NCBI RefSeq assembly: GCF_009937995.1
Contig: NZ_AP021881.1
Span: 2,170,001 to 2,234,000, forward strand
Source: Sulfuriferula nivalis
Lineage (GTDB): Bacteria > Pseudomonadota > Gammaproteobacteria > Burkholderiales > Sulfuriferulaceae
Reading direction: 5' to 3'
DNA length: 64,000 nucleotides
Made by a program: the position numbers and the translations under genes. Below the pieces are notes generated by a model, which saw only the letters and a program-made list of their open reading frames with translations, was not told where the DNA came from and made no database searches. Positions 1 to 64,000 of the stretch are shown piece after piece. Numbering within the stretch: position 1 is the first letter of the stretch; every line of letters begins with the position of its first letter.

Positions 1-1
1 A

Positions 2-1213
2 GCGCGCAACGCACAAGGTGAACTGATAGAAGGCATATTAGAAGGCTCTGACACCAGCAGTATCGCCGATACCTTACGTAACACCAGCCTCATGCCGATT
101 GATATCGTCATCAGCAATACCAAAGAAAAATCCAGCGCGGATAACTGGTGGGCCAAACTCACCGAAGAGAAAGTGACGGCACTTGATCTGCAGCTATTCA
201 GCCGCCAGCTCTACACCTTGCTCAAGGCGGGCGTACCTATCATGCGCGGATTGGCGGGCTTGCAAGAATCCGCCACCAACAAAACCTTTGGCAATGTCAT
301 ACAAGACTTACGCACCTCACTGGATTCAGGACGCGAACTATCCGCCGCAATGCTGCGCCACCCAAAAATATTCACCCCATTCTATTTAAGCATGGTACGC
401 GTAGGCGAAATGACAGGCCGACTGGAAGAAGTATTCCTGCGCTTGTTCGACCACCTCGAATTTGAACGTGAAATGGGCGAACGTGTACGCACGGCCTTAC
501 GTTACCCAAGCTTTGTCGTCATCGCTATGGCTGTTGCTATCAGCGTAATCAACCTGTTCGTCATTCCCGCATTTGCCAAAGTCTACGCAGGTTTCAATGC
601 CGAATTGCCATTGGTAACTCAGATCCTCATCGGCTTTTCCAATTTCATGGTGAATTATTGGGGGCTATTACTTGCTATGGTCGTTGGCGCCTACATGGGT
701 TTCCGCTACTACATCAGCACCGAAAATGGTCGCTACCACTGGGACAAACTCAAACTACGCTTCCCCATTGCTGGAAAAATTCTCCTCAAAGGTACACTCG
801 CCCGCTTTTCCCGCAGCTTCGCGCTTTCCAGCAAAAGCGGCGTGCCAATTATTCAAAGCCTTAACGTCGTAGCTCAAACCGTCGATAACGCCTATATCGC
901 CAGCCGCATTATCCAGATGCGTGATGGCATAGAGCGAGGCGAAAGCATACTGCGCACCGCCGTCACCGCTGGTGTGTTCACCCCTGTCGTGCTGCAAATG
1001 ATTGCTGTGGGTGAAGAAACCGGCGACCTCGATAATCTCATGGACGAAATCGCCCATATGTATGAACGCGAAGTCGATTACGAACTGAAAACGTTATCTT
1101 CACAAATAGAACCAATATTAATCATAGGGTTAGGAGTCGTCGTATTGGTACTAGCACTGGGTGTTTTCCTGCCTATCTGGGATTTGGGCAAAGTTGCCAT
1201 GCATCACAAATAA
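2..1213 (+). CDS. mshG: MshG, type II secretion F-family inner-membrane platform protein (5' end cut by window)
   Basis: GspF/PilC-family polytopic protein expected to sit in the inner membrane as the platform on which the MSH pilus is assembled, working with the MshE ATPase. The reading frame is open to the left edge: codons before the first internal ATG (92) encode a plausible family N-terminus (ARNAQGELIEGILEGSD), so the true start lies upstream of the window and about 30 residues of it are visible. Two T2SSF repeats are seen, each with a GEETG/GEMTG-type turn (VRVGEMTGRLEE and AVGEETGDLDN). Hydrophobic segments occur around the middle (SFVVIAMAVAISVINLFVIP and the segment near YWGLLLAMVVG) and at the C-terminus (ILIIGLGVVVLVLALGVF). 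It is followed by the pilin genes after a 185-base gap with a hairpin. The function call rests on family and neighbourhood. Confidence 0.93.
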   Translation, partial: ARNAQGELIEGILEGSDTSSIADTLRNTSLMPIDIVISNTKEKSSADNWWAKLTEEKVTALDLQLFSRQLYTLLKAGVPIMRGLAGLQESATNKTFGNVIQDLRTSLDSGRELSAAMLRHPKIFTPFYLSMVRVGEMTGRLEEVFLRLFDHLEFEREMGERVRTALRYPSFVVIAMAVAISVINLFVIPAFAKVYAGFNAELPLVTQILIGFSNFMVNYWGLLLAMVVGAYMGFRYYISTENGRYHWDKLKLRFPIAGKILLKGTLARFSRSFALSSKSGVPIIQSLNVVAQTVDNAYIASRIIQMRDGIERGESILRTAVTAGVFTPVVLQMIAVGEETGDLDNLMDEIAHMYEREVDYELKTLSSQIEPILIIGLGVVVLVLALGVFLPIWDLGKVAMHHK

Positions 1214-1217
1214 CAAC

Positions 1218-1239
1218 GTGCGATGACATGACATCGCAC
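1218..1239 (+). other. Intercistronic hairpin after mshG
   Basis: A perfect 8-bp inverted repeat GTGCGATG / CATCGCAC (1218-1225 and 1232-1239) with a 6-base loop lies 4 bases after the mshG stop. No T-run follows, so it is not a classical intrinsic terminator. It could protect the 3' end of the upstream message or attenuate read-through into the pilin genes. Confidence 0.5.
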
Positions 1240-1337
1240 ACACCCATAGCAGATTTTAATACCGACAACATACCAACCCCATATCAAATGCGGCTTGGTA
1301 ACGAATCAGGCTTACAAACAATATAGCGACAATCAGC

Positions 1338-1366
1338 TTGACGAATCAATTACAGCGCCCTATTCT
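1338..1366 (+). promoter_or_regulatory. Sigma70-type promoter for the pilin genes
   Basis: TTGACG (1338-1343), a 17-base spacer and TATTCT (1361-1366) make a good -35/-10 pair. The predicted start is near 1373, giving a leader of about 26 bases before the first pilin ATG at 1399. It explains how the abundant pilins could be expressed separately from mshG. Confidence 0.6.
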
Positions 1367-1379
1367 TGACTAAGAATAG
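1360..1379. promoter_or_regulatory. Dyad overlapping the pilin promoter -10 region
   Basis: CTATTCTT-GACT-AAGAATAG is a perfect inverted repeat with 8-bp arms (1360-1367, 1372-1379). It covers the predicted -10 box and transcription start, the usual place for a repressor operator. Most of it would not be in the transcript, so a DNA-binding site is likelier than an RNA hairpin. No binding protein is identified. Confidence 0.45.
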
Positions 1380-1398
1380 CAATAACACTGGAGTGGGC

Positions 1399-1875
1399 AT
1401 GAAAAAATCACAACATGGCTTTACCCTCATCGAATTAGTTGTAGTGATTACCATATTGGGCATATTGGCAGCCATCGCCCTGCCCAAATTCACAGCAATA
1501 CAGGCTGACGCGCGTCTGGCTAAAATGAATGGTGCCATGGGCGCAGTAAAATCAGCCGCAGCAATGGCACACGCTACATTACTCACACGCGGTTTTAGCA
1601 GCAGCTATACCGGCACACCTGTTCCCAACATCGTCATTGAAGGCACCACCGTTGTTTACACTAACGGTTACCCAGATGCCGCCACGATCGTACCGCTGGC
1701 TGGATTAGTCAGTACCGATTATGTGATTGCTGGCCTGACTGCCCCCAGAATCGCTGCACCAGATGGCAGCCATACCAGCGGCACTGCTGACTGCACTATC
1801 AGCTATACACCTTCCGCAGCTGCAGACACACAACCGACTTACACCCTCAATGCCACATTGGCTAATTGTTCATAA
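1399..1875 (+). CDS. Type IV pilin, MshA/MshB family (first copy)
   Basis: Prepilin of the MSH pilus, 158 residues. It has a short basic leader, the peptidase site G|FTLIE (residues MKKSQHG then FTLIEL) with Glu at mature position 5, and the long hydrophobic helix [18 protein letters not shown]. Two C-terminal cysteines (in ADCTI and LANCS) could form the usual pilin disulfide. The ATG at 1399 is chosen because GGAG sits 5 bases upstream (1390-1393) and because an upstream TTG lies inside the -10 region. It stands first in the pilin cluster, the position of mshB in Vibrio. Whether this or the next gene gives the major subunit cannot be told from sequence. Confidence 0.9.
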
Positions 1876-1905
1876 CCTCAACCATTTTTTAAAGGGAGCA
1901 GCACC

Positions 1906-2334
1906 ATGAAAAAAACACAATCAGGTTTTACCTTAATCGAATTAGTCGTCGTCATTGTGATATTAGGTATTCTGGCGGCAACCGCATTACCTAAATTTAT
2001 TGATATATCAAGCGACGCTGAAACAGCCGCAATCCAGGGTGTTGCGGGTGGGTTAAACTCCGCCGCAGCCATTAACTACGGTGGTTGCGCTATAACCAAC
2101 AATACAGTTACTGCAAACAAATGTGTAAAAGTTGCTAAATGTTCTGACGTTGGCGCATTACTGATCCCAACTTTAACTTTGGGAACTACAGCTAGCACAA
2201 CCAGTTATTATCTTGCAGCTGATAATGCTAGTACAACCAATGGAACTGCGGTTGCTTGTACGATACAAAAAGACAAAGGCACAACTTCAGCTGCCTTCTC
2301 TGCCACCTACAGCGCGATTGGTGCAGCAAACTAA
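1906..2334 (+). CDS. mshA: Type IV pilin, MshA family (second copy, probable major subunit)
   Basis: Second prepilin, 142 residues, with the same leader plan ([13 protein letters not shown]) and Glu5. After the hydrophobic helix comes a segment like MshA ([19 protein letters not shown]). Four cysteines are visible after the helix (C61, C72, C78 and one in VACTI). A GGGAG ribosome-binding site precedes the ATG. The gene is followed at once by a strong hairpin, a pattern common for highly expressed pilin subunits, which is the reason for calling it the likely major subunit. The two pilins are similar in the first 30 residues and diverge afterwards, so they are paralogues rather than a recent duplication. 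Confidence 0.9.
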
Positions 2335-2351
2335 CTAGCTATCCTAGCTAA

Positions 2352-2382
2352 CCGAAGATGCAAGCGCATCTTCGGTATTCTT
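2352..2382 (+). terminator. Hairpin terminator/attenuator after mshA
   Basis: CCGAAGATGC-AAGC-GCATCTTCGG (2352-2361 / 2366-2375) is a perfect 10-bp stem with a 4-base loop followed by TATTCTT. The T-tract is weak, so partial termination is likely: more pilin message than minor-pilin message. Confidence 0.6.
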
Positions 2383-2436
2383 ACCAGCACAACTACTTTT
2401 CATCCAGTATTAATGTCATTTTTTGGGCGTCTATAG

Positions 2437-2919
2437 ATGAGCAGAACTGAACACTATAGTGCTGCAAAACACACTGTGACAGGTTTCACCCTGATAGAGT
2501 TGATAGTCGTCATGATCATCGTCGGCGTGTTAGCCGTCGCCGCCATCCCCAAGTTTTTCGACAAGTCCACTTTTGAAACGCGTGGTTTTGCTGATGAAAC
2601 CACTGCCGCATTACGCTACGCACAAAAAGCCGCGATCGCTCAGCGCCGTACTGTCTGCGCTACATTTACCAGTAGCAGCCTGACGCTGACCATAGCCTCC
2701 GCAGCTGGCGCGAGCGCTTGTGACATCAATCTCGCCAGCCCCGCAGGCGGCAGCCCGTTTACTGTCACACCTCGTTCAGCGGGCATTACTTACACCATTA
2801 CACCCACCAATTTCAGTTACAACGCACTGGGACAAGCCAGTAATGGACAAACCATAACGGTAAAAGATGCAACTGGCAGCATTATCATTGAGCAAGACAC
2901 TGGCTATGTACACGATTAA
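2437..2919 (+). CDS. mshC: MshC-like minor pilin (GspH/FimT type)
   Basis: Minor prepilin of 160 residues: leader to HTVTG then FTLIELIVVMIIVGVLAVAAIPKFF with Glu5. The following segment (ETTAALRYAQKAAIAQRRTVC) is typical of GspH/FimT minor pilins, which prime or modulate pilus assembly. Cysteines in RRTVCA and SACDI may form a disulfide. It is the third pilin-type gene in the locus, and its end overlaps the next gene by 14 bases, which suggests translational coupling. No strong ribosome-binding site is seen before the ATG at 2437. Confidence 0.85.
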   Translation: MSRTEHYSAAKHTVTGFTLIELIVVMIIVGVLAVAAIPKFFDKSTFETRGFADETTAALRYAQKAAIAQRRTVCATFTSSSLTLTIASAAGASACDINLASPAGGSPFTVTPRSAGITYTITPTNFSYNALGQASNGQTITVKDATGSIIIEQDTGYVHD

Positions 2920-3433
2920 GCGCCAGGCTGGCATTTCGCTCATAGAGCTGATCATTTTCATCGTCATCGTCAGCACGGCTGTCGCCGGCGTGCTATCCAT
3001 AATGAACATCACCACTCAGCACAGCGCCGACCCCATGTTGCACAAACAAGCGCAAGCGATAGCTGAATCGCTGCTGGAAGAAATTGAACTGCAACCCTTT
3101 ACCTATTGCGACCCGGATGATGCCAACGCTGCTACCGCAACCAGTACAGCAGGCTGTGCCACGCTGCCAGAAACGATGGGGCCAGAACCTGGCGAAACCC
3201 GCTATGGCACACCGCAATTCGATAACGTCAATGATTACGACGGGTTTGCCATGACAGGCATTAACGACATCACCAATACGCCCGTCAATGGATTAAGTGG
3301 TTACACCGCCAGTGTAGCTATTAACCCTATCAGCAACACTGAACTACAAATCAATGTCACCGTTAGCTCTGGCAGCGACAGCCTGACCCTGACAGGCTAT
3401 CGTTTCCGCTACGCCCCGAATGCCGTGCCATGA
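2906..3433 (+). CDS. mshD: MshD-like minor pilin
   Basis: Minor prepilin of 175 residues starting MYTIKRQAG then ISLIELIIFIVIVSTAVAGV. The leader cleavage site and Glu5 are conserved, with Ile in place of the usual Phe at +1. The downstream segment (KQAQAIAESLLEEIELQPF followed by CDPDD) is characteristic of MshD. I take the ATG at 2906 rather than one 39 bases upstream because it puts the prepilin site 9 residues from the start. It overlaps the end of mshC by 14 bases and the start of mshO by 4. Confidence 0.85.
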   Translation: MYTIKRQAGISLIELIIFIVIVSTAVAGVLSIMNITTQHSADPMLHKQAQAIAESLLEEIELQPFTYCDPDDANAATATSTAGCATLPETMGPEPGETRYGTPQFDNVNDYDGFAMTGINDITNTPVNGLSGYTASVAINPISNTELQINVTVSSGSDSLTLTGYRFRYAPNAVP

Positions 3434-4227
3434 TAATGAATAATCGCCGCCAACACCGAGGTTTTACCCTGATAGAGATGATAGTCGTCATCACCATCAC
3501 TGGCATTATCGCCGCCGTGGTCGCCACGTTCATTCGAGCACCTATTCAAGGCTACCTGGACAGCGCAAACCGTGCTGCACTCACCGACGTCGCCGATACT
3601 GCTGTACGTCGTATCGGCCGCGATTTACACCTTGCCCTGCCCAACAGCGTCCGTATCACCAGCGCTGGCGGCATCACCTATCTGGAATTTCTGCTAACCA
3701 GCGGCGGCGGGCGTTATCGTATCGACACGCCGGGTAACCCCTTGGATTTCACCACTGCCGACACCAGCTTTGATGTGCTCGGCCCCCCTGTCAGCATGAC
3801 TGCTGGCGCACAAAATCTGCTGGCCATATACAATCTGGGTATCTCAGGTGCAAATGCATACAATGGTGACAATACCAGTGCCATAAGTGCTGCAGGCAAT
3901 ACTGTAACTTTTGCCTACAAGCTATTCCCTTTCGACTCGCCCAGTCACCGCTTCCAGATTATCCAATATCCCGTAACCTACGCGTGTGACACCACGGCTG
4001 GCACACTCACCCGTTACTGGAACTACCCTATCAATATTAACCAGCCCACCAGCTTTACTGGTGGTAGCAGCGCGCTATTAGCCAAAAATGTCAGCCTGTG
4101 CAGTTTCAGTTATGATCAACAAGTGATTACCCAGCGCGCAGGGCTGGTTGCAATCAGTTTGCAGCTCACGCAAAACGGCGAATCAGTCAATTTATATGAT
4201 GAAGTCCATGTCAGCAACGCGCCCTGA
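3430..4227 (+). CDS. mshO: MshO-like minor pilin
   Basis: Minor prepilin of 265 residues: leader MIMNNRRQHRG then FTLIEMIVVITITGIIAAVVATFI with Glu5, followed by the MshO-type segment APIQGYLDSANRAALTDVAD. It belongs to the GspJ/PulJ-like larger minor pilins thought to sit at the fibre tip. The ATG overlaps the mshD stop (ATGATAA arrangement) and its own end overlaps mshP by 20 bases, so mshC-D-O-P form one tightly coupled unit. Confidence 0.85.
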   Translation: MIMNNRRQHRGFTLIEMIVVITITGIIAAVVATFIRAPIQGYLDSANRAALTDVADTAVRRIGRDLHLALPNSVRITSAGGITYLEFLLTSGGGRYRIDTPGNPLDFTTADTSFDVLGPPVSMTAGAQNLLAIYNLGISGANAYNGDNTSAISAAGNTVTFAYKLFPFDSPSHRFQIIQYPVTYACDTTAGTLTRYWNYPININQPTSFTGGSSALLAKNVSLCSFSYDQQVITQRAGLVAISLQLTQNGESVNLYDEVHVSNAP

Positions 4228-4621
4228 TTACCGCCAGCGCGGCTTCTCCATCGTCTCCGCCATCTTTCTGCTGGTGGTGCTCTCCGCTTTGGGCGCATTC
4301 ATGCTCACGTTCTCCAACGTCCAGCAAATGACTTCGGCACAAGATGTACAAGGATCCAGAGCCTATCAGGCCGCACGTGCTGGCATAGAATGGGGCGCTT
4401 ATCAAATACTGCAGAATAGTGGCAGCTGCGCCGGCAGTGCTACCGTTCCGTTAGGTGGCAATTTAGCCAGTTTTACAGTAGTTGTTAACTGCAGCAACAG
4501 CAGCACAACCGAAGCAGGCAACCCTGTGAATATGTTCCAGCTCACTGCAACGGCAACAACAGGTACGGTGGGTAGCACCACCTATATTGAGCGACAAGTT
4601 CAAGCGACCATAGAGCATTGA
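4208..4621 (+). CDS. mshP: MshP-like pilus assembly protein
   Basis: About 137 residues with a prepilin-like N-terminus: RQRG then FSIVSAIFLLVVLSALGAFML. Position 5 of the mature part is Ser rather than Glu, as is usual for PilX/MshP-type proteins. The rest is small, Ser/Thr-rich and has two cysteines (GSCAG, VVNCS). Start choice is uncertain: in-frame ATGs are at 4196, 4199 and 4208. I use 4208 because it leaves the shortest leader before the hydrophobic segment. It precedes mshQ, as in Vibrio. Confidence 0.8.
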   Translation: MSATRPDYRQRGFSIVSAIFLLVVLSALGAFMLTFSNVQQMTSAQDVQGSRAYQAARAGIEWGAYQILQNSGSCAGSATVPLGGNLASFTVVVNCSNSSTTEAGNPVNMFQLTATATTGTVGSTTYIERQVQATIEH

Positions 4622-4634
4622 CCAGAGAAAAACC

Positions 4635-7600
4635 ATGAATATGCAAACTACAAACCACCCTGTCACTCATGGCAAATGGCATACAGCGTCGATAAAACTG
4701 ATGTTTCCACTGCTATTGCTGATTTGCTGGTTAATGCACACCACGCTGGCACATGCGGTCACCTATTCCAACGTATCGACCCCGTTTTCATGGATAGACA
4801 CCACCAGCCACACCAAAGTTGGTTACAACACCGCCCCGTACAAATTCAATAATACAGGCGGCTGTGGAACTACACCGCCTATCCTCGATGACACCATGTC
4901 CGACGACATTCCGATCGGATTTACTTTCTCCTATGGTGGCACAGCCTTTACTCAGGCGCGTATCATGACTAATGGCCGCCTGCAATTCAATAACAACACA
5001 ACTTGTGGCTATGGCAGCCCGGTCACACAATTACCTTATGCAGATGCTGGCCTCAATTACACCATGCGCATCTATGGTAATGATATGGATCCTACCCCGC
5101 AGGCGAATGCAGGCTATTCAACTGCGTGCAAACTTACCTCAACTTGCTATATCAGCTATGCCAGCATAGGCACCGCACCTAACCGTCAATTCGTGGTTAC
5201 CTGGAACAACGTCCCGGAATGGGCGGCTGGTGGCTCCACCAGTGGCAATTACAATTTGCAAATCATACTGAATGAGAATGGCACATTTGTTTATCAGTAT
5301 GGCGTCAATGTTCCGGGGCCACAGGCCACGCTGGCTCAGGTAGGCTGGCAAGTCAGCGCGACTGACTTTAACGTCCCCAGCGTTGGATTACCCACCAGCA
5401 ATACCGCGATACTTTTTTATATTCCCAGCCCGATAGCCCAGTACCATTTCCAACAATCTGCCTGGACCGCACCCGGTCAGGTAACCGATACCAGCGGCAG
5501 CTCACCTGCCTATAACGCGACCGCATTAGGAGCGGCTGTCCCTGGCGTAGGCTATGCCTGTAACGGCGCAGTCATCCCGGCCAACAACGGCGCGGTAGTT
5601 GACGGTATTGACACAGGCATCGCCGTTCCAACAAACCTGGGCGGAGCGGGCACGATAGATTTCTGGTACAAAGCCAACAGCGCATGGGTCAATGGAGGTG
5701 ATGCGCAATTAGTTGATGCTTCCATCAGCAATGGCCAGTGGTTTTTTGCAACCAAACTGAATAACGGTGATGTGCGTTTTGTTATCACCGATTCCACAGG
5801 TACGATACGTGCTGTAGAAACCAGCGCAAATAGCGTTGCTGCCAATACGTGGACACATATAGCACTGACATGGAACTTCAATGCGCTGGCCGCCAGCAAT
5901 AGCGACCATCTGAGTATTTACATCAATGGTGTGCAGAAGGCGATTAGCGCATTCAGCAGCAGCGGTACAGTTTCATCACAGATCGGTACGCTTTACCTTG
6001 GTGATAATCGCAGCAGCTTCACGGGTTCTGGCGGAACCAAAAGTTCAGCTAACGGCACTCTTGATGAATTCAATCTCTACAATGTAGAAGGCGGCTCGGT
6101 ACTGATACAGCGCGACATGAATTACAGCACAGTCTGCGGCCCTGATCACTATGAACTATCCCTGCCTAGCAGCAGCATCAGCTGCCTGCCCACCACTGCC
6201 ACCATCACTGCCTGTGCCGATAGCAGCAGCCCTTGTACAAACGGTTTTATTTCAGCCAGCAATACCGCAACATTAACCACCAGTGCAGGCACGCTCACTG
6301 GCAACCCGGCGACTTTCAACGCTAACGGCGTAGCAACTGCCACCCTCAGTGACCCAGCCGCTACCAATAATACGGCGGTCTCAGTTACCCTCGCAGGCGT
6401 ACAGACTGCACCGCTTAGCCCCACCAAATGCTGTCCAGATGGCATCAACTGCGCCGTTAGCAGCAGCTGTTCCACCACTTTTAATACGGCAGGATTTATC
6501 TTTACTGGCGCTGCGAATGGCACAATAACGACTATCCCAGCCCAGACAGCTGGCGTCTCATCTGCCACTTATTATCTGCGCGCCATAAAAACCAATACCT
6601 CAACACAAGCCTGCCAGGCCGCCATACAGGGAGTAAGCACAGTAAATTTCGCCTACGAATGTAATGACACGGCAACCTGTTATGGCGCCAATTTAATGAG
6701 CGTCAATGGCGGCACTACCACCACCATAGCCCGTAACAACAATGCCAACGTATCGAGCTATCTGCCTGTCAGCATGAACTTTGATGCCAATGGCAATGCA
6801 CCGTTTACTTTCAACTATGGTGATGTAGGTAAAGTCACGCTGTATGCCAGCAAGGTTATCAACTCAGCCACATTAGCTGGCGCATCCAACGCCTTTGTGG
6901 TCAAACCATACAGCTTTGTGTTGTCTGGTATCAAACGCACCGCAGATAACTTCGCCAACCCAGGTGCTACAGCTACAACTGGCAGTGTGTTTATCAAAGC
7001 CAGTGATCCATTTAGCGCAACCGTCACCGCAACAGCTGCTACAGGCGCAGCCACGCCGAGCTATGGACATGAAGCCACACCAGAAAGCGTTAAATTAAAT
7101 TCTGCATTAGCCGGATTAGGCTTAACTAGCAATCCCACCATCAGCGGTACATTTGGTACATTCACTAATGGCGTGGCAAGCGGCAACAATTTCAGCTGGT
7201 CAGAAGTCGGCATCATTACACTCACGCCAGACGTACTGGACGGCAATTATCTTGGCGCAGGCGATACAACTGGAACAACCAGCGGCAATGTCGGGCGTTT
7301 TACTCCGCATCATTTTGTAACCTCGGTAACACCAGCCTGCGCGACTGGCAGTTTCACCTACTCGGCGCAACCTTTCAGCGTGCAAGTCACCGCCCTGAAT
7401 AATCTGGCCACACCGACCGCAACAACCAACTACAACAGCACCAGCAACTTTGCAAAAGCCATCACTCTGAGTGATGGTAGCGCGTCTGCAACCGGCTCAT
7501 TCAGCAACAATACCATTGCCGCCAGTGCCTTCGCCAGCGGGGTTGCAACAACAGCAACACCGGCTTACACATTCAATAGTCCGGCAACAGCGCCTACCAC

Positions 7601-8066
7601 TATCACGCTACGCGCTACCGATACCGACAGCATCTCGTCGTCAGGCTACACGGAAGGCACAGCACCACTGCGCAGCGGACGCATCAAACTCAACAATGCC
7701 AGTGGCTCAGAAACACTCAACTTGCCTGTCCCCATGGTTGCGCAATACTACAATGGCACCAGTTTTGTCACTAATACCCTAGACAACTGCACCACAGTAC
7801 CAGTGCCTACGACGCCGACTGCCAGCAACGGTTTATCCACGTCACTGACCACGACGGCTGCCTTGTCATCCCCTTTTATTGCAGGCAATGGCAATCTGCA
7901 ACTATCCAAACCCAATGCAAAAGGCTATGTAGACATCACCATCAACGCACCCACTTGGCTACAATACAACTGGAAAGGCACGGGACTGACCAAACCCACC
8001 GCTCGCGCCACGTTTGGAATTTACAAAAATGCAAATGAATTCATATATATGCGCGAAATGTATTAA
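4635..8066 (+). CDS. mshQ: MshQ-like large secreted protein with LamG-like and DUF6701 regions
   Basis: 1143-residue exported protein, probably the tip or adhesin component of the MSH pilus. Residues 1-41 form a signal peptide (hydrophobic LMFPLLLLICWLMHTTLAHA). Residues about 42-270 resemble a lectin-like beta domain. About 270-495 look like a concanavalin A/LamG fold (AQYHFQQSAW at its start, GTIDFWYKANSAW inside). The remaining 640 residues are Ser/Thr/Ala-rich Ig-like repeats with paired cysteines ending in ATFGIYKNANEFIYMREMY, the characteristic end of DUF6701 proteins found as MshQ. The domain limits are by eye. Adhesive function is inferred from family and position. Confidence 0.85.
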   Translation: MNMQTTNHPVTHGKWHTASIKLMFPLLLLICWLMHTTLAHAVTYSNVSTPFSWIDTTSHTKVGYNTAPYKFNNTGGCGTTPPILDDTMSDDIPIGFTFSYGGTAFTQARIMTNGRLQFNNNTTCGYGSPVTQLPYADAGLNYTMRIYGNDMDPTPQANAGYSTACKLTSTCYISYASIGTAPNRQFVVTWNNVPEWAAGGSTSGNYNLQIILNENGTFVYQYGVNVPGPQATLAQVGWQVSATDFNVPSVGLPTSNTAILFYIPSPIAQYHFQQSAWTAPGQVTDTSGSSPAYNATALGAAVPGVGYACNGAVIPANNGAVVDGIDTGIAVPTNLGGAGTIDFWYKANSAWVNGGDAQLVDASISNGQWFFATKLNNGDVRFVITDSTGTIRAVETSANSVAANTWTHIALTWNFNALAASNSDHLSIYINGVQKAISAFSSSGTVSSQIGTLYLGDNRSSFTGSGGTKSSANGTLDEFNLYNVEGGSVLIQRDMNYSTVCGPDHYELSLPSSSISCLPTTATITACADSSSPCTNGFISASNTATLTTSAGTLTGNPATFNANGVATATLSDPAATNNTAVSVTLAGVQTAPLSPTKCCPDGINCAVSSSCSTTFNTAGFIFTGAANGTITTIPAQTAGVSSATYYLRAIKTNTSTQACQAAIQGVSTVNFAYECNDTATCYGANLMSVNGGTTTTIARNNNANVSSYLPVSMNFDANGNAPFTFNYGDVGKVTLYASKVINSATLAGASNAFVVKPYSFVLSGIKRTADNFANPGATATTGSVFIKASDPFSATVTATAATGAATPSYGHEATPESVKLNSALAGLGLTSNPTISGTFGTFTNGVASGNNFSWSEVGIITLTPDVLDGNYLGAGDTTGTTSGNVGRFTPHHFVTSVTPACATGSFTYSAQPFSVQVTALNNLATPTATTNYNSTSNFAKAITLSDGSASATGSFSNNTIAASAFASGVATTATPAYTFNSPATAPTTITLRATDTDSISSSGYTEGTAPLRSGRIKLNNASGSETLNLPVPMVAQYYNGTSFVTNTLDNCTTVPVPTTPTASNGLSTSLTTTAALSSPFIAGNGNLQLSKPNAKGYVDITINAPTWLQYNWKGTGLTKPTARATFGIYKNANEFIYMREMY

Positions 8067-8071
8067 GTAGA

Positions 8072-8100
8072 TTGACAAGCATATTGATATGTTTTAACTT
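8072..8100 (+). promoter_or_regulatory. Sigma70-type promoter for the mshI-N block
   Basis: TTGACA (8072-8077), a 17-base spacer and TAACTT (8095-8100) lie just after the mshQ stop and 30 bases before mshI. The -35 is perfect and the -10 keeps the three key positions. It suggests the assembly block can be transcribed separately from the pilin block. Confidence 0.5.
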
Positions 8101-8130
8101 CGAACCAATTACTAAAAAGCATAGACACTA

Positions 8131-9075
8131 ATGGGGATATTCTCAGGGAACAAAAAGTCACAGGGTTTGCTGGTTTTTGAACTGCAAACGGATGGTGTAT
8201 GCGTGACGCAAGTCGCCCATACCAAGGGTAATAAACCGCAAGTTTTACTAGCGAAATACTACCCGCTAGCTGGAGCAGAGCCATCAGCTGTGCTTACCCG
8301 CATAGACAAGGAATTGCGTACCAAAAACTATCATTGCGGACTCATCCTCAACGCAACAGACTTTCAACTCCTCACCATAGAAACACCCAATGTGCCCGCG
8401 CCCGAACTCAAAACTGCGGTGCGCTGGTTACTCAAGGACATGCTGGACTACCATGTCGATGACGCAACCATAGATATACTCGATATTCCCGTTGACAAAA
8501 ATGCACCCGCACGCAAAGCCATGATGTTCGTCATTGCCGCACGCAATCAGCTAATCGCGCAACGGCAAGCCCAATTTGAAAATGCTCACATAGACCTGAG
8601 TATTATTGACATACCTGATTTGGCACAACGCAACATTGCCAATCTCGTAGCTTCGGCTGACCGCGGTTTGGCTATGTTACGCTTTGACAACAATGGTGGC
8701 TTGCTCACTATTACCTATCAGGGCGAATTGTATTTATCGCGCCATCTGGATATTAATCTGACGCAACTCAGTACCACCAATATCGAACTGAAGACCCGTA
8801 TATTCGAAAAAATCTCGCTAGAATTGCAACGCACTTTCGACCACATTGATCGCCAGTACCAATTTCTCAATCTGGAAAAACTGGTACTCGCGCCGGCATT
8901 AGCTGAGTTTACCGAACTCACTGAATTCCTCAGTGGTAATTTATATCTGCCTGTCAGCAATATCGACTTGCACGACATAATTGGCCTCACACCAGAATTA
9001 CAGACGACAGCACAACAATCCCGCTTTTTCATAAGCTTAGGCGCTGCCCTCAGGCTAGAGGAGAAAATCCTGTGA
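8131..9075 (+). CDS. mshI: MshI, PilM/GspL-like cytoplasmic assembly protein
   Basis: 314-residue protein of the MshI family, related to the actin-like PilM half of the pilus inner-membrane complex. No membrane segment or signal peptide is visible, so it should be cytoplasmic. Recognisable stretches are the N-terminal MGIFSGNKKSQGLLVFEL, the middle VPAPELKTAVRWLLKDML, and the C-terminal SRFFISLGAALRLEE. It is followed by a PilN-like protein whose GTG start overlaps its stop, reproducing the PilM-PilN pairing of type IV pili. Confidence 0.88.
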   Translation: MGIFSGNKKSQGLLVFELQTDGVCVTQVAHTKGNKPQVLLAKYYPLAGAEPSAVLTRIDKELRTKNYHCGLILNATDFQLLTIETPNVPAPELKTAVRWLLKDMLDYHVDDATIDILDIPVDKNAPARKAMMFVIAARNQLIAQRQAQFENAHIDLSIIDIPDLAQRNIANLVASADRGLAMLRFDNNGGLLTITYQGELYLSRHLDINLTQLSTTNIELKTRIFEKISLELQRTFDHIDRQYQFLNLEKLVLAPALAEFTELTEFLSGNLYLPVSNIDLHDIIGLTPELQTTAQQSRFFISLGAALRLEEKIL

Positions 9076-9713
9076 GCCAGCAAATTAATTTATGTAATCC
9101 ACTATTCCGCAAACAGGAAAAGTACTTCTCTGCTATTACCATGGTGCAATCTTTAGCTATCATCCTGCTCGGTGCATTGCTGTTTTATGCGTATTTACAA
9201 TACCAGTATCGTGACTTGGCAAAACAGGCGCAGCAAATGTCACTACGCCAGACTGAGGCACAACAGCAATTAACCCAGGTCGCATCAACGATGGGACCCC
9301 GCAAACCCAGCCAGGCACTGCTTGACAGCGTCGCTGAGACAGAACATGCAGTGCAGGCACAGCAGGTCATACTGGGCTTGTTAAAAACCGGGGAAATGGC
9401 TAACCAGACCGGCTTCTCTGCCTATTTTCAGGCGCTGTCGCGGCAAACTGTGCATGGTCTATGGCTCACAGGATTTGATGTGGTTGGAATGGGTAGCCAA
9501 ATCAGCATCAATGGTCGCGCCATGCAAGCTGAGTTAATTCCTCAATTTATAGGCAAATTAAAAAATGAACCTCAATTTGTAGGCGCAAATTTCACCGCGC
9601 TTGAAATCGCGCCACCTAAACCGGTAACAACAAATACAACTGACACGCCTCCAGTCAGTTTGCCATACACCAACTTCACCCTTACTAATGTGGTTGCGGA
9701 GCCTGCCAAATGA
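9072..9713 (+). CDS. PilN-like fimbrial assembly protein (MshI2-type)
   Basis: 213-residue bitopic inner-membrane protein starting with GTG at 9072, overlapping the mshI stop (GTGA). Residues 1-22 are cytoplasmic and contain the PilN-type motif QQINLCNPLFRKQEKYFS, expected to dock to the PilM-like partner. A single transmembrane helix follows (SLAIILLGALLFYAYLQY). The periplasmic part begins with a Gln-rich coiled-coil-like stretch (about 50-100) and ends in a small ferredoxin-like domain. Its 3' end overlaps mshJ by 4 bases. Confidence 0.85.
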   Translation: MSQQINLCNPLFRKQEKYFSAITMVQSLAIILLGALLFYAYLQYQYRDLAKQAQQMSLRQTEAQQQLTQVASTMGPRKPSQALLDSVAETEHAVQAQQVILGLLKTGEMANQTGFSAYFQALSRQTVHGLWLTGFDVVGMGSQISINGRAMQAELIPQFIGKLKNEPQFVGANFTALEIAPPKPVTTNTTDTPPVSLPYTNFTLTNVVAEPAK

Positions 9714-10393
9714 AAGACTTACAACAACGCTGGCTTACTTTTGCCAACCGCATTGACGCCGTCAGCTTGCGTGAACGTGTCATGATATTCGCCGCAGCGG
9801 CAGTAGTGCTGATTACGCTTATCAACAGCTTGCTGATCGACCCGCTGTTAGCAAAACAAAAACAAAGATCGCAGGAAATCAAGCTGGCACAACATACGAC
9901 CGAGCAATTACAGACACAAATTCAAGCCATTATTCAGGCTGGCACAGTTGATCCGGATCAGGCACTCCAAGCCCGGCTCAATCAACTACGGCAACAAACC
10001 ACAGCTAGTGGCAAAACGCTGGATGACATACAAAGCAAACTCATTGCACCTCAACAAATGCCAGCACTGCTGGAAGATCTGTTACGCAGCAATAAAGATG
10101 TACATATGGTCGCACTCAAAACGCTGCCGATTACTGAGCTCGCTGATAGCAAAATCGACGCTAAATCCGACAGTAAAACTGACGATAAGCTGCCGCACAT
10201 TTATCGTCATGGCATAGAGATGACTATTTCAGGAAAATACATCGCATTAACCCATTATCTCAGCGCGCTCGAAACCCTGCAATGGCGCATGTTCTGGGGG
10301 CAGGCTGCCATGACTGTCGACGAAGATGGCGCAATACTACTTAAGTTACGACTTTACACATTTAGTCAGGATAAAACATGGCTAAGCATTTAA
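9710..10393 (+). CDS. mshJ: MshJ, PilO/GspM-like inner-membrane assembly protein
   Basis: 227 residues with one N-terminal membrane helix (VMIFAAAAVVLITLINSLLI, about 24-43) followed by a long Gln-rich coiled coil and a periplasmic domain. This architecture matches MshJ, the PilO-like partner that links the inner-membrane platform to the secretin. It overlaps the previous gene by 4 bases and the next by 16, so the reading frames of mshI to mshK are chained by overlapping starts and stops. A small Lys/Asp/Ser-rich insert (about residues 145-162) looks like a flexible linker. Confidence 0.83.
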   Translation: MKDLQQRWLTFANRIDAVSLRERVMIFAAAAVVLITLINSLLIDPLLAKQKQRSQEIKLAQHTTEQLQTQIQAIIQAGTVDPDQALQARLNQLRQQTTASGKTLDDIQSKLIAPQQMPALLEDLLRSNKDVHMVALKTLPITELADSKIDAKSDSKTDDKLPHIYRHGIEMTISGKYIALTHYLSALETLQWRMFWGQAAMTVDEDGAILLKLRLYTFSQDKTWLSI

Positions 10394-10725
10394 CCCTGAC
10401 TTGCTTGAGCCTGTTGCTCTGCACATCCTCTTTCAGCCAGGCTGATAACATGACCGACCCAACACAGCCGCCTGCAAGCATGAATAGCGCAAACACTGCC
10501 AATACCAACAGCAATGTTTCCACCGTTCAGTCCGTCACCTTAGGCAAGCAACATCGTTATGCCATGATCAATGGCACCACGGTCAAAGTCGGCGACGTCA
10601 TTGATGCCGGGCGCATAATCAAAATTACCGAAAGCGATGTTTGGGTCAAATCAGATAATGTCGTATCACGCATCTCGCTATTTCCCAATGTCAGCAAACA
10701 CACCACCGTTAGGAAACACCCATGA
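10378..10725 (+). CDS. mshK: MshK-like periplasmic protein
   Basis: 115-residue exported protein with a signal peptide (residues 1-22, ending near FSQA). The sequence after it, DNMTDPTQPP, is the usual mature N-terminus of MshK/PilP/GspC-like proteins. The C-terminal half (YAMINGTTVKVGDVIDAGRI) is the GspC-type domain that contacts the secretin. It overlaps both mshJ and mshL, which suggests a fixed stoichiometry through translational coupling. Confidence 0.83.
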   Translation: MAKHLTLTCLSLLLCTSSFSQADNMTDPTQPPASMNSANTANTNSNVSTVQSVTLGKQHRYAMINGTTVKVGDVIDAGRIIKITESDVWVKSDNVVSRISLFPNVSKHTTVRKHP

Positions 10726-12425
10726 ATAATTTTCGTTTATTAATACTCACCAGCGCACTACTTAGCCTGACAGGTTGCGCCACCCTGGGTATTGCGCCAA
10801 AACCTGACACCACACAAGCACGAATTAATACCGAATTAAGTCAAGCTGTCGACAACAAACAACAAGCTAATCTTCCACCAGCAGCAGTCAGCGCAGCTTT
10901 ATTGCCACCACTGCAAATCGCTATGCCTAAATCGACCAAGCCACTGGAGCAAAGATTTGATTTAGTGATTAACAATGCCCCTGCCAACCAGGTGTTTATG
11001 GGGATAGTCACTGGCACCCACTACAGCATGCTGATTCCACCAGATTTAACAGGGAATCTGTCAGTCAATCTGAAAAACGTCACCGTGTTTGAAGCGCTGG
11101 ATGCAATTCGTGAGCTCTATGGCTATGATTACAAAGTTGATGGCAGCCGCATATACATCCAGCCCATGAGCATGCAAACCCGCGTGTTCAAGCTCAATTA
11201 CATCGCAGGGCAACGCAAAGGCACATCTGACATTCGCGTCACCTCCGGTTCCGTCGGCGACACACCTGCGATACCAAGTGGTGTGGCAGGTGCAATGCCG
11301 ACTACTACCACCCCAGGTGCAACCAATGGTCACTCGTTAGAAACCAGCAAAATCACCACCAATACCGAATCTGATTTCTGGAGTGATTTAAAAACATCCC
11401 TAACCACCATAGTCGGTGATAAAGATGGTCGTAATATTGTTGTTAGCCCGCAATCTGGCGTCGTGCTGATTCATGCCATGCCAAGCGAAATTCACCAGGT
11501 TGAAAACTACCTCAAAGCCATGCAATTAGCGGTAGACCGCTCGGTCATGCTGGAAGCCAAAATCATCGAAGTTCAACTCAGTGATGGCTTTCAGACAGGT
11601 ATTAACTGGTCAGCTTTTAACCGTTATGGGCAAAGTCGTTTTTCAGTCGGCGCAGATCCCAACAGCTTGACAGTTCCAGGCGGTGCCCCCATTGCCAACA
11701 GCACGCTGGGCAGCGTATTTTCTGCAGGCATGTCCACCGCCATGAGCACTACCGCTGGTGCGCTGAACATTGCGGCGCAGTCGGACAACTTTGCCGCGCT
11801 GCTAAATTTCCTCGGTACCCAGGGCACGTCACGCGTACTGTCCAGCCCACGCATTGCGACATTAAATAACCAGATGGCCATATTAAAAGTGGGTACGGAT
11901 GATTTTTTTGTGACCAATGTCAGCTCAACCAGTAGCGCCACTTCTACAGGCACCACTGCTACGCCGAATGTCACGCTACGTCCTTTCTTCTCAGGCATTG
12001 CACTTGATGTCACACCACAGATATCTGAAGAGGGAGAAATCATTCTGCACATACACCCATCGGTAAGCAAAGTATCTGAGAACTACAAAGTCATTGATTT
12101 AGGTACATCTGGCATACTCAAGCTACCGCTAGCATCCAGCACCATTTCTGAAACGGACAGTGTAGTACGTGTGCAGGATGGCAGCATCGTTGCAATTGGC
12201 GGCCTGATGCGTGAAAACTCAACCGATGACAAATCTGAAGTACCTGGTTTGGGCGGCATACCTGTCATCGGCTCACTGTTCAAACATACCAACCGTGCAT
12301 CGCAGAAAAGTGAATTGGTCATCTTGCTCAAAACCACCGTACTTAAAAGCAGTAACGACTGGGCGCAAGACGTACTCCAGACACGCGACCGCATAGAGGG
12401 TATGCAACGCGGTGGCAGTCAGTAA
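10722..12425 (+). CDS. mshL: MshL, outer-membrane secretin lipoprotein
   Basis: 567-residue secretin forming the outer-membrane gate for the MSH pilus. The N-terminus is a lipoprotein signal with lipobox LTGC (Cys19). Residues about 80-150 hold the STN/N0-like domain (FDLVINNAPANQVFMG), then a Thr/Gly-rich linker (about 170-210), an N1-type domain (DKDGRNIVVSPQSGVV) and the C-terminal secretin beta domain ending with the diagnostic VPGLGGIPVIGSLFKHT and VILLKTTVL. No separate pilotin is seen, in line with the lipid anchor doing that job. Confidence 0.93.
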   Translation: MNNFRLLILTSALLSLTGCATLGIAPKPDTTQARINTELSQAVDNKQQANLPPAAVSAALLPPLQIAMPKSTKPLEQRFDLVINNAPANQVFMGIVTGTHYSMLIPPDLTGNLSVNLKNVTVFEALDAIRELYGYDYKVDGSRIYIQPMSMQTRVFKLNYIAGQRKGTSDIRVTSGSVGDTPAIPSGVAGAMPTTTTPGATNGHSLETSKITTNTESDFWSDLKTSLTTIVGDKDGRNIVVSPQSGVVLIHAMPSEIHQVENYLKAMQLAVDRSVMLEAKIIEVQLSDGFQTGINWSAFNRYGQSRFSVGADPNSLTVPGGAPIANSTLGSVFSAGMSTAMSTTAGALNIAAQSDNFAALLNFLGTQGTSRVLSSPRIATLNNQMAILKVGTDDFFVTNVSSTSSATSTGTTATPNVTLRPFFSGIALDVTPQISEEGEIILHIHPSVSKVSENYKVIDLGTSGILKLPLASSTISETDSVVRVQDGSIVAIGGLMRENSTDDKSEVPGLGGIPVIGSLFKHTNRASQKSELVILLKTTVLKSSNDWAQDVLQTRDRIEGMQRGGSQ

Positions 12426-12437
12426 TTCCAGGATAAT

Positions 12438-13331
12438 ATGTACCTAGAACACTTCGGTCTGCGTGAATTCCCTTTCACGCTGACCCCAGATACCAGTTAT
12501 TTCCTAGCCAGCCCGCATTATCAGGCTGCGCTTAACACCTTACTCATCGCCATCCACACCGGTGAAGGTTTTATCAAAATCACTGGCGAAGTCGGCACTG
12601 GCAAAACCTTGCTATGCCGCCAGTTCCTCGACCAGCTCGAAACCAGTCAATTCATTACCGTCTATATACCCAACCCCTACCTCACCCCACATAGCTTAAT
12701 GCTATCAGTGGCTGATGAGTTGGGATTGGACATCCCCGCTAATACTGATCAGCATTACCTGCTTAAAGCCATCAACCTCGCCTTACTCGATTTCGCCAAA
12801 CAAGAGAAACAGGTCATCGTCTGTCTGGACGAAGCTCAGGCCATGCCCATAGAAACACTGGAAGCCTTACGCCTGCTGACTAATCTGGAAACCGAAAAAC
12901 GCAAACTGCTACAAATCGTATTATTCGGACAGCCGGAACTCGACCTGAAATTACAGAATGACAGCATACGCCAGCTCAATCAGCGCATTACCTTCCATTA
13001 TCAATTACAAGCACTCTCACTCGCAGAGCTCAAAGACTATGTTGCTCATAGACTAAAAATAGCCGAGTATCAGGGGCCACCCCTGTTTACCGCCAGCGCA
13101 CTCAAAAGCTTGCACCAGGCCAGTGGTGGCATACCGCGCCTGATTAACATCCTCGCACACAAGGCCATGATGTTAAGCTATGGTCTTGGAGCGCGAAATA
13201 TTACTCCTCAGCAAGTACGCGCCGCTGCCAATGACACACCAGCTGCACGCCCGAACAAATCTATATGGATTAGCATGACTATAGCCCTCACCGTCGTTGC
13301 AACGGCAATCACCTGGATGATGTTACGATGA
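12438..13331 (+). CDS. mshM: MshM, ExeA-like AAA ATPase
   Basis: 297-residue ATPase of the ExeA/GspA family. Walker A is GEVGTGKT (residues 50-57) and Walker B is VIVCLDEAQAM (about 125-135). The sensor/arginine-finger region RQLNQRITFHYQL and the helical lid follow. A C-terminal membrane helix (ISMTIALTVVATAITWMML) anchors it, so the ATPase domain faces the cytoplasm. The N-terminal LREFPFTLTPDTSYFL is the family signature. In ExeA systems this partner helps the secretin assemble across peptidoglycan. Its stop overlaps the mshN start (ATGA). Confidence 0.92.
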   Translation: MYLEHFGLREFPFTLTPDTSYFLASPHYQAALNTLLIAIHTGEGFIKITGEVGTGKTLLCRQFLDQLETSQFITVYIPNPYLTPHSLMLSVADELGLDIPANTDQHYLLKAINLALLDFAKQEKQVIVCLDEAQAMPIETLEALRLLTNLETEKRKLLQIVLFGQPELDLKLQNDSIRQLNQRITFHYQLQALSLAELKDYVAHRLKIAEYQGPPLFTASALKSLHQASGGIPRLINILAHKAMMLSYGLGARNITPQQVRAAANDTPAARPNKSIWISMTIALTVVATAITWMMLR

Positions 13332-14308
13332 GTTTAATCAATCAAATGCTCAAGGATCTGGAACAGCGCCAGGCCAACCATGCTGACAATTTAGGACAAA
13401 TCAGCACCGTTACCTTACCTGTTAAACATCATCGTATTACTTATGTCATATCAACCATAATCTTGATTAGCGCCGTCGTCCTGGCTGGCATCTTGTGGCA
13501 ACAACGATCACAACCAGTGATAGTGCAGACGGCACCAGTTGTTACTCCACTTCCTGCACAACAAGGACTTATCCTGACTCAGGAACTCAGTCATTTACCT
13601 GTCCCTAAAACACCGCAAGCTCTACCCAAACTAGCCGCACCTGTAATCAACACCACGACTGTCGCAACAACCACGATTCCAGCACTACCTATTGCAATAC
13701 CCTCGGTAAACACTACACTCATCAGTAAAAAAATAGAACCGCTCACCACCGCCCAGCTTGCCGAAAACAGTTACCGTAAAGCAGTCAGCCTGATGCAGCA
13801 AGGCCGTAACGAAGACAGTATCAACGAATTAAATCAGGCGCTCACTCTGGATCCCCATCATCACGAAGCGCGGCTAACTTTAGTAGGTTTACTGATAGAT
13901 GCAAAACGTAACACCGAAGCGGAGCACCAACTTCAACAAGCCCTGATACTTGACCCGGCACAATCCGACACCACTATGCTGCTAGCACGCATACAGGCCG
14001 ATCGTGGCGGTAACGCCGAAGCCATTAAAACACTGCAACGCGGTCTGCCCAATGCAGAAAACCAAGCCGACTATCAGGCACTGTTAGCCACCTTGCTGGA
14101 TCGCACCGGCCAGCACAAAGCCGCCGTAGAACACTATCTGGCAGCTTTAAGATACGCTCCGCAATCAGGCACATGGTGGATGGGTCTGGGTATTGCCTTG
14201 CAAGCTGATGGGCAAGCAGACAAAGCCCGTACCGCATTCCTGCGTGCACGCGCCACCAATAGCCTCAATTCGGAATTATCAGCATATGTAGATCAGCAGC
14301 TGAAATAA
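13328..14308 (+). CDS. mshN: MshN, TPR-containing bitopic assembly protein
   Basis: 326 residues: the N-terminus MSLINQMLKDLEQRQ is the MshN/GspB signature, followed by one membrane helix (ITYVISTIILISAVVLAGILW, about 38-58), a Pro/Thr-rich periplasmic linker to about residue 140, then tetratricopeptide repeats to the end (for example SLMQQGRNEDSINELNQAL and HLQQAL-type helices). It is the last gene of the locus. There is no T-rich terminator directly after it. Confidence 0.88.
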   Translation: MSLINQMLKDLEQRQANHADNLGQISTVTLPVKHHRITYVISTIILISAVVLAGILWQQRSQPVIVQTAPVVTPLPAQQGLILTQELSHLPVPKTPQALPKLAAPVINTTTVATTTIPALPIAIPSVNTTLISKKIEPLTTAQLAENSYRKAVSLMQQGRNEDSINELNQALTLDPHHHEARLTLVGLLIDAKRNTEAEHQLQQALILDPAQSDTTMLLARIQADRGGNAEAIKTLQRGLPNAENQADYQALLATLLDRTGQHKAAVEHYLAALRYAPQSGTWWMGLGIALQADGQADKARTAFLRARATNSLNSELSAYVDQQLK

Positions 14309-14352
14309 AATACTATCTGCATGATAAAAACCAGTGCATAAAATCCCGAAAT

Positions 14353-14369
14353 CGCACTAGACAAGTGCG
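14353..14369. promoter_or_regulatory. Upstream dyad, candidate enhancer-binding site for a sigma54 promoter
   Basis: CGCACT-AGACA-AGTGCG is a perfect 6-bp inverted repeat centred near 14361, about 88 bases before the predicted transcription start. That distance and symmetry are what sigma54 activator sites show. An alternative is a weak stem after mshN. No T-run follows it. Confidence 0.45.
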
Positions 14370-14400
14370 CCAATAACCGATCACAAAAAACATAACTTGA

Positions 14401-14412
14401 TGTTTATAAACA
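14401..14412. promoter_or_regulatory. Perfect 12-bp palindrome just upstream of the sigma54 promoter
   Basis: TGTTTATAAACA is fully self-complementary and ends 10 bases before the -24 element. It could be an IHF-like bendable AT-rich stretch or a regulator site. Short AT-rich palindromes also arise by chance. Confidence 0.3.
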
Positions 14413-14421
14413 AATAAATAT

Positions 14422-14438
14422 CTGGCACAGCAATTGCT
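14422..14438 (+). promoter_or_regulatory. Sigma54 (RpoN) -24/-12 promoter
   Basis: CTGGCAC-AGCAA-TTGCT matches the RpoN consensus (YTGGCAC, five bases, TTGCW) with correct spacing between the GG and GC elements. Transcription should begin near 14449. No protein-coding gene begins soon after it, but an intrinsic terminator lies about 87 bases downstream. Confidence 0.7.
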
Positions 14439-14448
14439 AATGTATGAG

Positions 14449-14536
14449 TGGGGCGTAGGAATGAGCAACTCAGACTTACAATCCGTTTTCATCCTCCATG
14501 CGGTATTTAAGGGCATCTTCGGATGCCCTCTTTTTT
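14449..14536 (+). ncRNA. Putative RpoN-dependent small RNA, about 87 nt
   Basis: Defined by a sigma54 promoter (14422-14438) at the 5' side and an intrinsic terminator ending at 14536. Within the predicted RNA a TGAG/CTCA mini-stem (14462-14465 / 14469-14472) and a pairing between AGGAATGA (about 14457-14464) and TCATCCT (about 14489-14495) with one bulge are alternative folds. A 27-codon ORF (14461-14544) starts inside but runs through the terminator, so I do not favour a coding role. It lies between mshN and yheS, in no known family that I recognise. Boundaries are inferred, not observed. Confidence 0.55.
14510..14536 (+). terminator. Intrinsic terminator with TTCG tetraloop
   Basis: GGGCATC-TTCG-GATGCCC (14511-14517 / 14522-14528) is a perfect GC-rich stem closed by a stable TTCG loop and followed by TCTTTTTT. 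This is a textbook intrinsic terminator. Confidence 0.9.
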
Positions 14537-14595
14537 GCGACTAACGCATGGCAGCAGCGTACAATAACGACTTTTCGTTTTAGCTCATCCTCACC

Positions 14596-16491
14596 GTGAT
14601 ACGCCTTACCAACCTCACCCTAGCCCGCGCTGCCAAAGTTTTATTGGAAAACGTTAGCCTCTCCATCCATCCAGGTCAAAAAGTCGGCTTAACGGGTGCA
14701 AATGGTACAGGCAAATCCAGCCTGTTTGCACTATTACGTGGCGAATTGCACGCTGAGGCTGGTGACTTGAACTTGCCTGAAACCTGGGTTGTCGCTCACG
14801 TCGCGCAGGACACGCCCGCATTACAACAAGCCGCGCTGGATTTCACTTTGGACGGCGACACCAAGTTGCGCCAGATTGAGCATCAGCTAACACTTGCTGA
14901 AGCGGCCAATGACGGTCATCGTGTAGGTGAACTACATGCCCAGCTCAGCGAAATAGATGGCTATTCAGCTCGCGCACGTGCGGCTGAATTACTGCACGGA
15001 CTGGGTTTCACTGATGCCGATTTAAGCAAACCTGTCGCTGCATTTTCGGGCGGATGGCGGGTGCGACTGAATTTATCGCAGGCGCTGATGAGCCGCTCTG
15101 ATTTATTACTGCTGGACGAGCCTACTAACCATCTGGATTTGGACGCGGTGATTTGGCTGGAAGGCTGGCTCAAAAGCTATCCCGGTACCCTATTACTGAT
15201 TTCGCATGACCGAGACTTCCTTGACGCAGTGACCAGTCATATCGCTCACATTGAACAACGCGGCATTAAACTCTACACCGGCAGTTACTCTGATTTTGAG
15301 CGCCAGCGTGCTGCCCATCTCGCGGTGCAACAAGCCTTGTTTGACAAGCAACAGCGCGATCGCGCCCATCTGGAAAGCTTTATCGAACGCTTCCGCGCCA
15401 AAGCCACCAAAGCCCGCCAGGCGCAAAGTCGCATCAAGGCACTGGCACGCATGGAAGACATCAGCGCTGCGCATGTTGATTCACCATTTACCTTCAGCTT
15501 CCGCGTTCCCGTCAGCGCACCTGATCCGTTATTAGACCTGCGTCATGCCAGCGTCGGTTATGGTGCACAACCGCTGATTGCCAATATTGAACTCACGGTA
15601 CGCAGTGGTGAACGCATAGGCTTGCTGGGACGCAATGGTGCGGGTAAGTCCACCCTTATCAAGCTGCTCGCAAATGAAATTGCTTTACTCAGCGGCACCC
15701 GTACCGAAGGCAAAGGGCTGGCAATAGGTTACTTTGCTCAACATCAGCTGGAACAGCTACGCCCTGAAGAATCTCCCTTGCAGCACATGACGCGCCTTGC
15801 ACCTGATACCCGCGAACAGGAACTGCGTGATTTTCTGGGTGGTTTTGATTTTCGTGGTGATGCGGCGACATCGCCATGCGGCCCGTTTTCAGGTGGTGAA
15901 AAATCGCGCCTCGCGCTCGCCTTGCTGATCTGGCAACGCCCAAATTTATTATTGCTGGATGAACCTACTAATCACCTAGATCTGGACATGCGTCAGGCGC
16001 TCAACTACGCGCTGCAAGATTACCAAGGTGGCATAGTACTGGTATCGCACGATCGCAGCTTGCTCGCTACCACCTGCGACCGTTTCATGATCGTACATGA
16101 CGGCAAAGCCGAAATATTTGACGGTGATCTGGATGACTATCGCGACTGGCTCAATCAGCAACGCATCAACTTGGCGCAAGCTAACCCCGACAAAATCGAA
16201 CGCAAACAGCAACGCGAGCAAAACGCACAACAACGTCAGGCACTCATCGCCCAGCGTCGCCCGCTAGTCAAGGAAATCGACAAACTGGATCAGCAACTCG
16301 CCAAATGGCACACAGAAAAAGCCAGCCTCGATGCACAACTCGCCGACAGCCAGCTCTATGAACCTGCCCAGCGTGACGCCTTGCAAACCTTGTTAAAACG
16401 TCAAGGCGAACTCAGCACCAGTATAGAAACAGCGGAAGAACGCTGGCTGACGCTCAACGAAACACTAGAAACACTGGATGCCGACAATTAA
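14596..16491 (+). CDS. yheS: ABC-F family ATPase YheS
   Basis: 631-residue soluble protein with two ATP-binding cassettes and no membrane segments, of the ABC-F family that acts on the ribosome as a translation factor. First cassette: Walker A GANGTGKS (about 34-41), signature FSGGWRVRLNLSQAL, Walker B LLLLDEPTNHLD. Second: GRNGAGKS (about 348-355), FSGGEKSRLALALL, LLLLDEPTNHLD. The linker between them (about 240-305) is the Arg/Lys-rich P-site tRNA interaction motif region, and the C-terminal 100 residues form a charged coiled coil. The start is GTG at 14596. Sequence blocks match E. coli YheS rather than Uup or EttA. Its 3' end overlaps the DUF3025 gene by 14 bases. Confidence 0.93.
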   Translation: MIRLTNLTLARAAKVLLENVSLSIHPGQKVGLTGANGTGKSSLFALLRGELHAEAGDLNLPETWVVAHVAQDTPALQQAALDFTLDGDTKLRQIEHQLTLAEAANDGHRVGELHAQLSEIDGYSARARAAELLHGLGFTDADLSKPVAAFSGGWRVRLNLSQALMSRSDLLLLDEPTNHLDLDAVIWLEGWLKSYPGTLLLISHDRDFLDAVTSHIAHIEQRGIKLYTGSYSDFERQRAAHLAVQQALFDKQQRDRAHLESFIERFRAKATKARQAQSRIKALARMEDISAAHVDSPFTFSFRVPVSAPDPLLDLRHASVGYGAQPLIANIELTVRSGERIGLLGRNGAGKSTLIKLLANEIALLSGTRTEGKGLAIGYFAQHQLEQLRPEESPLQHMTRLAPDTREQELRDFLGGFDFRGDAATSPCGPFSGGEKSRLALALLIWQRPNLLLLDEPTNHLDLDMRQALNYALQDYQGGIVLVSHDRSLLATTCDRFMIVHDGKAEIFDGDLDDYRDWLNQQRINLAQANPDKIERKQQREQNAQQRQALIAQRRPLVKEIDKLDQQLAKWHTEKASLDAQLADSQLYEPAQRDALQTLLKRQGELSTSIETAEERWLTLNETLETLDADN

Positions 16492-17233
16492 CTCAGACTG
16501 GCTGCACAGCTCCCCGTTGTACGCGCCCTTGTCATGCCTGCCTAACGCGCTCACACAAACATGTGACATCGCACTGCTCAACGACTACGCACGTAGCCAG
16601 AACATCTGCAATGCCCTAGGCACAACCATTCAGTTCGTCAATTGCACTAGTGAAGTTGCTTACGAAACCCACATCAACACCACCGGTGCAATTCCCACCC
16701 GCACCGACAACTGGCACGATTACTTTAATGCACTGGCGTGGCTAATCTGGCCACACACTAAGGCCACATTAAACGCGCTGCATATCCGCGCTGGCGTGAC
16801 CCCGCTACGCAACCGCAGCCGCGACGCACTCACCTTGCTGGACGAAAGCGGCATCATCGTTGCCTGCAGCACACCCGAATTATGGCAAACGCTCACCCAG
16901 CACCAGTGGTACGAACTATTCGTCAACCAGCGCCAGCGCGTCAAAACCGATATAGCATTCCACCTCATCGGCCATGCACTCTATGAAAAGCTGCTCAACC
17001 CTTACCCCGGCATCACTGGCAAATGTCAGCTGGTTGAGGTCGATAAGGCATTTTTTCAATTGGATACCTGCGCCCGCCAGCGCCAGCTAGACCAACAACT
17101 CGCTCAGCAACTCAATGCCGAACCACCACTGACTCCCAAAACATTTCCACCCCTGCCAGTATTTGGCATCCCTGACACCATTGCAGAAAATTGTGAGCCT
17201 GCATATTATCAAAATACACAAATATTCCGCTAA
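16478..17233 (+). CDS. DUF3025 family protein
   Basis: 251 residues, cytoplasmic by appearance. The family motif is clear: YETHINTTGAIPTRTDNWHD then YFNALAWLIWPHTKATLNAL. Function is unknown for the family, which is common in beta- and gammaproteobacteria. The ATG lies inside the 3' end of yheS (14-base overlap), so the two are probably co-translated. Confidence 0.85.
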   Translation: MPTINSDWLHSSPLYAPLSCLPNALTQTCDIALLNDYARSQNICNALGTTIQFVNCTSEVAYETHINTTGAIPTRTDNWHDYFNALAWLIWPHTKATLNALHIRAGVTPLRNRSRDALTLLDESGIIVACSTPELWQTLTQHQWYELFVNQRQRVKTDIAFHLIGHALYEKLLNPYPGITGKCQLVEVDKAFFQLDTCARQRQLDQQLAQQLNAEPPLTPKTFPPLPVFGIPDTIAENCEPAYYQNTQIFR

Positions 17234-17264
17234 AATCATAGGCTATATCACGCTGACGCCACCC

Positions 17265-17996
17265 ATGAAAACACATTTCCTTGCCTGCTCGTTAGCCCTC
17301 ACCAGTACCATATTCACCAGCAATGTATTTGCCCAGTCCGATCCTGAGGATTCCATACTGACTTTCAAGTTGACCCCATCGTATTACCACATCAGCAATG
17401 GCAATGATGGCACCGACTTAAATCTGCGCGCTGAATATGGTGGCCATTACGGCTGGGTAGGTTATTACCATGACCGGCAAGGTTTTGCACAAACCCGTGT
17501 AGGTTACGAATATCATGCCGATTTTGGCTATGTGCGCACAGTGGCATCAGCTCAAGCAGCAACGCACGGATTTGTTGGTGGCTCTCTGAACGCAGAAATT
17601 GGTGGCGACACTTATGCGCTTGTGGGTTGGGGGCGAACTAATCTGCAGGATTACTACAATCTCAATTTCGACCCCAATGATGCGGTTACCCTGGGCATAG
17701 GAACGCGAGCCATACAAGACACGGAGTTATCTCTATTCACTACTGCAGATGACCGCCTGGGCACTGGGCAACGCGTTACTCACTTGATTGCGCGTAAGAT
17801 GCTGAACAAGCAACAACGGTTGACGCTGGATATCACTCACAAGAGTGGGACAAGCAGCGAGGGAAATAACGTAGCAGGTAACGGCATTTCGCTAGGCTAT
17901 GATTTTGAACCATGGTTTGTGCGAGTTGCCTACGACCCTTACGTCAATTTCACGGAAAGCCAGATGCTGCTGTTCGCTTTGGGCAAGCGCTTCTGA
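17265..17996 (+). CDS. Exported outer-membrane beta-barrel-like protein, function unknown
   Basis: 243 residues: signal peptide MKTHFLACSLALTSTIFTSN ending near VFAQ, then alternating amphipathic strands rich in Gly/Tyr/Asp (for example YGWVGYYHDRQGF) and a terminal Phe (LFALGKRF), as in outer-membrane barrels. I chose the ATG at 17265 because it starts the signal peptide; longer in-frame extensions would overlap DUF3025. I do not recognise the family. Placement in the outer membrane is inferred from the terminal aromatic and strand pattern. Confidence 0.75.
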   Translation: MKTHFLACSLALTSTIFTSNVFAQSDPEDSILTFKLTPSYYHISNGNDGTDLNLRAEYGGHYGWVGYYHDRQGFAQTRVGYEYHADFGYVRTVASAQAATHGFVGGSLNAEIGGDTYALVGWGRTNLQDYYNLNFDPNDAVTLGIGTRAIQDTELSLFTTADDRLGTGQRVTHLIARKMLNKQQRLTLDITHKSGTSSEGNNVAGNGISLGYDFEPWFVRVAYDPYVNFTESQMLLFALGKRF

Positions 17997-18011
17997 CTTA
18001 TCCATATCAAA

Positions 18012-19136
18012 TCAAAGTACTTGTTTCAATGCTGACAGGCAATAATCAATATTTTTTACGCTGCTGGCGTGCCCCATCAGGCCAAAACGCCAGACCTTAC
18101 CCGCCAGATCACCCAAACCTGCGCCAATTTCCAGATTAAATTCATTCAACAATCGCGCACGTACAGCAGCATCATCGACACCATCAGGAATATAAACGGT
18201 GTTAAGTTGCGGCAAGCGGTAGTTTTCTTCCACCACAAACTTCAGACCCATCGCCTCAAAACCATCACGCAACATGACATGATTATCTGCATGGCGTGCC
18301 CAGCTATGTTCTATGCCTTCTTCAGCCAATATCACCAGTGACTCATGCAATCCATATAATGTATTAACTGGCGCGGTGTGATGATAAGTGCGCTTACCTG
18401 CACTACCCCAATAACCCAGTACCAGATTCAGATCCAGAAACCAGCTTTGCACGGGCGTCTTGCGTGCTTTGAGTTTGGCAATAGCACGTTCACTGAAAGT
18501 CACAGGTGACAAACCCGGCGTGCATGACAGGCATTTTTGACTACCTGAATACACTGCATCCAGCTCCCACTCATCCACCATAAGCGGAATGCCAGCAAGT
18601 GAAGTAACGCAATCGGCAATCACCAGCGCACCATATTTATGCGCAATGGCAGCCAATGCCTGTGCATCGGAACGTGCGCCAGTAGACGTTTCCGCATGCA
18701 CAAACGCAAGCACTTTGGCATCGGGATTAGCGGCAAATGCAGCCTCGACCTTAGCTACATCCACAGGTGCGCCCCAGGCATCTTCAACTACTATGGGTAC
18801 GCCACCGACACGCTTGACGTTTTCCAGCATGCGTCCGCCAAACACACCATTTTTACAGACGATGACCTTATCACCCGCCTCCACCAGATTAACAAAACAC
18901 ATTTCCATCCCTGCCGAACCCGGTGCAGAGACAGGCATGGTGAGAGCGTTCTCGGTCTGAAAGGCGTAGCGCAATAATTCTTTGGTTTCTTCCATCATGC
19001 CTACAAATGCTGGATCAAGATGTCCAACGGTAGGACGTGCCATTGCATCTAATACACGTTGCGGCACATCAGAAGGACCAGGCCCCATCAATGTACGGAG
19101 AGGCGGAATAAAAGAAGTAATATCAGGAGCTTGCAT
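18012..19136 (-). CDS. Class V PLP-dependent aminotransferase (alanine/serine-glyoxylate type)
   Basis: 374 residues of the alanine-glyoxylate / serine-glyoxylate / ureidoglycine-glyoxylate aminotransferase family. The PLP lysine is Lys201 in YSGSQKCLSC. The cofactor-binding Asp is in LVIADCVTSLAG (Asp175), and the N-terminal GPGPSDVPQRVLDAM is the family's substrate-binding turn. Full family length. It is read alone, 140 bases from the DUF302 gene, whose terminator separates them. The amino donor cannot be decided from sequence. A glyoxylate/photorespiratory-type salvage role is plausible. Confidence 0.88.
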   Translation of the reverse strand: MQAPDITSFIPPLRTLMGPGPSDVPQRVLDAMARPTVGHLDPAFVGMMEETKELLRYAFQTENALTMPVSAPGSAGMEMCFVNLVEAGDKVIVCKNGVFGGRMLENVKRVGGVPIVVEDAWGAPVDVAKVEAAFAANPDAKVLAFVHAETSTGARSDAQALAAIAHKYGALVIADCVTSLAGIPLMVDEWELDAVYSGSQKCLSCTPGLSPVTFSERAIAKLKARKTPVQSWFLDLNLVLGYWGSAGKRTYHHTAPVNTLYGLHESLVILAEEGIEHSWARHADNHVMLRDGFEAMGLKFVVEENYRLPQLNTVYIPDGVDDAAVRARLLNEFNLEIGAGLGDLAGKVWRFGLMGHASSVKNIDYCLSALKQVL

Positions 19137-19217
19137 CGTGATTTAACCTAAGATGAATTAAACTGAGTCTATGATTTTAACTTAAATTGCTACTACAGGG
19201 ATTTTTTAGGTTAGCTT

Positions 19218-19256
19218 AAAAAAATAGCCAATGAGCGAAAATCACTCATTGGCTAT
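19218..19256 (-). terminator. Intrinsic terminator of the DUF302 gene
   Basis: ATAGCCAATGAG / CTCATTGGCTAT (19224-19235 and 19245-19256) is a perfect 12-bp inverted repeat. On the - strand it is followed by seven Ts (A-run 19218-19224), so it ends transcripts coming from the DUF302 gene. Confidence 0.88.
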
Positions 19257-19277
19257 GGTGAGATTGTGCGTTATTAC

Positions 19278-19802
19278 TTATAAGTCGCCATTAGCACCCG
19301 CATTGACAATTTCTATCAAGCCGTTACGCACTTTCATGATTTTTGCTGTCAACTCAGGCGACATATGCGAAGCTTTTGACCATGCAGGCACATCCATGTC
19401 CATCATCACCAACCACGCTTTACCTGTATTATCTTCTATCAACGCGATTCTGCATGGCAGATAAATAGCAAAATCCACGTTCATATCAACCAGATCTTTA
19501 GCCGTAAGCGCATCACAAAACTGGTAGATCTCCATACGCCGCTGTGTACCGCCTACCATCGCCTCAACTTGCTTGGATAAAGGTAATTCTGCGACCAGTT
19601 TCAGGTTTAATTCGTTGGCGCGCAGCTTCATGGATTCAACCGCATCATCCATACTTACTCCCTTAGCCAAAGGGATTCTATAAACATTCGGCATGGTGGA
19701 TACGCTTGCGGCTGGCACAGTACTTGCTGCATGTACTGCAGGAGATAACAGAGCGATACTCAATACACAGGCAGCAGCAAGTTGGTTTAATTGCAGTTTC
19801 AT
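19278..19802 (-). CDS. Periplasmic DUF302 domain protein
   Basis: 174 residues: signal peptide MKLQLNQLAAACVLSIALLS ending near VHA, a short linker, then a DUF302-like domain with CDALTAKDLVDMN and YLPCRIALIEDNTGKAW. DUF302 proteins are small alpha/beta proteins of unknown function, sometimes linked to redox or sulfur metabolism. The ATG at 19802 has AAGGAT upstream and starts the signal peptide; a longer in-frame reading would extend into the acnA region. Divergent from acnA, sharing a short intergenic region. Confidence 0.83.
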   Translation of the reverse strand: MKLQLNQLAAACVLSIALLSPAVHAASTVPAASVSTMPNVYRIPLAKGVSMDDAVESMKLRANELNLKLVAELPLSKQVEAMVGGTQRRMEIYQFCDALTAKDLVDMNVDFAIYLPCRIALIEDNTGKAWLVMMDMDVPAWSKASHMSPELTAKIMKVRNGLIEIVNAGANGDL

Positions 19803-19884
19803 CGTTATATCCTTATATTCTGTTTCAAGTTGAATAAAATACAGTAAAATTAACACACTTATACTACGATTGGACATGGTAACT

Positions 19885-22560
19885 ATGAACCAGCATAATT
19901 TATACAACACGCTCACCGAGTTCAATTTAGGCAATGGCAAACAAGGTAAGTTCTATTCACTCCCTGCACTTGAGTCCGCTGGCATAGGCAAAATATCTCG
20001 ACTCCCTGTTTCTATCCGTATCGTACTGGAAGCCATATTACGCCACTGCGATGGCAAAAAAGTCACCGAACAACACATACGCGAATTAGCCAATTGGCAA
20101 CCCAATGCTAATCGTACTGAAGAGATTCCATTTATCGTTGCCCGTGTACTACTACAAGATTTTACCGGTGTACCACTATTGGCAGATTTAGCTGCTATGC
20201 GCACCGCGACAGCAAAAACCGGCAAAAACCCTAAGCTCATTGAGCCACTGGTTCCCGTGGATATGGTGGTCGATCACTCAGTGCAGGTAGACGTATTTAA
20301 CCAGCCTGACGCATTACAACAGAATATGCAGCTGGAATTTGTGCGCAACCGCGAACGTTACCAGTTCCTAAAATGGGGCATGCAAGCGTTTGACACGTTC
20401 AAAGTGGTGCCTCCAGGCATCGGGATTGTGCATCAAGTCAACCTTGAGTACCTGGCGCGTGGCGTCATGGAAAAAGAAGGCGTGTATTATCCTGATACTT
20501 TGGTCGGTACCGATTCACACACCACCATGATCAACGGTCTGGGCATCGTAGCCTGGGGCGTGGGTGGTATTGAAGCGGAAGCAGGCATGCTTGGGCAACC
20601 CGTGTATTTCCTCACGCCTGACGTGGTTGGTGTCAATTTAACAGGTAAAATCCGCGAAGGCATTACCGCGACTGACGTGGTATTGACCATTACCGAAATG
20701 CTGCGCAGCGCAAAAGTCGTCGGCAAGTTCGTAGAATTCTTTGGTGAAGGTGCAGCAGCACTTTCACTACCAGATCGCGCAACGATAGCTAACATGGCAC
20801 CAGAATATGGCGCAACCATGGGCTTCTTCCCGGTAGATGAATCTACTTGTGCCTACTATACCGCCACAGGCCGTAGCGCAGCACAAGTTGACAGCATCCG
20901 TAATTACTTTAAAGCACAAGGTTTATTCGGCATTCCACAAGCAGGCGACTGTGATTACTCACAAACGCTGGAATTAGACTTAGGCAGTGTTGTGCCCTCT
21001 GTTGCTGGTCCGCGCCGTCCACAAGACCGCATCGAACTTGATCACGTCAAATCCAAATTTTCCGACTTGTTCTCGCTTCCTGTCAGCGCAGGTGGCTATG
21101 GCAAATCGGCTGAAGCATTAACCAGCCGTGTACCCTGTGGCGACAGCACATTAGGTCATGGTGATGTGGTGATTGCAGCGATTACTTCATGTACCAACAC
21201 CTCCAACCCGAGCGTTATGCTGGCAGCAGGCATATTGGCGAAAAAAGCTGTTGCATTAGGCTTGACCGTACCATCACATGTCAAAACCTCGTTGGGACCA
21301 GGCTCACGCGTTGTTACCGAATATCTCAAAGCGGCAGGCTTGATGGATGCGCTTGGCGATGTAGGCTTCAAACTGGTAGGTTACGGCTGCACCACTTGTA
21401 TCGGTAACTCAGGTCCGTTGCCTGCAGCGATTGAAACCGCTATTCTCGATAACGATTTAATAGCGGCATCGGTACTGTCTGGCAACCGCAACTTTGAAGC
21501 CCGCGTCCACCAGAACGTCAAGGCCAATTTCCTCATGTCTCCGCCATTGGTAGTTGCTTATGCCTTGGCTGGCACCATGAATAAAGACCTGAGCACCGAA
21601 GCTATCGGTAATGGTAAAGATGGAAAACCTGTGTATCTGAAAGACATCTGGCCTAGCTTGGAAGAAGTTGCAGCAGTGATGAGCACAGCAACCAACCCCG
21701 AGACATATCGCGCACTGTACGCAGACTTCACCGCAGACAATCCGTTATGGGCAGCCGTACCTGCACCTGTAGGCAGCGTTTACGACTGGGATGCAGATTC
21801 AACTTACATCCAGCAACCGCCGTTCTTTGACGGTGCAGCAGGTGACAGCGGCGTCATTCATGGTGCGCGTGCGCTGGCAGTATTTGGCGATTCAGTCACT
21901 ACCGACCACATCAGCCCGGCTGGCTCTATTAAACCTAGTTCACCAGCGGGTAAATTCCTGCTGGAGCATGGCGTAGACAAAGCGGACTTCAACAGCTATG
22001 GCGCGCGCCGTGGTAACCACGAAGTCATGATGCGCGGCACGTTTGCTAACGTGCGTATCAAAAACCTGATGATCCCTGGCTCAGAAGGTGGCGTAACTCG
22101 GCACCAGCCTGACGGCGAAGAAATGGCTATCTACGATGCTTCCATGCTTTATCAGGCAGACAGCACACCATTGATGATATTTGCCGGTGAAGAATACGGT
22201 ACCGGTTCATCCCGCGACTGGGCGGCAAAAGGTACAAAACTGCTAGGCGTAAAAGCCGTCATCGCCAAGAGCTTTGAACGTATCCACCGTGCCAACCTGG
22301 TAGGTATGGGTGTATTACCGTGCCAATTCCACACAGGCACAGATGCCACCACACTCAAACTCGACGGCAGTGAAACGTTTGATCTGCTAGGTCTGGAAAA
22401 CGGCATTACGCCTCAACAGGATGTGCAAATCGTTATCCACCGTGCCAATGGCACCACGGATACGACCATGGTCAAGTTGCGTATCGACACACCAATAGAA
22501 GTTGATTACTACCAGAGCGGCGGTATTTTGCCGTTTGTGTTGGCGCAACTACTCGCCTGA
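19885..22560 (+). CDS. acnA: Aconitate hydratase A
   Basis: Interconverts citrate and isocitrate through cis-aconitate in the TCA and glyoxylate cycles. About 891 residues, the same as E. coli AcnA. The 4Fe-4S cysteines are in TSCTNTSNP (about 436) and [12 protein letters not shown] (about 502 and 505). Other active-site blocks are [11 protein letters not shown] and [17 protein letters not shown]. In-frame starts are TTG 19870, ATG 19876 and ATG 19885. I take 19885 because [10 protein letters not shown] fits the family start. As an IRP1-type enzyme it may also bind RNA. The DUF202 gene follows 2 bases after its stop. Confidence 0.96.
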
Positions 22561-22562
22561 GC

Positions 22563-22934
22563 GTGTCGGATTTGAATGATCCTCGCGTATTCTTCGCCGC
22601 AGAGCGCACCCTGCTGGCGTGGAATCGTACCAGCCTAACCTTGATGGCGTTTGGCTTCGTAGTTGAACGCTTTGGGTTGTACTTGCACATATTAGCCTCG
22701 CACACACCGCAACCTTTTCAACGCGGCGTATCATTCTGGGTCGGCATGGGCTTTATTGTGCTTGGAAGCACGATGGCGGTATTGTCTGTCATACAATATC
22801 GGCGCGTATTACGCACTTTCAAACCGGTAGAAATTCCCGAAGGCTACTGGACCAACATGGTCGCCATCACCACCCTGATATTAGCTGCTTTAGGCATTGC
22901 CCTTTCCGCATACCTGTTTAATGGCTTAAAATAG
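22563..22934 (+). CDS. DUF202 small membrane protein (YidH-like)
   Basis: 123 residues with three membrane helices (about 25-45, 57-78 and 98-118). The motif FAAERTLLAWNRTSLTLMAF is the DUF202 signature. Starts with GTG at 22563, two bases after acnA, so it is probably read from the acnA transcript. Function is unknown. Confidence 0.85.
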   Translation: MSDLNDPRVFFAAERTLLAWNRTSLTLMAFGFVVERFGLYLHILASHTPQPFQRGVSFWVGMGFIVLGSTMAVLSVIQYRRVLRTFKPVEIPEGYWTNMVAITTLILAALGIALSAYLFNGLK

Positions 22935-22983
22935 TCGCTTTACAATGTCCGTCCTCTGGACTGACGAACTAACCACCTGAATA

Positions 22984-25005
22984 ATGACTATGACCCGCAA
23001 AATCCTCGTAACCTCCGCCCTGCCCTACGCCAATGGCGCTATCCACCTCGGTCATCTGGTCGAATATATCCAGACCGATATCTGGGTGCGCTATCAAAAA
23101 ATGCAGGGTAATGAAGCCTATTACGTCTGCGCTGACGATACCCACGGCACGCCCATCATGTTGCGTGCAGAAAAAGAGGGGATCACGCCTGAGGCCTTGA
23201 TAGACCGCGTACATGGCGAGCACTTGCGTGACTTTACCGGTTTTCACATCAATTTTGACAGTTACCATTCGACCAACTCGATAGAGAATCGTGAACTCGC
23301 CAGCCAGGTTTACCTGAACTTGCGCGACGCACAGTTGATCGAGCGCAAAACCATAGAACAATACTACGACACCAGCAAGGAAATGTTCCTGCCAGACCGC
23401 TTTATCAAAGGTCAGTGTCCAAAATGTGGTGCGCAGGATCAGTATGGTGATAACTGTGAAGTATGTGGCGCAACCTACTCCCCGACCGATCTCATCAACC
23501 CAGTTTCTGCAGTTTCAGGCACGCCACCAGTACGCCGCGAATCAGAGCACTACTTTTTCAAACTGGGTGACTGTGGTGAATTCTTGCGTGAGTGGACACG
23601 CTCTGGTGCATTGCAAAAAGAAGCTGCCAACAAACTCGACGAGTGGTTTAGCGCAGGTCTGCAAAACTGGGATATTTCCCGTGATGCGCCATATTTTGGC
23701 TTTGAAATCCCTGATGCTCCCGGCAAATATTTCTACGTCTGGCTGGATGCACCGATAGGCTACATGGCCAGTTTTAAACACCTTGCCACGACTAAACAGC
23801 TGGACTTCAATGCCTGGTGGAAAGCGGGCAGTGACACTGAGCTGTATCACTTTATCGGCAAGGACATCCTCTATTTCCATGCCCTGTTCTGGCCAGCCAT
23901 GCTCAAAAATGCAGGTTACCGTACCCCGACAGGCATCTTTGCGCACGGTTTCCTCACCGTAAATGGCGCAAAAATGTCTAAATCACGTGGTACCTTTATC
24001 ACCGCTGAAAGCTATATCAATAGCGGCATGAATCCAGAATGGCTACGCTATTATTTCGCCGCCAAAATCAATGGCAGCATGGAAGATCTGGATTTAAGTC
24101 TGGATGATTTCATTGCCCGTGTGAACAGTGATTTAGTTGGCAAATATGTCAATATTGCCAGCCGTACCGCAGGTTTCATCGCCAAACGTTTTGATGGCAA
24201 ATTTGCTGACAGCCTGCCGACTTCCGAGCTACTCAACGAAGTCCAGCACGCCGCAACACTTATCGGCGAATGCTATGAAAGCCGCGACTTCGGTCGTGCC
24301 TTGCGTGAAATAATGCACCTGACTGACAAGGCTAACCAGTACGTCAACGACAACAAACCGTGGGAAATTGCCAAACAAGAAGGACAAGATGCGCTGCTGC
24401 ATGAAATTTGCAGTGTCAGCATGAACTTGTTCCGACTGTTGACGCTCTATCTCAAGCCAGTACTGCCCAAGCTCGCAGCAGATGTAGAACAGTTCCTCAA
24501 CATCCCAGCAATGACTTGGGTTGATGCGCAAACATTATTAGCCCAACACACCATCAACACATACAGTCACTTGATGACCCGTGTTGAACAAAAACAGGTA
24601 GATGCCATGATCGCCGCTAACATCGTTGAAACACCAGAACCGGCGAAACCTGCTGTGACCATCGCGCCGATAGCCGAGACAATCAGCATAGATGACTTCA
24701 GCAAAATTGATTTACGCGTCGCCCACATCGTCAACGCCGAACACGTAGAAGGCGCAGATAAACTTATCCGTCTGACGCTGGACATCGGCGAAGGCCAAAC
24801 CCGCAACGTATTCGCCGGCATCAAATCCGCCTACGACCCCGCACAACTCATAGGCCGTATGACCGTCATGGTCGCCAACCTCGCCCCACGCAAAATGAAA
24901 TTCGGCTTATCCGAAGGCATGGTACTGGCGGCTTCTGGCGACACACCGGGCTTATACATACTCAGCCCTGATACGGGTGCTACTGCAGGTATGCGTGTGA
25001 AATAA
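22984..25005 (+). CDS. metG: Methionyl-tRNA synthetase
   Basis: Charges tRNA-Met, 673 residues. Class I signatures: HLGH at 21-24 and KMSKS at about 330-334. A zinc knuckle Cys145-x2-Cys148-x9-Cys158-x2-Cys161 is intact, placing it in the E. coli-type MetRS with one full knuckle. Residues from about 570 form the C-terminal EMAPII-like tRNA-binding/dimerisation domain ([20 protein letters not shown]). The patatin gene's ATG follows its stop with no gap. Confidence 0.97.
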
Positions 25006-25905
25006 ATGCGTAAAATTCTGTTGCACCTTATCGCACTCTTGCTGGCATTTAGCCTGACAGGCTGCGGTACGCTACTCAATCAACCTGAGCCCATCAAGCC
25101 AGTGGCAACCCGCACCGCACCAAAAATTGCACTGGTGCTGGGCGGCGGTGGCACACGTGGATTTGCTCACATCGGGGTGATTAAATATTTGGAAACCCAA
25201 GGTATCGTGCCCGATATTATCGTCGGCACCAGTGCAGGCTCAGTGGTTGGCGCGCTATATGCCTATGGCTACAGTGGCTTTGAACTGCAAAAAGTGGCTA
25301 TACAAATGGAAGAGCAGTCCGTCATTGATTGGACATGGCCTAGTCGGGGTGTATTTAAAGGTGATGCCTTACAGAGCTTTATCAACACAGCAGTAAAACA
25401 AACGCCGATAGAGAAGTTAAAACGTCCGTTTGCCGCAGTCGCTACCGACTTAGGCAGCGGTGAGATGGTGGTATTTCGTAGCGGCAACACGGGTCAGGCA
25501 GTGCGTGCTTCGAGTGCGGTGCCTGGCATATTTCAGCCTGTGACTATCGCGGGACACAATTATGTCGATGGCGGATTGGTCCGACCCGTCCCAGTCAGCG
25601 TGGCCCGTTCTTTAGGTGCTGATTTTGTCATCGCAGTTGATATATCCAACAAACCCAAAAACAACACCACTAACAGTACGGTTGACGTCCTGATGCAGAC
25701 ATTCGATATCATGAGTCAGACCATCAACAGTTATGAAGTTTCCAATGCCGATATCGTAATACGCCCACGCACACAGGATATAGACGTCAGCAATCTGGAT
25801 GGTCGGCATATGGCCGTACTAGAAGGTGAAAAAGCAGCGGCTGCTATCATGCCCGAGCTTAAAGCCAAGCTGAATAAAATCCGCCAGGGTTTAATATCAC
25901 CCTAA
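25006..25905 (+). CDS. Patatin-like phospholipase lipoprotein (RssA-like)
   Basis: 299 residues. Lipoprotein signal with lipobox LTGC (Cys20). The patatin fold is marked by the oxyanion loop GGGGTRG (46-52), nucleophile Ser76 in GTSAGS and the catalytic Asp188 in YVDGG, so the Ser-Asp dyad is complete. It probably hydrolyses acyl lipids at the periplasmic side of a membrane. Directly abuts metG. Ends 2 bases before the convergent HDOD gene. Confidence 0.9.
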   Translation: MRKILLHLIALLLAFSLTGCGTLLNQPEPIKPVATRTAPKIALVLGGGGTRGFAHIGVIKYLETQGIVPDIIVGTSAGSVVGALYAYGYSGFELQKVAIQMEEQSVIDWTWPSRGVFKGDALQSFINTAVKQTPIEKLKRPFAAVATDLGSGEMVVFRSGNTGQAVRASSAVPGIFQPVTIAGHNYVDGGLVRPVPVSVARSLGADFVIAVDISNKPKNNTTNSTVDVLMQTFDIMSQTINSYEVSNADIVIRPRTQDIDVSNLDGRHMAVLEGEKAAAAIMPELKAKLNKIRQGLISP

Positions 25906-25907
25906 AT

Positions 25908-27260
25908 TCAAAGCCCGCTGGTTTCTGCCTTAACCATGGCATTAATCATCGCCAGATTCACATCCGTCGTACTAATCAGACAGCGTGTTGCATAGTTCTC
26001 TACCATAGCGGTATCACTGCCTTCTGTTGACATGGCCAGCTTCAACATTAAACCATTATTCCCCTTCTGCTCAATTATCGCTGCCGCCAGATCCTTATTC
26101 AATGGTAGTGGCCGTATCAGGCTTTGCATACTGTGCCCCAACAACTTGTCCATCACCGACAGCAAACCTATCAGATACATACCTTCCGGATCTTGAACCT
26201 GCAAACTTTTTCGAGACAAATCTTCCATAATAAGCGCTCTTGCCAGGCCACGTTTCATCAGGGTAATGGAATGTGGCGTAGGTGGCGTACACGCGTTCAG
26301 CAATAAGGATAGCCAGCGCTTCAAGCCTTCTAATTTAAGCTGTTGCAGTGCTTCGGCGATACTGCTGACACTCGCTTCCGAATTAATCGCTTTAACGTAC
26401 ATCAACAATTGATAGACCAAACGCAGGTCAAACTTCATCATGTTTTCTATCACACACAAATCTTGGCGCGAAATCACAGCTGAGATTAATTGTCGTATGC
26501 GTGCCGAATCCACCTCTATCAATTTATGACTGAATGCATGCGGCAGATCACAAAAATTGCCTTCGAAGCTATCTACTTTCAAGCGCTGGCAAACCACCAG
26601 ACTTTCCTGACAGCTTATATTAAACGCACAGATTTTTTCTACCCCTAGTGCACGCAGCGCTTTGATTGTATGTTCAAGGTCTATTACATTCAAATCACCA
26701 ACATCAAGACGTACCAGTTTAATGAGTGCCAACAACTCTGGAGGCAGCACCTGATTAACTTTACAATTCAGCGCCATGTTAAAACCTCGGCGCAACAATT
26801 CCAGTATGGTTGGTAATAGTGAAGTGATTTGGGTAGTGCTGTTCAGATCCAACGCAAACATCACATATTCAGGAGGTAAATAACTCACGTCATCATGACT
26901 TAAACTATCTGCAGATATACTGATTAGCACAGGATACTGCAATTGCTTGCCTTCATCAGTCAGCGAAAACACCCCTGCAAACAGCGTCGTATCATCCCCA
27001 TCCCGTAACGATTTTGCATTGGGCGCATCACCGTTATAAGCCAGACGAATACGCGGTACAAGCTCGATAGCCGTAGCATGCCCCACATTATCGTATATCG
27101 TTTGCCGTGCCAGCAGGCGCGCCAGCACCTCCGCCTGATGCGCGTGGCTCTGCTCGCTTTCTATCTTCAACACATGGGTAGCAATCTGTTCCTGATCGCT
27201 ACGCGATGTATTGATTTTGCTTTCTTTTTTTTCTGACGGCGGTGTCGATTCAATCTTCAT
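25908..27260 (-). CDS. Degenerate EAL-HDOD signalling protein
   Basis: 450 residues with the YuxH-type layout. Residues about 50-245 look like an EAL domain that has lost its catalytic motif: where EAL/ELL is expected there is ATAIELVPRIRLAYN. Residues about 245-450 are an HDOD domain (RIRQLISAVISRQDLCVIEN). The first 45 residues are charged and probably disordered. Such proteins bind signals or partners rather than cleave c-di-GMP, and often affect motility or surface attachment. The target here is unknown. Confidence 0.82.
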   Translation of the reverse strand: MKIESTPPSEKKESKINTSRSDQEQIATHVLKIESEQSHAHQAEVLARLLARQTIYDNVGHATAIELVPRIRLAYNGDAPNAKSLRDGDDTTLFAGVFSLTDEGKQLQYPVLISISADSLSHDDVSYLPPEYVMFALDLNSTTQITSLLPTILELLRRGFNMALNCKVNQVLPPELLALIKLVRLDVGDLNVIDLEHTIKALRALGVEKICAFNISCQESLVVCQRLKVDSFEGNFCDLPHAFSHKLIEVDSARIRQLISAVISRQDLCVIENMMKFDLRLVYQLLMYVKAINSEASVSSIAEALQQLKLEGLKRWLSLLLNACTPPTPHSITLMKRGLARALIMEDLSRKSLQVQDPEGMYLIGLLSVMDKLLGHSMQSLIRPLPLNKDLAAAIIEQKGNNGLMLKLAMSTEGSDTAMVENYATRCLISTTDVNLAMINAMVKAETSGL

Positions 27261-27311
27261 TCATCTCTCAACTACAGTTTTATATTTATATTGAGGAAAA
27301 AGCGTACAACA

Positions 27312-27929
27312 TTATGCCTCAAGCACACCATCGTGAAACAATAAATTGCTGTGCGACGCACCATCTCGCTGCTCTATACTAAATCGGGAAATAGCAGCAC
27401 TGCCAACCTGGATGCGATATGCATGTTCAGGCGGCATACCCAGCACATGAGCCAGCATCATGCGTATTACCCCGGCATGCGCGACTATCAGCACGTGCTG
27501 TCCACAAAATTGCTGTGTCAGTTCATCCCAGGCAGTACTTACCCGCTGATAAAAATCAGTTATTGATTCAGCATTAGCAGGACGATAAGCGACTGGGTCC
27601 CGCTTAAAATTAAATATTAAGGATGCATCTGCAGCGGTAATCTCGGCGCTGGTTTTACCTTCCCAATCGCCAAAACCGACTTCTTGCAAGCGTGGTTCTA
27701 TAAATAATGGCGTAGCATTTTTGTGCGCCAACTCCTGAGCAAATCCAGCACAGCGCAACAGCGGCGAGCTCACTATCTGCTGCCAGCCAGCATATTCGCC
27801 CACCGCACCACGCATTTGTGCCCAGCCTTTTTCAGATAATGGGTCGTCAATCTTGCCACGGTATTTACGCCCACCCACAGGCTCACCGTGGCGTATCACA
27901 TCAATAATAGTCGAAGAAGTTGTCATCAT
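27312..27929 (-). CDS. Histidine phosphatase family protein
   Basis: 205 residues of the phosphoglycerate-mutase-like superfamily. Catalytic RHG with His14 (IIDVIRHGEP), and the second histidine in LIVAHAGVIRMML. The pattern with PLSEKGWAQM and EVGFGDWEGKTSAEI is like alpha-ribazole phosphatase (CobC), but no cobalamin genes are nearby, so the substrate is open. Divergent from a small membrane-anchored protein, with 39 bases between the starts. Confidence 0.87.
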   Translation of the reverse strand: MMTTSSTIIDVIRHGEPVGGRKYRGKIDDPLSEKGWAQMRGAVGEYAGWQQIVSSPLLRCAGFAQELAHKNATPLFIEPRLQEVGFGDWEGKTSAEITAADASLIFNFKRDPVAYRPANAESITDFYQRVSTAWDELTQQFCGQHVLIVAHAGVIRMMLAHVLGMPPEHAYRIQVGSAAISRFSIEQRDGASHSNLLFHDGVLEA

Positions 27930-27968
27930 TTTCAGTTAAAATAGCACGCAATTCACTAGGGGAAATAT

Positions 27969-28340
27969 ATGACACAAAAACCAGTTTTAGGTCGCTGGGT
28001 AATTGGATTTATTGTCACCAGCATTCTACTCTTCGCCTCTTACACTTGGCTAACTTTACATTGGTCATACTCATCAGGTGAACGTGCAGGTTATGTACAA
28101 AAATTCTCCCACAAAGGCTGGCTGTGCAAAACATGGGAAGGTGAATTAGCCATGGTGTCTATGCCAGGCACGCTGAGTGAAAAATTCCAGTTCTCTGTCA
28201 ATGATGACGCAGTCAGTGACAAAATCAACAAGAATCTGGGCAAACGCGTCAGCCTGACTTACGAGCAACACGTTGGCGTACCGAGCACCTGCTTCGCTGA
28301 AACACAATATTTTGTCACTGACGTGCGCGTCGTAGAATGA
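27969..28340 (+). CDS. Membrane-anchored periplasmic protein, function unknown
   Basis: 123 residues: one N-terminal membrane helix (WVIGFIVTSILLFASYTWL) and a periplasmic part with two cysteines (GWLCKTWEGEL and PSTCFAETQYFV) that may form a disulfide. A clear ribosome-binding site (AGGGG) precedes the ATG. It overlaps recJ by 4 bases, so it is read with recJ. Similar proteins occur in beta-proteobacteria without known function. Confidence 0.8.
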   Translation: MTQKPVLGRWVIGFIVTSILLFASYTWLTLHWSYSSGERAGYVQKFSHKGWLCKTWEGELAMVSMPGTLSEKFQFSVNDDAVSDKINKNLGKRVSLTYEQHVGVPSTCFAETQYFVTDVRVVE

Positions 28341-30025
28341 GCGCTGTACAAATAACGCAACGCTCATATCAGCTCAGTGCCCAACAAAATCTGATTAACG
28401 CCGGCATACACCCCGTACTGGCACGCGTTTATGCAGCACGTGGTGTAGAACAAGCGAATCAACTGGAAACTGAACTCACAGGCTTACAGCATTACCAGAC
28501 CCTGAAAAATATCTCCGCCATGGCCGCCCGCCTGGCGGATGCCATCACTAATCAGCAGCGCATCATCGTCGTTGCTGATTATGATGCCGATGGTGCAACC
28601 GCGTGCACAGTTGCAGTACGTGGCTTAGGTTTATTAGGTCTGGCAGTAGAGTTTATTGTCCCCAACCGCTTTGAATATGGTTACGGCTTAACCCCCGAAA
28701 TCGTTGCCCTTGCTGCCCAACAAAAACCTGACATTATCGTCACCGTTGATAATGGCATTGCCAGTATCGCGGGGGTAGCTGCCGCCCATGACATCGGCAT
28801 AGAAGTCCTCATTACCGATCATCACCTGCCGGGTGACAGTCTGCCCGACGCACTCATCGTCAATCCTAATCAACCCGACTGCCCCTTTCCCAGCAAAAAT
28901 CTGGCAGGGGTAGGCGTCATGTTTTATGTGCTGCTTGCGACTCGCGCTGAACTGCAGGCACGGGGAGCATTTGACGGAAAGTCAGTACCTAATCTGGCGC
29001 AATTGCTTGATATCGTCGCACTCGGCACCGTCGCCGACGTTGTAAAGCTCGATGACAATAACCGTATTCTGGTCGAACAGGGTCTGCGCCGCATGCGTCA
29101 GGGTCGCGCTTGTGCTGGCATACGCGCGCTGTTCAACGCCGCTGCACGCTCAATTAATGTTGCCAATACGGGTGACTTGGGTTTCATGATAGGACCGCGC
29201 CTGAATGCAGCAGGACGACTGGATGACATGTCACTGGGCATCACCTGTCTGCTCAGCAACGACGAAGAAGAAGCCAACCGCATCGCCCAACAACTGCATC
29301 AGATGAACATCCTGCGCCGCCAGATAGAAACCGATATGCAGGAGCAGGCACAAGCACATCTGGCTAACATCACCACCACAGACAATTACAGCCTGAGCCT
29401 GTTCGACGCCACCTGGCATCAGGGTGTCATCGGCATACTCGCCTCACGCCTGAAAGATAAATTTCACCGCCCCGTCATCTGTTTCGCCCGTGGTAATGAC
29501 GGCGAAATAAAAGGGTCAGGCCGTTCCATCCCTGCATTGCATTTGCGTGACGCACTCGATATCGTTTCCAAACGCAACCCTGATTTAATTTTGAAGTTCG
29601 GTGGTCACGCTGCTGCTGCGGGGTTATCTATACGTGAAGTCGATTTTGCTACTTTTAACCAGCAATTTGAAGATGTCGTAACCAGCCTGCTCAGCCCCGC
29701 CGACCTCGCCCGTACCATCCCCAGCGACGGTGAACTGAGCGCACAAGATCTCACCATAGACTTCACCAAGCAAATCAACCAACAGGTATGGGGGCAAGGC
29801 TTCCCCGCCCCCAGTTTCACTGGCACTTTCCAGGTGACCCAACAACGCCTGCTCAAAGACAAACACCTGAAATTCATGCTCGTAAACTCAGGCCTACGTT
29901 ACGATAGCATCCTCTTCAACCATACCGACCTGCTGCCTGATACCATCACCGCAGTCTATCAGCCCGAACTCAACGAATACAATGGCCAGACCAAACTGCA
30001 GTTAAAGTTACTACACTGGCAATAG
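28337..30025 (+). CDS. recJ: Single-stranded-DNA exonuclease RecJ
   Basis: 562-residue 5'-3' ssDNA exonuclease of the DHH family, used in recombination and mismatch repair. Motifs: VADYDADGATA (Asp81, 83, 85), ITDHHLPG (DHH motif near 158-160), GPRLNAAGRLDD and the DHHA1 region with KGSGRSIPALHLRD and FGGHAAAAGLS. The C-terminal OB-like domain is present, so the protein is full length. Start ATG overlaps the upstream gene's stop. Confidence 0.95.
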   Translation: MSAVQITQRSYQLSAQQNLINAGIHPVLARVYAARGVEQANQLETELTGLQHYQTLKNISAMAARLADAITNQQRIIVVADYDADGATACTVAVRGLGLLGLAVEFIVPNRFEYGYGLTPEIVALAAQQKPDIIVTVDNGIASIAGVAAAHDIGIEVLITDHHLPGDSLPDALIVNPNQPDCPFPSKNLAGVGVMFYVLLATRAELQARGAFDGKSVPNLAQLLDIVALGTVADVVKLDDNNRILVEQGLRRMRQGRACAGIRALFNAAARSINVANTGDLGFMIGPRLNAAGRLDDMSLGITCLLSNDEEEANRIAQQLHQMNILRRQIETDMQEQAQAHLANITTTDNYSLSLFDATWHQGVIGILASRLKDKFHRPVICFARGNDGEIKGSGRSIPALHLRDALDIVSKRNPDLILKFGGHAAAAGLSIREVDFATFNQQFEDVVTSLLSPADLARTIPSDGELSAQDLTIDFTKQINQQVWGQGFPAPSFTGTFQVTQQRLLKDKHLKFMLVNSGLRYDSILFNHTDLLPDTITAVYQPELNEYNGQTKLQLKLLHWQ

Positions 30026-30088
30026 CCCCAGACATTACTTGTTAATATCCCCCTGAGTTGTATACTTAAAACAGGGGTTGGAACGGCC

Positions 30089-30181
30089 ATGACTCTTTTC
30101 TACAAGCTCAATAACACCACACATTCATGGCAGGCTTCCTCATGGTTAATCAGATTAATTAGTGAAAGGAAAAATCCATGA
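30089..30181 (+). CDS. Possible 30-residue leader ORF
   Basis: ATG at 30089 to TGA at 30181, overlapping the next ATG (30178) by four bases. No good ribosome-binding site is visible and the product has no recognisable motif. The overlap geometry is the only support, so a chance ORF is quite possible. Confidence 0.2.
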   Translation: MTLFYKLNNTTHSWQASSWLIRLISERKNP

Positions 30182-30600
30182 AACTGAAAATCGCACTACT
30201 ACTAGCTTCTACACTTTGTGTAGCAACGCCACTGACATACGCAGACGATGCCTCCGCCAATTTTGTCAATGGTGGTATAGGTGTAGACGAACAAACCATG
30301 ATGCATAATGTCGCCAATGAATATCCCTTACATATCGAGTTTTCAAAAAGTGAGCGAGGTACATTTCTCGCAGACATCCCTGTCAGCATCAAGGATAGCC
30401 ATGGCAAAGTTGTATTTGAGCTAAAAGATGCAGGCCCTATGCTCTATGTACGACTACCCAAAGGTACATACACAGTGAATGCGGTATTTGATGGAGAAGC
30501 GCAATCAGGAAAAGTCACTTTGGACGGCAAGCATAATAAACGAGTTGTATTGCATTGGAAGCGCCCAGCCGATCCGATCACCAAGGATACAGACGAATAG
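30178..30600 (+). CDS. Exported protein with a carboxypeptidase-regulatory-like fold, function unknown
   Basis: 140 residues. Signal peptide MKLKIALLLASTLCVATPL ending near TYA. The mature part has a beta-rich Ig-like pattern (FLADIPVSIKDSHGKVVFEL then LPKGTYTVNAVFDGE), as in carboxypeptidase regulatory-like domains. A good AAAGGA site precedes the ATG. A terminator follows at 30646. Role unknown. It may be a periplasmic binding or structural protein. Confidence 0.75.
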   Translation: MKLKIALLLASTLCVATPLTYADDASANFVNGGIGVDEQTMMHNVANEYPLHIEFSKSERGTFLADIPVSIKDSHGKVVFELKDAGPMLYVRLPKGTYTVNAVFDGEAQSGKVTLDGKHNKRVVLHWKRPADPITKDTDE

Positions 30601-30645
30601 CAGCCTTACTAACAAGAAAAATCAACTCGTATAGATCCAACCCTG

Positions 30646-30680
30646 CCTTGCACTTGCGAAAGCAAGCGTAAGGTTTGTTC
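30646..30680 (+). terminator. Intrinsic terminator
   Basis: A 12-position stem (30646-30657 / 30662-30673, one G-T and one A-C mismatch) with a GAAA tetraloop, followed by TTTGTT. Serves the 30178 gene. Confidence 0.7.
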
Positions 30681-30701
30681 ACATTAACTTGCCAACAAAA
30701 A

Positions 30702-31259
30702 CTAATTTATAAGAAATTTATTTGATAGTGATGTATTGGCAGTTTGCGCTGCATCAAGTGCACTTTGTGTAGTATTGCCGCTCGACGGCGTCGAGTTTTC
30801 TGAATTGAACAAAGAAGTGACACTATCACTGCTGGAAGTCGAACTGGTTGTAGAGTTCGAAAATAGAGAAGCCAGCGTTTCATTCACAACCATTTGCGCA
30901 TTCAATACACCTTGTTCGGCCTGAGCAGCTGGCGTATTTGCAGAAGCAGCGGCATTTCCAGCAGGTGAATTAGTCAATCCAGGCAGACCAACTGCTGATG
31001 AATCAGTTGAAGTCCCTGAAAACAACCCGGAAATTGTATTACTGACATCATTGTTAATGGCCTGTTCAAGTTGGGCAATCTGACTGTTAGCCAGCTTCCC
31101 TGACGCATTATAAGTTAGTGGTGCAGGCGTTGCGTTCCCTAAGATCACTGTTGCACTTGGTGAAGATAAGGATTTACTGGTACTGGCTGAGGTTGCAGGC
31201 AATACTTGACTGACCGCTGATTGCAGTAGCGTTGGTGCCACGCTGGAAATAGTAGCCAT
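30702..31259 (-). CDS. Ser/Thr/Ala-rich protein of unknown function
   Basis: 185 residues with no signal peptide and no membrane segment. Very rich in Ser, Thr, Ala and Asn (for example SLFSNSTTSSTSSSDSVTSL), lacking Cys and Trp. The start (MATISSVAPTLLQSAV) and the regular Asn/Ser-rich helices resemble secreted or filament-like proteins exported without a Sec signal, but I recognise no family. The ATG has a GAGG-like site upstream (…GAGGTCTATC-ATG). Its reading frame shows codon use like that of its neighbours, which supports a real gene. Confidence 0.65.
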   Translation of the reverse strand: MATISSVAPTLLQSAVSQVLPATSASTSKSLSSPSATVILGNATPAPLTYNASGKLANSQIAQLEQAINNDVSNTISGLFSGTSTDSSAVGLPGLTNSPAGNAAASANTPAAQAEQGVLNAQMVVNETLASLFSNSTTSSTSSSDSVTSLFNSENSTPSSGNTTQSALDAAQTANTSLSNKFLIN

Positions 31260-31453
31260 GATAGACCTCGGGGTGAAATATCAGGTAACACTCTATTTAT
31301 CGTCATAATTTAGCCCAACTTTAGGGCATGTCGAATTATTTCAACAATAGTTTGAGTAATAACACAAACACGGCGAACAATTTAAGGAATATTATCCACA
31401 CAGACTGTAAAATCAATACTGATCAAACTTCCTCGCATAACCAAGGATACAAC

Positions 31454-32485
31454 ATGGAATACCGGCAGCTAGGTAATAGTGACTTAATGGTGTCTGAAAT
31501 CACTTTAGGCACTATGACTTTTGGTGAACAGAACAGTCCTGAAGATGCTGCACAGCAACTGGATTATGCAGTAAGTCGCGGAGTTAACTGTATAGATGTC
31601 GCGGAAATGTACCCTGTACCACCACGGGCGAATACGCAGGGACGCACTGAAGAATATGTCGGCCGCTGGTTACAGAAACAGCAGCGCGACAAACTTATTG
31701 TCGCCACCAAAATTACAGGGGCTGGTCGTGGTATGGAATGGATACGCGGCGGACCGCGCATCACTGCTAAACAGATACATGCAGCCATAGATGCAAGCCT
31801 GACGCGCTTGAAAACAGACTATATCGATCTTTACCAGATCCATTGGCCTGATCGTAATGTACCCATGTTTGGCAGTAGCGAGTTTGACCCTAGTGCAGAA
31901 CGGGTTACCACGCCCATTGTTGAACAGCTGAGCGTTTTCGCAGATTTAATTCAGGCGGGGAAAATTCGTCATGTCGGTCTGAGCAATGAAACGCCGTGGG
32001 GTGTATCACAATTTATCAGTGCTGCAGATGATGCAGGATTGCCGCGCGTGGCATCAATACAGAATGCATACAGCCTGCTTAATCGCACATTTGAATATGG
32101 GCTGGCAGAAACCTGTTATCGTGAACAAGTTGGATTACTGGCTTATAGCCCGCTCGGATTTGGCACGCTGAGTGGCAAATACCTTAATGACGACGGCGCT
32201 GGCCGCATGACACTATTCAGCGGCTTTGGCCAGCGTTATAACAAACCTGCAGTCACCACTGCCGTAGCTGCTTATGCTGAACTCGCCAAACAGCTTAATT
32301 TACATCCGACCTTGCTGGCACTGGCTTTTGTGCGCAGCCGTTGGTTTGTGACCAGCACCATCATCGGCGCCACCAGCATGGCGCAGTTAAAGCAGAATCT
32401 TGATAGCCTGGACGTACAACTGGATGAAGCCATGCTACAGCAGATTCAAGCCATACATTTGCGTTCGCCTAATCCGGCGCCTTGA
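31454..32485 (+). CDS. Tas-like aldo/keto reductase
   Basis: 343 residues, close in plan to E. coli Tas. NADPH-dependent (beta/alpha)8 barrel with the family tetrad visible: Asp and Tyr in IDVAEMYPVPP, Lys in LIVATKITG, His in YQIHWPD. The ends LGTMTFGEQNS and SLLNRTFEYGLAE are Tas signatures. The ATG at 31454 has AAGGA six bases upstream. A longer in-frame extension of low-complexity sequence upstream (from 31328) lacks family similarity and is not included. Substrate unknown. Confidence 0.9.
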   Translation: MEYRQLGNSDLMVSEITLGTMTFGEQNSPEDAAQQLDYAVSRGVNCIDVAEMYPVPPRANTQGRTEEYVGRWLQKQQRDKLIVATKITGAGRGMEWIRGGPRITAKQIHAAIDASLTRLKTDYIDLYQIHWPDRNVPMFGSSEFDPSAERVTTPIVEQLSVFADLIQAGKIRHVGLSNETPWGVSQFISAADDAGLPRVASIQNAYSLLNRTFEYGLAETCYREQVGLLAYSPLGFGTLSGKYLNDDGAGRMTLFSGFGQRYNKPAVTTAVAAYAELAKQLNLHPTLLALAFVRSRWFVTSTIIGATSMAQLKQNLDSLDVQLDEAMLQQIQAIHLRSPNPAP

Positions 32486-32555
32486 ATTTTCGAATTATGA
32501 ACTATCAGCTGTGAAAACCTACTAACAGATAGGAAGATAACGTCAGGAGGTCAGC

Positions 32556-33305
32556 ATGATATTCAGACAACTGTTTGAGCCCGTATCCAGTACCTATACC
32601 TATTTGCTAGGCTGCGAAGTAACAGGGAAAGCAATGCTGGTTGATGCTGTTCTACCTACTTGGCAACGCGATATGGCGGTTATCAATACGTTGGGATTGA
32701 CCCTAGCTTACACTCTGGACACTCATATTCACGCCGACCACATCAGTGCAGCACGTAAGTTAAAACAGGAAACAGGCAGCCGCATCGCTCATCCAGCACT
32801 GGATAACCTAAGCTGTGCTGACATCGGTTTAGCGCACAAAATACCGTTGAATATGGGTAGCATAACCATTAATCCATTACATACACCGGGGCATACTGAC
32901 AATCATTTTGCCTATGCGATTGATGATCGCGTGCTGACTGGCGACGCATTGCTGATAGATGGTTGCGGTCGGACTGATTTCCAGAATGGTGATGCACCCA
33001 CTTTATATCACAGCATACACAATCAACTCTTTACCCTGGAAGAAAGCACGCAAGTGTATCCCGCGCACGATTATCAAGGGCGCCATGTATCCAGCATTGC
33101 TCAGGAAAAAATGCGAAATCCCCGACTAGGCAGCAACAAACCATTAGCCGAATTCGTCGACATTATGGACAACCTCAAGCTCGCCTATCCAAAATTCATA
33201 GATTACGCAGTGCCAGGCAATCGCGAATGCGGAGTATGCTCGCCGAATGTGCCTGAAGCGTTACAACAGTACTGCGATCAAATACGAGACAGCCAACAAG
33301 GCTAA
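32556..33305 (+). CDS. Persulfide dioxygenase-like metallo-beta-lactamase-fold enzyme (ETHE1 family)
   Basis: 249 residues. Expected to oxidise glutathione persulfide to sulfite in sulfide detoxification. The metal motif THIHADH is at 56-62 (His57, His59, Asp61, His62), with His113 in HTPGHT, Asp130 in LTGDALL and His171 in YPAHDYQG. The ETHE1-type single-iron site needs His57, His113 and Asp130, all present. The GRTDFQNGD loop is typical of the family. A strong AGGAGG site precedes the ATG. No rhodanese or sulfide:quinone reductase gene is nearby. Confidence 0.9.
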   Translation: MIFRQLFEPVSSTYTYLLGCEVTGKAMLVDAVLPTWQRDMAVINTLGLTLAYTLDTHIHADHISAARKLKQETGSRIAHPALDNLSCADIGLAHKIPLNMGSITINPLHTPGHTDNHFAYAIDDRVLTGDALLIDGCGRTDFQNGDAPTLYHSIHNQLFTLEESTQVYPAHDYQGRHVSSIAQEKMRNPRLGSNKPLAEFVDIMDNLKLAYPKFIDYAVPGNRECGVCSPNVPEALQQYCDQIRDSQQG

Positions 33306-33798
33306 AAAATGCCCCTTCCACTCAGGCATCATACCTTATCCCCACCTGTCAGATCTCCGTCTGCTTGAATGTGAGAACTGACCCCATAATTCGCATATCG
33401 ACAAACTCGTAATCGATGGCATAAACGCGCTTGATGGCGTGGTGTTCGGATTAATTGGCTGTTGATTGCATTTATTTTCTATAGCAATCTGTCACTACAA
33501 TCAGATATATCTCCAAAGCAACAGCTGTAGCTGATGTCAGCGCCACCAACTGCATCTGGTTAGCGAATAACAAACTATCGCCATAATCTACCCAATATCA
33601 TCATCGCATATATACCAGACCCGAACCGCTGACTTATGGGTCTTGCTATTCATAACAGACAATATTTTAAAGAATTTCTGGAAAAAATATGTTATTTTCC
33701 ATCTGTCATTCCGTGATGTATGCAACAATGTATTCACCGATTTATATTCATGTATTTTATAACGGTCGTGATGATAAACAACCACGAAAGGAATTCAC
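33306..33798. other. Gene-free, probably decayed region
   Basis: About 490 bases with no convincing gene. On the - strand, 33456-33361 read without stops as EHHAIKRVYAIDYEFVDMR and a few more residues, which could be a remnant of a coding sequence or transposon. A GGGGTCAGTTCT motif is present at 33374-33385 (- strand). The remainder is AT-rich. Confidence 0.4.
33374..33385 (-). repeat. GGGGTCAGTTCT motif, copy 1
   Basis: Reads AGAACTGACCCC on the + strand and matches 54252-54263 in the opposite orientation. It resembles the GGGGTCAG ends of REP-like elements seen beside IS200-like transposases in proteobacteria. A 12-base match alone is not significant in 64 kb. Confidence 0.3.
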
Positions 33799-33897
33799 AT
33801 GAACATTTTTGCAACACATGCTCATACCGAAATACAATTTATTCGGGAAGACAAGATGACAGATCAATTCAGGTGCAAAGATACAAAGATGCAATGA
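33799..33897 (+). CDS. Possible 32-residue ORF upstream of the SLATT-like gene
   Basis: ATG at 33799 preceded by AAAGGA with good spacing. It ends at TGA 33895-33897. The same frame then continues for 18 codons (HHLSHFLHEHTLNIEQET) up to a TAA that abuts the ATG of the next gene at 33955. This layout suggests either a small leader gene or a gene interrupted by an in-frame stop. No family is recognised. Confidence 0.3.
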   Translation: MNIFATHAHTEIQFIREDKMTDQFRCKDTKMQ

Positions 33898-33954
33898 CAT
33901 CATCTCTCGCACTTTCTTCACGAACATACTCTAAATATTGAACAGGAAACGTAA

Positions 33955-35091
33955 ATGAGCCTGCAATTACCCATCATCCATATCACAAACTTTCTGGCCG
34001 CTCAGGGCGTGGAAATGAGTATTTCAGAATCGCAAAAACTTGCCGCATTCTATGAAGAAAAATTTCCTGTCAAAACATCACTACTTGGTGGGTTATTTGT
34101 TCGATTCAAGAAACTGCTACAGGAGGAAAAAATCACAACCGGCATAGTCAAGTGTCTTAAAAGTGATGCCGACTGGGTAGATATGCCGACCTATGCAGCC
34201 TACTGGGAGGATCACAAGCTTTTTGATGCGCTGTCAAACTATTACGGCAATCTGTATCGTGGATCTTACATTTTTAATTACCTGATGGGGGCACTGGCCG
34301 TATTATTAGCACTAATCCCCATTGGATTTGAGATTGAACATGAATATGGATTGATATTTTCAGCGTTAGAATTGGCAACCATACTGATGATATTGGTGAT
34401 TCACAAAATTGGAGCCAGTCCGCAGAAGGATACCAATTTACATACTGTTGCGGGCATTAAACTTAATCGACGCTGGCACGAAAAATGGATTGAATACCGC
34501 ATACTGGCTGAGCGATTTCGGTATATTGAAATTCTCTACCCCAATCCGATTGGCATTAATCTGCTTACACAGGGTGAAGCCAGGAAAAATGAGCTAGGCA
34601 ACTGGATCAACGCCTATTATTCAGCCCGTATCTCTCTCGAAAACACTGAATGTCAGACTGACCTGGTCACCTATAAGGCCAGACTTTCCCTGATCATGAA
34701 AGGCCAAGGTAACTATCACCACAAGAGCACGCTAAGGTATGAACATATTCATCATAGACTGCATAGCTTCGCCACTTGGTTGTTTTATGGGACATTGGCA
34801 GCGTGTTATATGCATTTTTTTTGGCACAACCCTATACTAACCTTGCTTGCCGGTGTTTTTCCTGCCGTTGCTGGTGCGATGCACGGCATTCTGGCTAGTG
34901 GTGAATTCAGCAAATTAGCTCAAGTCTCCGAGCGTATACATATCCACATATCCACATTGCTGGAACGACTGGAAATTGCAAACGATACAGATCAAATTCG
35001 TGACATAGCCATAGACTTTCACAACATTGTTATTCGTGAGGCAATGAGCTGGAGGGCAATGTTTAAAGATAAAAATGTACCCCTGGCATGA
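33955..35091 (+). CDS. Four-helix membrane protein with SLATT-like features
   Basis: 378 residues with two pairs of membrane helices (about 105-124 and 132-150, then 273-290 and 293-313). After the first pair comes RRWHEKWIEYRILAERFR (about 172-189), the hallmark of SLATT (SMODS/SLOG-associating) proteins, thought to be pore-forming effectors in nucleotide-signal conflict systems. The C-terminus (PAVAGAMHGILASGEFSKLA, then SWRAMF) also fits. The N-terminal 100 residues are soluble and not assigned. No SLOG, CD-NTase or nucleotide-cyclase gene is adjacent, and a TIR-membrane protein lies about 3 kb away. Assignment is from motif memory, without a search. Confidence 0.65.
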   Translation: MSLQLPIIHITNFLAAQGVEMSISESQKLAAFYEEKFPVKTSLLGGLFVRFKKLLQEEKITTGIVKCLKSDADWVDMPTYAAYWEDHKLFDALSNYYGNLYRGSYIFNYLMGALAVLLALIPIGFEIEHEYGLIFSALELATILMILVIHKIGASPQKDTNLHTVAGIKLNRRWHEKWIEYRILAERFRYIEILYPNPIGINLLTQGEARKNELGNWINAYYSARISLENTECQTDLVTYKARLSLIMKGQGNYHHKSTLRYEHIHHRLHSFATWLFYGTLAACYMHFFWHNPILTLLAGVFPAVAGAMHGILASGEFSKLAQVSERIHIHISTLLERLEIANDTDQIRDIAIDFHNIVIREAMSWRAMFKDKNVPLA

Positions 35092-35185
35092 GATAACAAA
35101 GTCATGCCATAACTTTTAGTATCGTAAAAAAGTACAACATGACGCACACTTCAAGTTAGCGCTACTGTTGTAACCAGCCACTGAA

Positions 35186-35647
35186 TTAAATTCTGGTTTC
35201 TTCGATATTGATGACCTGCCCGCTATCATTATGAGTAAAGGTAATTAATCGATGGTGCTGGGCAAACAACACCTCTGCTTCTGTCAACCCCATCCCCAAC
35301 CCAATATCTCCAGCGCTGGCAATTTGCGGCGCCCCCCGACGATGACTTTTTGTGAATCTTATCCAGTTATAAACCGCCCAAAAAATAAACAACAATCCAC
35401 CGATAGCAATCGCAACTGCATAAACGCGAAGCGTTGTAACCAAACCTACAGGATCATTCAATACATATTTGCTTAACTGCACATATCCGAACCACCATGC
35501 CAGCAATGAGAAGACGGGAGAGATGATGTATAGCCAGATTCCCCAGCCTATCATCGCCACAACAGCCAACAGCTCTTTTCTTGGCGACTCAACCAAATCA
35601 CTGCGAAATATAAGTTCGGGAATACGGGGTGGCGGTTCCTGAATCAT
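35186..35647 (-). CDS. pgaD: PgaD-like membrane partner of a polysaccharide synthase
   Basis: 153 residues with two membrane helices (LAVVAMIGWGIWLYIISPVF and LRVYAVAIAIGGLLFIFWAV) and a cytoplasmic C-terminus, the PgaD layout. In E. coli PgaD binds PgaC, and the pair makes poly-beta-1,6-N-acetylglucosamine under c-di-GMP control. Its ATG overlaps the pgaC stop by 4 bases. A GLTEAEVLFAQ stretch in the tail matches the family. Confidence 0.8.
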   Translation of the reverse strand: MIQEPPPRIPELIFRSDLVESPRKELLAVVAMIGWGIWLYIISPVFSLLAWWFGYVQLSKYVLNDPVGLVTTLRVYAVAIAIGGLLFIFWAVYNWIRFTKSHRRGAPQIASAGDIGLGMGLTEAEVLFAQHHRLITFTHNDSGQVINIEETRI

Positions 35648-36969
35648 GACATTAACTCCTCAGTTGGACGGATACCACGATCCGGGCTATTCCAGCGTGC
35701 ACGAATATTTTTACGTTTCAGAATCGCTTTTGGCACGGCAACTATAGTGGTCAACAATGACAATAGCCAGAATGCCAGCGGATACCAAATCACCCAAAAA
35801 TAATTACGCAGGAAACGTTTCTTCGGTTCATAGCGACGATCTATGATTAAGCTGACAGCGAACTGCAACATCGCTGTCAAACCAAGGATTACCCCATTCC
35901 ATTCTGGCAATAAAGTATCAACCTGCCAGGCAGGCTGGAGGGGAACGACTAAGCCCAAGAAATATAAAATAATGATGGCAAACATCGAATACGCCCAAAT
36001 CACCGATGCCATATACTCAACACCCACCAGGAAGAATCTGCGATTCTTCCAATACAGCAACTGTGCCGAATATTTCATCAACACCTCAGCGCCGCCTTGC
36101 GCCCAGCGCAGGCGCTGCTTCCATAAGCCAGCAAAAGTTTCCGGCATGTAAATATAACAAAGCGCATCAGGTTCAAAACGGATATCCCAATGATCCATTT
36201 GCAGCCGCCATGAAATATCAATATCTTCCGTCACCATATTTTCTGCCCAGTAACCGACCCGATGCAATGCAGTTCGACGGTAGCCTGCGATGACACCTGA
36301 TACCGTGAAAATACGACCATAAACACGCTGAGCTCGTTTCATCAGACCTATGGTCGACGAAAACTCACCCACCTGTAATTTTCCCAGCAAGGTAGATCGA
36401 TTAATAACACGTGGATTGCCAGTCACCGCACCGACACGGTTACCTGAACTTAAATGATGCACTATCCAGCTCACCGCCGTGGGATGTATTAACGCATCAC
36501 CATCAATACAGACGAGAAATTCATATCTGGCAGCAGTTGCGCCTGCGCGCAAGGCCATCGCTTTACCCTGATTTGCAGCCAGCGTCACCACGCGCAGATT
36601 AAAATGTTGCATGGCAAGTTCGCTCAATATCTGACCAGTGTTATCCGCAGAGCCATCGTTGATGGCTACCACTTCAAAATTAGGATATTCACTTGCCAAG
36701 GCGTACCGGATAGTATCCCGGATATTGTCTTCCTCATTGAAACACGGTATCAATATGCTTACGGGCGAATAGCCGTCCACTGGCGGTGGTGGAAAGTCCA
36801 CTCCTTTTTTATATCGGTTTTCCCAGCGTAAAAAGTACCAGATGCCCCCTATCATCCACATCCAGGCCATTGCTAATGGGTAGTAAAATGCATAACTGAA
36901 CAGGATATCGCGGAAACTTATAGTGTCCCATGCAAACAGGCTCATCACTTCTGCAATAGCGGCTTCCAC
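35644..36969 (-). CDS. pgaC: PgaC-like processive family-2 glycosyltransferase
   Basis: About 441 residues, an inner-membrane glycosyltransferase that should build a beta-linked N-acetylhexosamine polymer from UDP-sugar. One N-terminal helix precedes the GT2 domain: ILIPCFNEEDNIRDTI, FLVCIDGDALIHP (metal-binding DGDA), TEDIDISWRLQ (catalytic base) and QRLRWAQGGAEV (product-binding QxxRW). At least three C-terminal helices follow. I use the GTG at 36969 because GGAGGG (36977-36982, - strand) lies seven bases upstream; a TTG at 36987 is possible. No pgaA porin or pgaB deacetylase gene is in the window. Confidence 0.88.
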   Translation of the reverse strand: MEAAIAEVMSLFAWDTISFRDILFSYAFYYPLAMAWMWMIGGIWYFLRWENRYKKGVDFPPPPVDGYSPVSILIPCFNEEDNIRDTIRYALASEYPNFEVVAINDGSADNTGQILSELAMQHFNLRVVTLAANQGKAMALRAGATAARYEFLVCIDGDALIHPTAVSWIVHHLSSGNRVGAVTGNPRVINRSTLLGKLQVGEFSSTIGLMKRAQRVYGRIFTVSGVIAGYRRTALHRVGYWAENMVTEDIDISWRLQMDHWDIRFEPDALCYIYMPETFAGLWKQRLRWAQGGAEVLMKYSAQLLYWKNRRFFLVGVEYMASVIWAYSMFAIIILYFLGLVVPLQPAWQVDTLLPEWNGVILGLTAMLQFAVSLIIDRRYEPKKRFLRNYFWVIWYPLAFWLLSLLTTIVAVPKAILKRKNIRARWNSPDRGIRPTEELMS

Positions 36970-36970
36970 A

Positions 36971-37126
36971 TTAATACCCTCCTTCAAAATGTGGAAACTC
37001 GCTCTGTTGTAGCCTTACGTAAGCAGGTAGGAACTCTGGAGGATTAATTCGGTAATGCGCATCTTCTGGATGATACGTTCTTAACAGTGGCAATAGTCCT
37101 GTCTGTCGGCCTACTGATTTTGGCAT
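36971..37126 (-). CDS. Unannotated 51-residue ORF upstream of pgaC
   Basis: ATG at 37126 to TAA at 36971, ending one base before the chosen pgaC GTG start, so translation should be coupled. A good AGGGGA ribosome-binding site stands 6 bases before the ATG. The product is MPKSVGRQTGLLPLLRTYHP followed by EDAHYRINPPEFLPAYVRLQ and a Phe/Gly-rich end. No membrane helix or signal peptide is present. I recognise no family. The coding case rests on the ribosome-binding site, its position in an operon and the composition. Confidence 0.55.
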   Translation of the reverse strand: MPKSVGRQTGLLPLLRTYHPEDAHYRINPPEFLPAYVRLQQSEFPHFEGGY

Positions 37127-37515
37127 AACACTTCCCCTATCAACTTGAGTTAATCAATATCAACATAGTCTTTATTATTGATATATTAATTACACTCCAT
37201 GACAGGCAATTCTTATCTTATTGCATACATCGTAGCATACATCAATTGGTTTGCGAAATATTAGAATCACGACATGATTGCCAAATCAAACCTATATAAG
37301 AAAGTGACGGCGCATCAGACAGAATGCATCGTGCAAGAACATAAGGTATTGATGTGACAAAAATTTTGCGACAAGCAGAAGATGGCCTTACAATCGTGCA
37401 CGACCTTGCATTTGCGCAGTGAATCAGACCAGCTAAAAAATTGGCATTAGCAATCTGGATTTTAGTTGTAAGATTGCATTTGAACGGTGTACATATCAAA
37501 TCGAGCGCAAACCGC
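37127..37515. other. Intergenic region between the pga unit and the PGDYG-like gene
   Basis: About 390 bases, AT-rich, between divergently read genes. Contains the possible transposase remnant at 37354-37422 and otherwise no gene that I can support. It must hold the promoter for the pga unit (- strand) and for the 37516 gene. Confidence 0.5.
37354..37422 (+). pseudogene. Possible IS3-family OrfA remnant
   Basis: GTG at 37354 to TGA at 37420-37422 encodes MTKILRQAEDGLTIVHDLAF and two further residues. The ILRQAEDG...DL pattern resembles the N-terminus of IS3 OrfA transposases (consensus about VAILRQAEAGVPVADLCR). Only about 20 codons remain and no inverted repeats are seen, so this is a weak call. 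Confidence 0.3.
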
Positions 37516-37962
37516 ATGGAAATAAACAAAGAAAAACGAATTCATGATATGGATTTATCATTGGATCCCATGGCGAAGAAATATGAAAAAATTTCAACAG
37601 TCCGAGTAACTTTTGCCGAGGACAATGGAATAATCAAAACCCTGGAAGGAAATGTGGCTTATGAAAAAGGCGATGCCATACTAACTGGCATCCACGATGA
37701 AAACTGGCCGGTAGAAAGACATATATTTGACTCCCAGTACGAACTCGCCAATTTCAGCATCGCCAATGAATATCGCAAAAGCCAAGGTGCTATTATCTAT
37801 GCAAAAAAAATAAAAAATACCTTCTGTATCAAAATACGCAACGGCACTTCAATCATAGAAGGCAAGCCTGGTGACTGGTTGGTTCAATACGCAATGAAGG
37901 ACTGGGGAATCATCGATGACGACATTTTCAAAAAAAGCTACCGTATCGTGAGTGATAGCTGA
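37516..37962 (+). CDS. PGDYG-domain-like protein
   Basis: About 148 residues, without signal peptide or membrane segment. The C-terminal GKPGDWLVQYAMKDWGII followed by a FKKSYRIV-type end resembles the PGDYG motif family of unknown function. The first part (TVRVTFAEDNGIIKTLEGNV and GDAILTG) is beta-rich. In-frame ATGs at 37516, 37549 and 37570 leave the start uncertain. I use 37516. Convergent with the TIR gene: the stops are two bases apart. Confidence 0.65.
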   Translation: MEINKEKRIHDMDLSLDPMAKKYEKISTVRVTFAEDNGIIKTLEGNVAYEKGDAILTGIHDENWPVERHIFDSQYELANFSIANEYRKSQGAIIYAKKIKNTFCIKIRNGTSIIEGKPGDWLVQYAMKDWGIIDDDIFKKSYRIVSDS

Positions 37963-37963
37963 T

Positions 37964-38647
37964 TTACGTTTTTTTCAACATGATGGTATCGATAAAGTGA
38001 CCCAGTATTTTTATATATTTGTGCATTACTAATTCAATATCATGCATGCCCGAATGTTTATAAAATACAACGTAAATAAACCCAACGATAATCGCAATAA
38101 AAATCCCCATTTTAATCAAGTCAAATATCAACCCGACCAGATGCCGCAGTTCATGGAATAGACCAGACTTGACCTTGGTAGCGGTATATTTTGGTGGTGT
38201 TAATGCAGCATTGTACTTTTCCTCCGGCTTTGACGCATCTGCCTGACCTGTATTAACCAGTGCCAGAATGGAAGCAGCAAGCTGATCCATCTTGATATCC
38301 ATAGGTGGTTGCCAGGCATCAATCCAGTGCGAAGATGAAATAAAAAGCTCTAATCCTTTTGATGGTGCAACATTACGCACCCGCACCGGAAACACCGGTT
38401 TTAACTTACTGACAGCACGCTCAATTTCTTTGCGCACAAAAATAGACTGATTTGCGCTTTCCGACAGCAACAACACGGTCGCAACACAGTTTTCGATACC
38501 AAGTATAATTTCTTCACCATAATCCTTGCCAGGATCAATATCACGAGGCGCAATCCAGCAACTGAGTCCACGCCTTTCAAGCTGCGCACAAACTTCATCA
38601 GCTAACGGTTTATCTGCAGAGGAATGGCTAATAAATACTTGTTTCAA
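37964..38647 (-). CDS. TIR-domain protein with C-terminal membrane helix
   Basis: 227 residues. Residues 1-125 form a TIR domain: KQVFISHSSADK (beta-A, box 1), CWIAPRDIDPGKDYGEEII (residues 30-48), VATVLLLSESANQS and a KEIERAVS helix. Glu45 or Glu46 stands where catalytic TIRs keep the NADase glutamate. After a charged linker a single membrane helix (about 176-196) and a 30-residue tail follow. Bacterial TIR proteins act as NAD-degrading effectors in defence, but can also be adaptors. No Thoeris, CBASS or Avs partner is adjacent. Confidence 0.8.
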   Translation of the reverse strand: MKQVFISHSSADKPLADEVCAQLERRGLSCWIAPRDIDPGKDYGEEIILGIENCVATVLLLSESANQSIFVRKEIERAVSKLKPVFPVRVRNVAPSKGLELFISSSHWIDAWQPPMDIKMDQLAASILALVNTGQADASKPEEKYNAALTPPKYTATKVKSGLFHELRHLVGLIFDLIKMGIFIAIIVGFIYVVFYKHSGMHDIELVMHKYIKILGHFIDTIMLKKT

Positions 38648-38773
38648 AATAATTTACCCACTATTAATTTATACGCCTCAAAATACCACCAAGGATGTAT
38701 ACAACAATAATCGAATCATATCTCGTTGTAGTGCAGGTTGTATATACCAACTACATTCCATCATTTTTTAGTT

Positions 38774-39628
38774 TTATTCCAGCAAATTAACCTGCACATT
38801 GATTTTCATCGTAGTCGTTACCGCACCTAAACCAACAAAACTACCTGAAACAGGTGGCACGGTTTCTGAGTCCCTTGCGACGGCTACGGCAATATGTTGA
38901 CTGCCGGTAACTACACCTGATGTTGGATCAAAGCCTTTCCAGCCTGTGCCTGGCAAATAGACTTCTGCCCAGGCATGGGTAGTGGCGTTACCAGCTTCTG
39001 TAGCCGGGGCGTGTAAATACCCGCTGACAAAACGGCTGGCCAAACCCAGATAACGACAAGCCTCGATGAAGAGTGTCGCATAATCTCGGCAGGATCCGCC
39101 ACGCTGACTCAGTGTCTTTGAGGGTGACTGCACACCAGCTTCTTCTCGTGTCCGATATTGAAACTGGGTACTGATACTCTGATTTAATTTAACCAGCAAG
39201 GCGAAGGTTTCCAGACCAGTCAAACTCAGTTGTTGCAGCCAGTTATTTACCGCCTGCCTATCCTCGACAAAAATGGACTGCTGAAAAGCGAACAGATCAT
39301 CTTGCTCATTTTCCGCATATTTGAAGGGAAACCTCACTGCATAATCTTCCAGTAAGAAATCAAAAGGCGCCTGGCCATAGTGCTGAATAATGACTTCACT
39401 GGCAATAATCAGCTTACTCGTGCGACCAAGAAAATTCACCACTGCTAACGAGTTATCAAATACATCTCGCTGCCATTTGATGGTATAGACTGGCGTAATG
39501 TCCAGTTTAGAAGCTTCAATCCTGACATCGTGCCCCTCACGAGGACGCAGCAACAACCGATGTGGATTAAGCGCCACTTCGGTCGAAAAAACATATTCGG
39601 TCAAATGTCTGATTCGTATTCTTTGCAT
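38774..39628 (-). CDS. Transglutaminase-like cysteine protease-fold protein (first)
   Basis: 284 residues: N-terminal bacterial transglutaminase-like beta domain (IRHLTEYVFSTEVALNPHRL), then the catalytic core with Cys180 in RGGSCRDYATLF, His218 in THAWAEVYLPG and Asp234 in GFDPTSG, so the triad is intact. These proteins act as cytoplasmic or periplasmic peptidases. No signal peptide is visible. It follows 39634 by five bases and is probably co-transcribed. Confidence 0.9.
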   Translation of the reverse strand: MQRIRIRHLTEYVFSTEVALNPHRLLLRPREGHDVRIEASKLDITPVYTIKWQRDVFDNSLAVVNFLGRTSKLIIASEVIIQHYGQAPFDFLLEDYAVRFPFKYAENEQDDLFAFQQSIFVEDRQAVNNWLQQLSLTGLETFALLVKLNQSISTQFQYRTREEAGVQSPSKTLSQRGGSCRDYATLFIEACRYLGLASRFVSGYLHAPATEAGNATTHAWAEVYLPGTGWKGFDPTSGVVTGSQHIAVAVARDSETVPPVSGSFVGLGAVTTTMKINVQVNLLE

Positions 39629-39633
39629 AGCTT

Positions 39634-40464
39634 TTAATCCGGCGCTGTTGCCAGCATCTCAACATGAACTGCCATTTTACGAGGATACAGAGCAGGGCCA
39701 AACTGATTAAATATAGCCACATCCGCCGCATCACGCCCATAAGCCACCGTCACACGCCCACCTTTAGGGCAGGGCTGAGTTGCATCAAACGTGTACCAGC
39801 GGCCACCCACATAGGCCTCAAACCAGGCATGAAAATCCATAGGCTCAAGTTGATACAAGTATCCCACTACCATACGCGCCGGGATGCATAGCCCACGACA
39901 GAGTGATATACCCAAATGCGCCAAGTCACGACACACACCTTCACGTTGCTGATTGACCTCTACTGCGGATTGCTGAAACAGTGTGGAATTGGAATTAAAA
40001 CGAATATGTTCACGCACCCAGGCTTCTATAGCTGCTACCTGATCATAGCCTGGCGTCAGACCCATCACGATTTCCTGACCAAGCTCAATAAATCGATCCG
40101 ACTCACAATAACGTGAAGGCAAAAGATAGGTGAGCACCTCATCAGGCAGATTTTGCACATCGTCGAATGGCGCACCAGAACCTACGCTGATAGTGTCGGC
40201 AGTAAAAATATCGGCAGAAGTACGAATGGAAAATTCACCAGGTGGCGCAACCAGCCGCTGGCAAAGATTGCCATAGTTATCGGTATATTCAACCGCCAGC
40301 ACACTAGGCTTCAATGTATAAGATTCACGCGCCACCCATTGCTGTGCGCCACTACGAGGGCGCAACATGAGGATGAACGGCGTATCGACGCTCACGTCAA
40401 AAGTGATATCACATCCGGTACGGAGCCACACAACAGCATTCCTCTTCAACGCCCAGCAATCCAT
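39634..40464 (-). CDS. Transglutaminase-like cysteine protease-fold protein (second)
   Basis: 276 residues with the same core as its neighbour: Cys178 in [11 protein letters not shown], His212 in [13 protein letters not shown], Asp227 in YTFDATQP. The N-terminal domain differs ([20 protein letters not shown]). The start may be later than the ATG at 40464 because family members usually begin near LRTGCDI. The pair of unlike transglutaminase genes is common in proteobacteria. Substrates are unknown. Confidence 0.88.
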
Positions 40465-40612
40465 GAACTATGTAGCTGGGATCCAACCTGATGTTACTAT
40501 TTCACGCTAAACCACTGCGCGATACATACTAAAAGATGTGTAGATATCTTGAGCTACTCCCATTATAGTGTAGTTAGGTCACGACCATACAATTCATGCA
40601 GAAAGACAGTAT

Positions 40613-40870
40613 ATGAACAAAATTAAATGGATAGCCTTGTTACCTGTATTGCTGTTATGGGGATGTAACAGCCAGTTAACCCTGGAAAACTACAATAAAA
40701 TTAGTGTAGGCATGAGCTTTGACGAAGTCACCAAACTAATAGGCAAGCCTGAAAAATGTGATGATCTGATGGGTATCCGCACTTGCCATTGGGGTGACGA
40801 TAAAGGTGGCATCAACGTCAATTTTGCGGGAGATAAGGCAATGATATTCTCGGCAGAAAATCTGCATTAA
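40613..40870 (+). CDS. Small DUF3862/SmpA-like lipoprotein
   Basis: 85 residues with a lipobox (LLWGC, Cys18) and an SmpA/OmlA-like fold: LENYNKISVGMSFDEVTKLI, GKPEKC and HWGDDKGGINVNFAGDKA, a DUF3862-type pattern. Expected on the periplasmic side of a membrane. Two cysteines (KCDD, RTCHW) could form a disulfide. Confidence 0.85.
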   Translation: MNKIKWIALLPVLLLWGCNSQLTLENYNKISVGMSFDEVTKLIGKPEKCDDLMGIRTCHWGDDKGGINVNFAGDKAMIFSAENLH

Positions 40871-40876
40871 GCTGTT

Positions 40877-41335
40877 TCACAGAAACCGATCCAGCCGCCT
40901 GCGGCTGGCATGATCCAGCTTCTCAATATCGTTAATTACAAACTGCAGTCCGTTACTGTCTGCTATTAGCAAACGGGTGTGCGTTAAACGCCTGATATCC
41001 TCTTCGCCTTTAAGCGTGAATTCAGTTTCGCCTTTATCGGTCATCACTGCCCACACGCTGGGCGTTGCATAACTGGAAACAGTATTAATACTCAGAATTT
41101 CGGGCATGAATTCACGTTGCGCCAGCAAGGTAGCAAGCGTCATTTGACTAGCATTGTCTAAGTGCGCAAGATCTTCTATCCACTGCAATTCATGACCTGC
41201 GCTGCTGACGATGGAAACCCCCTGTTCGGGCGCAGATAGCGGGAAAGCACGTACAGCGACAACATCGACATGCTGCTGCCCTTCACTATCGGTATAACAC
41301 CACTGCGCCTTGGCATTCTGTATAATATCAAGCAT
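40877..41335 (-). CDS. DUF1854 protein associated with cyanophycin synthesis
   Basis: 152 residues, no signal or membrane helix. The segment HELQWIEDLAHLDNASQMTL and the C-terminal NDIEKLDHASRRRLDRFL are DUF1854 hallmarks. DUF1854 genes are found next to cyanophycin synthetases and an ABC exporter-like gene in beta-proteobacteria, exactly as here. Its start overlaps the end of the ABC gene by 8 bases, so they are co-translated. Molecular role unknown. Confidence 0.85.
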   Translation of the reverse strand: MLDIIQNAKAQWCYTDSEGQQHVDVVAVRAFPLSAPEQGVSIVSSAGHELQWIEDLAHLDNASQMTLATLLAQREFMPEILSINTVSSYATPSVWAVMTDKGETEFTLKGEEDIRRLTHTRLLIADSNGLQFVINDIEKLDHASRRRLDRFL

Positions 41336-43589
41336 CCTCGTCCCCCTCTTCGGTATCTATCTGACGCGCTTGTGCTTCGTAGAGTTGCGTGTACATACCA
41401 TTACGCGCCAATAAATCATCGTGATTACCCACTTCAACGATATGCCCTTTGTCCATAACCACCAGTCGATTAGCATGGCGTAAAGTACTGAGTCGGTGAG
41501 CAACCGCGATAGTGGTACGCCCACGCACCAGATTTTCCAGCGCAGCCTGAATTTCACGCTCGGTAGTGGTATCAACCGATGAAGTCGCTTCATCGAGTAT
41601 CAGAATACGCGGATCAATCAGCAAGGCGCGCGCAATTGAAATACGCTGACGTTCGCCACCAGACAGCGCCTGCCCACGCTCACCAACGAGCGAATCATAA
41701 CCATGCGGCAAACGTAAAATAAAATCATGCGCATGCGCTGCACGTGCAGCAGCAACGATTTCGGCACGACTGGCACCCGGTTTGCCATAGGCGATATTTT
41801 CCGCAATGGTACCGAAAAACAGAAATGGCTCTTGCAACACCAGCCCGATATGACGACGATACTCGGCAACTGGTAGTGAACGTATATCCACTCCATCTAT
41901 CCATATCGCCCCTTCAGTCACATCATAGAAGCGGCACATCAAATTCACCAACGTACTTTTTCCTGAACCGCTATGCCCTACCAAGCCTATCATTTCACCT
42001 GGTGCGATAGTCAAATTCAGACCACGGATTACACTGCGATTGCCATAACGGAAACCTATGTTACGCAACTGTATCTCACCACGCACTGACGGCAAGTGCA
42101 CAGGTTGCACAGGCTCTGGTACGCTGGACACATTATCCAGAATATCAAAAATCCGCTTCGCCCCTGCTGCAGCTTTTTGCATAACCGAAACGATACGGCT
42201 CATCGAATCCAGACGCGCATAAAAACGACTGATATACGCCAGGAAAGCCGTCAACACACCGACAGTAATTTCATTATGCGACACCTGCCAGATACCAAAC
42301 GCCCACACTATCAACAAGCCGATTTCCGTGAGTAACGATACCGTAGGCGCAAACAGCGACCATACCGCGTTGACCTTGTCGTTAATCTGCAAATTGCGCT
42401 GATTCGCGTCGCGAAAACGCGCCATTTCCCGGTGTTCCTGCGCAAATGCCTTAACTACACGGATACCGGGGATAGTGTCGGTGAGCACATTGCTAATTTC
42501 CGCCCACACTCTGTCAGCCTTTTCAAAACCAAATTTCAGCTTGTCGCGCACTACATGGATCATCCAGATAATGAACGGTATCGGCAGCAAAGTAACCAAC
42601 GCCAGCCACGGATTGATAGACGCCAGTATCACTGCCGTCATTATTATCACCAGCACATCAGTGGCAAAATCGAGTAAATGCAACGATAAAAAGACAGAAA
42701 TACGGTCGGTCTCGCTACCCACGCGGGCGATTAAGTCGCCTGTACGCTTGCCACCAAAAAAAGCCAGTGACAAAGTATGCATATGCTCGTAAGTCGTCAA
42801 TCGCAAATCCATACATATACGTTCGCTTATCCGCGCCAGCAAGTAAGTTCGCCACCACCCCAGGCCCCAGGCCAGTACAGCGGCACCGAACAAGCCCATC
42901 AGATACAAGGTAACCAAATGCGTATCTATGGGCTTGCCATTCTGGAACGGTATTAACACATTATCCATTAGCGGCATGGTTAAATAGGGTGGCACCAGCG
43001 TCGCTGCTGTTGCGCCCAGCGTCAGCATGAAACTCAGTATCAGTTGCCATTGATAAGGCCGCGCAAAACGACCTAAACGCAGCAACGCCCAAGTAGAAGG
43101 TGCCGTTGTCGTAACTTGCTCACATATCGCACAATCAGTTTCACCTTCAGGCAATGGCGCAAGACAATTGGAACAGACAGCACCATCAGATTCGACCACA
43201 GGGGGATGTAATCGCGTCGCAAATATCTGTGTAAGTCGTTGTGCTGCGGAGTTATGCGCCAAGGTATAATGCCAGGTCGCCTGACGTCCCGACGTATCTT
43301 CCACATCGATACTTGCCACACCTGCATGATCACGTCTGTGCATGATGCTGTTAACTGAAATATCGACAACCTGCCAACTCGAATTTTGCCGTATATGGGT
43401 TGCCAGCAAGCGCTTATTAGTCAACACCAGCAATCCATCAACAAATTGTAATTGTGCGTTTAAGTCCAGATGCATCCAGGCGACGACCTGCTCATCAGAC
43501 GCAAGTTGCGTGCGAATTTCATCTGCCCATGCAGCGGGAAAGTCTTCAGTAAGGATAGAATTTGTCACAGAAATCGCAGAGACTGTCAT
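41328..43589 (-). CDS. Cyanophycin-associated ABC transporter (exporter-type half transporter)
   Basis: About 753 residues from ATG 43589. An unusual N-terminal 180-residue cytoplasmic part contains a PH-like segment and a rubredoxin-like Cys4 knuckle: Cys139, Cys142, Cys153, Cys156 (CSNC and CAIC). Six membrane helices of the ABC exporter type follow (about 190-480), then an ATPase with Walker A GHSGSGKST (about 536-544), signature LSGGERQRIS and Walker B ILILDEATSSVD. Probable substrate is unknown. The family is repeatedly found divergent from cyanophycin synthetase genes. An earlier ATG at 43670 would overlap the divergent promoter. Confidence 0.87.
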   Translation of the reverse strand: MTVSAISVTNSILTEDFPAAWADEIRTQLASDEQVVAWMHLDLNAQLQFVDGLLVLTNKRLLATHIRQNSSWQVVDISVNSIMHRRDHAGVASIDVEDTSGRQATWHYTLAHNSAAQRLTQIFATRLHPPVVESDGAVCSNCLAPLPEGETDCAICEQVTTTAPSTWALLRLGRFARPYQWQLILSFMLTLGATAATLVPPYLTMPLMDNVLIPFQNGKPIDTHLVTLYLMGLFGAAVLAWGLGWWRTYLLARISERICMDLRLTTYEHMHTLSLAFFGGKRTGDLIARVGSETDRISVFLSLHLLDFATDVLVIIMTAVILASINPWLALVTLLPIPFIIWMIHVVRDKLKFGFEKADRVWAEISNVLTDTIPGIRVVKAFAQEHREMARFRDANQRNLQINDKVNAVWSLFAPTVSLLTEIGLLIVWAFGIWQVSHNEITVGVLTAFLAYISRFYARLDSMSRIVSVMQKAAAGAKRIFDILDNVSSVPEPVQPVHLPSVRGEIQLRNIGFRYGNRSVIRGLNLTIAPGEMIGLVGHSGSGKSTLVNLMCRFYDVTEGAIWIDGVDIRSLPVAEYRRHIGLVLQEPFLFFGTIAENIAYGKPGASRAEIVAAARAAHAHDFILRLPHGYDSLVGERGQALSGGERQRISIARALLIDPRILILDEATSSVDTTTEREIQAALENLVRGRTTIAVAHRLSTLRHANRLVVMDKGHIVEVGNHDDLLARNGMYTQLYEAQARQIDTEEGDEDA

Positions 43590-43673
43590 AAAGTTGTAAG
43601 TTGACGTAAACGTAAATTCTACTGGTGCGTTAAGTAACAGTACAGCATTATTAAATGAACCATACCGCACAAA

Positions 43674-45812
43674 ATGATGATAACTCCTAAACGTGACATG
43701 ACGTTCTTGCGCACCATGTCGTTACAAGGTCCTAACATTTGGACATACCGCCCCGTGCTTGAAGTCTGGGTGGATATAGGCGATCTCGAAGATTCGCCAT
43801 CTAACACTATACCCGGCTTTACCGAGCGCTTAATCGCCTGGTTACCCAGCCTGATAGAACATCGCTGCAGCATCGGTGAACGCGGTGGTTTTATCCAACG
43901 ACTACGCGATGGCACATGGCCTGCCCATATCCTTGAGCATATTACGCTGGAACTGCAAAATCTGGCAGGCATGCCTGGCGGCTTTGGTAAAGCTCGTGAA
44001 ATGGATCAACGTGGCGTGTACAAAGTGGTCGTCCGCGCATGGCATGAAGATGTCACTCGCGCCAGCCTGCACCACGCGCGTGAACTGGTGTTAGCAGCAA
44101 TGGATGACCGTCCGTTCGACGTCGCGGCAGCCATTGAAGATTTACGTGATTTAGCCGAAGCCAAGCTGCTCGGCCCTTCTACCAACAGTATCGTTGAAGC
44201 CGCTGACGACCGCAACATTCCCGCTATCCGTCTTAATACAGGCAATTTGGTACAGCTCGGCTACGGTGCCGCGCAACGCCGTATCTGGACAGCAGAAACA
44301 GGGCAAACCAGTGCGATAGCTGAGTCTATCTCGCAAGATAAAACTCTGACCAAGCGCCTGCTTAAAGACGCCGGCATTCCCATCCCGGAAGGGATAGACG
44401 TCAACAGCGCAGCCGAAGCATGGGAAGCTGCCGAAGATATAGGTTTACCTGTTGTCGTCAAGCCATGCAGTGGTAACCACGGTCGCGCGGTATTTACTAA
44501 CCTCACCCTGCAATCAGAAATTGAATCTGCCTATCAGGTCGCATATGAAGAAGACTGTGGCGTCATAGTCGAGCGTTTTATCCAGGGACAAGAACACCGT
44601 CTACTCGTCATCGGCGGCAAGCTCGTTGCTGCCGCCCGCGGTGAAATCGCCAGTGTCACCGGCGATGGCATCCACACGATTAATCAATTAATTGAACTGC
44701 AATTAAACAGCGACATCCGCCGTGGCACGACTGAAGAACATCCGCTCAACCTTATTCGTATTGATAGCGCAGCCAAAATAGAACTGGCACGCCAAGGTTT
44801 AACAGCAGACAACATTCCCGCTGTGGGCGATAACGTGATTATCCAGCGCATCGGCAACGTCGCGTTTGACTGCACTGATGAAGTCCATCCCAGCACTGCT
44901 GCTATCGTCGGGCTGGCCGCAAAAGTAATTGGTCTGGATATTGCAGGTATCGATTTAGTCGTCGAAGACATTAGTCGCCCACTTGCCGAGCAGGGTGGCG
45001 CGATTGTGGAAGTCAATGCCGGACCCGGCTTGCTCATGCATCTCAAACCAGCCGCAGGCAAGCCGCGTCCAGTTGGACAGGCCATCGTTAATCAACTATT
45101 TCCTGTACAACAAGATGGCCGTATCCCTGTAGTTGCAGTAGCGGGTAAATCCGACACGACCGCAGTAGCACAATTGCTCGCGCATATCGTTTGCCTGAAC
45201 AACATCCATGTAGGACTAGCCAGTCAAGCTGGTTTATTTCTGGGACGACGTAAAGTGTTGCCTGACAATCGGGCTAACTGGCATGAGGCGCGTAAATTAT
45301 TACTCAATCCTGCTATAGAAACGGCGATTATTGAAACACCTGCGCGAGTACTGTTAAGCGAAGGCCTGCCCTATGATCGCTGCCAGATCGCCATATTAAC
45401 CGGCATAGATCAGAACGAAGATTTGAGTGAGTTTGCTATTAGCACCGATGAAAAACGCTACAACACTTATCGCACTTTTGTAGACGTGGTATTGCCCTCG
45501 GGTGCCGCAATCCTTAACGCAGCTGATGCGCAATTAGTTGAGATGGCCGAGCTGTGTGATGGGGCTGTCATCTTTTATGCTGAAGATAACCTTTGCCATG
45601 CGCTCAGCCACCATCGTGCAGCACAAGGTAGCATTGTTACTATTATCGATGGCAGCATCCATTTGCAACAAGGTGATGGCGATATTGATTTTGGCAGCGT
45701 TACCCAATTCAGCCACATCCCCACACCGGTCTTACTCGCCAGCCTCGCAGCAGCGTGGGCACTGAACATTGATCTAGAACTCATCCGTGCAGGCTTGCAC
45801 GCTTATCCTTAG
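43674..45812 (+). CDS. Cyanophycin synthetase-like protein with degenerate ligase P-loop (first paralogue)
   Basis: 712 residues, shorter than its neighbour by about 140 at the C-terminus. The N-terminal domain (MSLQGPNIWTYRPVLEVWVD) and ATP-grasp domain (KPCSGNHGRAVFTNLT, VIVERFIQGQEHRLLVIGGK, IVEVNAGPGLLMHLKP) are intact. The Mur-ligase domain begins VAVAGKSDTTAVA (about residues 487-499), where the GTNGKTT P-loop has lost its invariant lysine, and the catalytic region is abbreviated. Start at 43674 or 43698. The pair is probably transcribed together because the second gene's start lies 8 bases after this stop. Confidence 0.85.
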   Translation: MMITPKRDMTFLRTMSLQGPNIWTYRPVLEVWVDIGDLEDSPSNTIPGFTERLIAWLPSLIEHRCSIGERGGFIQRLRDGTWPAHILEHITLELQNLAGMPGGFGKAREMDQRGVYKVVVRAWHEDVTRASLHHARELVLAAMDDRPFDVAAAIEDLRDLAEAKLLGPSTNSIVEAADDRNIPAIRLNTGNLVQLGYGAAQRRIWTAETGQTSAIAESISQDKTLTKRLLKDAGIPIPEGIDVNSAAEAWEAAEDIGLPVVVKPCSGNHGRAVFTNLTLQSEIESAYQVAYEEDCGVIVERFIQGQEHRLLVIGGKLVAAARGEIASVTGDGIHTINQLIELQLNSDIRRGTTEEHPLNLIRIDSAAKIELARQGLTADNIPAVGDNVIIQRIGNVAFDCTDEVHPSTAAIVGLAAKVIGLDIAGIDLVVEDISRPLAEQGGAIVEVNAGPGLLMHLKPAAGKPRPVGQAIVNQLFPVQQDGRIPVVAVAGKSDTTAVAQLLAHIVCLNNIHVGLASQAGLFLGRRKVLPDNRANWHEARKLLLNPAIETAIIETPARVLLSEGLPYDRCQIAILTGIDQNEDLSEFAISTDEKRYNTYRTFVDVVLPSGAAILNAADAQLVEMAELCDGAVIFYAEDNLCHALSHHRAAQGSIVTIIDGSIHLQQGDGDIDFGSVTQFSHIPTPVLLASLAAAWALNIDLELIRAGLHAYP

Positions 45813-45819
45813 GCAGAAC

Positions 45820-48387
45820 ATGGAAATATCTCGCATACGCGCCCTACGCGGCCCCAATTTGTGGAGTCTTCATACCTCTATTGAAGCAATAGTTGTATGT
45901 ACACCGGCTGAAACCGACCTTACTCGACTACCGGACTTTGAAACTCGTTTACGCGCACGCTTTCCTGCAATAGGTGCATTAGAACCAATAGGCGGCGATC
46001 ACCACATTCCTATGGCGCACGCACTGGAAATAGCAACACTGGAATTACAAGCTCATGCTGGCTGCCCCGTCACTTTTAGCCGCACCACGCCGACCATAGA
46101 TGCCGGCACCTATCAGATTGCTGTCGAATTTACTGAAGAAAGCGTAGGTCGTATGGCACTGGACTATGCCTACGCATTATGTCTGGCTGCAGCTAACGAT
46201 ACCCCTTTTGATGCTGAAGCCGCACTGACTGCTTTGCGTGAACTTGACGAAGACATACGCTTAGGCCCAAGTACTGGTGCCATAGTGCAGGCTGCAGTGA
46301 ACCGTGGCATGCCCTATAGACGCCTGACTGAAGGCAGCATGGTACAAATTGGCTGGGGTAGTCGCCAACGCCGCATCCTTGCCGCCGAAACCGACGCAAC
46401 CAGCGCCGTTGCCGAAGCCATCGCACAAGATAAAGAGCTCACTAAAATGCTGTTGGAAGCTGCCTGCGTACCCGTACCCGCAGGTCGACCAGTGACGGAT
46501 GCCGAAGATGCCTGGCTAGCTACGCAAGAAATCGGCAGTGCAGTCGCGATCAAGCCGCAATTTGGTAACCAGGGCAAAGGTGTTGCAGTTAATCTGGAAA
46601 CCCGTGAACAAGTAATAGAGGCTTATCATGCCGCCAGCAAAATCAGCTCTTCAGTCATCGTAGAACGTTATATCACTGGCCACGATTACCGCTTACTGGT
46701 CATTGGCAACCAGCTTGTTGCTGCTGCGCGCCGTGATCCACCGCATGTATTCGGTGATGGCGTCCACAGCATAGTTGAGCTTGTTGAAACCGTTAATCAA
46801 GACCCGAATCGGGGTGATGGTCACGCCACCTCACTAAGTAAAATCCGTCTGGACGAGATAGCACTGGCTACGCTGAGCAAGCAAAATTACACCATAGATA
46901 GCATACCCACGATAGGTGCATTAGTCGTACTGCGTAACAATGCCAACCTTAGCACAGGCGGCACCGCGACGGATGTCACTGATGACGTCCATCCAGAACT
47001 TGCTGCACGTGCAGTCGATGCTGCACGCATGATAGGGCTGGATATCTGTGGCGTGGATGTGTTGTGCAACAGCGTACATCACCCGCTGGAACAACAAGGA
47101 GGTGGCGTCGTTGAAGTCAATGCAGCGCCTGGCCTGCGTATGCACCTCGCGCCCTCATTTGGCAAACCCCGCGACGTAGGCTCTGCAATTATTAACAGCA
47201 TGTTTGCAGCTGACGACAATGGGCGCATTCCCATCGTTGCTGTTGCCGGCACCAACGGCAAAACCACCACCGTACGTCTGACTGCGCATCTGCTCACACA
47301 CAATGGTTTACGCGTAGGCATGACCAATTCGGATGGTGTCTATATCAGCGGACAGCGCATAGACACAGGCGATTGCAGCGGCCCTAAGAGTGCGCGTAAC
47401 GTATTGGCACATCCGGAAGTCGACGCCGCAGTGCTGGAAACCGCACGTGGCGGTGTATTGCGTGAGGGTTTGGCATTTGACCATTGCGACATCGCTATCG
47501 TCACCAATATCGGCATAGGCGACCATCTGGGCTTAAACTACATCAACACCACTGACGAACTCGCAGTGGTTAAACGCGTCATTGTCGAAAACGTGTCACC
47601 TCAAGGTTATGCAGTACTCAATGCCGCTGATCCTGCTGTCGTCAAAATGGCTAACAGTTGTCCCGGCGGCATCATCTATTTTGCCCAGGAACGCAGTAAC
47701 CCAGTGATTGCCACCCACTGTGCACGCGGGCAACGGGTCATCTTTGTCGAAGACGGCTACATCGTTGCCAAACAGGGCGATTTAATTGAGCGCATTGCAC
47801 TCGCCTATATTCCCCTGACGCGCAATGGCAGCATCGGCTTCCAGATTGACAACGCCATGGGTGCAATCGGCGCGGCATGGGGGTTAGGCATGGACTGGGC
47901 AGTTATCCGCCGGGGTGTCAGCGACTTCGTCAATGACGCGCAAACTGCGCCAGGTCGTTTTAATGTATTCGACTACCGTGGTGCCACGCTCATCGCTGAT
48001 TACGGTCATAACCCCGATGCCATCATCGCGCTGGTTGCAGCCATAGAACGCATCCCCGCCAAACAGCGCCATGTTGTTATCAGTGGTGCCGGTGATCGTC
48101 GCGATCAGGACATCCGCCAGCAAACCGAAATTCTGGGCGCCGCGTTTGATCAGGTCATCCTCTATCAGGATCAATGCCAGCGTGGACGTGCTGATGGCGA
48201 AGTGCTGGCACTGTTACGCGCAGGCTTAGTCGGTGCAACTCGCGCTAAACAAGTTGATGAAATTAATGGTGAGTTTAATGCGATAGATTTGGCACTCTCG
48301 CGCTTATCAGCTGGCGATGTGTGTTTAATATTAATAGATCAGGTAGATGAGGCGCTGGCACATATTGCGCAGCAAATTAAAGAATAA
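45820..48387 (+). CDS. cphA: Cyanophycin synthetase
   Basis: 855 residues. Polymerises aspartate and arginine into cyanophycin, a nitrogen and carbon store. It has the N-terminal domain (MEISRIRALRGPNLWSLHTS), the ATP-grasp half adding aspartate (KPQFGNQGKGVAVNLETREQ, VVEVNAAPGLRMHLAPSFGK) and the Mur-ligase half adding arginine, with intact P-loop AGTNGKTTTVRL, VLETARGGVLREGLAF and the DYGHNPDAI motif. The ATG at 45820 is taken because it starts the family N-terminus. No cyanophycinase gene is in the window. Confidence 0.94.
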   Translation: MEISRIRALRGPNLWSLHTSIEAIVVCTPAETDLTRLPDFETRLRARFPAIGALEPIGGDHHIPMAHALEIATLELQAHAGCPVTFSRTTPTIDAGTYQIAVEFTEESVGRMALDYAYALCLAAANDTPFDAEAALTALRELDEDIRLGPSTGAIVQAAVNRGMPYRRLTEGSMVQIGWGSRQRRILAAETDATSAVAEAIAQDKELTKMLLEAACVPVPAGRPVTDAEDAWLATQEIGSAVAIKPQFGNQGKGVAVNLETREQVIEAYHAASKISSSVIVERYITGHDYRLLVIGNQLVAAARRDPPHVFGDGVHSIVELVETVNQDPNRGDGHATSLSKIRLDEIALATLSKQNYTIDSIPTIGALVVLRNNANLSTGGTATDVTDDVHPELAARAVDAARMIGLDICGVDVLCNSVHHPLEQQGGGVVEVNAAPGLRMHLAPSFGKPRDVGSAIINSMFAADDNGRIPIVAVAGTNGKTTTVRLTAHLLTHNGLRVGMTNSDGVYISGQRIDTGDCSGPKSARNVLAHPEVDAAVLETARGGVLREGLAFDHCDIAIVTNIGIGDHLGLNYINTTDELAVVKRVIVENVSPQGYAVLNAADPAVVKMANSCPGGIIYFAQERSNPVIATHCARGQRVIFVEDGYIVAKQGDLIERIALAYIPLTRNGSIGFQIDNAMGAIGAAWGLGMDWAVIRRGVSDFVNDAQTAPGRFNVFDYRGATLIADYGHNPDAIIALVAAIERIPAKQRHVVISGAGDRRDQDIRQQTEILGAAFDQVILYQDQCQRGRADGEVLALLRAGLVGATRAKQVDEINGEFNAIDLALSRLSAGDVCLILIDQVDEALAHIAQQIKE

Positions 48388-48395
48388 ATAATGAG

Positions 48396-48428
48396 CGCTG
48401 CACAACGCATGCTGTGCAGCGTATTTAC
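48396..48428. terminator. Bidirectional terminator between cphA and grxD
   Basis: CGCTGCACA / TGTGCAGCG (48396-48404 and 48413-48421), a perfect 9-bp stem with an 8-base loop between convergent genes. T-rich on both sides: TATTTACT on the + strand and TTATTTATTC on the - strand. Confidence 0.7.
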
Positions 48429-48432
48429 TAAA

Positions 48433-48747
48433 TCAAGCTGCAATCATCTTTTGCAATTCACCTGATTGTGACATTTCTTTCATGATGTCTGAACCACCGA
48501 CAAATTCACCGTTGATATACAACTGTGGAATAGTTGGCCAGTTTGCATAATCTTTAATACCTTGACGGATATCGTTATCGGCTAATACGTTAACGGTAAA
48601 CACATCAGCTGCACCTGCGGCTTTCAGCAATTGCACTGCATTTGCTGAAAAACCACATTGTGGAAACTGTGGCGTGCCTTTCATATACAGCACGACTTTA
48701 TGACCTGTTACTTGTTCACGAATAATATCTTGTACACTCATTTTCAC
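48433..48747 (-). CDS. grxD: Monothiol glutaredoxin Grx4
   Basis: 104 residues with the CGFS active site (Cys31 in [10 protein letters not shown]) and the GSH-site motifs [19 protein letters not shown]. These proteins carry and transfer 2Fe-2S clusters rather than reduce disulfides. Full length for Grx4. Convergent with cphA. Confidence 0.96.
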
Positions 48748-48880
48748 ACTCCTAAAAAATACCTGACTAAATCAATCAACTATATTACGCGAGTCTAATC
48801 AAACTCGTCAAGTCTGGCTATCCGTCGGTCACTATATTCGCGTAAAATATTATTCATTATAGCTTACTCCCCGCCCTGCC

Positions 48881-50368
48881 ATGATTAACCCTATACACAT
48901 TGCCCAGTCTGAACACGCCATATATCTGCTGCCACAAATGGCCAATCGCCATGGTTTGATTACTGGCGCGACAGGAACGGGTAAAACCGTCACCCTGCAA
49001 GTGATGGCAGAACAGTTTTCGCGCATCGGCGTACCTGTATTCATGTCAGATATCAAAGGTGATTTATCTGGCATATCAGTAGCAGGTGGGGATAATAAAA
49101 AAGTTGCAGCGCGAGTAGAACAACTGGCACTTACCGATTTCGCCTACAGCGCCTATCCCGTTACTTTTTGGGATGCTTTTGGCAAACAAGGCCACCCCAT
49201 GCGTGCAACAATTTCGGACATGGGGCCATTATTGCTCGGACGCATGCTCAACCTGAATGAAACGCAGGCCGGCGTCTTAAATCTGGTTTTCAAAATCGCC
49301 GACGATCACGCCATGCTGCTGCTTGATCTCAAAGACCTGCGTGCCATGTTGCAGTATGTCGGCGACAACAGCAAAGACTTCACCACCGAATATGGCAATG
49401 TCTCTATTGCCAGCATAGGTGCAATACAGCGCGGATTACTGTCACTGGAAACTCAGGGCGGCGAGCATATTTTTGGTGAACCTATGCTCAATATCGACGA
49501 TTTGCTGCAAACTGATGCAAAGGGTCGCGGCATGATCAATATCCTCGCTGCCGATGACTTGATGCAATCACCTAAAACCTATGGCACGCTGCTGCTTTGG
49601 TTACTCTCTGAACTCTATGAAAATCTGCCTGAAGCGGGTGATTTGGACAAGCCGAAATTAGTGTTTTTCTTTGACGAAGCCCACCTGCTGTTCAACGATG
49701 CACCAACTGCACTAGTTGATAAAATCGAACAAGTTGTACGACTGATACGATCCAAAGGTGTGGGTGTTTATTTTGTCACCCAAAATCCCGCAGACGTGCC
49801 CGATAAAATCCTGTCACAGCTAGGCAACCGCATCCAGCATGCATTACGCGCATTCAGTCCACGCGATCAAAAAGCCGTCAACGCTGCCGCGCAGACCATG
49901 CGCGACAACCCTGCACTCGACGAAGCTGCCGTGATTACCGAGCTCGGCGTAGGCGAAGCTTTAGTTTCCTGCCTGGACGAAAAAGGTCGGCCCAGCATAG
50001 TCGAACGTGCGCTGATATTGCCGCCGACTGCGCAAATTGGCCCCATTACTCCAGAGCAACGCGCATCAATTATACAAAGCTCACTGCTCGCGGGACACTA
50101 CGAACAAGTCATAGACCGTGAATCAGCCTATGAAAAAATCAAACAAGCCAAAGCAACAACAGCCGAAGCCTCAACCACACCAGCGCCTGCAGAAAATGGC
50201 GGCTGGCTGGATGGCATTTTAAACAGCAACAATGGCGCTACTTCCGCCCGCCGCCGCGAAAACATGCTCGAATCTTTCGGAAAAAGCGCAGCGCGTGCCA
50301 TCGGATCGGAAGTGGGTCGTACACTGATACGCGGGATTCTAGGTTCATTCCTGAACGGAAAGAAATAA
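48881..50368 (+). CDS. HerA-like DUF853 ATPase (YjgR type)
   Basis: 495 residues. A cytoplasmic ATPase of the HerA/FtsK superfamily. Walker A GATGTGKT at 29-36, followed by DIKGDLSGIS. Walker B is KLVFFFDEAHLLF (about 259-271), and the arginine-finger region RIQHALRAFSPRDQKAV follows. The role of DUF853 proteins is unknown. A link to DNA or membrane processes is inferred only from the fold. Its TAA overlaps the next gene's ATG by one base. Confidence 0.9.
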   Translation: MINPIHIAQSEHAIYLLPQMANRHGLITGATGTGKTVTLQVMAEQFSRIGVPVFMSDIKGDLSGISVAGGDNKKVAARVEQLALTDFAYSAYPVTFWDAFGKQGHPMRATISDMGPLLLGRMLNLNETQAGVLNLVFKIADDHAMLLLDLKDLRAMLQYVGDNSKDFTTEYGNVSIASIGAIQRGLLSLETQGGEHIFGEPMLNIDDLLQTDAKGRGMINILAADDLMQSPKTYGTLLLWLLSELYENLPEAGDLDKPKLVFFFDEAHLLFNDAPTALVDKIEQVVRLIRSKGVGVYFVTQNPADVPDKILSQLGNRIQHALRAFSPRDQKAVNAAAQTMRDNPALDEAAVITELGVGEALVSCLDEKGRPSIVERALILPPTAQIGPITPEQRASIIQSSLLAGHYEQVIDRESAYEKIKQAKATTAEASTTPAPAENGGWLDGILNSNNGATSARRRENMLESFGKSAARAIGSEVGRTLIRGILGSFLNGKK

Positions 50369-50649
50369 TGCCGCACGTACTCATCATTCACGAAGTCGCG
50401 GAATATGCTGCATGGAAAATTATCTTTGACCAAGCCGCAGGCATCCGCAAAATCGCAGGTGAACTAAGTTATCAACTGCTACGCTACGACAGCGATGCCA
50501 ATAACATAGTGCATTTCTCCGCGTGGATTTCATTAGACGCTGCGCGCCAATTTTTTGAATCTCCCGAACTAGTCACCATTCGAGAAAAAGCGGGTGTCAA
50601 ATCGCCAGAATTTATTTATCTGCATGAAATAGAACACAAAGCATTGTGA
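50368..50649 (+). CDS. Small alpha/beta-barrel-like protein, function unknown
   Basis: 93 residues, cytoplasmic. A beta-alpha-beta pattern (HVLIIHEVAEYAAWKIIFDQ, then HFSAWISLDAARQFF) resembles antibiotic-biosynthesis-monooxygenase or other dimeric ferredoxin-fold proteins. No catalytic motif can be seen. Overlaps the gene before it and the one after (GTG at 50646) and so belongs to a three-gene unit. Confidence 0.75.
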   Translation: MPHVLIIHEVAEYAAWKIIFDQAAGIRKIAGELSYQLLRYDSDANNIVHFSAWISLDAARQFFESPELVTIREKAGVKSPEFIYLHEIEHKAL

Positions 50650-51125
50650 ACTCACCCACCTATATTCATCATGCATCAGTAGAAGATGCCCCACAAATCG
50701 CCATTATGGTTGGCGAGTTGCTGCACGAAATCATGGGCGTCATTGGTGTAGCTGCGTTTAATTTTGATGAAGCTCAGACCAAAGCACAGCTGATTTATCT
50801 CATCAAAAACGATAAATATTTCCCATTCATCGCCAGAGATGAAGCTGAAAATTATCTAGGTTTCATTACCCTGTGTGAAAGTTATGCGCTCTATGCGGAA
50901 GGTGTTTTTGGCACCATTCCTGAACTTTATGTGCGCCCCGCTTTCCGCTCACAAAAAATAGGATTTAACCTGTTACAGCACGCCAAGAAATTTGGTAAAA
51001 CCCGAGACTGGAAAAGACTGGAAGTCACAACACCACCCCTGCCACAATTTGACAAAACCATCGCATTTTATGAACGTGAAGGTTTTACTGTTGCCGGGGG
51101 TAGAAAACTGAAAATATTACTATAA
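50646..51125 (+). CDS. GNAT-family N-acetyltransferase
   Basis: 159 residues starting with GTG. The acetyl-CoA binding region is FRSQKIGFNLLQHAKKFG (motif A), preceded by IPELYVRPAFRSQ, with the closing YEREGFTVAGG typical of GNAT enzymes. Substrate unknown. It is read with the small protein before it. Confidence 0.85.
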   Translation: MNSPTYIHHASVEDAPQIAIMVGELLHEIMGVIGVAAFNFDEAQTKAQLIYLIKNDKYFPFIARDEAENYLGFITLCESYALYAEGVFGTIPELYVRPAFRSQKIGFNLLQHAKKFGKTRDWKRLEVTTPPLPQFDKTIAFYEREGFTVAGGRKLKILL

Positions 51126-51160
51126 CGCTCGACATCCTGTTATACAACGCTTCATATAGT

Positions 51161-54076
51161 TCACTGTTGTTTCATAAACAGCTCAAATTCAGCGACTGGC
51201 AATGGCCGACTGAACAAATATCCCTGATAGGAAAAACATCCTGCATTTGCCAGGAAGTTTTGTTGTGCATTAGTCTCCACCCCTTCCGCAATCACCGACA
51301 ACTCCAAGCCATGTGCAAGAGAAACGATAGTCCGGGCGATCGCGGCATCATTAGTATCGGTAAATACATCACGCACAAAGGATTTATCAATTTTTAACTG
51401 ATCCAGTGGCAGACGTTTCAAATATGACAATGAAGAATAACCCGTCCCAAAATCATCCAATGAAAAACCCACACCGTGATTTTTAAGCACATCCATTTTG
51501 GTAATAATATCTTCCACATTATCCAGAATGATGCTTTCAGTAATTTCCAGTTTTAGTTTGTTTGGATCTATGCCCGCCTGATCTATTACTGCAAGTACCT
51601 GCTCTACAAAATCTTCGTGCTGAAACTGGCGCACACTGATATTCACAGCCAAAGTTAAATGAGCCAGTTCCGGTTGCTTTGCCCAAAGTGCAAGCTGTGC
51701 ACAAGCGGTTTCCAGTATCCATTTTCCCAAAGGCAGTATGAGCCCAGTTTCTTCGGCAACGTGTATAAATTCGTCTGGCGGTACCATACCTCGCTGAGGA
51801 TGCAGCCAACGCACCAAAGCTTCGGCTCCAGTCATACGGCCATCACGGTCAACTTGTGGCTGGTAATAAAGAATAAACTCATGATTAGGTATGCTGTAAC
51901 GTAAATCATTTTCCAATGCGGCGCGAACTGTCACTGCCGATTGCATCCCCAAATCAAAAAACCGCATGACATTGCGACCCGCTTCTTTGGCCTTATACAT
52001 GGCCATGTCTGCATGTTTTAACAATTCCTCTATAGGATGTTGATGCCCATCAAACAATGTCGCGCCTATGCTGCTGGTACTATGGTGAACATGTTCATCA
52101 AGCTGATAGGATTGATTAAGTGTGGCAAGTATTTTTTCTCCCACATTTTTAGTTACTGTAGCCGCTTCATCCATGTTTTCGCTAAGATCAACCAGCATCA
52201 CTACGAATTCATCACCACCAAAACGTGCCACGGTGTCTCCTTGACGCACGCAGCCTGCCAGTCGTTGCGCGACTTGTTGTAGCAACAAATCGCCCTGATC
52301 ATGACCTAATGTGTCATTGAGGGTTTTAAAATTATCAAGATCTATGAACAACAATGCGCCCTTACGACCGCTACGTGCGCTGGTGGCAATTGCCTGACTT
52401 AACCTGTCGGTCAGCAAACGTCGATTAGGCAAATTGGTGAGGGTGTCATAAAAAGCCAGATGCTTGATTTCATCTTCAGCCTTGAGACGATCAGTCACAT
52501 CGCGCGAAGAATAGAACATGACGGGTTTCCCATCCAACTCCAGCGGGAAACCACTGATTTCCACATCAAAACTGTGCCCATCTTTACGCTTATGTTTAGT
52601 TGTAAATTCAGATCTGGCCTGTTTATCGTACTGCTGTTTGATCGTTGGTTCAATTTCAGCAACAGGAAATTGCACATCCCAGCGTGTAACATTCATACCT
52701 GCCATTTCTTCACGTCTATAGCCCAACATCGTACAGAAAGAATCACTGACTTCAAGAATATTGCCTTTCATATCCAAGATATGAATACCGTCACTGGCAT
52801 TGCGCAGCAACGCCTGATTTTTCTCATTCTCTCTACGTAAAGCCAATGCCGACCGCTTACTGATAGTAATATCTTCCACGATAGACCAGATCTGTTGCTT
52901 GCCATCACTAGCAGTAATGACCATACCATTGAGCCGCAATGGAATCAGATGACCATCTTTGTGGATATATTCCTTTTCATAAGGACCATAACACCCTATT
53001 CTTTGCAATGACGCCAGCTGCCTAGCCTCGTCAGCTTCATATTTTCGCGGTGTAAGTTCCCAATAATCCAGTGTGTGTAATTCCTCCGTGGAATACCCAC
53101 AGATATCCTGAAATGCCTGATTAAATTCAATAAATTTACCATCCATATCAGTCAGCACTATCCCCAGTGGGGATAATTCATAAAGCCCTCTCAGCTTCGC
53201 TTCACTCTCATGCAAAGTTTGCACTACCTGCCAGCGTTCAGCCTGCATTGCCGTAATCAGCAAGCCTGTCAGCACTATAGTTGCCATATAGCTCCAGATC
53301 AGAAACAAACTGACATGCGTATCTTCCATGTAAAAAGCACCATGCCCGGTAGCCGTTGCCCAGGCCGCAACCACCGAAAAAGCCAAACCGGATAGTGTTG
53401 CTCCGGTATTGCCAAAACGCAATGCCGCCCATGCCAGCATCGGTAAGGTCAAATATGCCAGCGGCAAAGTCTGGCTCCCCCCATGATAGTCATGAACAAA
53501 GGCAAACCAGGCTGTCGGAGTAGCAACCAGTATCCAGAGTACAAATTCTTTATGATATTTGATGATAGGGTGTACGAAACGCTTTTTCCCCAGACTAAGT
53601 ACTATCGGTGCGGCCAACAATACACCTATTGCGTCCCCCATCCACCATGTAAACCAGGCAGATGCAATAAAGTCCACAGGCAGAAGTCCAGCAAAATACA
53701 GACTCATTACACCACCAGATGCGGATACCATCATGCCTATCATCGCGCCACTGATAAATAGCGCGACATCCTTCTGCCGAGCAAATGAAGTTTGGAAACC
53801 TACACGTTTTAACCATGTCGCAGTCAGCAACGGACCCAAGGTATTGCCGATTGCGATACTGGCTGCCAGCGGCCAAGCCGAACCTATAGCAAGATTTACG
53901 AGAAACGCACCCAAATAAACACCGGGCCAGACACCACGCCCCCAGAGCAATAAAGCCGCAACTGCGATTCCCGTAGGTAGCCATACCAGCGTGATATGCG
54001 TGCCAATAGAGGGTATTTGCAAGCCTAACCAACCAGCAGCAAAGTAAGCAGAAGCGAGTAGTAATTGTTTAATCAT
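51161..54076 (-). CDS. MASE1-PAS-PAS-GGDEF-EAL c-di-GMP enzyme
   Basis: 971 residues. N-terminal MASE1 sensory membrane domain with about eight helices (to about 280), two PAS domains (about 300-420 and 425-545), GGDEF (RFGGDEFVVML, about 617-627) and EAL (MTGAEALVRWLHP, about 748-760). The GGDEF site is canonical, and the EAL signature plus the catalytic DDFGTGYSSLSYL are present, so both cyclase and phosphodiesterase activity are possible. Signal unknown. Its product would fit local targets such as the pga pair and MSH pilus functions. Confidence 0.93.
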   Translation of the reverse strand: MIKQLLLASAYFAAGWLGLQIPSIGTHITLVWLPTGIAVAALLLWGRGVWPGVYLGAFLVNLAIGSAWPLAASIAIGNTLGPLLTATWLKRVGFQTSFARQKDVALFISGAMIGMMVSASGGVMSLYFAGLLPVDFIASAWFTWWMGDAIGVLLAAPIVLSLGKKRFVHPIIKYHKEFVLWILVATPTAWFAFVHDYHGGSQTLPLAYLTLPMLAWAALRFGNTGATLSGLAFSVVAAWATATGHGAFYMEDTHVSLFLIWSYMATIVLTGLLITAMQAERWQVVQTLHESEAKLRGLYELSPLGIVLTDMDGKFIEFNQAFQDICGYSTEELHTLDYWELTPRKYEADEARQLASLQRIGCYGPYEKEYIHKDGHLIPLRLNGMVITASDGKQQIWSIVEDITISKRSALALRRENEKNQALLRNASDGIHILDMKGNILEVSDSFCTMLGYRREEMAGMNVTRWDVQFPVAEIEPTIKQQYDKQARSEFTTKHKRKDGHSFDVEISGFPLELDGKPVMFYSSRDVTDRLKAEDEIKHLAFYDTLTNLPNRRLLTDRLSQAIATSARSGRKGALLFIDLDNFKTLNDTLGHDQGDLLLQQVAQRLAGCVRQGDTVARFGGDEFVVMLVDLSENMDEAATVTKNVGEKILATLNQSYQLDEHVHHSTSSIGATLFDGHQHPIEELLKHADMAMYKAKEAGRNVMRFFDLGMQSAVTVRAALENDLRYSIPNHEFILYYQPQVDRDGRMTGAEALVRWLHPQRGMVPPDEFIHVAEETGLILPLGKWILETACAQLALWAKQPELAHLTLAVNISVRQFQHEDFVEQVLAVIDQAGIDPNKLKLEITESIILDNVEDIITKMDVLKNHGVGFSLDDFGTGYSSLSYLKRLPLDQLKIDKSFVRDVFTDTNDAAIARTIVSLAHGLELSVIAEGVETNAQQNFLANAGCFSYQGYLFSRPLPVAEFELFMKQQ

Positions 54077-54251
54077 GATGTGTGGCTCAGTACAATATAT
54101 TCAGCTGGAAATTTGGCTTCACGCCCTATTTATTAAAATTGCACATCGCACTATCTAGATTAGCAACTCTATTAACGCTTTACTAGTAAAATAATTTACC
54201 AGTTGGATGTTAACCACCAAATTAGAAAATTAGCCAAATAAGGAAAAACAA

Positions 54252-54263
54252 GGGGTCAGTTCT
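54252..54263 (+). repeat. GGGGTCAGTTCT motif, copy 2
   Basis: Inverse match of 33374-33385. Lies between the MASE1 gene's promoter region and the RND terminator. Resembles the GGGGTCAG end motif of REP-like elements. Not significant by length alone. Confidence 0.3.
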
Positions 54264-54284
54264 AACAATAATACAACCCTAGTC

Positions 54285-54313
54285 AAAAAAATCCCCTCAT
54301 CATGAGGGGATTT
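54285..54313 (-). terminator. Intrinsic terminator of the RND efflux operon
   Basis: AAATCCCCTCA / TGAGGGGATTT (54289-54299 and 54303-54313) is a perfect 11-bp stem with a 3-base loop. On the - strand it is followed by a T-tract (A-run at 54285-54291). Confidence 0.9.
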
Positions 54314-54328
54314 CGGAAGCAGAAACAA

Positions 54329-57300
54329 CTAAGCTGGCTGATCAACCTTATCGTGCGTATGATCTGCCGCCATCAGCATGTACATGCCAGGTACAACAAA
54401 TAATGTAAACAGGGTGCCAATTGCCAAACCGCTGGCAATTACCAGACCCATATTGAAACGACTGACTGCACCTGCACCGCTGGCTGTTATCAATGGCACC
54501 ACACCCAGCACCATCGCGGCAGTCGTCATAAGGATAGGACGCAAACGCAGACCAGCAGCTTTCTCTATCGCAGCACGTTTTGTCAATCCTGTACGTTGCA
54601 GATTATTGGCGAACTCCACAATCAGTATGCCGTGCTTGGACACCAAGCCTATCAATGTCACCAGACCAACTTCGGTATAGATATTCAGCGTCGCATGACC
54701 GATACCCAAGTTAATGAAGATTAACGCACCTGCTATCGACATAGGCACAGATACCAGAATAATCACTGGGTCACGGAAACTTTCAAACTGTGCTGCCAAT
54801 GCCAAGAAAATAATGATGATAGCAAAGAAAAAAGTCAGCACCAGTCCACCTGATTCCTGCATGAACTGACGTGAAGCACCTGCATAGTCAAAGCTATAAC
54901 CTGCTGGTAAGGTTTCTTTCGCCAGCTTTTGCAGTGATTCCAGTGCTTGTCCCTGTGAAACTGTTGGGAATGCCACACCCTGAATAGTTGCCATATTCTG
55001 CTGCTGGAAATGGTTAATGGTTTCTGGTTGTGTCTTAGTTTCCAGATGTGCGACTGTTGATAATGCTACCATTTGCCCACTGGCGCTACGCAAATAATAC
55101 TGCTCCAGCTGTTCTGGATTTAACCGGAACTTCTGCTGCACTTGCGGTATCACCTTGTAAGCACGCCCACTATATTCAAAATAATTGACGTAACCACCAC
55201 CCAGCATTGCCGACAATGCTGAACCTATATCCTGCATATTCAGACCCAATTGTGCGGCCATATTACGGTCTATCACCACGGTGGTTTGGGGTAAATCGAT
55301 ACGCAAATCAGATTGCAAAAAGATGAAATTCCCTGTTTTTTGCGCCGCTTGCAAGAACTGCTGTGACACTTCAAACAATTTTGAGAACGGTTCTGTCGTG
55401 GTAATCACAAACTGTACGGGCAAACCACGAGGGCCTGGCAATGGTGGCGGTTGAAAGATCGCATTCTGCGATCCTGCAATTTTTCCAAGTTCCTTCTGCA
55501 CCACAGGCTGTAACATACCGGCAGTTTTTACCCGTTCATCCCAAGGTTTCAGTACCATACCGCTGATAGCCTGAGTCGGCATATTCAACTGAAATATATG
55601 CCCAGTTTCAGGATGCGAGCGGAATACATCATGTACCTGTTGACCATAGGACTCACGCTGTTTCAAAGTCGCATCAGGTGCATTAAAAGATGCCGCAATT
55701 AACACGCCTTGATCTTCTTGCGGTGCCAGTTCCGTCATCGACGTGGTATACAGAAAATATATTCCACCCAGCATGATGAGCGCGAAGACCACAATCACGG
55801 GCACATGATTAAGCACGCCATCCAGTTTGCGCTCATATGCCACATGCAAACGCATAAACTGCTTGTCCAGCCATAGCACCAAGTGATCTTGCCAATTACC
55901 ACCTTCTTGTTTTGGTGCGCGTAACATGCGAGACGACATCATAGGAGACAAGGTCAGCGCAATAATTGCCGACATGGTCACTGCGCCAACCAATGTAAAC
56001 GCAAACTCGGTAAACAATGCACCGGTTAAACCACTCATAAACCCTATCGGCACATATACCGCAATCAGCACGATAGTCATGGCGATAATCGGGCTTGCCA
56101 GTTCGCGCGCGGCCAAAGTCGCTGCGTCAAAAGGAGATAAGCCCTCTTCCAGATGGCGACTGACGTTTTCCACCACGATAATCGCGTCATCCACCACCAA
56201 ACCGATCGCCAATACCAGCGCCAGCAAAGTCAGCAAATTAATTGAATAACCTAGCGCCAACATTACCGTAAACGTTCCTACCAGTGACAATGGGATCGCA
56301 ATGACTGGAATAATGACCGAACGCAATGAACCCAAAAATACAAACACAACAACAGTCACAATTAAAATCGCTTCTATCAGTGTTTTCACTACTTCGTGTA
56401 TGGACGAGTTCACAAACTTGGTCGAGTCATACACAATATTTGCCTGCAAACCTTTAGGTAATTGCGCCTGCACATCCGGCATGACTTTACGTACCCGCGC
56501 CACAACATCTAGCAGATTCGCACCCGGTGCAACTTGGATACCGATATAAACAGCTTTTTTACCGTCAAATGCTACGCTAGAATCATAATCATCAGCGCCC
56601 AAAGTCACATTCGCCACATCCTGCAAACGCACTACTGCACCCGCATTCTGTTTAATGATCATTTCCTTGAATGCAGGTAATGAATTAACTGCTGTCGATG
56701 CATTGAGATTAATCTGCACCATTTGCCCTTTGGATTGCCCGCTGGACGACAGGTAGTTATTTGCGGCCAATGCACTATATACATCAGCTGCGGTCAGCCC
56801 TACTGAGGCCAGCTTCTGTGGGTCTAACCAGGCACGCAAGGCAAAGTTTTTAGCACCTAACAACTCAGCATTTTGCACGCCTTCTACCGCTTGTAATTTC
56901 GGCTGTACTGATCGCACCAGATAATCCGTCACCTGATTTGGTTGCAGCACATCACTATAAAAGCCGATATACATAGCATCGATAGTCTGGCCTATGCTCA
57001 CCGACATCGTCGGCTTTTGCGCCTGTGGTGGCAGTTGATTGAGCACTGCATTCACCTTGGTATTAATCTCGGTCAACGCTTTATCAGGTTCATAATTCAG
57101 ACGCAGGTTGGCAGTAATCGTACTTACCCCGGCCACGCTGCTGGAGGTCATGTAGTCGATACCATTTGCCTGCGCCACTGCATTTTCCAGTGGTGTGGTA
57201 ATAAAGCTCGCTACCAGACTTGCATCTGCACCAGGATACGCGGTGCTCACCGTGACCACGGCATTTTGCGTGAACGGGAATTGCAATATAGGCAAAGTAC

Positions 57301-57415
57301 CCAATGAACGCAGCCCCAACACCAGTATCACCAAGCTGATTACCGTGGCAAGAACGGGGCGCTCAACAAATATATCGGTAAATTTGCGCATTACCGTGCG
57401 CGCAGGCGTACTCAT
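54329..57415 (-). CDS. RND multidrug efflux pump, AcrB/MexB-type permease
   Basis: 1028 residues of the HAE1 RND family, a proton-driven inner-membrane pump. Twelve membrane helices in two halves; periplasmic loops contain the porter domains. The first helix IFVERPVLATVISLVILVLG is typical, and the proton-relay aspartates are in GLVVDDAIIVVENV. The ATG at 57415 overlaps the adaptor stop (ATGA), so the start is set by the overlap; the next ATG (57391) begins MRKFTDIF. Substrates are unknown. Confidence 0.93.
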   Translation of the reverse strand: MSTPARTVMRKFTDIFVERPVLATVISLVILVLGLRSLGTLPILQFPFTQNAVVTVSTAYPGADASLVASFITTPLENAVAQANGIDYMTSSSVAGVSTITANLRLNYEPDKALTEINTKVNAVLNQLPPQAQKPTMSVSIGQTIDAMYIGFYSDVLQPNQVTDYLVRSVQPKLQAVEGVQNAELLGAKNFALRAWLDPQKLASVGLTAADVYSALAANNYLSSSGQSKGQMVQINLNASTAVNSLPAFKEMIIKQNAGAVVRLQDVANVTLGADDYDSSVAFDGKKAVYIGIQVAPGANLLDVVARVRKVMPDVQAQLPKGLQANIVYDSTKFVNSSIHEVVKTLIEAILIVTVVVFVFLGSLRSVIIPVIAIPLSLVGTFTVMLALGYSINLLTLLALVLAIGLVVDDAIIVVENVSRHLEEGLSPFDAATLAARELASPIIAMTIVLIAVYVPIGFMSGLTGALFTEFAFTLVGAVTMSAIIALTLSPMMSSRMLRAPKQEGGNWQDHLVLWLDKQFMRLHVAYERKLDGVLNHVPVIVVFALIMLGGIYFLYTTSMTELAPQEDQGVLIAASFNAPDATLKQRESYGQQVHDVFRSHPETGHIFQLNMPTQAISGMVLKPWDERVKTAGMLQPVVQKELGKIAGSQNAIFQPPPLPGPRGLPVQFVITTTEPFSKLFEVSQQFLQAAQKTGNFIFLQSDLRIDLPQTTVVIDRNMAAQLGLNMQDIGSALSAMLGGGYVNYFEYSGRAYKVIPQVQQKFRLNPEQLEQYYLRSASGQMVALSTVAHLETKTQPETINHFQQQNMATIQGVAFPTVSQGQALESLQKLAKETLPAGYSFDYAGASRQFMQESGGLVLTFFFAIIIIFLALAAQFESFRDPVIILVSVPMSIAGALIFINLGIGHATLNIYTEVGLVTLIGLVSKHGILIVEFANNLQRTGLTKRAAIEKAAGLRLRPILMTTAAMVLGVVPLITASGAGAVSRFNMGLVIASGLAIGTLFTLFVVPGMYMLMAADHTHDKVDQPA

Positions 57416-58560
57416 AGATCATGCACCGTAGGATTAGGGTTGTTATCTGGCTGTATGCTGTTATTCACAAACACAGTTGAGCCATTGTGCAACTTGAGCT
57501 GCCCTGCAGTGACAACCGTTTCACCCGCTTTTAAGCCCGAAGTAATTGCAACCTGGTCGCCCCGGGTCATGCCTGTCGTCACGAAACGCTGCTCTGCAGT
57601 CAGCTTGTCTTTACCATCCGCCCCCTTACCTGCTGATTTCACCACAAACACTGTACTTCCGTATGGGTTATAAGCAATCGTCACATTAGGCAAGGTAATG
57701 TATTGCTGCACAGCACCATCGCCCACTCGCGCGGTAGCAAACATGCCAGACAATAATTCGCCATGTGGATTCGCCAATTTCACACGTACTTTCAGATTGC
57801 GTGTTGTCGTATCAATTTGCGGTTCTATCGCCTCTATATTTCCGTTATAGGTTTTATTTGGCTGAGCATTAGTTGCCACACTGACTTTTGCACCTAATCG
57901 GATTAACCCCATTTGACCTTGTGGCACAGTAAAATCAAGGTTAATCGGATCCAGCTTTTGCAGACTCACTATCGCTGTACCAGGGCCAACATATTGCCCC
58001 AAGTCCACCTGACGTATGCCCAACTGACCGGTGAACGGCGCACGTATCGTTTTCTGCGCTATTAACGCCTGCTGTGCCGCAACTTGTGACTGTGCAACTT
58101 TGAAATTCGCTGCACTGGTATCTACTTGCGCCTGACTGACTGCCTGTATTTTGAATTGCGCCAAATCACGTTCGTAGTTGAGTTTTGCCAAGGCCGCATT
58201 CGCTTGTAACTGTGGCAATTGCGCAACGAGCGGCGCAGCATTCAACTCAACCAGTATCTGTCCCGCTTGTGCAGTTTTGCCCGAATCAAAATGAATCGCC
58301 GTAACCAGACCACTCACTTCCGCTGCTAACGTCGCGCCCATCGCCGCACGTAACGTTCCCACGGCTTCTACCGTAGGCTGCCAGCTTGCCAATTGCGCCG
58401 TCGTAGTTGAAACAGCCTGAGGTGGATTCGCCTGAGAACCTATGCCTTGCTTAATCATTTTGTTACGAAACTGTTGAAAGCCGTATATTCCGCCAAACAC
58501 GATTGCTGCCGCTGACAGCATGATGACCATACGTTTAGTTGTGCCCTTGCTCATCTTCAT
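57412..58560 (-). CDS. RND periplasmic adaptor (membrane fusion protein)
   Basis: 382 residues with an N-terminal membrane anchor (MVIMLSAAAIVFGGIYGFQQ). The lipoyl halves flank an alpha-hairpin (VAQLPQLQANAALAKLNYER, then FKVAQSQVAAQQAL), followed by IRAPFTGQLGIRQVDLGQYV and beta-barrel and membrane-proximal domains. It links the pump to the outer-membrane factor. Lies 11 bases after the OMF gene. Confidence 0.93.
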   Translation of the reverse strand: MKMSKGTTKRMVIMLSAAAIVFGGIYGFQQFRNKMIKQGIGSQANPPQAVSTTTAQLASWQPTVEAVGTLRAAMGATLAAEVSGLVTAIHFDSGKTAQAGQILVELNAAPLVAQLPQLQANAALAKLNYERDLAQFKIQAVSQAQVDTSAANFKVAQSQVAAQQALIAQKTIRAPFTGQLGIRQVDLGQYVGPGTAIVSLQKLDPINLDFTVPQGQMGLIRLGAKVSVATNAQPNKTYNGNIEAIEPQIDTTTRNLKVRVKLANPHGELLSGMFATARVGDGAVQQYITLPNVTIAYNPYGSTVFVVKSAGKGADGKDKLTAEQRFVTTGMTRGDQVAITSGLKAGETVVTAGQLKLHNGSTVFVNNSIQPDNNPNPTVHDL

Positions 58561-58571
58561 ATACTCCGTAA

Positions 58572-60050
58572 TTATTTCGCTGTTAAAGTAGATTGTTCGA
58601 TATTTTCATCATTTTTCCAGCCACCACCCATCGCCTGATACAGTGCTGCGGTATCAATCAGTCGCTGCGCCTGCGCGGTTGCCAGGGCGATTTGTGTTTG
58701 CTGAGCTTGCTGCTGGGCAGTCAATAACTGCAAATAACTCACGCTACCTAATTTGAACTGCTGTTGTACCAGACGCAATGCTGCCTGTGCGGACTGGTCT
58801 GCGGTGGCTTGCGCTTGCAAAGTTTGCGCATCCCCGTCTAACTGTTGCAAGGCATCAGCCACGTTACGGAACGCCTGCAATACAGTCACACGATAGTTTG
58901 CAGCCGCCGCATCAAAACTGGCTTCTGCGCCCTTAATGCCTGCTTTAAGCCCACCATTAAATATGGGTTGCACCAATTGACTGGCAAGTCCCCAGACTAT
59001 AGAACTGGCGCCAAACAAACTGGATGCTGCCAGCGCCTGCGAACCCAGATTCGCCGACAAATTAATTTGTGGGTATGCACTGGCTATAGCTACGCCATAT
59101 TGTGCGCTAGCCGCATGGAACAACGCTTCGGAAGCCTGAATATCTGGCCGCTGCCGCACTAATTCTGAAGGTACAACTACAGGCAATTCTGTAGGCAACT
59201 TAAAATCCGCCAGCGTAAATTGCGGCAGTTGCACTTCGGCTGGCGTTTTGCCGATGAGCGTTGCCAACAAAGTACGGGTTTGTGCCAGTCGCGTATGCAA
59301 AGCAGGCAAGGTTGCACGGGTTTGTGCAACCAAAGTTTGTAAATTTAGCACATCACTTTGATTAATTGCCCCCAGCTTGAAACGCTGTTGTGCAATATCC
59401 AGTTGATGTTGTTGTGATGCAATTATTGACTCGGTAGCTGTAATTTGCGCATCATATTGTGCTTGCAACATGGCTGTCGTCACCACATTCGCAGCCAAGG
59501 TTAAACGTGCGCCCTGAAACTGGTACTGCTGGTAATCAGCCTGCGCAGCATACGCTTCCAAACTGCGTTTATTGCCACCAAACAAATCGAAGGTATAAGT
59601 GACATTCACTCCGGCATTATAAAGGTCATAAATGCGCTCACCCCCATCCATACCGATAGACGAATTATTCGATTTTTGTCTTTGCGCACCTAATTTTGCG
59701 TTCACCACTGGGTAGCGCGTCGCTCCCGACTGTGCAGCATACAGTTGCTGAGCCTGCCGCAAAGTCGCTTGCGCCGCAGCCAGACTCGGGCTGGCAGTCA
59801 GCGCCTGGTCAACTAAGGCATTTAATTTATCTGAATGAAACGACTGCCACCAGGCAGATGGTACTGCTTGTCCTGCCACGAACTGCTGACCAGCACCCAA
59901 AGCGACATTAGTCGCAACCGTTTTGGTTGTAGTTTGCTGAGTATAGCTAGTCACCGCAGGTGCCGCAGGCTCATTAAAATCAGGGCCAACGGCAGTACAT
60001 CCCACCAAAGGCAGCCCAGCCACCAGCCCCGCGATCAACCGCATTTTCAT
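58572..60050 (-). CDS. NodT-family outer-membrane factor lipoprotein
   Basis: 492 residues. Lipoprotein signal with lipobox LVGC (Cys18). The NodT family starts AVGPDFNEPAAP and has two OEP repeats of long helices (for example ATLRQAQQLYAAQSGATRYP and SELVRQRPDIQASEALFHAA). It forms the TolC-like channel of the pump. The ATG overlaps the marR stop by four bases. Confidence 0.93.
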   Translation of the reverse strand: MKMRLIAGLVAGLPLVGCTAVGPDFNEPAAPAVTSYTQQTTTKTVATNVALGAGQQFVAGQAVPSAWWQSFHSDKLNALVDQALTASPSLAAAQATLRQAQQLYAAQSGATRYPVVNAKLGAQRQKSNNSSIGMDGGERIYDLYNAGVNVTYTFDLFGGNKRSLEAYAAQADYQQYQFQGARLTLAANVVTTAMLQAQYDAQITATESIIASQQHQLDIAQQRFKLGAINQSDVLNLQTLVAQTRATLPALHTRLAQTRTLLATLIGKTPAEVQLPQFTLADFKLPTELPVVVPSELVRQRPDIQASEALFHAASAQYGVAIASAYPQINLSANLGSQALAASSLFGASSIVWGLASQLVQPIFNGGLKAGIKGAEASFDAAAANYRVTVLQAFRNVADALQQLDGDAQTLQAQATADQSAQAALRLVQQQFKLGSVSYLQLLTAQQQAQQTQIALATAQAQRLIDTAALYQAMGGGWKNDENIEQSTLTAK

Positions 60051-60619
60051 CGTTTCACTCCCTTATTCTGTACACTCGTACACATTGCTACTGCTGACTT
60101 ATCTGGCTGCGAAAATGCATCAAAACTACCCAATGTGTCTAATAATTTACGTTGTAAGTTTTCCATCAGGTCCTTTTCACCAGCACTAAAATCCTGCCAG
60201 ATAGCTTGATAGACTGACCATTGTTTAGGCATGATTGCCTCTACCAAGGCAATACCTGCGGCTGTCAAAGTAAGTACTGTTTTACGTCTGTCTTCTTCAT
60301 GCTCACGCCGACTTAACCACCCTTTTGCAACCATTTCATCTGCGAATCGTGTGATATGTGTACGTGATGAACCCAGTACATGACTTAAATCACTGGGATA
60401 TAACCACCGCCCAGTACTGGAATAGATCATCACCAATGCAGTCCATATCGTGTCATTAATACCGTATGGCTGTAAATTATGATTCATCAGCTCTTGCAGT
60501 TTTTTTGCAATCATAATTTGTATGCGAGACAACTTCACTTCTTGACGTGGCTGTCCAGAAATTTGCTCTGCAATATTATCCAGGCGCTGCTCGAAAGCAT
60601 TAAAACATTGATTTACCAT
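60047..60619 (-). CDS. MarR-family repressor of the efflux operon (EmrR/MprA-like)
   Basis: 190 residues. Winged helix: LYPSDLSHVLGSSRTHITRF (recognition region) and GWLSRREHEEDRRKTVLTLT (wing) as in EmrR/MprA. I take the ATG at 60619 because a longer frame would run through the promoter and operator. It heads the four-gene operon and probably represses it. Ligands usually relieve such repression. Confidence 0.88.
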   Translation of the reverse strand: MVNQCFNAFEQRLDNIAEQISGQPRQEVKLSRIQIMIAKKLQELMNHNLQPYGINDTIWTALVMIYSSTGRWLYPSDLSHVLGSSRTHITRFADEMVAKGWLSRREHEEDRRKTVLTLTAAGIALVEAIMPKQWSVYQAIWQDFSAGEKDLMENLQRKLLDTLGSFDAFSQPDKSAVAMCTSVQNKGVKR

Positions 60620-60649
60620 AACGTACCATAAGTGAACATAACTTAGTTT

Positions 60650-60679
60650 ATAGTAACCTACGTTACTATTTTTCGTCAA
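60650..60679 (-). promoter_or_regulatory. Promoter of the marR-efflux operon
   Basis: On the - strand TTGACG (60674-60679), an 18-base spacer and TACTAT (60650-60655). The operator dyad lies over the spacer and the -10 box. Confidence 0.55.
60651..60668. promoter_or_regulatory. Probable MarR operator
   Basis: TAGTAAC-CTAC-GTTACTA is a perfect 7-bp inverted repeat placed between the -35 and -10 elements, where a repressor would block RNA polymerase. A weaker dyad TAAGT / ACTTA (60629-60633 and 60641-60645) is closer to the start codon. Confidence 0.55.
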
Positions 60680-60756
60680 ACATATAAATTATGTTCATAA
60701 ACTTATTAACTAAGAATTTAATCCATTACGAAAACGATACAACCAGCAATAAATTA

Positions 60757-61686
60757 TCATGGCCAAACAGCACCATGTTGCAGCACCCATCCGATTCCAC
60801 TCAACGCACCAAAAAAGATGATCAGATGTGCCCATGACCAGAGCAGAAAACGACGAGTTAACTGTTGCTGTGAAATATTACCTATGAGGTATAACCGACC
60901 ATCCGCAGGTTTTCCCATGTAATGAACATCGGGTTGTAATTGCATCTCCGCCATCGTTTTATCTATTTCGCGTTTGGCCGCTTGTTGAACGAGCGTCCAT
61001 TCATCCATACTCAGCTCACCGTCCTTATTGAGATCAAAACGTGCAAGCAACGTAGGCATGTCTTTCTTCCACTCAGTCAGCAATGCATTCATTTCCATAC
61101 GCGGATTAAACGCCAGCGTGCTACCACCTTGCGTACTAAATTGGCCAATGACATAAACAATGTCGCCTTCCAACAACTGCCATTCAGTGTAACGATAACT
61201 ATCTTCTTGCCATTGATTGTAATGCTGGGTAACGATCTCAGCCTGCTCTGGGTCTATGATACAAGTGCCAGTATCATCACGCAGCACAAAAGAATCATCG
61301 GTTTGACCACTACCCGCTGGTTCCCAGTTACCCCTGCTATCACGTTGCTCAATTTTATATCGACACCATAAACACGGACGCCGACTTAGCACACTGTACA
61401 AGGGCTGTTCACAATAAGCCTGGCCACGCCCTGTCAACTCAACATAACCTTGAGCAGCAGAAGCAATTTTAGAGGTGGGAGTGTTGCGCAAGGCACGCAA
61501 TCTGTACAACGTGGATAACCAAGCAAAAACGCTGATCAAGGCAATAGCCGCAAAACAATAAAGCCAGCCATCACGCGTTTGCAATCGCATGCCAAGCAAC
61601 ACCAGCAACAACTGCGCACCCGAAGTCAGCAGTTGCGCATATTCACGATGTAGCCAATCTTGCAAGGAAGATACCGAAAAATTCAT
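60757..61686 (-). CDS. GIDE-like membrane protein with an EF-hand
   Basis: About 309 residues. Two N-terminal helices (LTSGAQLLLVLLGM region and CFAAIALISVFAWL) and two or so C-terminal helices (HLIIFFGALSGIGWVL) flank a GIDE-like domain: GQAYCEQPLYSVLSRRPCLW, then DSFVLRDDTGTCIIDPEQAE. An insert holds a canonical EF-hand loop DLNKDGELSMDE (about 218-229) with D, N, D, G and terminal E in place. ATG 61686 has GAGG upstream. 61707 is the longer option. Its partner lemA starts 69 bases upstream. Confidence 0.8.
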   Translation of the reverse strand: MNFSVSSLQDWLHREYAQLLTSGAQLLLVLLGMRLQTRDGWLYCFAAIALISVFAWLSTLYRLRALRNTPTSKIASAAQGYVELTGRGQAYCEQPLYSVLSRRPCLWCRYKIEQRDSRGNWEPAGSGQTDDSFVLRDDTGTCIIDPEQAEIVTQHYNQWQEDSYRYTEWQLLEGDIVYVIGQFSTQGGSTLAFNPRMEMNALLTEWKKDMPTLLARFDLNKDGELSMDEWTLVQQAAKREIDKTMAEMQLQPDVHYMGKPADGRLYLIGNISQQQLTRRFLLWSWAHLIIFFGALSGIGWVLQHGAVWP

Positions 61687-61775
61687 AAGAAAATCTGCCT
61701 CATACAACTGCTAGTCAATCATCACCATGCATGAGGATAGAATGTTGAACAACATTTACCGTGCTATTCCGCCAG

Positions 61776-62342
61776 CTAATTAAATAACTGCTTGATATCT
61801 ACATCAGCCTTTTCCCCAGCCGAAAATACCAGTAATGGCTTTTCTTCAAAAGCAAACAACTTTGCAATAACACTGGCTGGAAAAACTTCTATTTGTACGT
61901 TGTTGATATTTACTGACTCATTGTAAAACTCACGACGGTCAGCAATCGCATTCTCTAGTGAACTGATACGGTTTTGCAATTGCATAAAATTCTCATTGGC
62001 TTTCAGATCCGGATATGCTTCTGCTACTGCAAAAATACTCCCCAAACCAGCCCGCAACATACCTTCCGCCTGCCCAAGTGCAGGGATGTCCTGTTGCTCA
62101 CGGGCAACTTGTACCTGGGAACGCGCCTCGATGACTTTCTGTAGTGTGCTTTGCTCAAATTGCTTATATTGTTTGCATACCTCTACCAGTTTCGGTAGTT
62201 CATCATGACGCTGTTTAAGCAACACATCTATATTTGCCCATGCCTTAGCAACAGCATGCTTCACGCTTACCAGACTGTTATACAAACTTACCGTGTAAAT
62301 CAGAATAACGACTACGACCCCGAAAAAAAATAGCGTATGCAA
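61776..62342 (-). CDS. lemA: LemA family protein
   Basis: 188 residues. N-terminal membrane helix (TLFFFGVVVVILIYTVSLYN), then the coiled-coil LemA domain: YNSLVSVKHAVAKAWANIDV, ARSQVQVAREQQD, LRAGLGSIFAVAEAYPDLKA and FYNESVNINNVQIEVFP. LemA proteins pair with GIDE-like proteins in many proteobacteria. Function unknown. Confidence 0.92.
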   Translation of the reverse strand: MHTLFFFGVVVVILIYTVSLYNSLVSVKHAVAKAWANIDVLLKQRHDELPKLVEVCKQYKQFEQSTLQKVIEARSQVQVAREQQDIPALGQAEGMLRAGLGSIFAVAEAYPDLKANENFMQLQNRISSLENAIADRREFYNESVNINNVQIEVFPASVIAKLFAFEEKPLLVFSAGEKADVDIKQLFN

Positions 62343-62446
62343 TTGTTGTCTCCCTTTATAGTTCTACGATACTTAGCTTTTAATGATCACATCATAATAC
62401 AAACAATTAGAGTTTTCCCAAATAATACCAGAGCAAACTAAAACGC

Positions 62447-62476
62447 TTGACACATACATACCGGTCGGTATCTAAT
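62447..62476 (+). promoter_or_regulatory. tetR promoter
   Basis: TTGACA (62447-62452), 18-base spacer and TCTAAT (62471-62476). The predicted start falls near 62483, the ATG itself, and no ribosome-binding site precedes it, so the message may be leaderless. Confidence 0.55.
62458..62471. promoter_or_regulatory. TetR operator 1
   Basis: ATACCG-GT-CGGTAT, a perfect palindrome between the -35 and -10 boxes of the tetR promoter. The right half (GGTCGGTATCTA) recurs in operator 2. Confidence 0.7.
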
Positions 62477-62482
62477 TGCGCT

Positions 62483-63082
62483 ATGGAAAACATTAAACAA
62501 GACATAACACGCCAAAAATTATTGCAATCAGCCTATTGCGAAATACACCAGCACGGCTTTCAGGGTGCGAGTATTGCCAATATTTTAAAATCGACTGAAT
62601 TAACGAAAGGGGCGTTATATCACCACTTTCCAACCAAGCATGCACTTGGTTTAGCGGTGATTGACGAAATCATCGAGCCACAGTTAGATGCTCTTGTCTT
62701 TCAACCCCTATTAAACAGCCCCCACCCCGTCACCACGCTACTGGAAATCATCTCAGGAGTTGATACCTTTATGGGGGAAGAAGGCATTAAGCTCGGCTGC
62801 CCACTGAACAATTTAATGCAGGAAATGAGCCCACTGGATGATCAGTTCAGGCATCAGCTCAATGTCGTGCTTGAAGCATGGCAACAAGCTGTTTATAGCG
62901 CACTGGAACATGGTCAACAACATGACATCATTAAGGCTGAGATTGATATCAAAGCTGCTGCATTATTTGTAGTCTCTGCATGGGAAGGCTGTTTAAGTAT
63001 CGCTAAAAATAAGCAGTCGCCCTCCGCTTTCAGTTTGTGCATGACCCAACTACACGGCTATGTGCGTAGCTTGTTAATTTAG
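62483..63082 (+). CDS. TetR-family regulator
   Basis: 199 residues. N-terminal DNA-binding domain with HTH: ASIANILKSTELTKGALYHH followed by FPTKHALGLAVID. The C-terminal ligand domain is all-helical (LGCPLNNLMQEMSPLDDQF). The ATG at 62483 is the first after the promoter. An upstream TTG coincides with the -35 box. It probably represses itself and the 63185 gene through matching operators. The GCPLNN motif is common in TetRs that sense electrophiles (AcrR/NemR-like) but the ligand is unknown. Confidence 0.9.
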   Translation: MENIKQDITRQKLLQSAYCEIHQHGFQGASIANILKSTELTKGALYHHFPTKHALGLAVIDEIIEPQLDALVFQPLLNSPHPVTTLLEIISGVDTFMGEEGIKLGCPLNNLMQEMSPLDDQFRHQLNVVLEAWQQAVYSALEHGQQHDIIKAEIDIKAAALFVVSAWEGCLSIAKNKQSPSAFSLCMTQLHGYVRSLLI

Positions 63083-63107
63083 TTTCAGTTAAACGTTTTT
63101 GACGTTT

Positions 63108-63136
63108 TGCTAGTGTGATATTAATCGTTTTAATAT
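63108..63136 (+). promoter_or_regulatory. Promoter of the carboxymuconolactone-decarboxylase-like gene
   Basis: TTGCTA (63108-63113), 17-base spacer, TAATAT (63131-63136). It overlaps the tetR terminator stem. The predicted start is near 63143, next to operator 2. Confidence 0.45.
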
Positions 63137-63143
63137 CACTTTT
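63115..63143 (+). terminator. Intrinsic terminator of tetR
   Basis: GTGATATTAA / TTAATATCAC (63115-63124 and 63130-63139), a perfect 10-bp AT-rich stem with a 5-base loop, followed by TTTT. Confidence 0.55.
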
Positions 63144-63145
63144 AA

Positions 63146-63165
63146 GATACCGAATGGTCGGTATC
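63146..63165. promoter_or_regulatory. TetR operator 2
   Basis: GATACCGA-ATGG-TCGGTATC, a perfect 8-bp inverted repeat 20 bases before the ATG of the next gene and just downstream of its predicted start. It shares the half-site GGTCGGTATC with operator 1. Confidence 0.7.
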
Positions 63166-63184
63166 TACATTTAAGGAGAAAGAA

Positions 63185-63718
63185 ATGCCGTTAATTAATA
63201 CTTACACCCCAGAGAATGCTGAAGGTCAGGTTAAAGTCATTTATGACCAAATTTCAAGTGCATTTGGCAGTGTGCCCAATGCCTTACAAATTTATAGCAG
63301 CAGCCCCGTGCTACTCGCCGAACACTGGCACAACATAGGCTATTACATGCAGCACCCAACATTGAGTTTTAACTTGCTTGCTTTTATGCGCATGTTGATT
63401 TCTGATCATGGCCGATGCGAATACTGTGTAGGCTTCAACGAAGCCATGTTAATTAACATGGGTGGCGTAAGTATTGAGCAAGTCGCCGCAACCAAACAAG
63501 ATCCGCAAAATGCACCGCTATCGGAAAAAGATAAAGCCATGCTGATGTTTGTATTAAAAGCGACGCAAACATCTGCACCCGCCTCCCCTGCGGACATCTC
63601 CACCCTCAAGGCACTGGGCTGGAACGACGGTGAAATTCTGGATGGGTTAGGACATGGTGCAAATATGGTAGCAGCAGATATCCTGCTTAACACGCTACAA
63701 ATCGAAAGAGATTACTAA
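63185..63718 (+). CDS. Carboxymuconolactone-decarboxylase-family protein (AhpD-like fold)
   Basis: 177 residues. CxxC motif Cys78-Glu-Tyr-Cys81 in HGRCEYCVGFNEAM, as in AhpD-like peroxidase reductases. The His normally four residues after the second Cys is Asn85 here, a variant seen in part of the family, so peroxidase activity may be altered. A strong AAGGAGAAAGAA site precedes the ATG. Probably induced when the TetR ligand is present. It may handle peroxides or electrophiles. Confidence 0.88.
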   Translation: MPLINTYTPENAEGQVKVIYDQISSAFGSVPNALQIYSSSPVLLAEHWHNIGYYMQHPTLSFNLLAFMRMLISDHGRCEYCVGFNEAMLINMGGVSIEQVAATKQDPQNAPLSEKDKAMLMFVLKATQTSAPASPADISTLKALGWNDGEILDGLGHGANMVAADILLNTLQIERDY

Positions 63719-63802
63719 TTCAACTCGATGCGCGCATGGATGTTAAGTACAGACTTGCGCGCAACGATTTATGCAACCAGACACATTAATACAATAGTGT
63801 TT

Positions 63803-63916
63803 TTACAAATGGGTATATGCACGAATAGCTATCGTAGCCACAATACCCACTACTGCTAGAATCCCCATCAACATCAATATGGTCAATCCTTGTTGACCAT
63901 GTCTGGATCTGTTCAT
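63803..63916 (-). CDS. 37-residue pilin-like mini-protein, unannotated
   Basis: ATG at 63916, preceded on the - strand by CAGGAGAAATAAGT (a strong GGAG site), to TAA at 63803. The product is MNRSRHGQQGLTILMLMGIL followed by AVVGIVATIAIRAYTHL. A charged leader ending in Gly and a long hydrophobic helix resemble the N-terminal part of a type IV pilin, but Glu5 is absent and there is no globular domain. It may be a single-helix membrane protein. The coding case rests on the ribosome-binding site and amphiphilic composition. Confidence 0.6.
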   Translation of the reverse strand: MNRSRHGQQGLTILMLMGILAVVGIVATIAIRAYTHL

Positions 63917-64000
63917 ACTTATTTCTCCTGAATAACAAAAAATTATTTGCATATTGCCTATTAATTTTATATCATAAAAACATATAAAGATAATCTTATC

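Follow-up and report, generated by a model that had tools for sequence, protein, structure and literature searches.

A predicted sigma54-dependent small RNA gene with an NtrC-type site in Sulfuriferula and its relatives in other families of the order

Anatomy and conservation of the RNA gene

The window analyzed here, a stretch of 64,000 nucleotides (C1:2170001-2234000) of the 3.44 Mb Sulfuriferula genome, contains a predicted small RNA gene flanked on one side by the gene for a TPR protein, which closes an MSH-type locus, and on the other by a YheS-type ABC-F gene. The MSH label is taken from an earlier, sequence-only reading of this DNA; profile matches in that locus are to TPR only. The same reading proposed an RpoN-dependent small RNA with a -24/-12 promoter, a dyad about 88 bases upstream of the predicted start, and a TTCG-loop terminator, and all three elements were found again (Table 1). 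The expected transcription start is near 14449, 12 nt past the C at -12, and the center of the longer dyad stretch CGCACTAGACAAGTGCG (14353-14369) lies 88 nt 5' of it. The arms of the terminator stem, AGGGCATC and GATGCCCT, occupy 14510-14529 and are followed by a C and six T, the T run extending to 14536.

Table 1. Predicted features of the small RNA locus (window coordinates)
Feature	Position	Strand	Basis
Predicted NtrC-type activator site, dyad GCACTAGACAAGTGC	14354..14368	.	Sequence match; recurrence upstream of the -24 GG
Sigma54 -24/-12 promoter TGGCACAGCAATTGCT	14423..14438	+	Direct reading and genome pattern scan; spacing kept in 13/13 loci
Predicted small RNA, about 88 nt	14448..14536	+	Covariance-model match C1:2184448-2184536; the window copy is itself among the sequences building the model
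5' hairpin	14450..14484	+	9/10 pairs changed on both sides, 11 sequences
Conserved linker TTTTCATCCTCCATGCGGTATTT	14486..14508	+	Almost no change across the 11 aligned sequences
Putative anti-Shine-Dalgarno seed TCATCCTCC in the linker	14489-14497	+	Complementarity; predicted unpaired
Intrinsic terminator, TTCG-loop stem followed by CTTTTTT	14510..14536	+	Direct reading; compensatory stem changes

A blastn search with positions 14345-14545 yielded matches in 14 of the 18 genomes of the genus, the source genome included, and in one of 43 genomes outside the genus, where the match covers 24 terminator bases only. The conserved core is present in contigs of S. multivorans TTN and of Sulfuriferula metagenome-assembled genomes. 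The GG-N10-GC promoter spacing is retained in all 13 Sulfuriferula loci whose sequence extends far enough upstream (the 14th, L005, ends at a contig end before the promoter), and TGGCC replaces TGGCA in three of these promoters.

Comparison of 11 distinct RNAs from the genus supports the predicted structure. Changes on both sides affect 11 of 19 pairs; pairing is retained in 97.5% of cells, compared with 87.6% in shuffled alignments, and 27 cells are doubly changed, compared with 9.2 in shuffles. Both the 5' hairpin and the terminator covary. Few of the 5' hairpins are weaker than that of the window copy, and the window RNA folded alone forms other pairs. Across the genus the hairpin varies in sequence and the linker is almost constant, as in a structural arm combined with a pairing seed.

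In several species, frames across the fixed linker give a similar peptide for that stretch (SSSMRYLG). In the window copy, the frame that begins with the ATG at 14461 stays open, as could be expected of a messenger for a small protein starting at this ATG. Such a messenger is hardly credible, since no start codon with its frame is shared over the 11 RNAs compared, species differ by one or two bases in RNA length, and the base pairs covary. The sequence-only reading, too, had seen no convincing coding content.

The genomic context is variable. A TPR (MshN-like) gene adjoins four of the 14 loci and a YheS gene seven, some of these loci stopping at contig ends, and the RNA and its promoter persist elsewhere. 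From the position of the gene, a link to nitrogen or surface control had been suggested. Because the neighbors are not kept, we reject the surface part of this suggestion, that is, the connection with the MSH pilus; the nitrogen part agrees with the NtrC-type dyad described below.

Relatives in other families of the order

A covariance search of the kind proposed in the sequence-only reading reached relatives in other families. Model R1, built from 11 sequences of the RNA only, with no promoter, was searched over 399 genomes of the order and matched 17 of them at E <= 0.001, 11 of these in the genus. In five of the six matches outside the genus, a sigma54 promoter stands where it would be expected, and the sixth match lies directly after amtB. 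Model R2 comprises R1, these five sequences, and further copies from the genus (18 sequences, 17 distinct). All ten hairpin pairs covary in its alignment, which is fitted to the model and thus inflates such counts.

At E <= 0.01, R2 matched 132 of the 399 genomes. Not every one of these genomes can be taken as a holder of a relative, as a reading of 41 of the weaker matches showed: seven are sigma54 RNAs (L136, L138, L140, L142, L158, L160, and L168), eight are amtB 3' ends, four resemble S17, and the other 22 are either terminators or unclear. Two of the last group (L161 and L172) belong to Sulfuriferula itself and were left out of the set of 59 out-of-genus loci that were read from the top of the R2 list. 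Among these 59, a strict sigma54 motif occurs at most 60 nt upstream in 22 loci, five of which had helped to build R2; in 19 it is located 21-40 nt before the model start, and in three more it lies at other distances within these 60 nt. Elsewhere in the region from -1000 to +100 of the same loci, some of which are shorter, the motif was found four times. The families in which sigma54 RNAs were read are f1, f7, f13, f25, f36, f37, f46, f47, and f48. In L140 and L142 (family f47), the motif lies 51 nt upstream of where the model begins, and the seed differs (TTGAACCTCCTC); the RNA of these loci is probably a longer or diverged relative.

A combined pattern of the sigma54 motif and TTCANCCTCC was found in 26 of the 399 genomes, compared with one match for the reversed pattern. 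Eight of the matches are in the genus, five each in f13 and f37, three in f48, and one in f46; the other four (G020, G065, G033, and G167) look like chance and were set aside.

Another type of locus is represented by 11 of the 59, which are 3' ends of amtB immediately following the stop codon (L045, L055, L057, L133, L144, L145, L149, L154, L157, L162, and L167). They come from families f2, f15, f35, f42, f43, and f50; in this survey, which rests on best matches, no sigma54 RNA was read in any of these six families. CUCUCC or CCUCC precedes the terminator in seven of the 11, and the other four contain looser CU-rich stretches. Perhaps these 3' ends are a 3'-UTR version of the RNA.

Taken together, the covariation, the constant promoter spacing, and the sigma54 promoters of other families strongly support, by comparison, the prediction of an RpoN-dependent small RNA at this locus.

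The sigma54 promoter and the NtrC-type site

The strict sigma54 pattern occurs at 36 sites in the genome, compared with seven for the reversed pattern. One further strict match in the window, TGGCACAGTACTTGCT (19713-19728, plus strand), is situated about 130 nt 5' of an acnA-type reading frame and inside a gene on the opposite strand; it may be a chance match.

In five of the 13 genus loci, the palindromic motif GCACN7GTGC begins precisely 70 nt upstream of the -24 GG; in L012 it is found at -121. We scanned about 20-180 nt upstream of 12 genus promoters and 20 promoters from other families and compared the counts with those in shuffled sequences (L010 and L044 were left out for their short upstream sequence, and L140, L142, and L052 for failing the core filter). 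In the genus, the exact motif precedes six of the 12 promoters (0.09 expected) and a form with at most one mismatch precedes ten (1.4 expected). The respective counts for other families are one of 20 (0.15 expected; 30 of 200 shuffles gave as many) and 13 of 20 (3.0 expected). The longer form TGCACC-N5-GGTGCA was found before ten of the 20 other-family promoters with up to two mismatches (0.16 expected) and before 17 with up to three (2.2 expected); in the genus it precedes two (0.13 expected) and seven (1.2 expected) of the 12 promoters, respectively. Shuffles matched the observed counts only in the other-family exact class and in the genus two-mismatch class, the latter in one of 200. For the promoters of L007 and L009, the best NtrC-type match has two mismatches.

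The dyad is called NtrC-type by its similarity to the NtrC consensus, which comes from E. coli work. When 30 of the 36 strict sigma54 sites in the genome were examined for the dyad within 250 nt upstream, its exact form was observed at only two sites, one before this RNA and one before an ammonium-transporter gene. Looser forms precede glutamine-synthetase-like and ABC substrate-binding genes (names by eye). Judged by its match relative to shuffles and to the other sigma54 sites of the genome, the dyad is an NtrC-type site at the level of sequence. Comparison also shows the sigma54 promoter, the structure, and the conservation of the RNA.

The genome contains eight strong sigma54-activator domains; NtrC (gene at C1:131945) scores above the NCBIfam cut-off, and NifA is also above its cut-off. 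The sigma54-driven RNA could be controlled by NifA or by yet another activator and would then answer nitrogen fixation or some other signal instead of nitrogen limitation in general. In L007 and L010, a different dyad, TGCCCCAATGTGGGGCA, is found upstream of the RNA where the others have the NtrC-type site, and it is possibly the site of another activator or a changed site. We consider control by an activator other than NtrC unlikely, given that NtrC-type motifs outnumber those in shuffles within the genus as well as in other families, and that the exact dyad recurs upstream of the ammonium-transporter gene.

Seed, candidate targets, and comparison with known RNAs

The linker sequence UCAUCCUCC is complementary to GGAGGAUGA, an extended Shine-Dalgarno sequence. 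In the window copy, the predicted unpaired probability of the seed is 0.58-0.91 per base, and the RNA's own fold pairs part of it. Conservation of the linker continues past the seed (ATGCGGTATT), and pairing with Shine-Dalgarno sequences does not explain this part. The sigma54-driven RNA might accordingly act by binding a protein or by sponging other RNAs, not by covering ribosome sites. We give this mode of action little credence in view of the linker complementarity and of the precedent of S17 from Bordetella, an Hfq-dependent RNA with a CU-rich site that represses at ribosome binding sites in reporter tests (PMC11722255). Two Hfq genes, both above the family cut-off, are located at C1:1822906-1823088 and C1:929718-929891.

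An RNA resembling S17/bdhR1 is encoded by a separate gene in 17 of the 18 genus genomes, with scores of 37-50 bits, none above the gathering score of 50. In the genome studied here, this RNA is CU-rich, maps to C1:148573-148637 on the minus strand, and scores 48.8 bits. TTGACA-like promoter elements were seen upstream of the S17-like RNA in the six genomes read, with CTCCTCCATCCTCC in five of them. The window RNA and the S17-like RNA of the same genome have CAUCCUCC in common, too few bases to tell ancestry.

Candidate targets were sought with two patterns. A scan for CATGGAGGATGAA with at most two mismatches gave 88 sites (one of them the RNA gene itself), compared with 25 for the reversed sequence. 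No gene start stood out in the 29 loci read, and in glyA (assigned by eye) the site falls within the coding region. The pattern GGAGGAT-N2-11-ATG has 41 sites, compared with five for the reversed one; the 30 that were read include soxX, a hydrogenase large subunit, a persulfide-dioxygenase-like protein, and an MCE-type protein (by eye), among others.

We picked soxX (TIGR04485, 89.6 bits, cut-off 61) from this match list for its biology, before its conservation was examined. The sequence GGAGGATGACATG at the soxX start is identical in all 11 genus genes (L239-L249), though the adjoining upstream sequence differs; the conserved block is partly the Shine-Dalgarno sequence and the start codon. 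Upstream of the following two genes, identified by eye as soxY and soxZ, the spacer sequence is variable. Among 22 soxX loci from other families, some of which (L257, L273) may miss the true start codon, GGAGGATGA was found in two and GGAGGATG in six. The calculated duplex energy of the window RNA is -20.8 kcal/mol with soxX versus -9.9 with soxY; for the S17-like RNA with soxX it is only slightly less favorable (-18.8 kcal/mol). In the genus, ten genomes have both the RNA and soxX, four the RNA with no detected soxX, one soxX only, and three neither, a co-occurrence too weak to use as target evidence. On these sequence comparisons soxX is the best supported candidate, and we propose it as a target only tentatively.

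No Rfam family matches the window at its gathering score, and the weak echoes below these scores were rejected as evidence of identity. A close parallel in design is S17/bdhR1 (RF02278, a Betaproteobacteria toxic small RNA). It has the CU-rich linker with CAUCCUCC before the terminator and the anti-ribosome-site seed that we predict in the window RNA, and it shares CATCCTCCTCCTTTGG with some of the other-family relatives (by eye). However, the window RNA has no match to RF02278 up to E 5, and the best relative, L041, scores 25 bits against a gathering score of 50. S17 is described as processed from a longer RNA with a sigmaA promoter (PMC11722255), whereas the window RNA type has a sigma54 promoter next to its predicted start in 13 of 13 loci.

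A similar arrangement of hairpin, CU-rich linker, and terminator is found in MmgR (RF00519) and SorY (RF02651). Both are alphaproteobacterial families, and MmgR is under nitrogen control. L041 reaches 33.2 bits for SorY (gathering score 111), 22.8 for RF00519 (41), and 17.3 for RF02869 (46), and L049 reaches 26 bits for RF00519 (41). The window RNA scores 17.2 bits for SorY (111) and gives no match to RF00519 or RF02869. NcS25 of Burkholderia (RF02869) is an 84-nt RNA with a single-stranded seed against the Shine-Dalgarno sequence; we reject it as the same RNA, its authors having seen no upstream sigma54 motif and no change under nitrogen depletion (PMC10117139).

Two nitrogen-regulated RNAs offer functional parallels. 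NrsZ of Pseudomonas aeruginosa is an NtrB/C- and RpoN-dependent, nitrogen-regulated RNA with its own gene (PMC8395346). Unlike the window RNA, it is about 226 nt long, processed, encoded beside ntrC, and activates rhlA translation; no likeness was found at the Rfam level. GlnZ is the RpoN-dependent RNA arm of the NtrC regulon in Enterobacteriaceae and is released from the glnA 3' UTR and targets sucA (PMC9731577), whereas the window RNA has a promoter of its own; the amtB 3' ends of other families resemble GlnZ in layout. Descent from either is not indicated, as the window contains no Rfam match and the locus is beside neither ntrC nor glnA. CrcZ, which is about 407 nt long with several A-rich Hfq motifs (PMC8395346), was already noted as dissimilar in the sequence-only reading; the predicted RNA, 88 nt in length and free of A-rich repeats, does not look like an Hfq decoy of this type.

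In the literature covered, which comprised few full texts and little of the subscription literature, we found no small RNA of this order described as driven by sigma54 or NtrC. In that literature, a phrase of the type "RpoN-dependent sRNA" was met only for GlnZ (PMC9731577), and the covered text of a paper on Herbaspirillum small RNAs mentions neither NtrC nor RpoN (PMC7011215).

Most probably, the locus encodes a regulatory small RNA that acts in trans and belongs to the NtrC (nitrogen) regulon. We infer the following sequence of events. Under nitrogen shortage, phosphorylated NtrC would bind the dyad and activate the sigma54 polymerase at the -24/-12 promoter. The transcript, about 88 nt long and ending at the TTCG terminator, would expose the linker as a single strand between the 5' hairpin and the terminator stem. 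The sequence UCAUCCUCC would then pair with GGAGGAUGA at Shine-Dalgarno sequences, probably with the help of Hfq, and translation would be repressed. With soxX as the best supported target, a lack of nitrogen would lower the energy supply from sulfur.

A broader scenario, which we regard as speculative, is that of an order-wide RNA arm of the nitrogen regulon with an anti-Shine-Dalgarno seed, expressed either from its own NtrC/sigma54 promoter or from the 3' end of amtB. In Sulfuriferula it would be aimed at soxX, with nitrogen status throttling lithotrophic energy supply, beside an S17-like sibling that has the same seed under housekeeping control. The start site, the NtrC site, the seed, and the soxX pairing are separate predictions. 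If they are true, a small RNA family would be added to the short list of NtrC-controlled RNAs, one anti-ribosome seed would be run from two different promoters in a single genome, and nitrogen shortage would be connected with sulfur oxidation by a testable tie.
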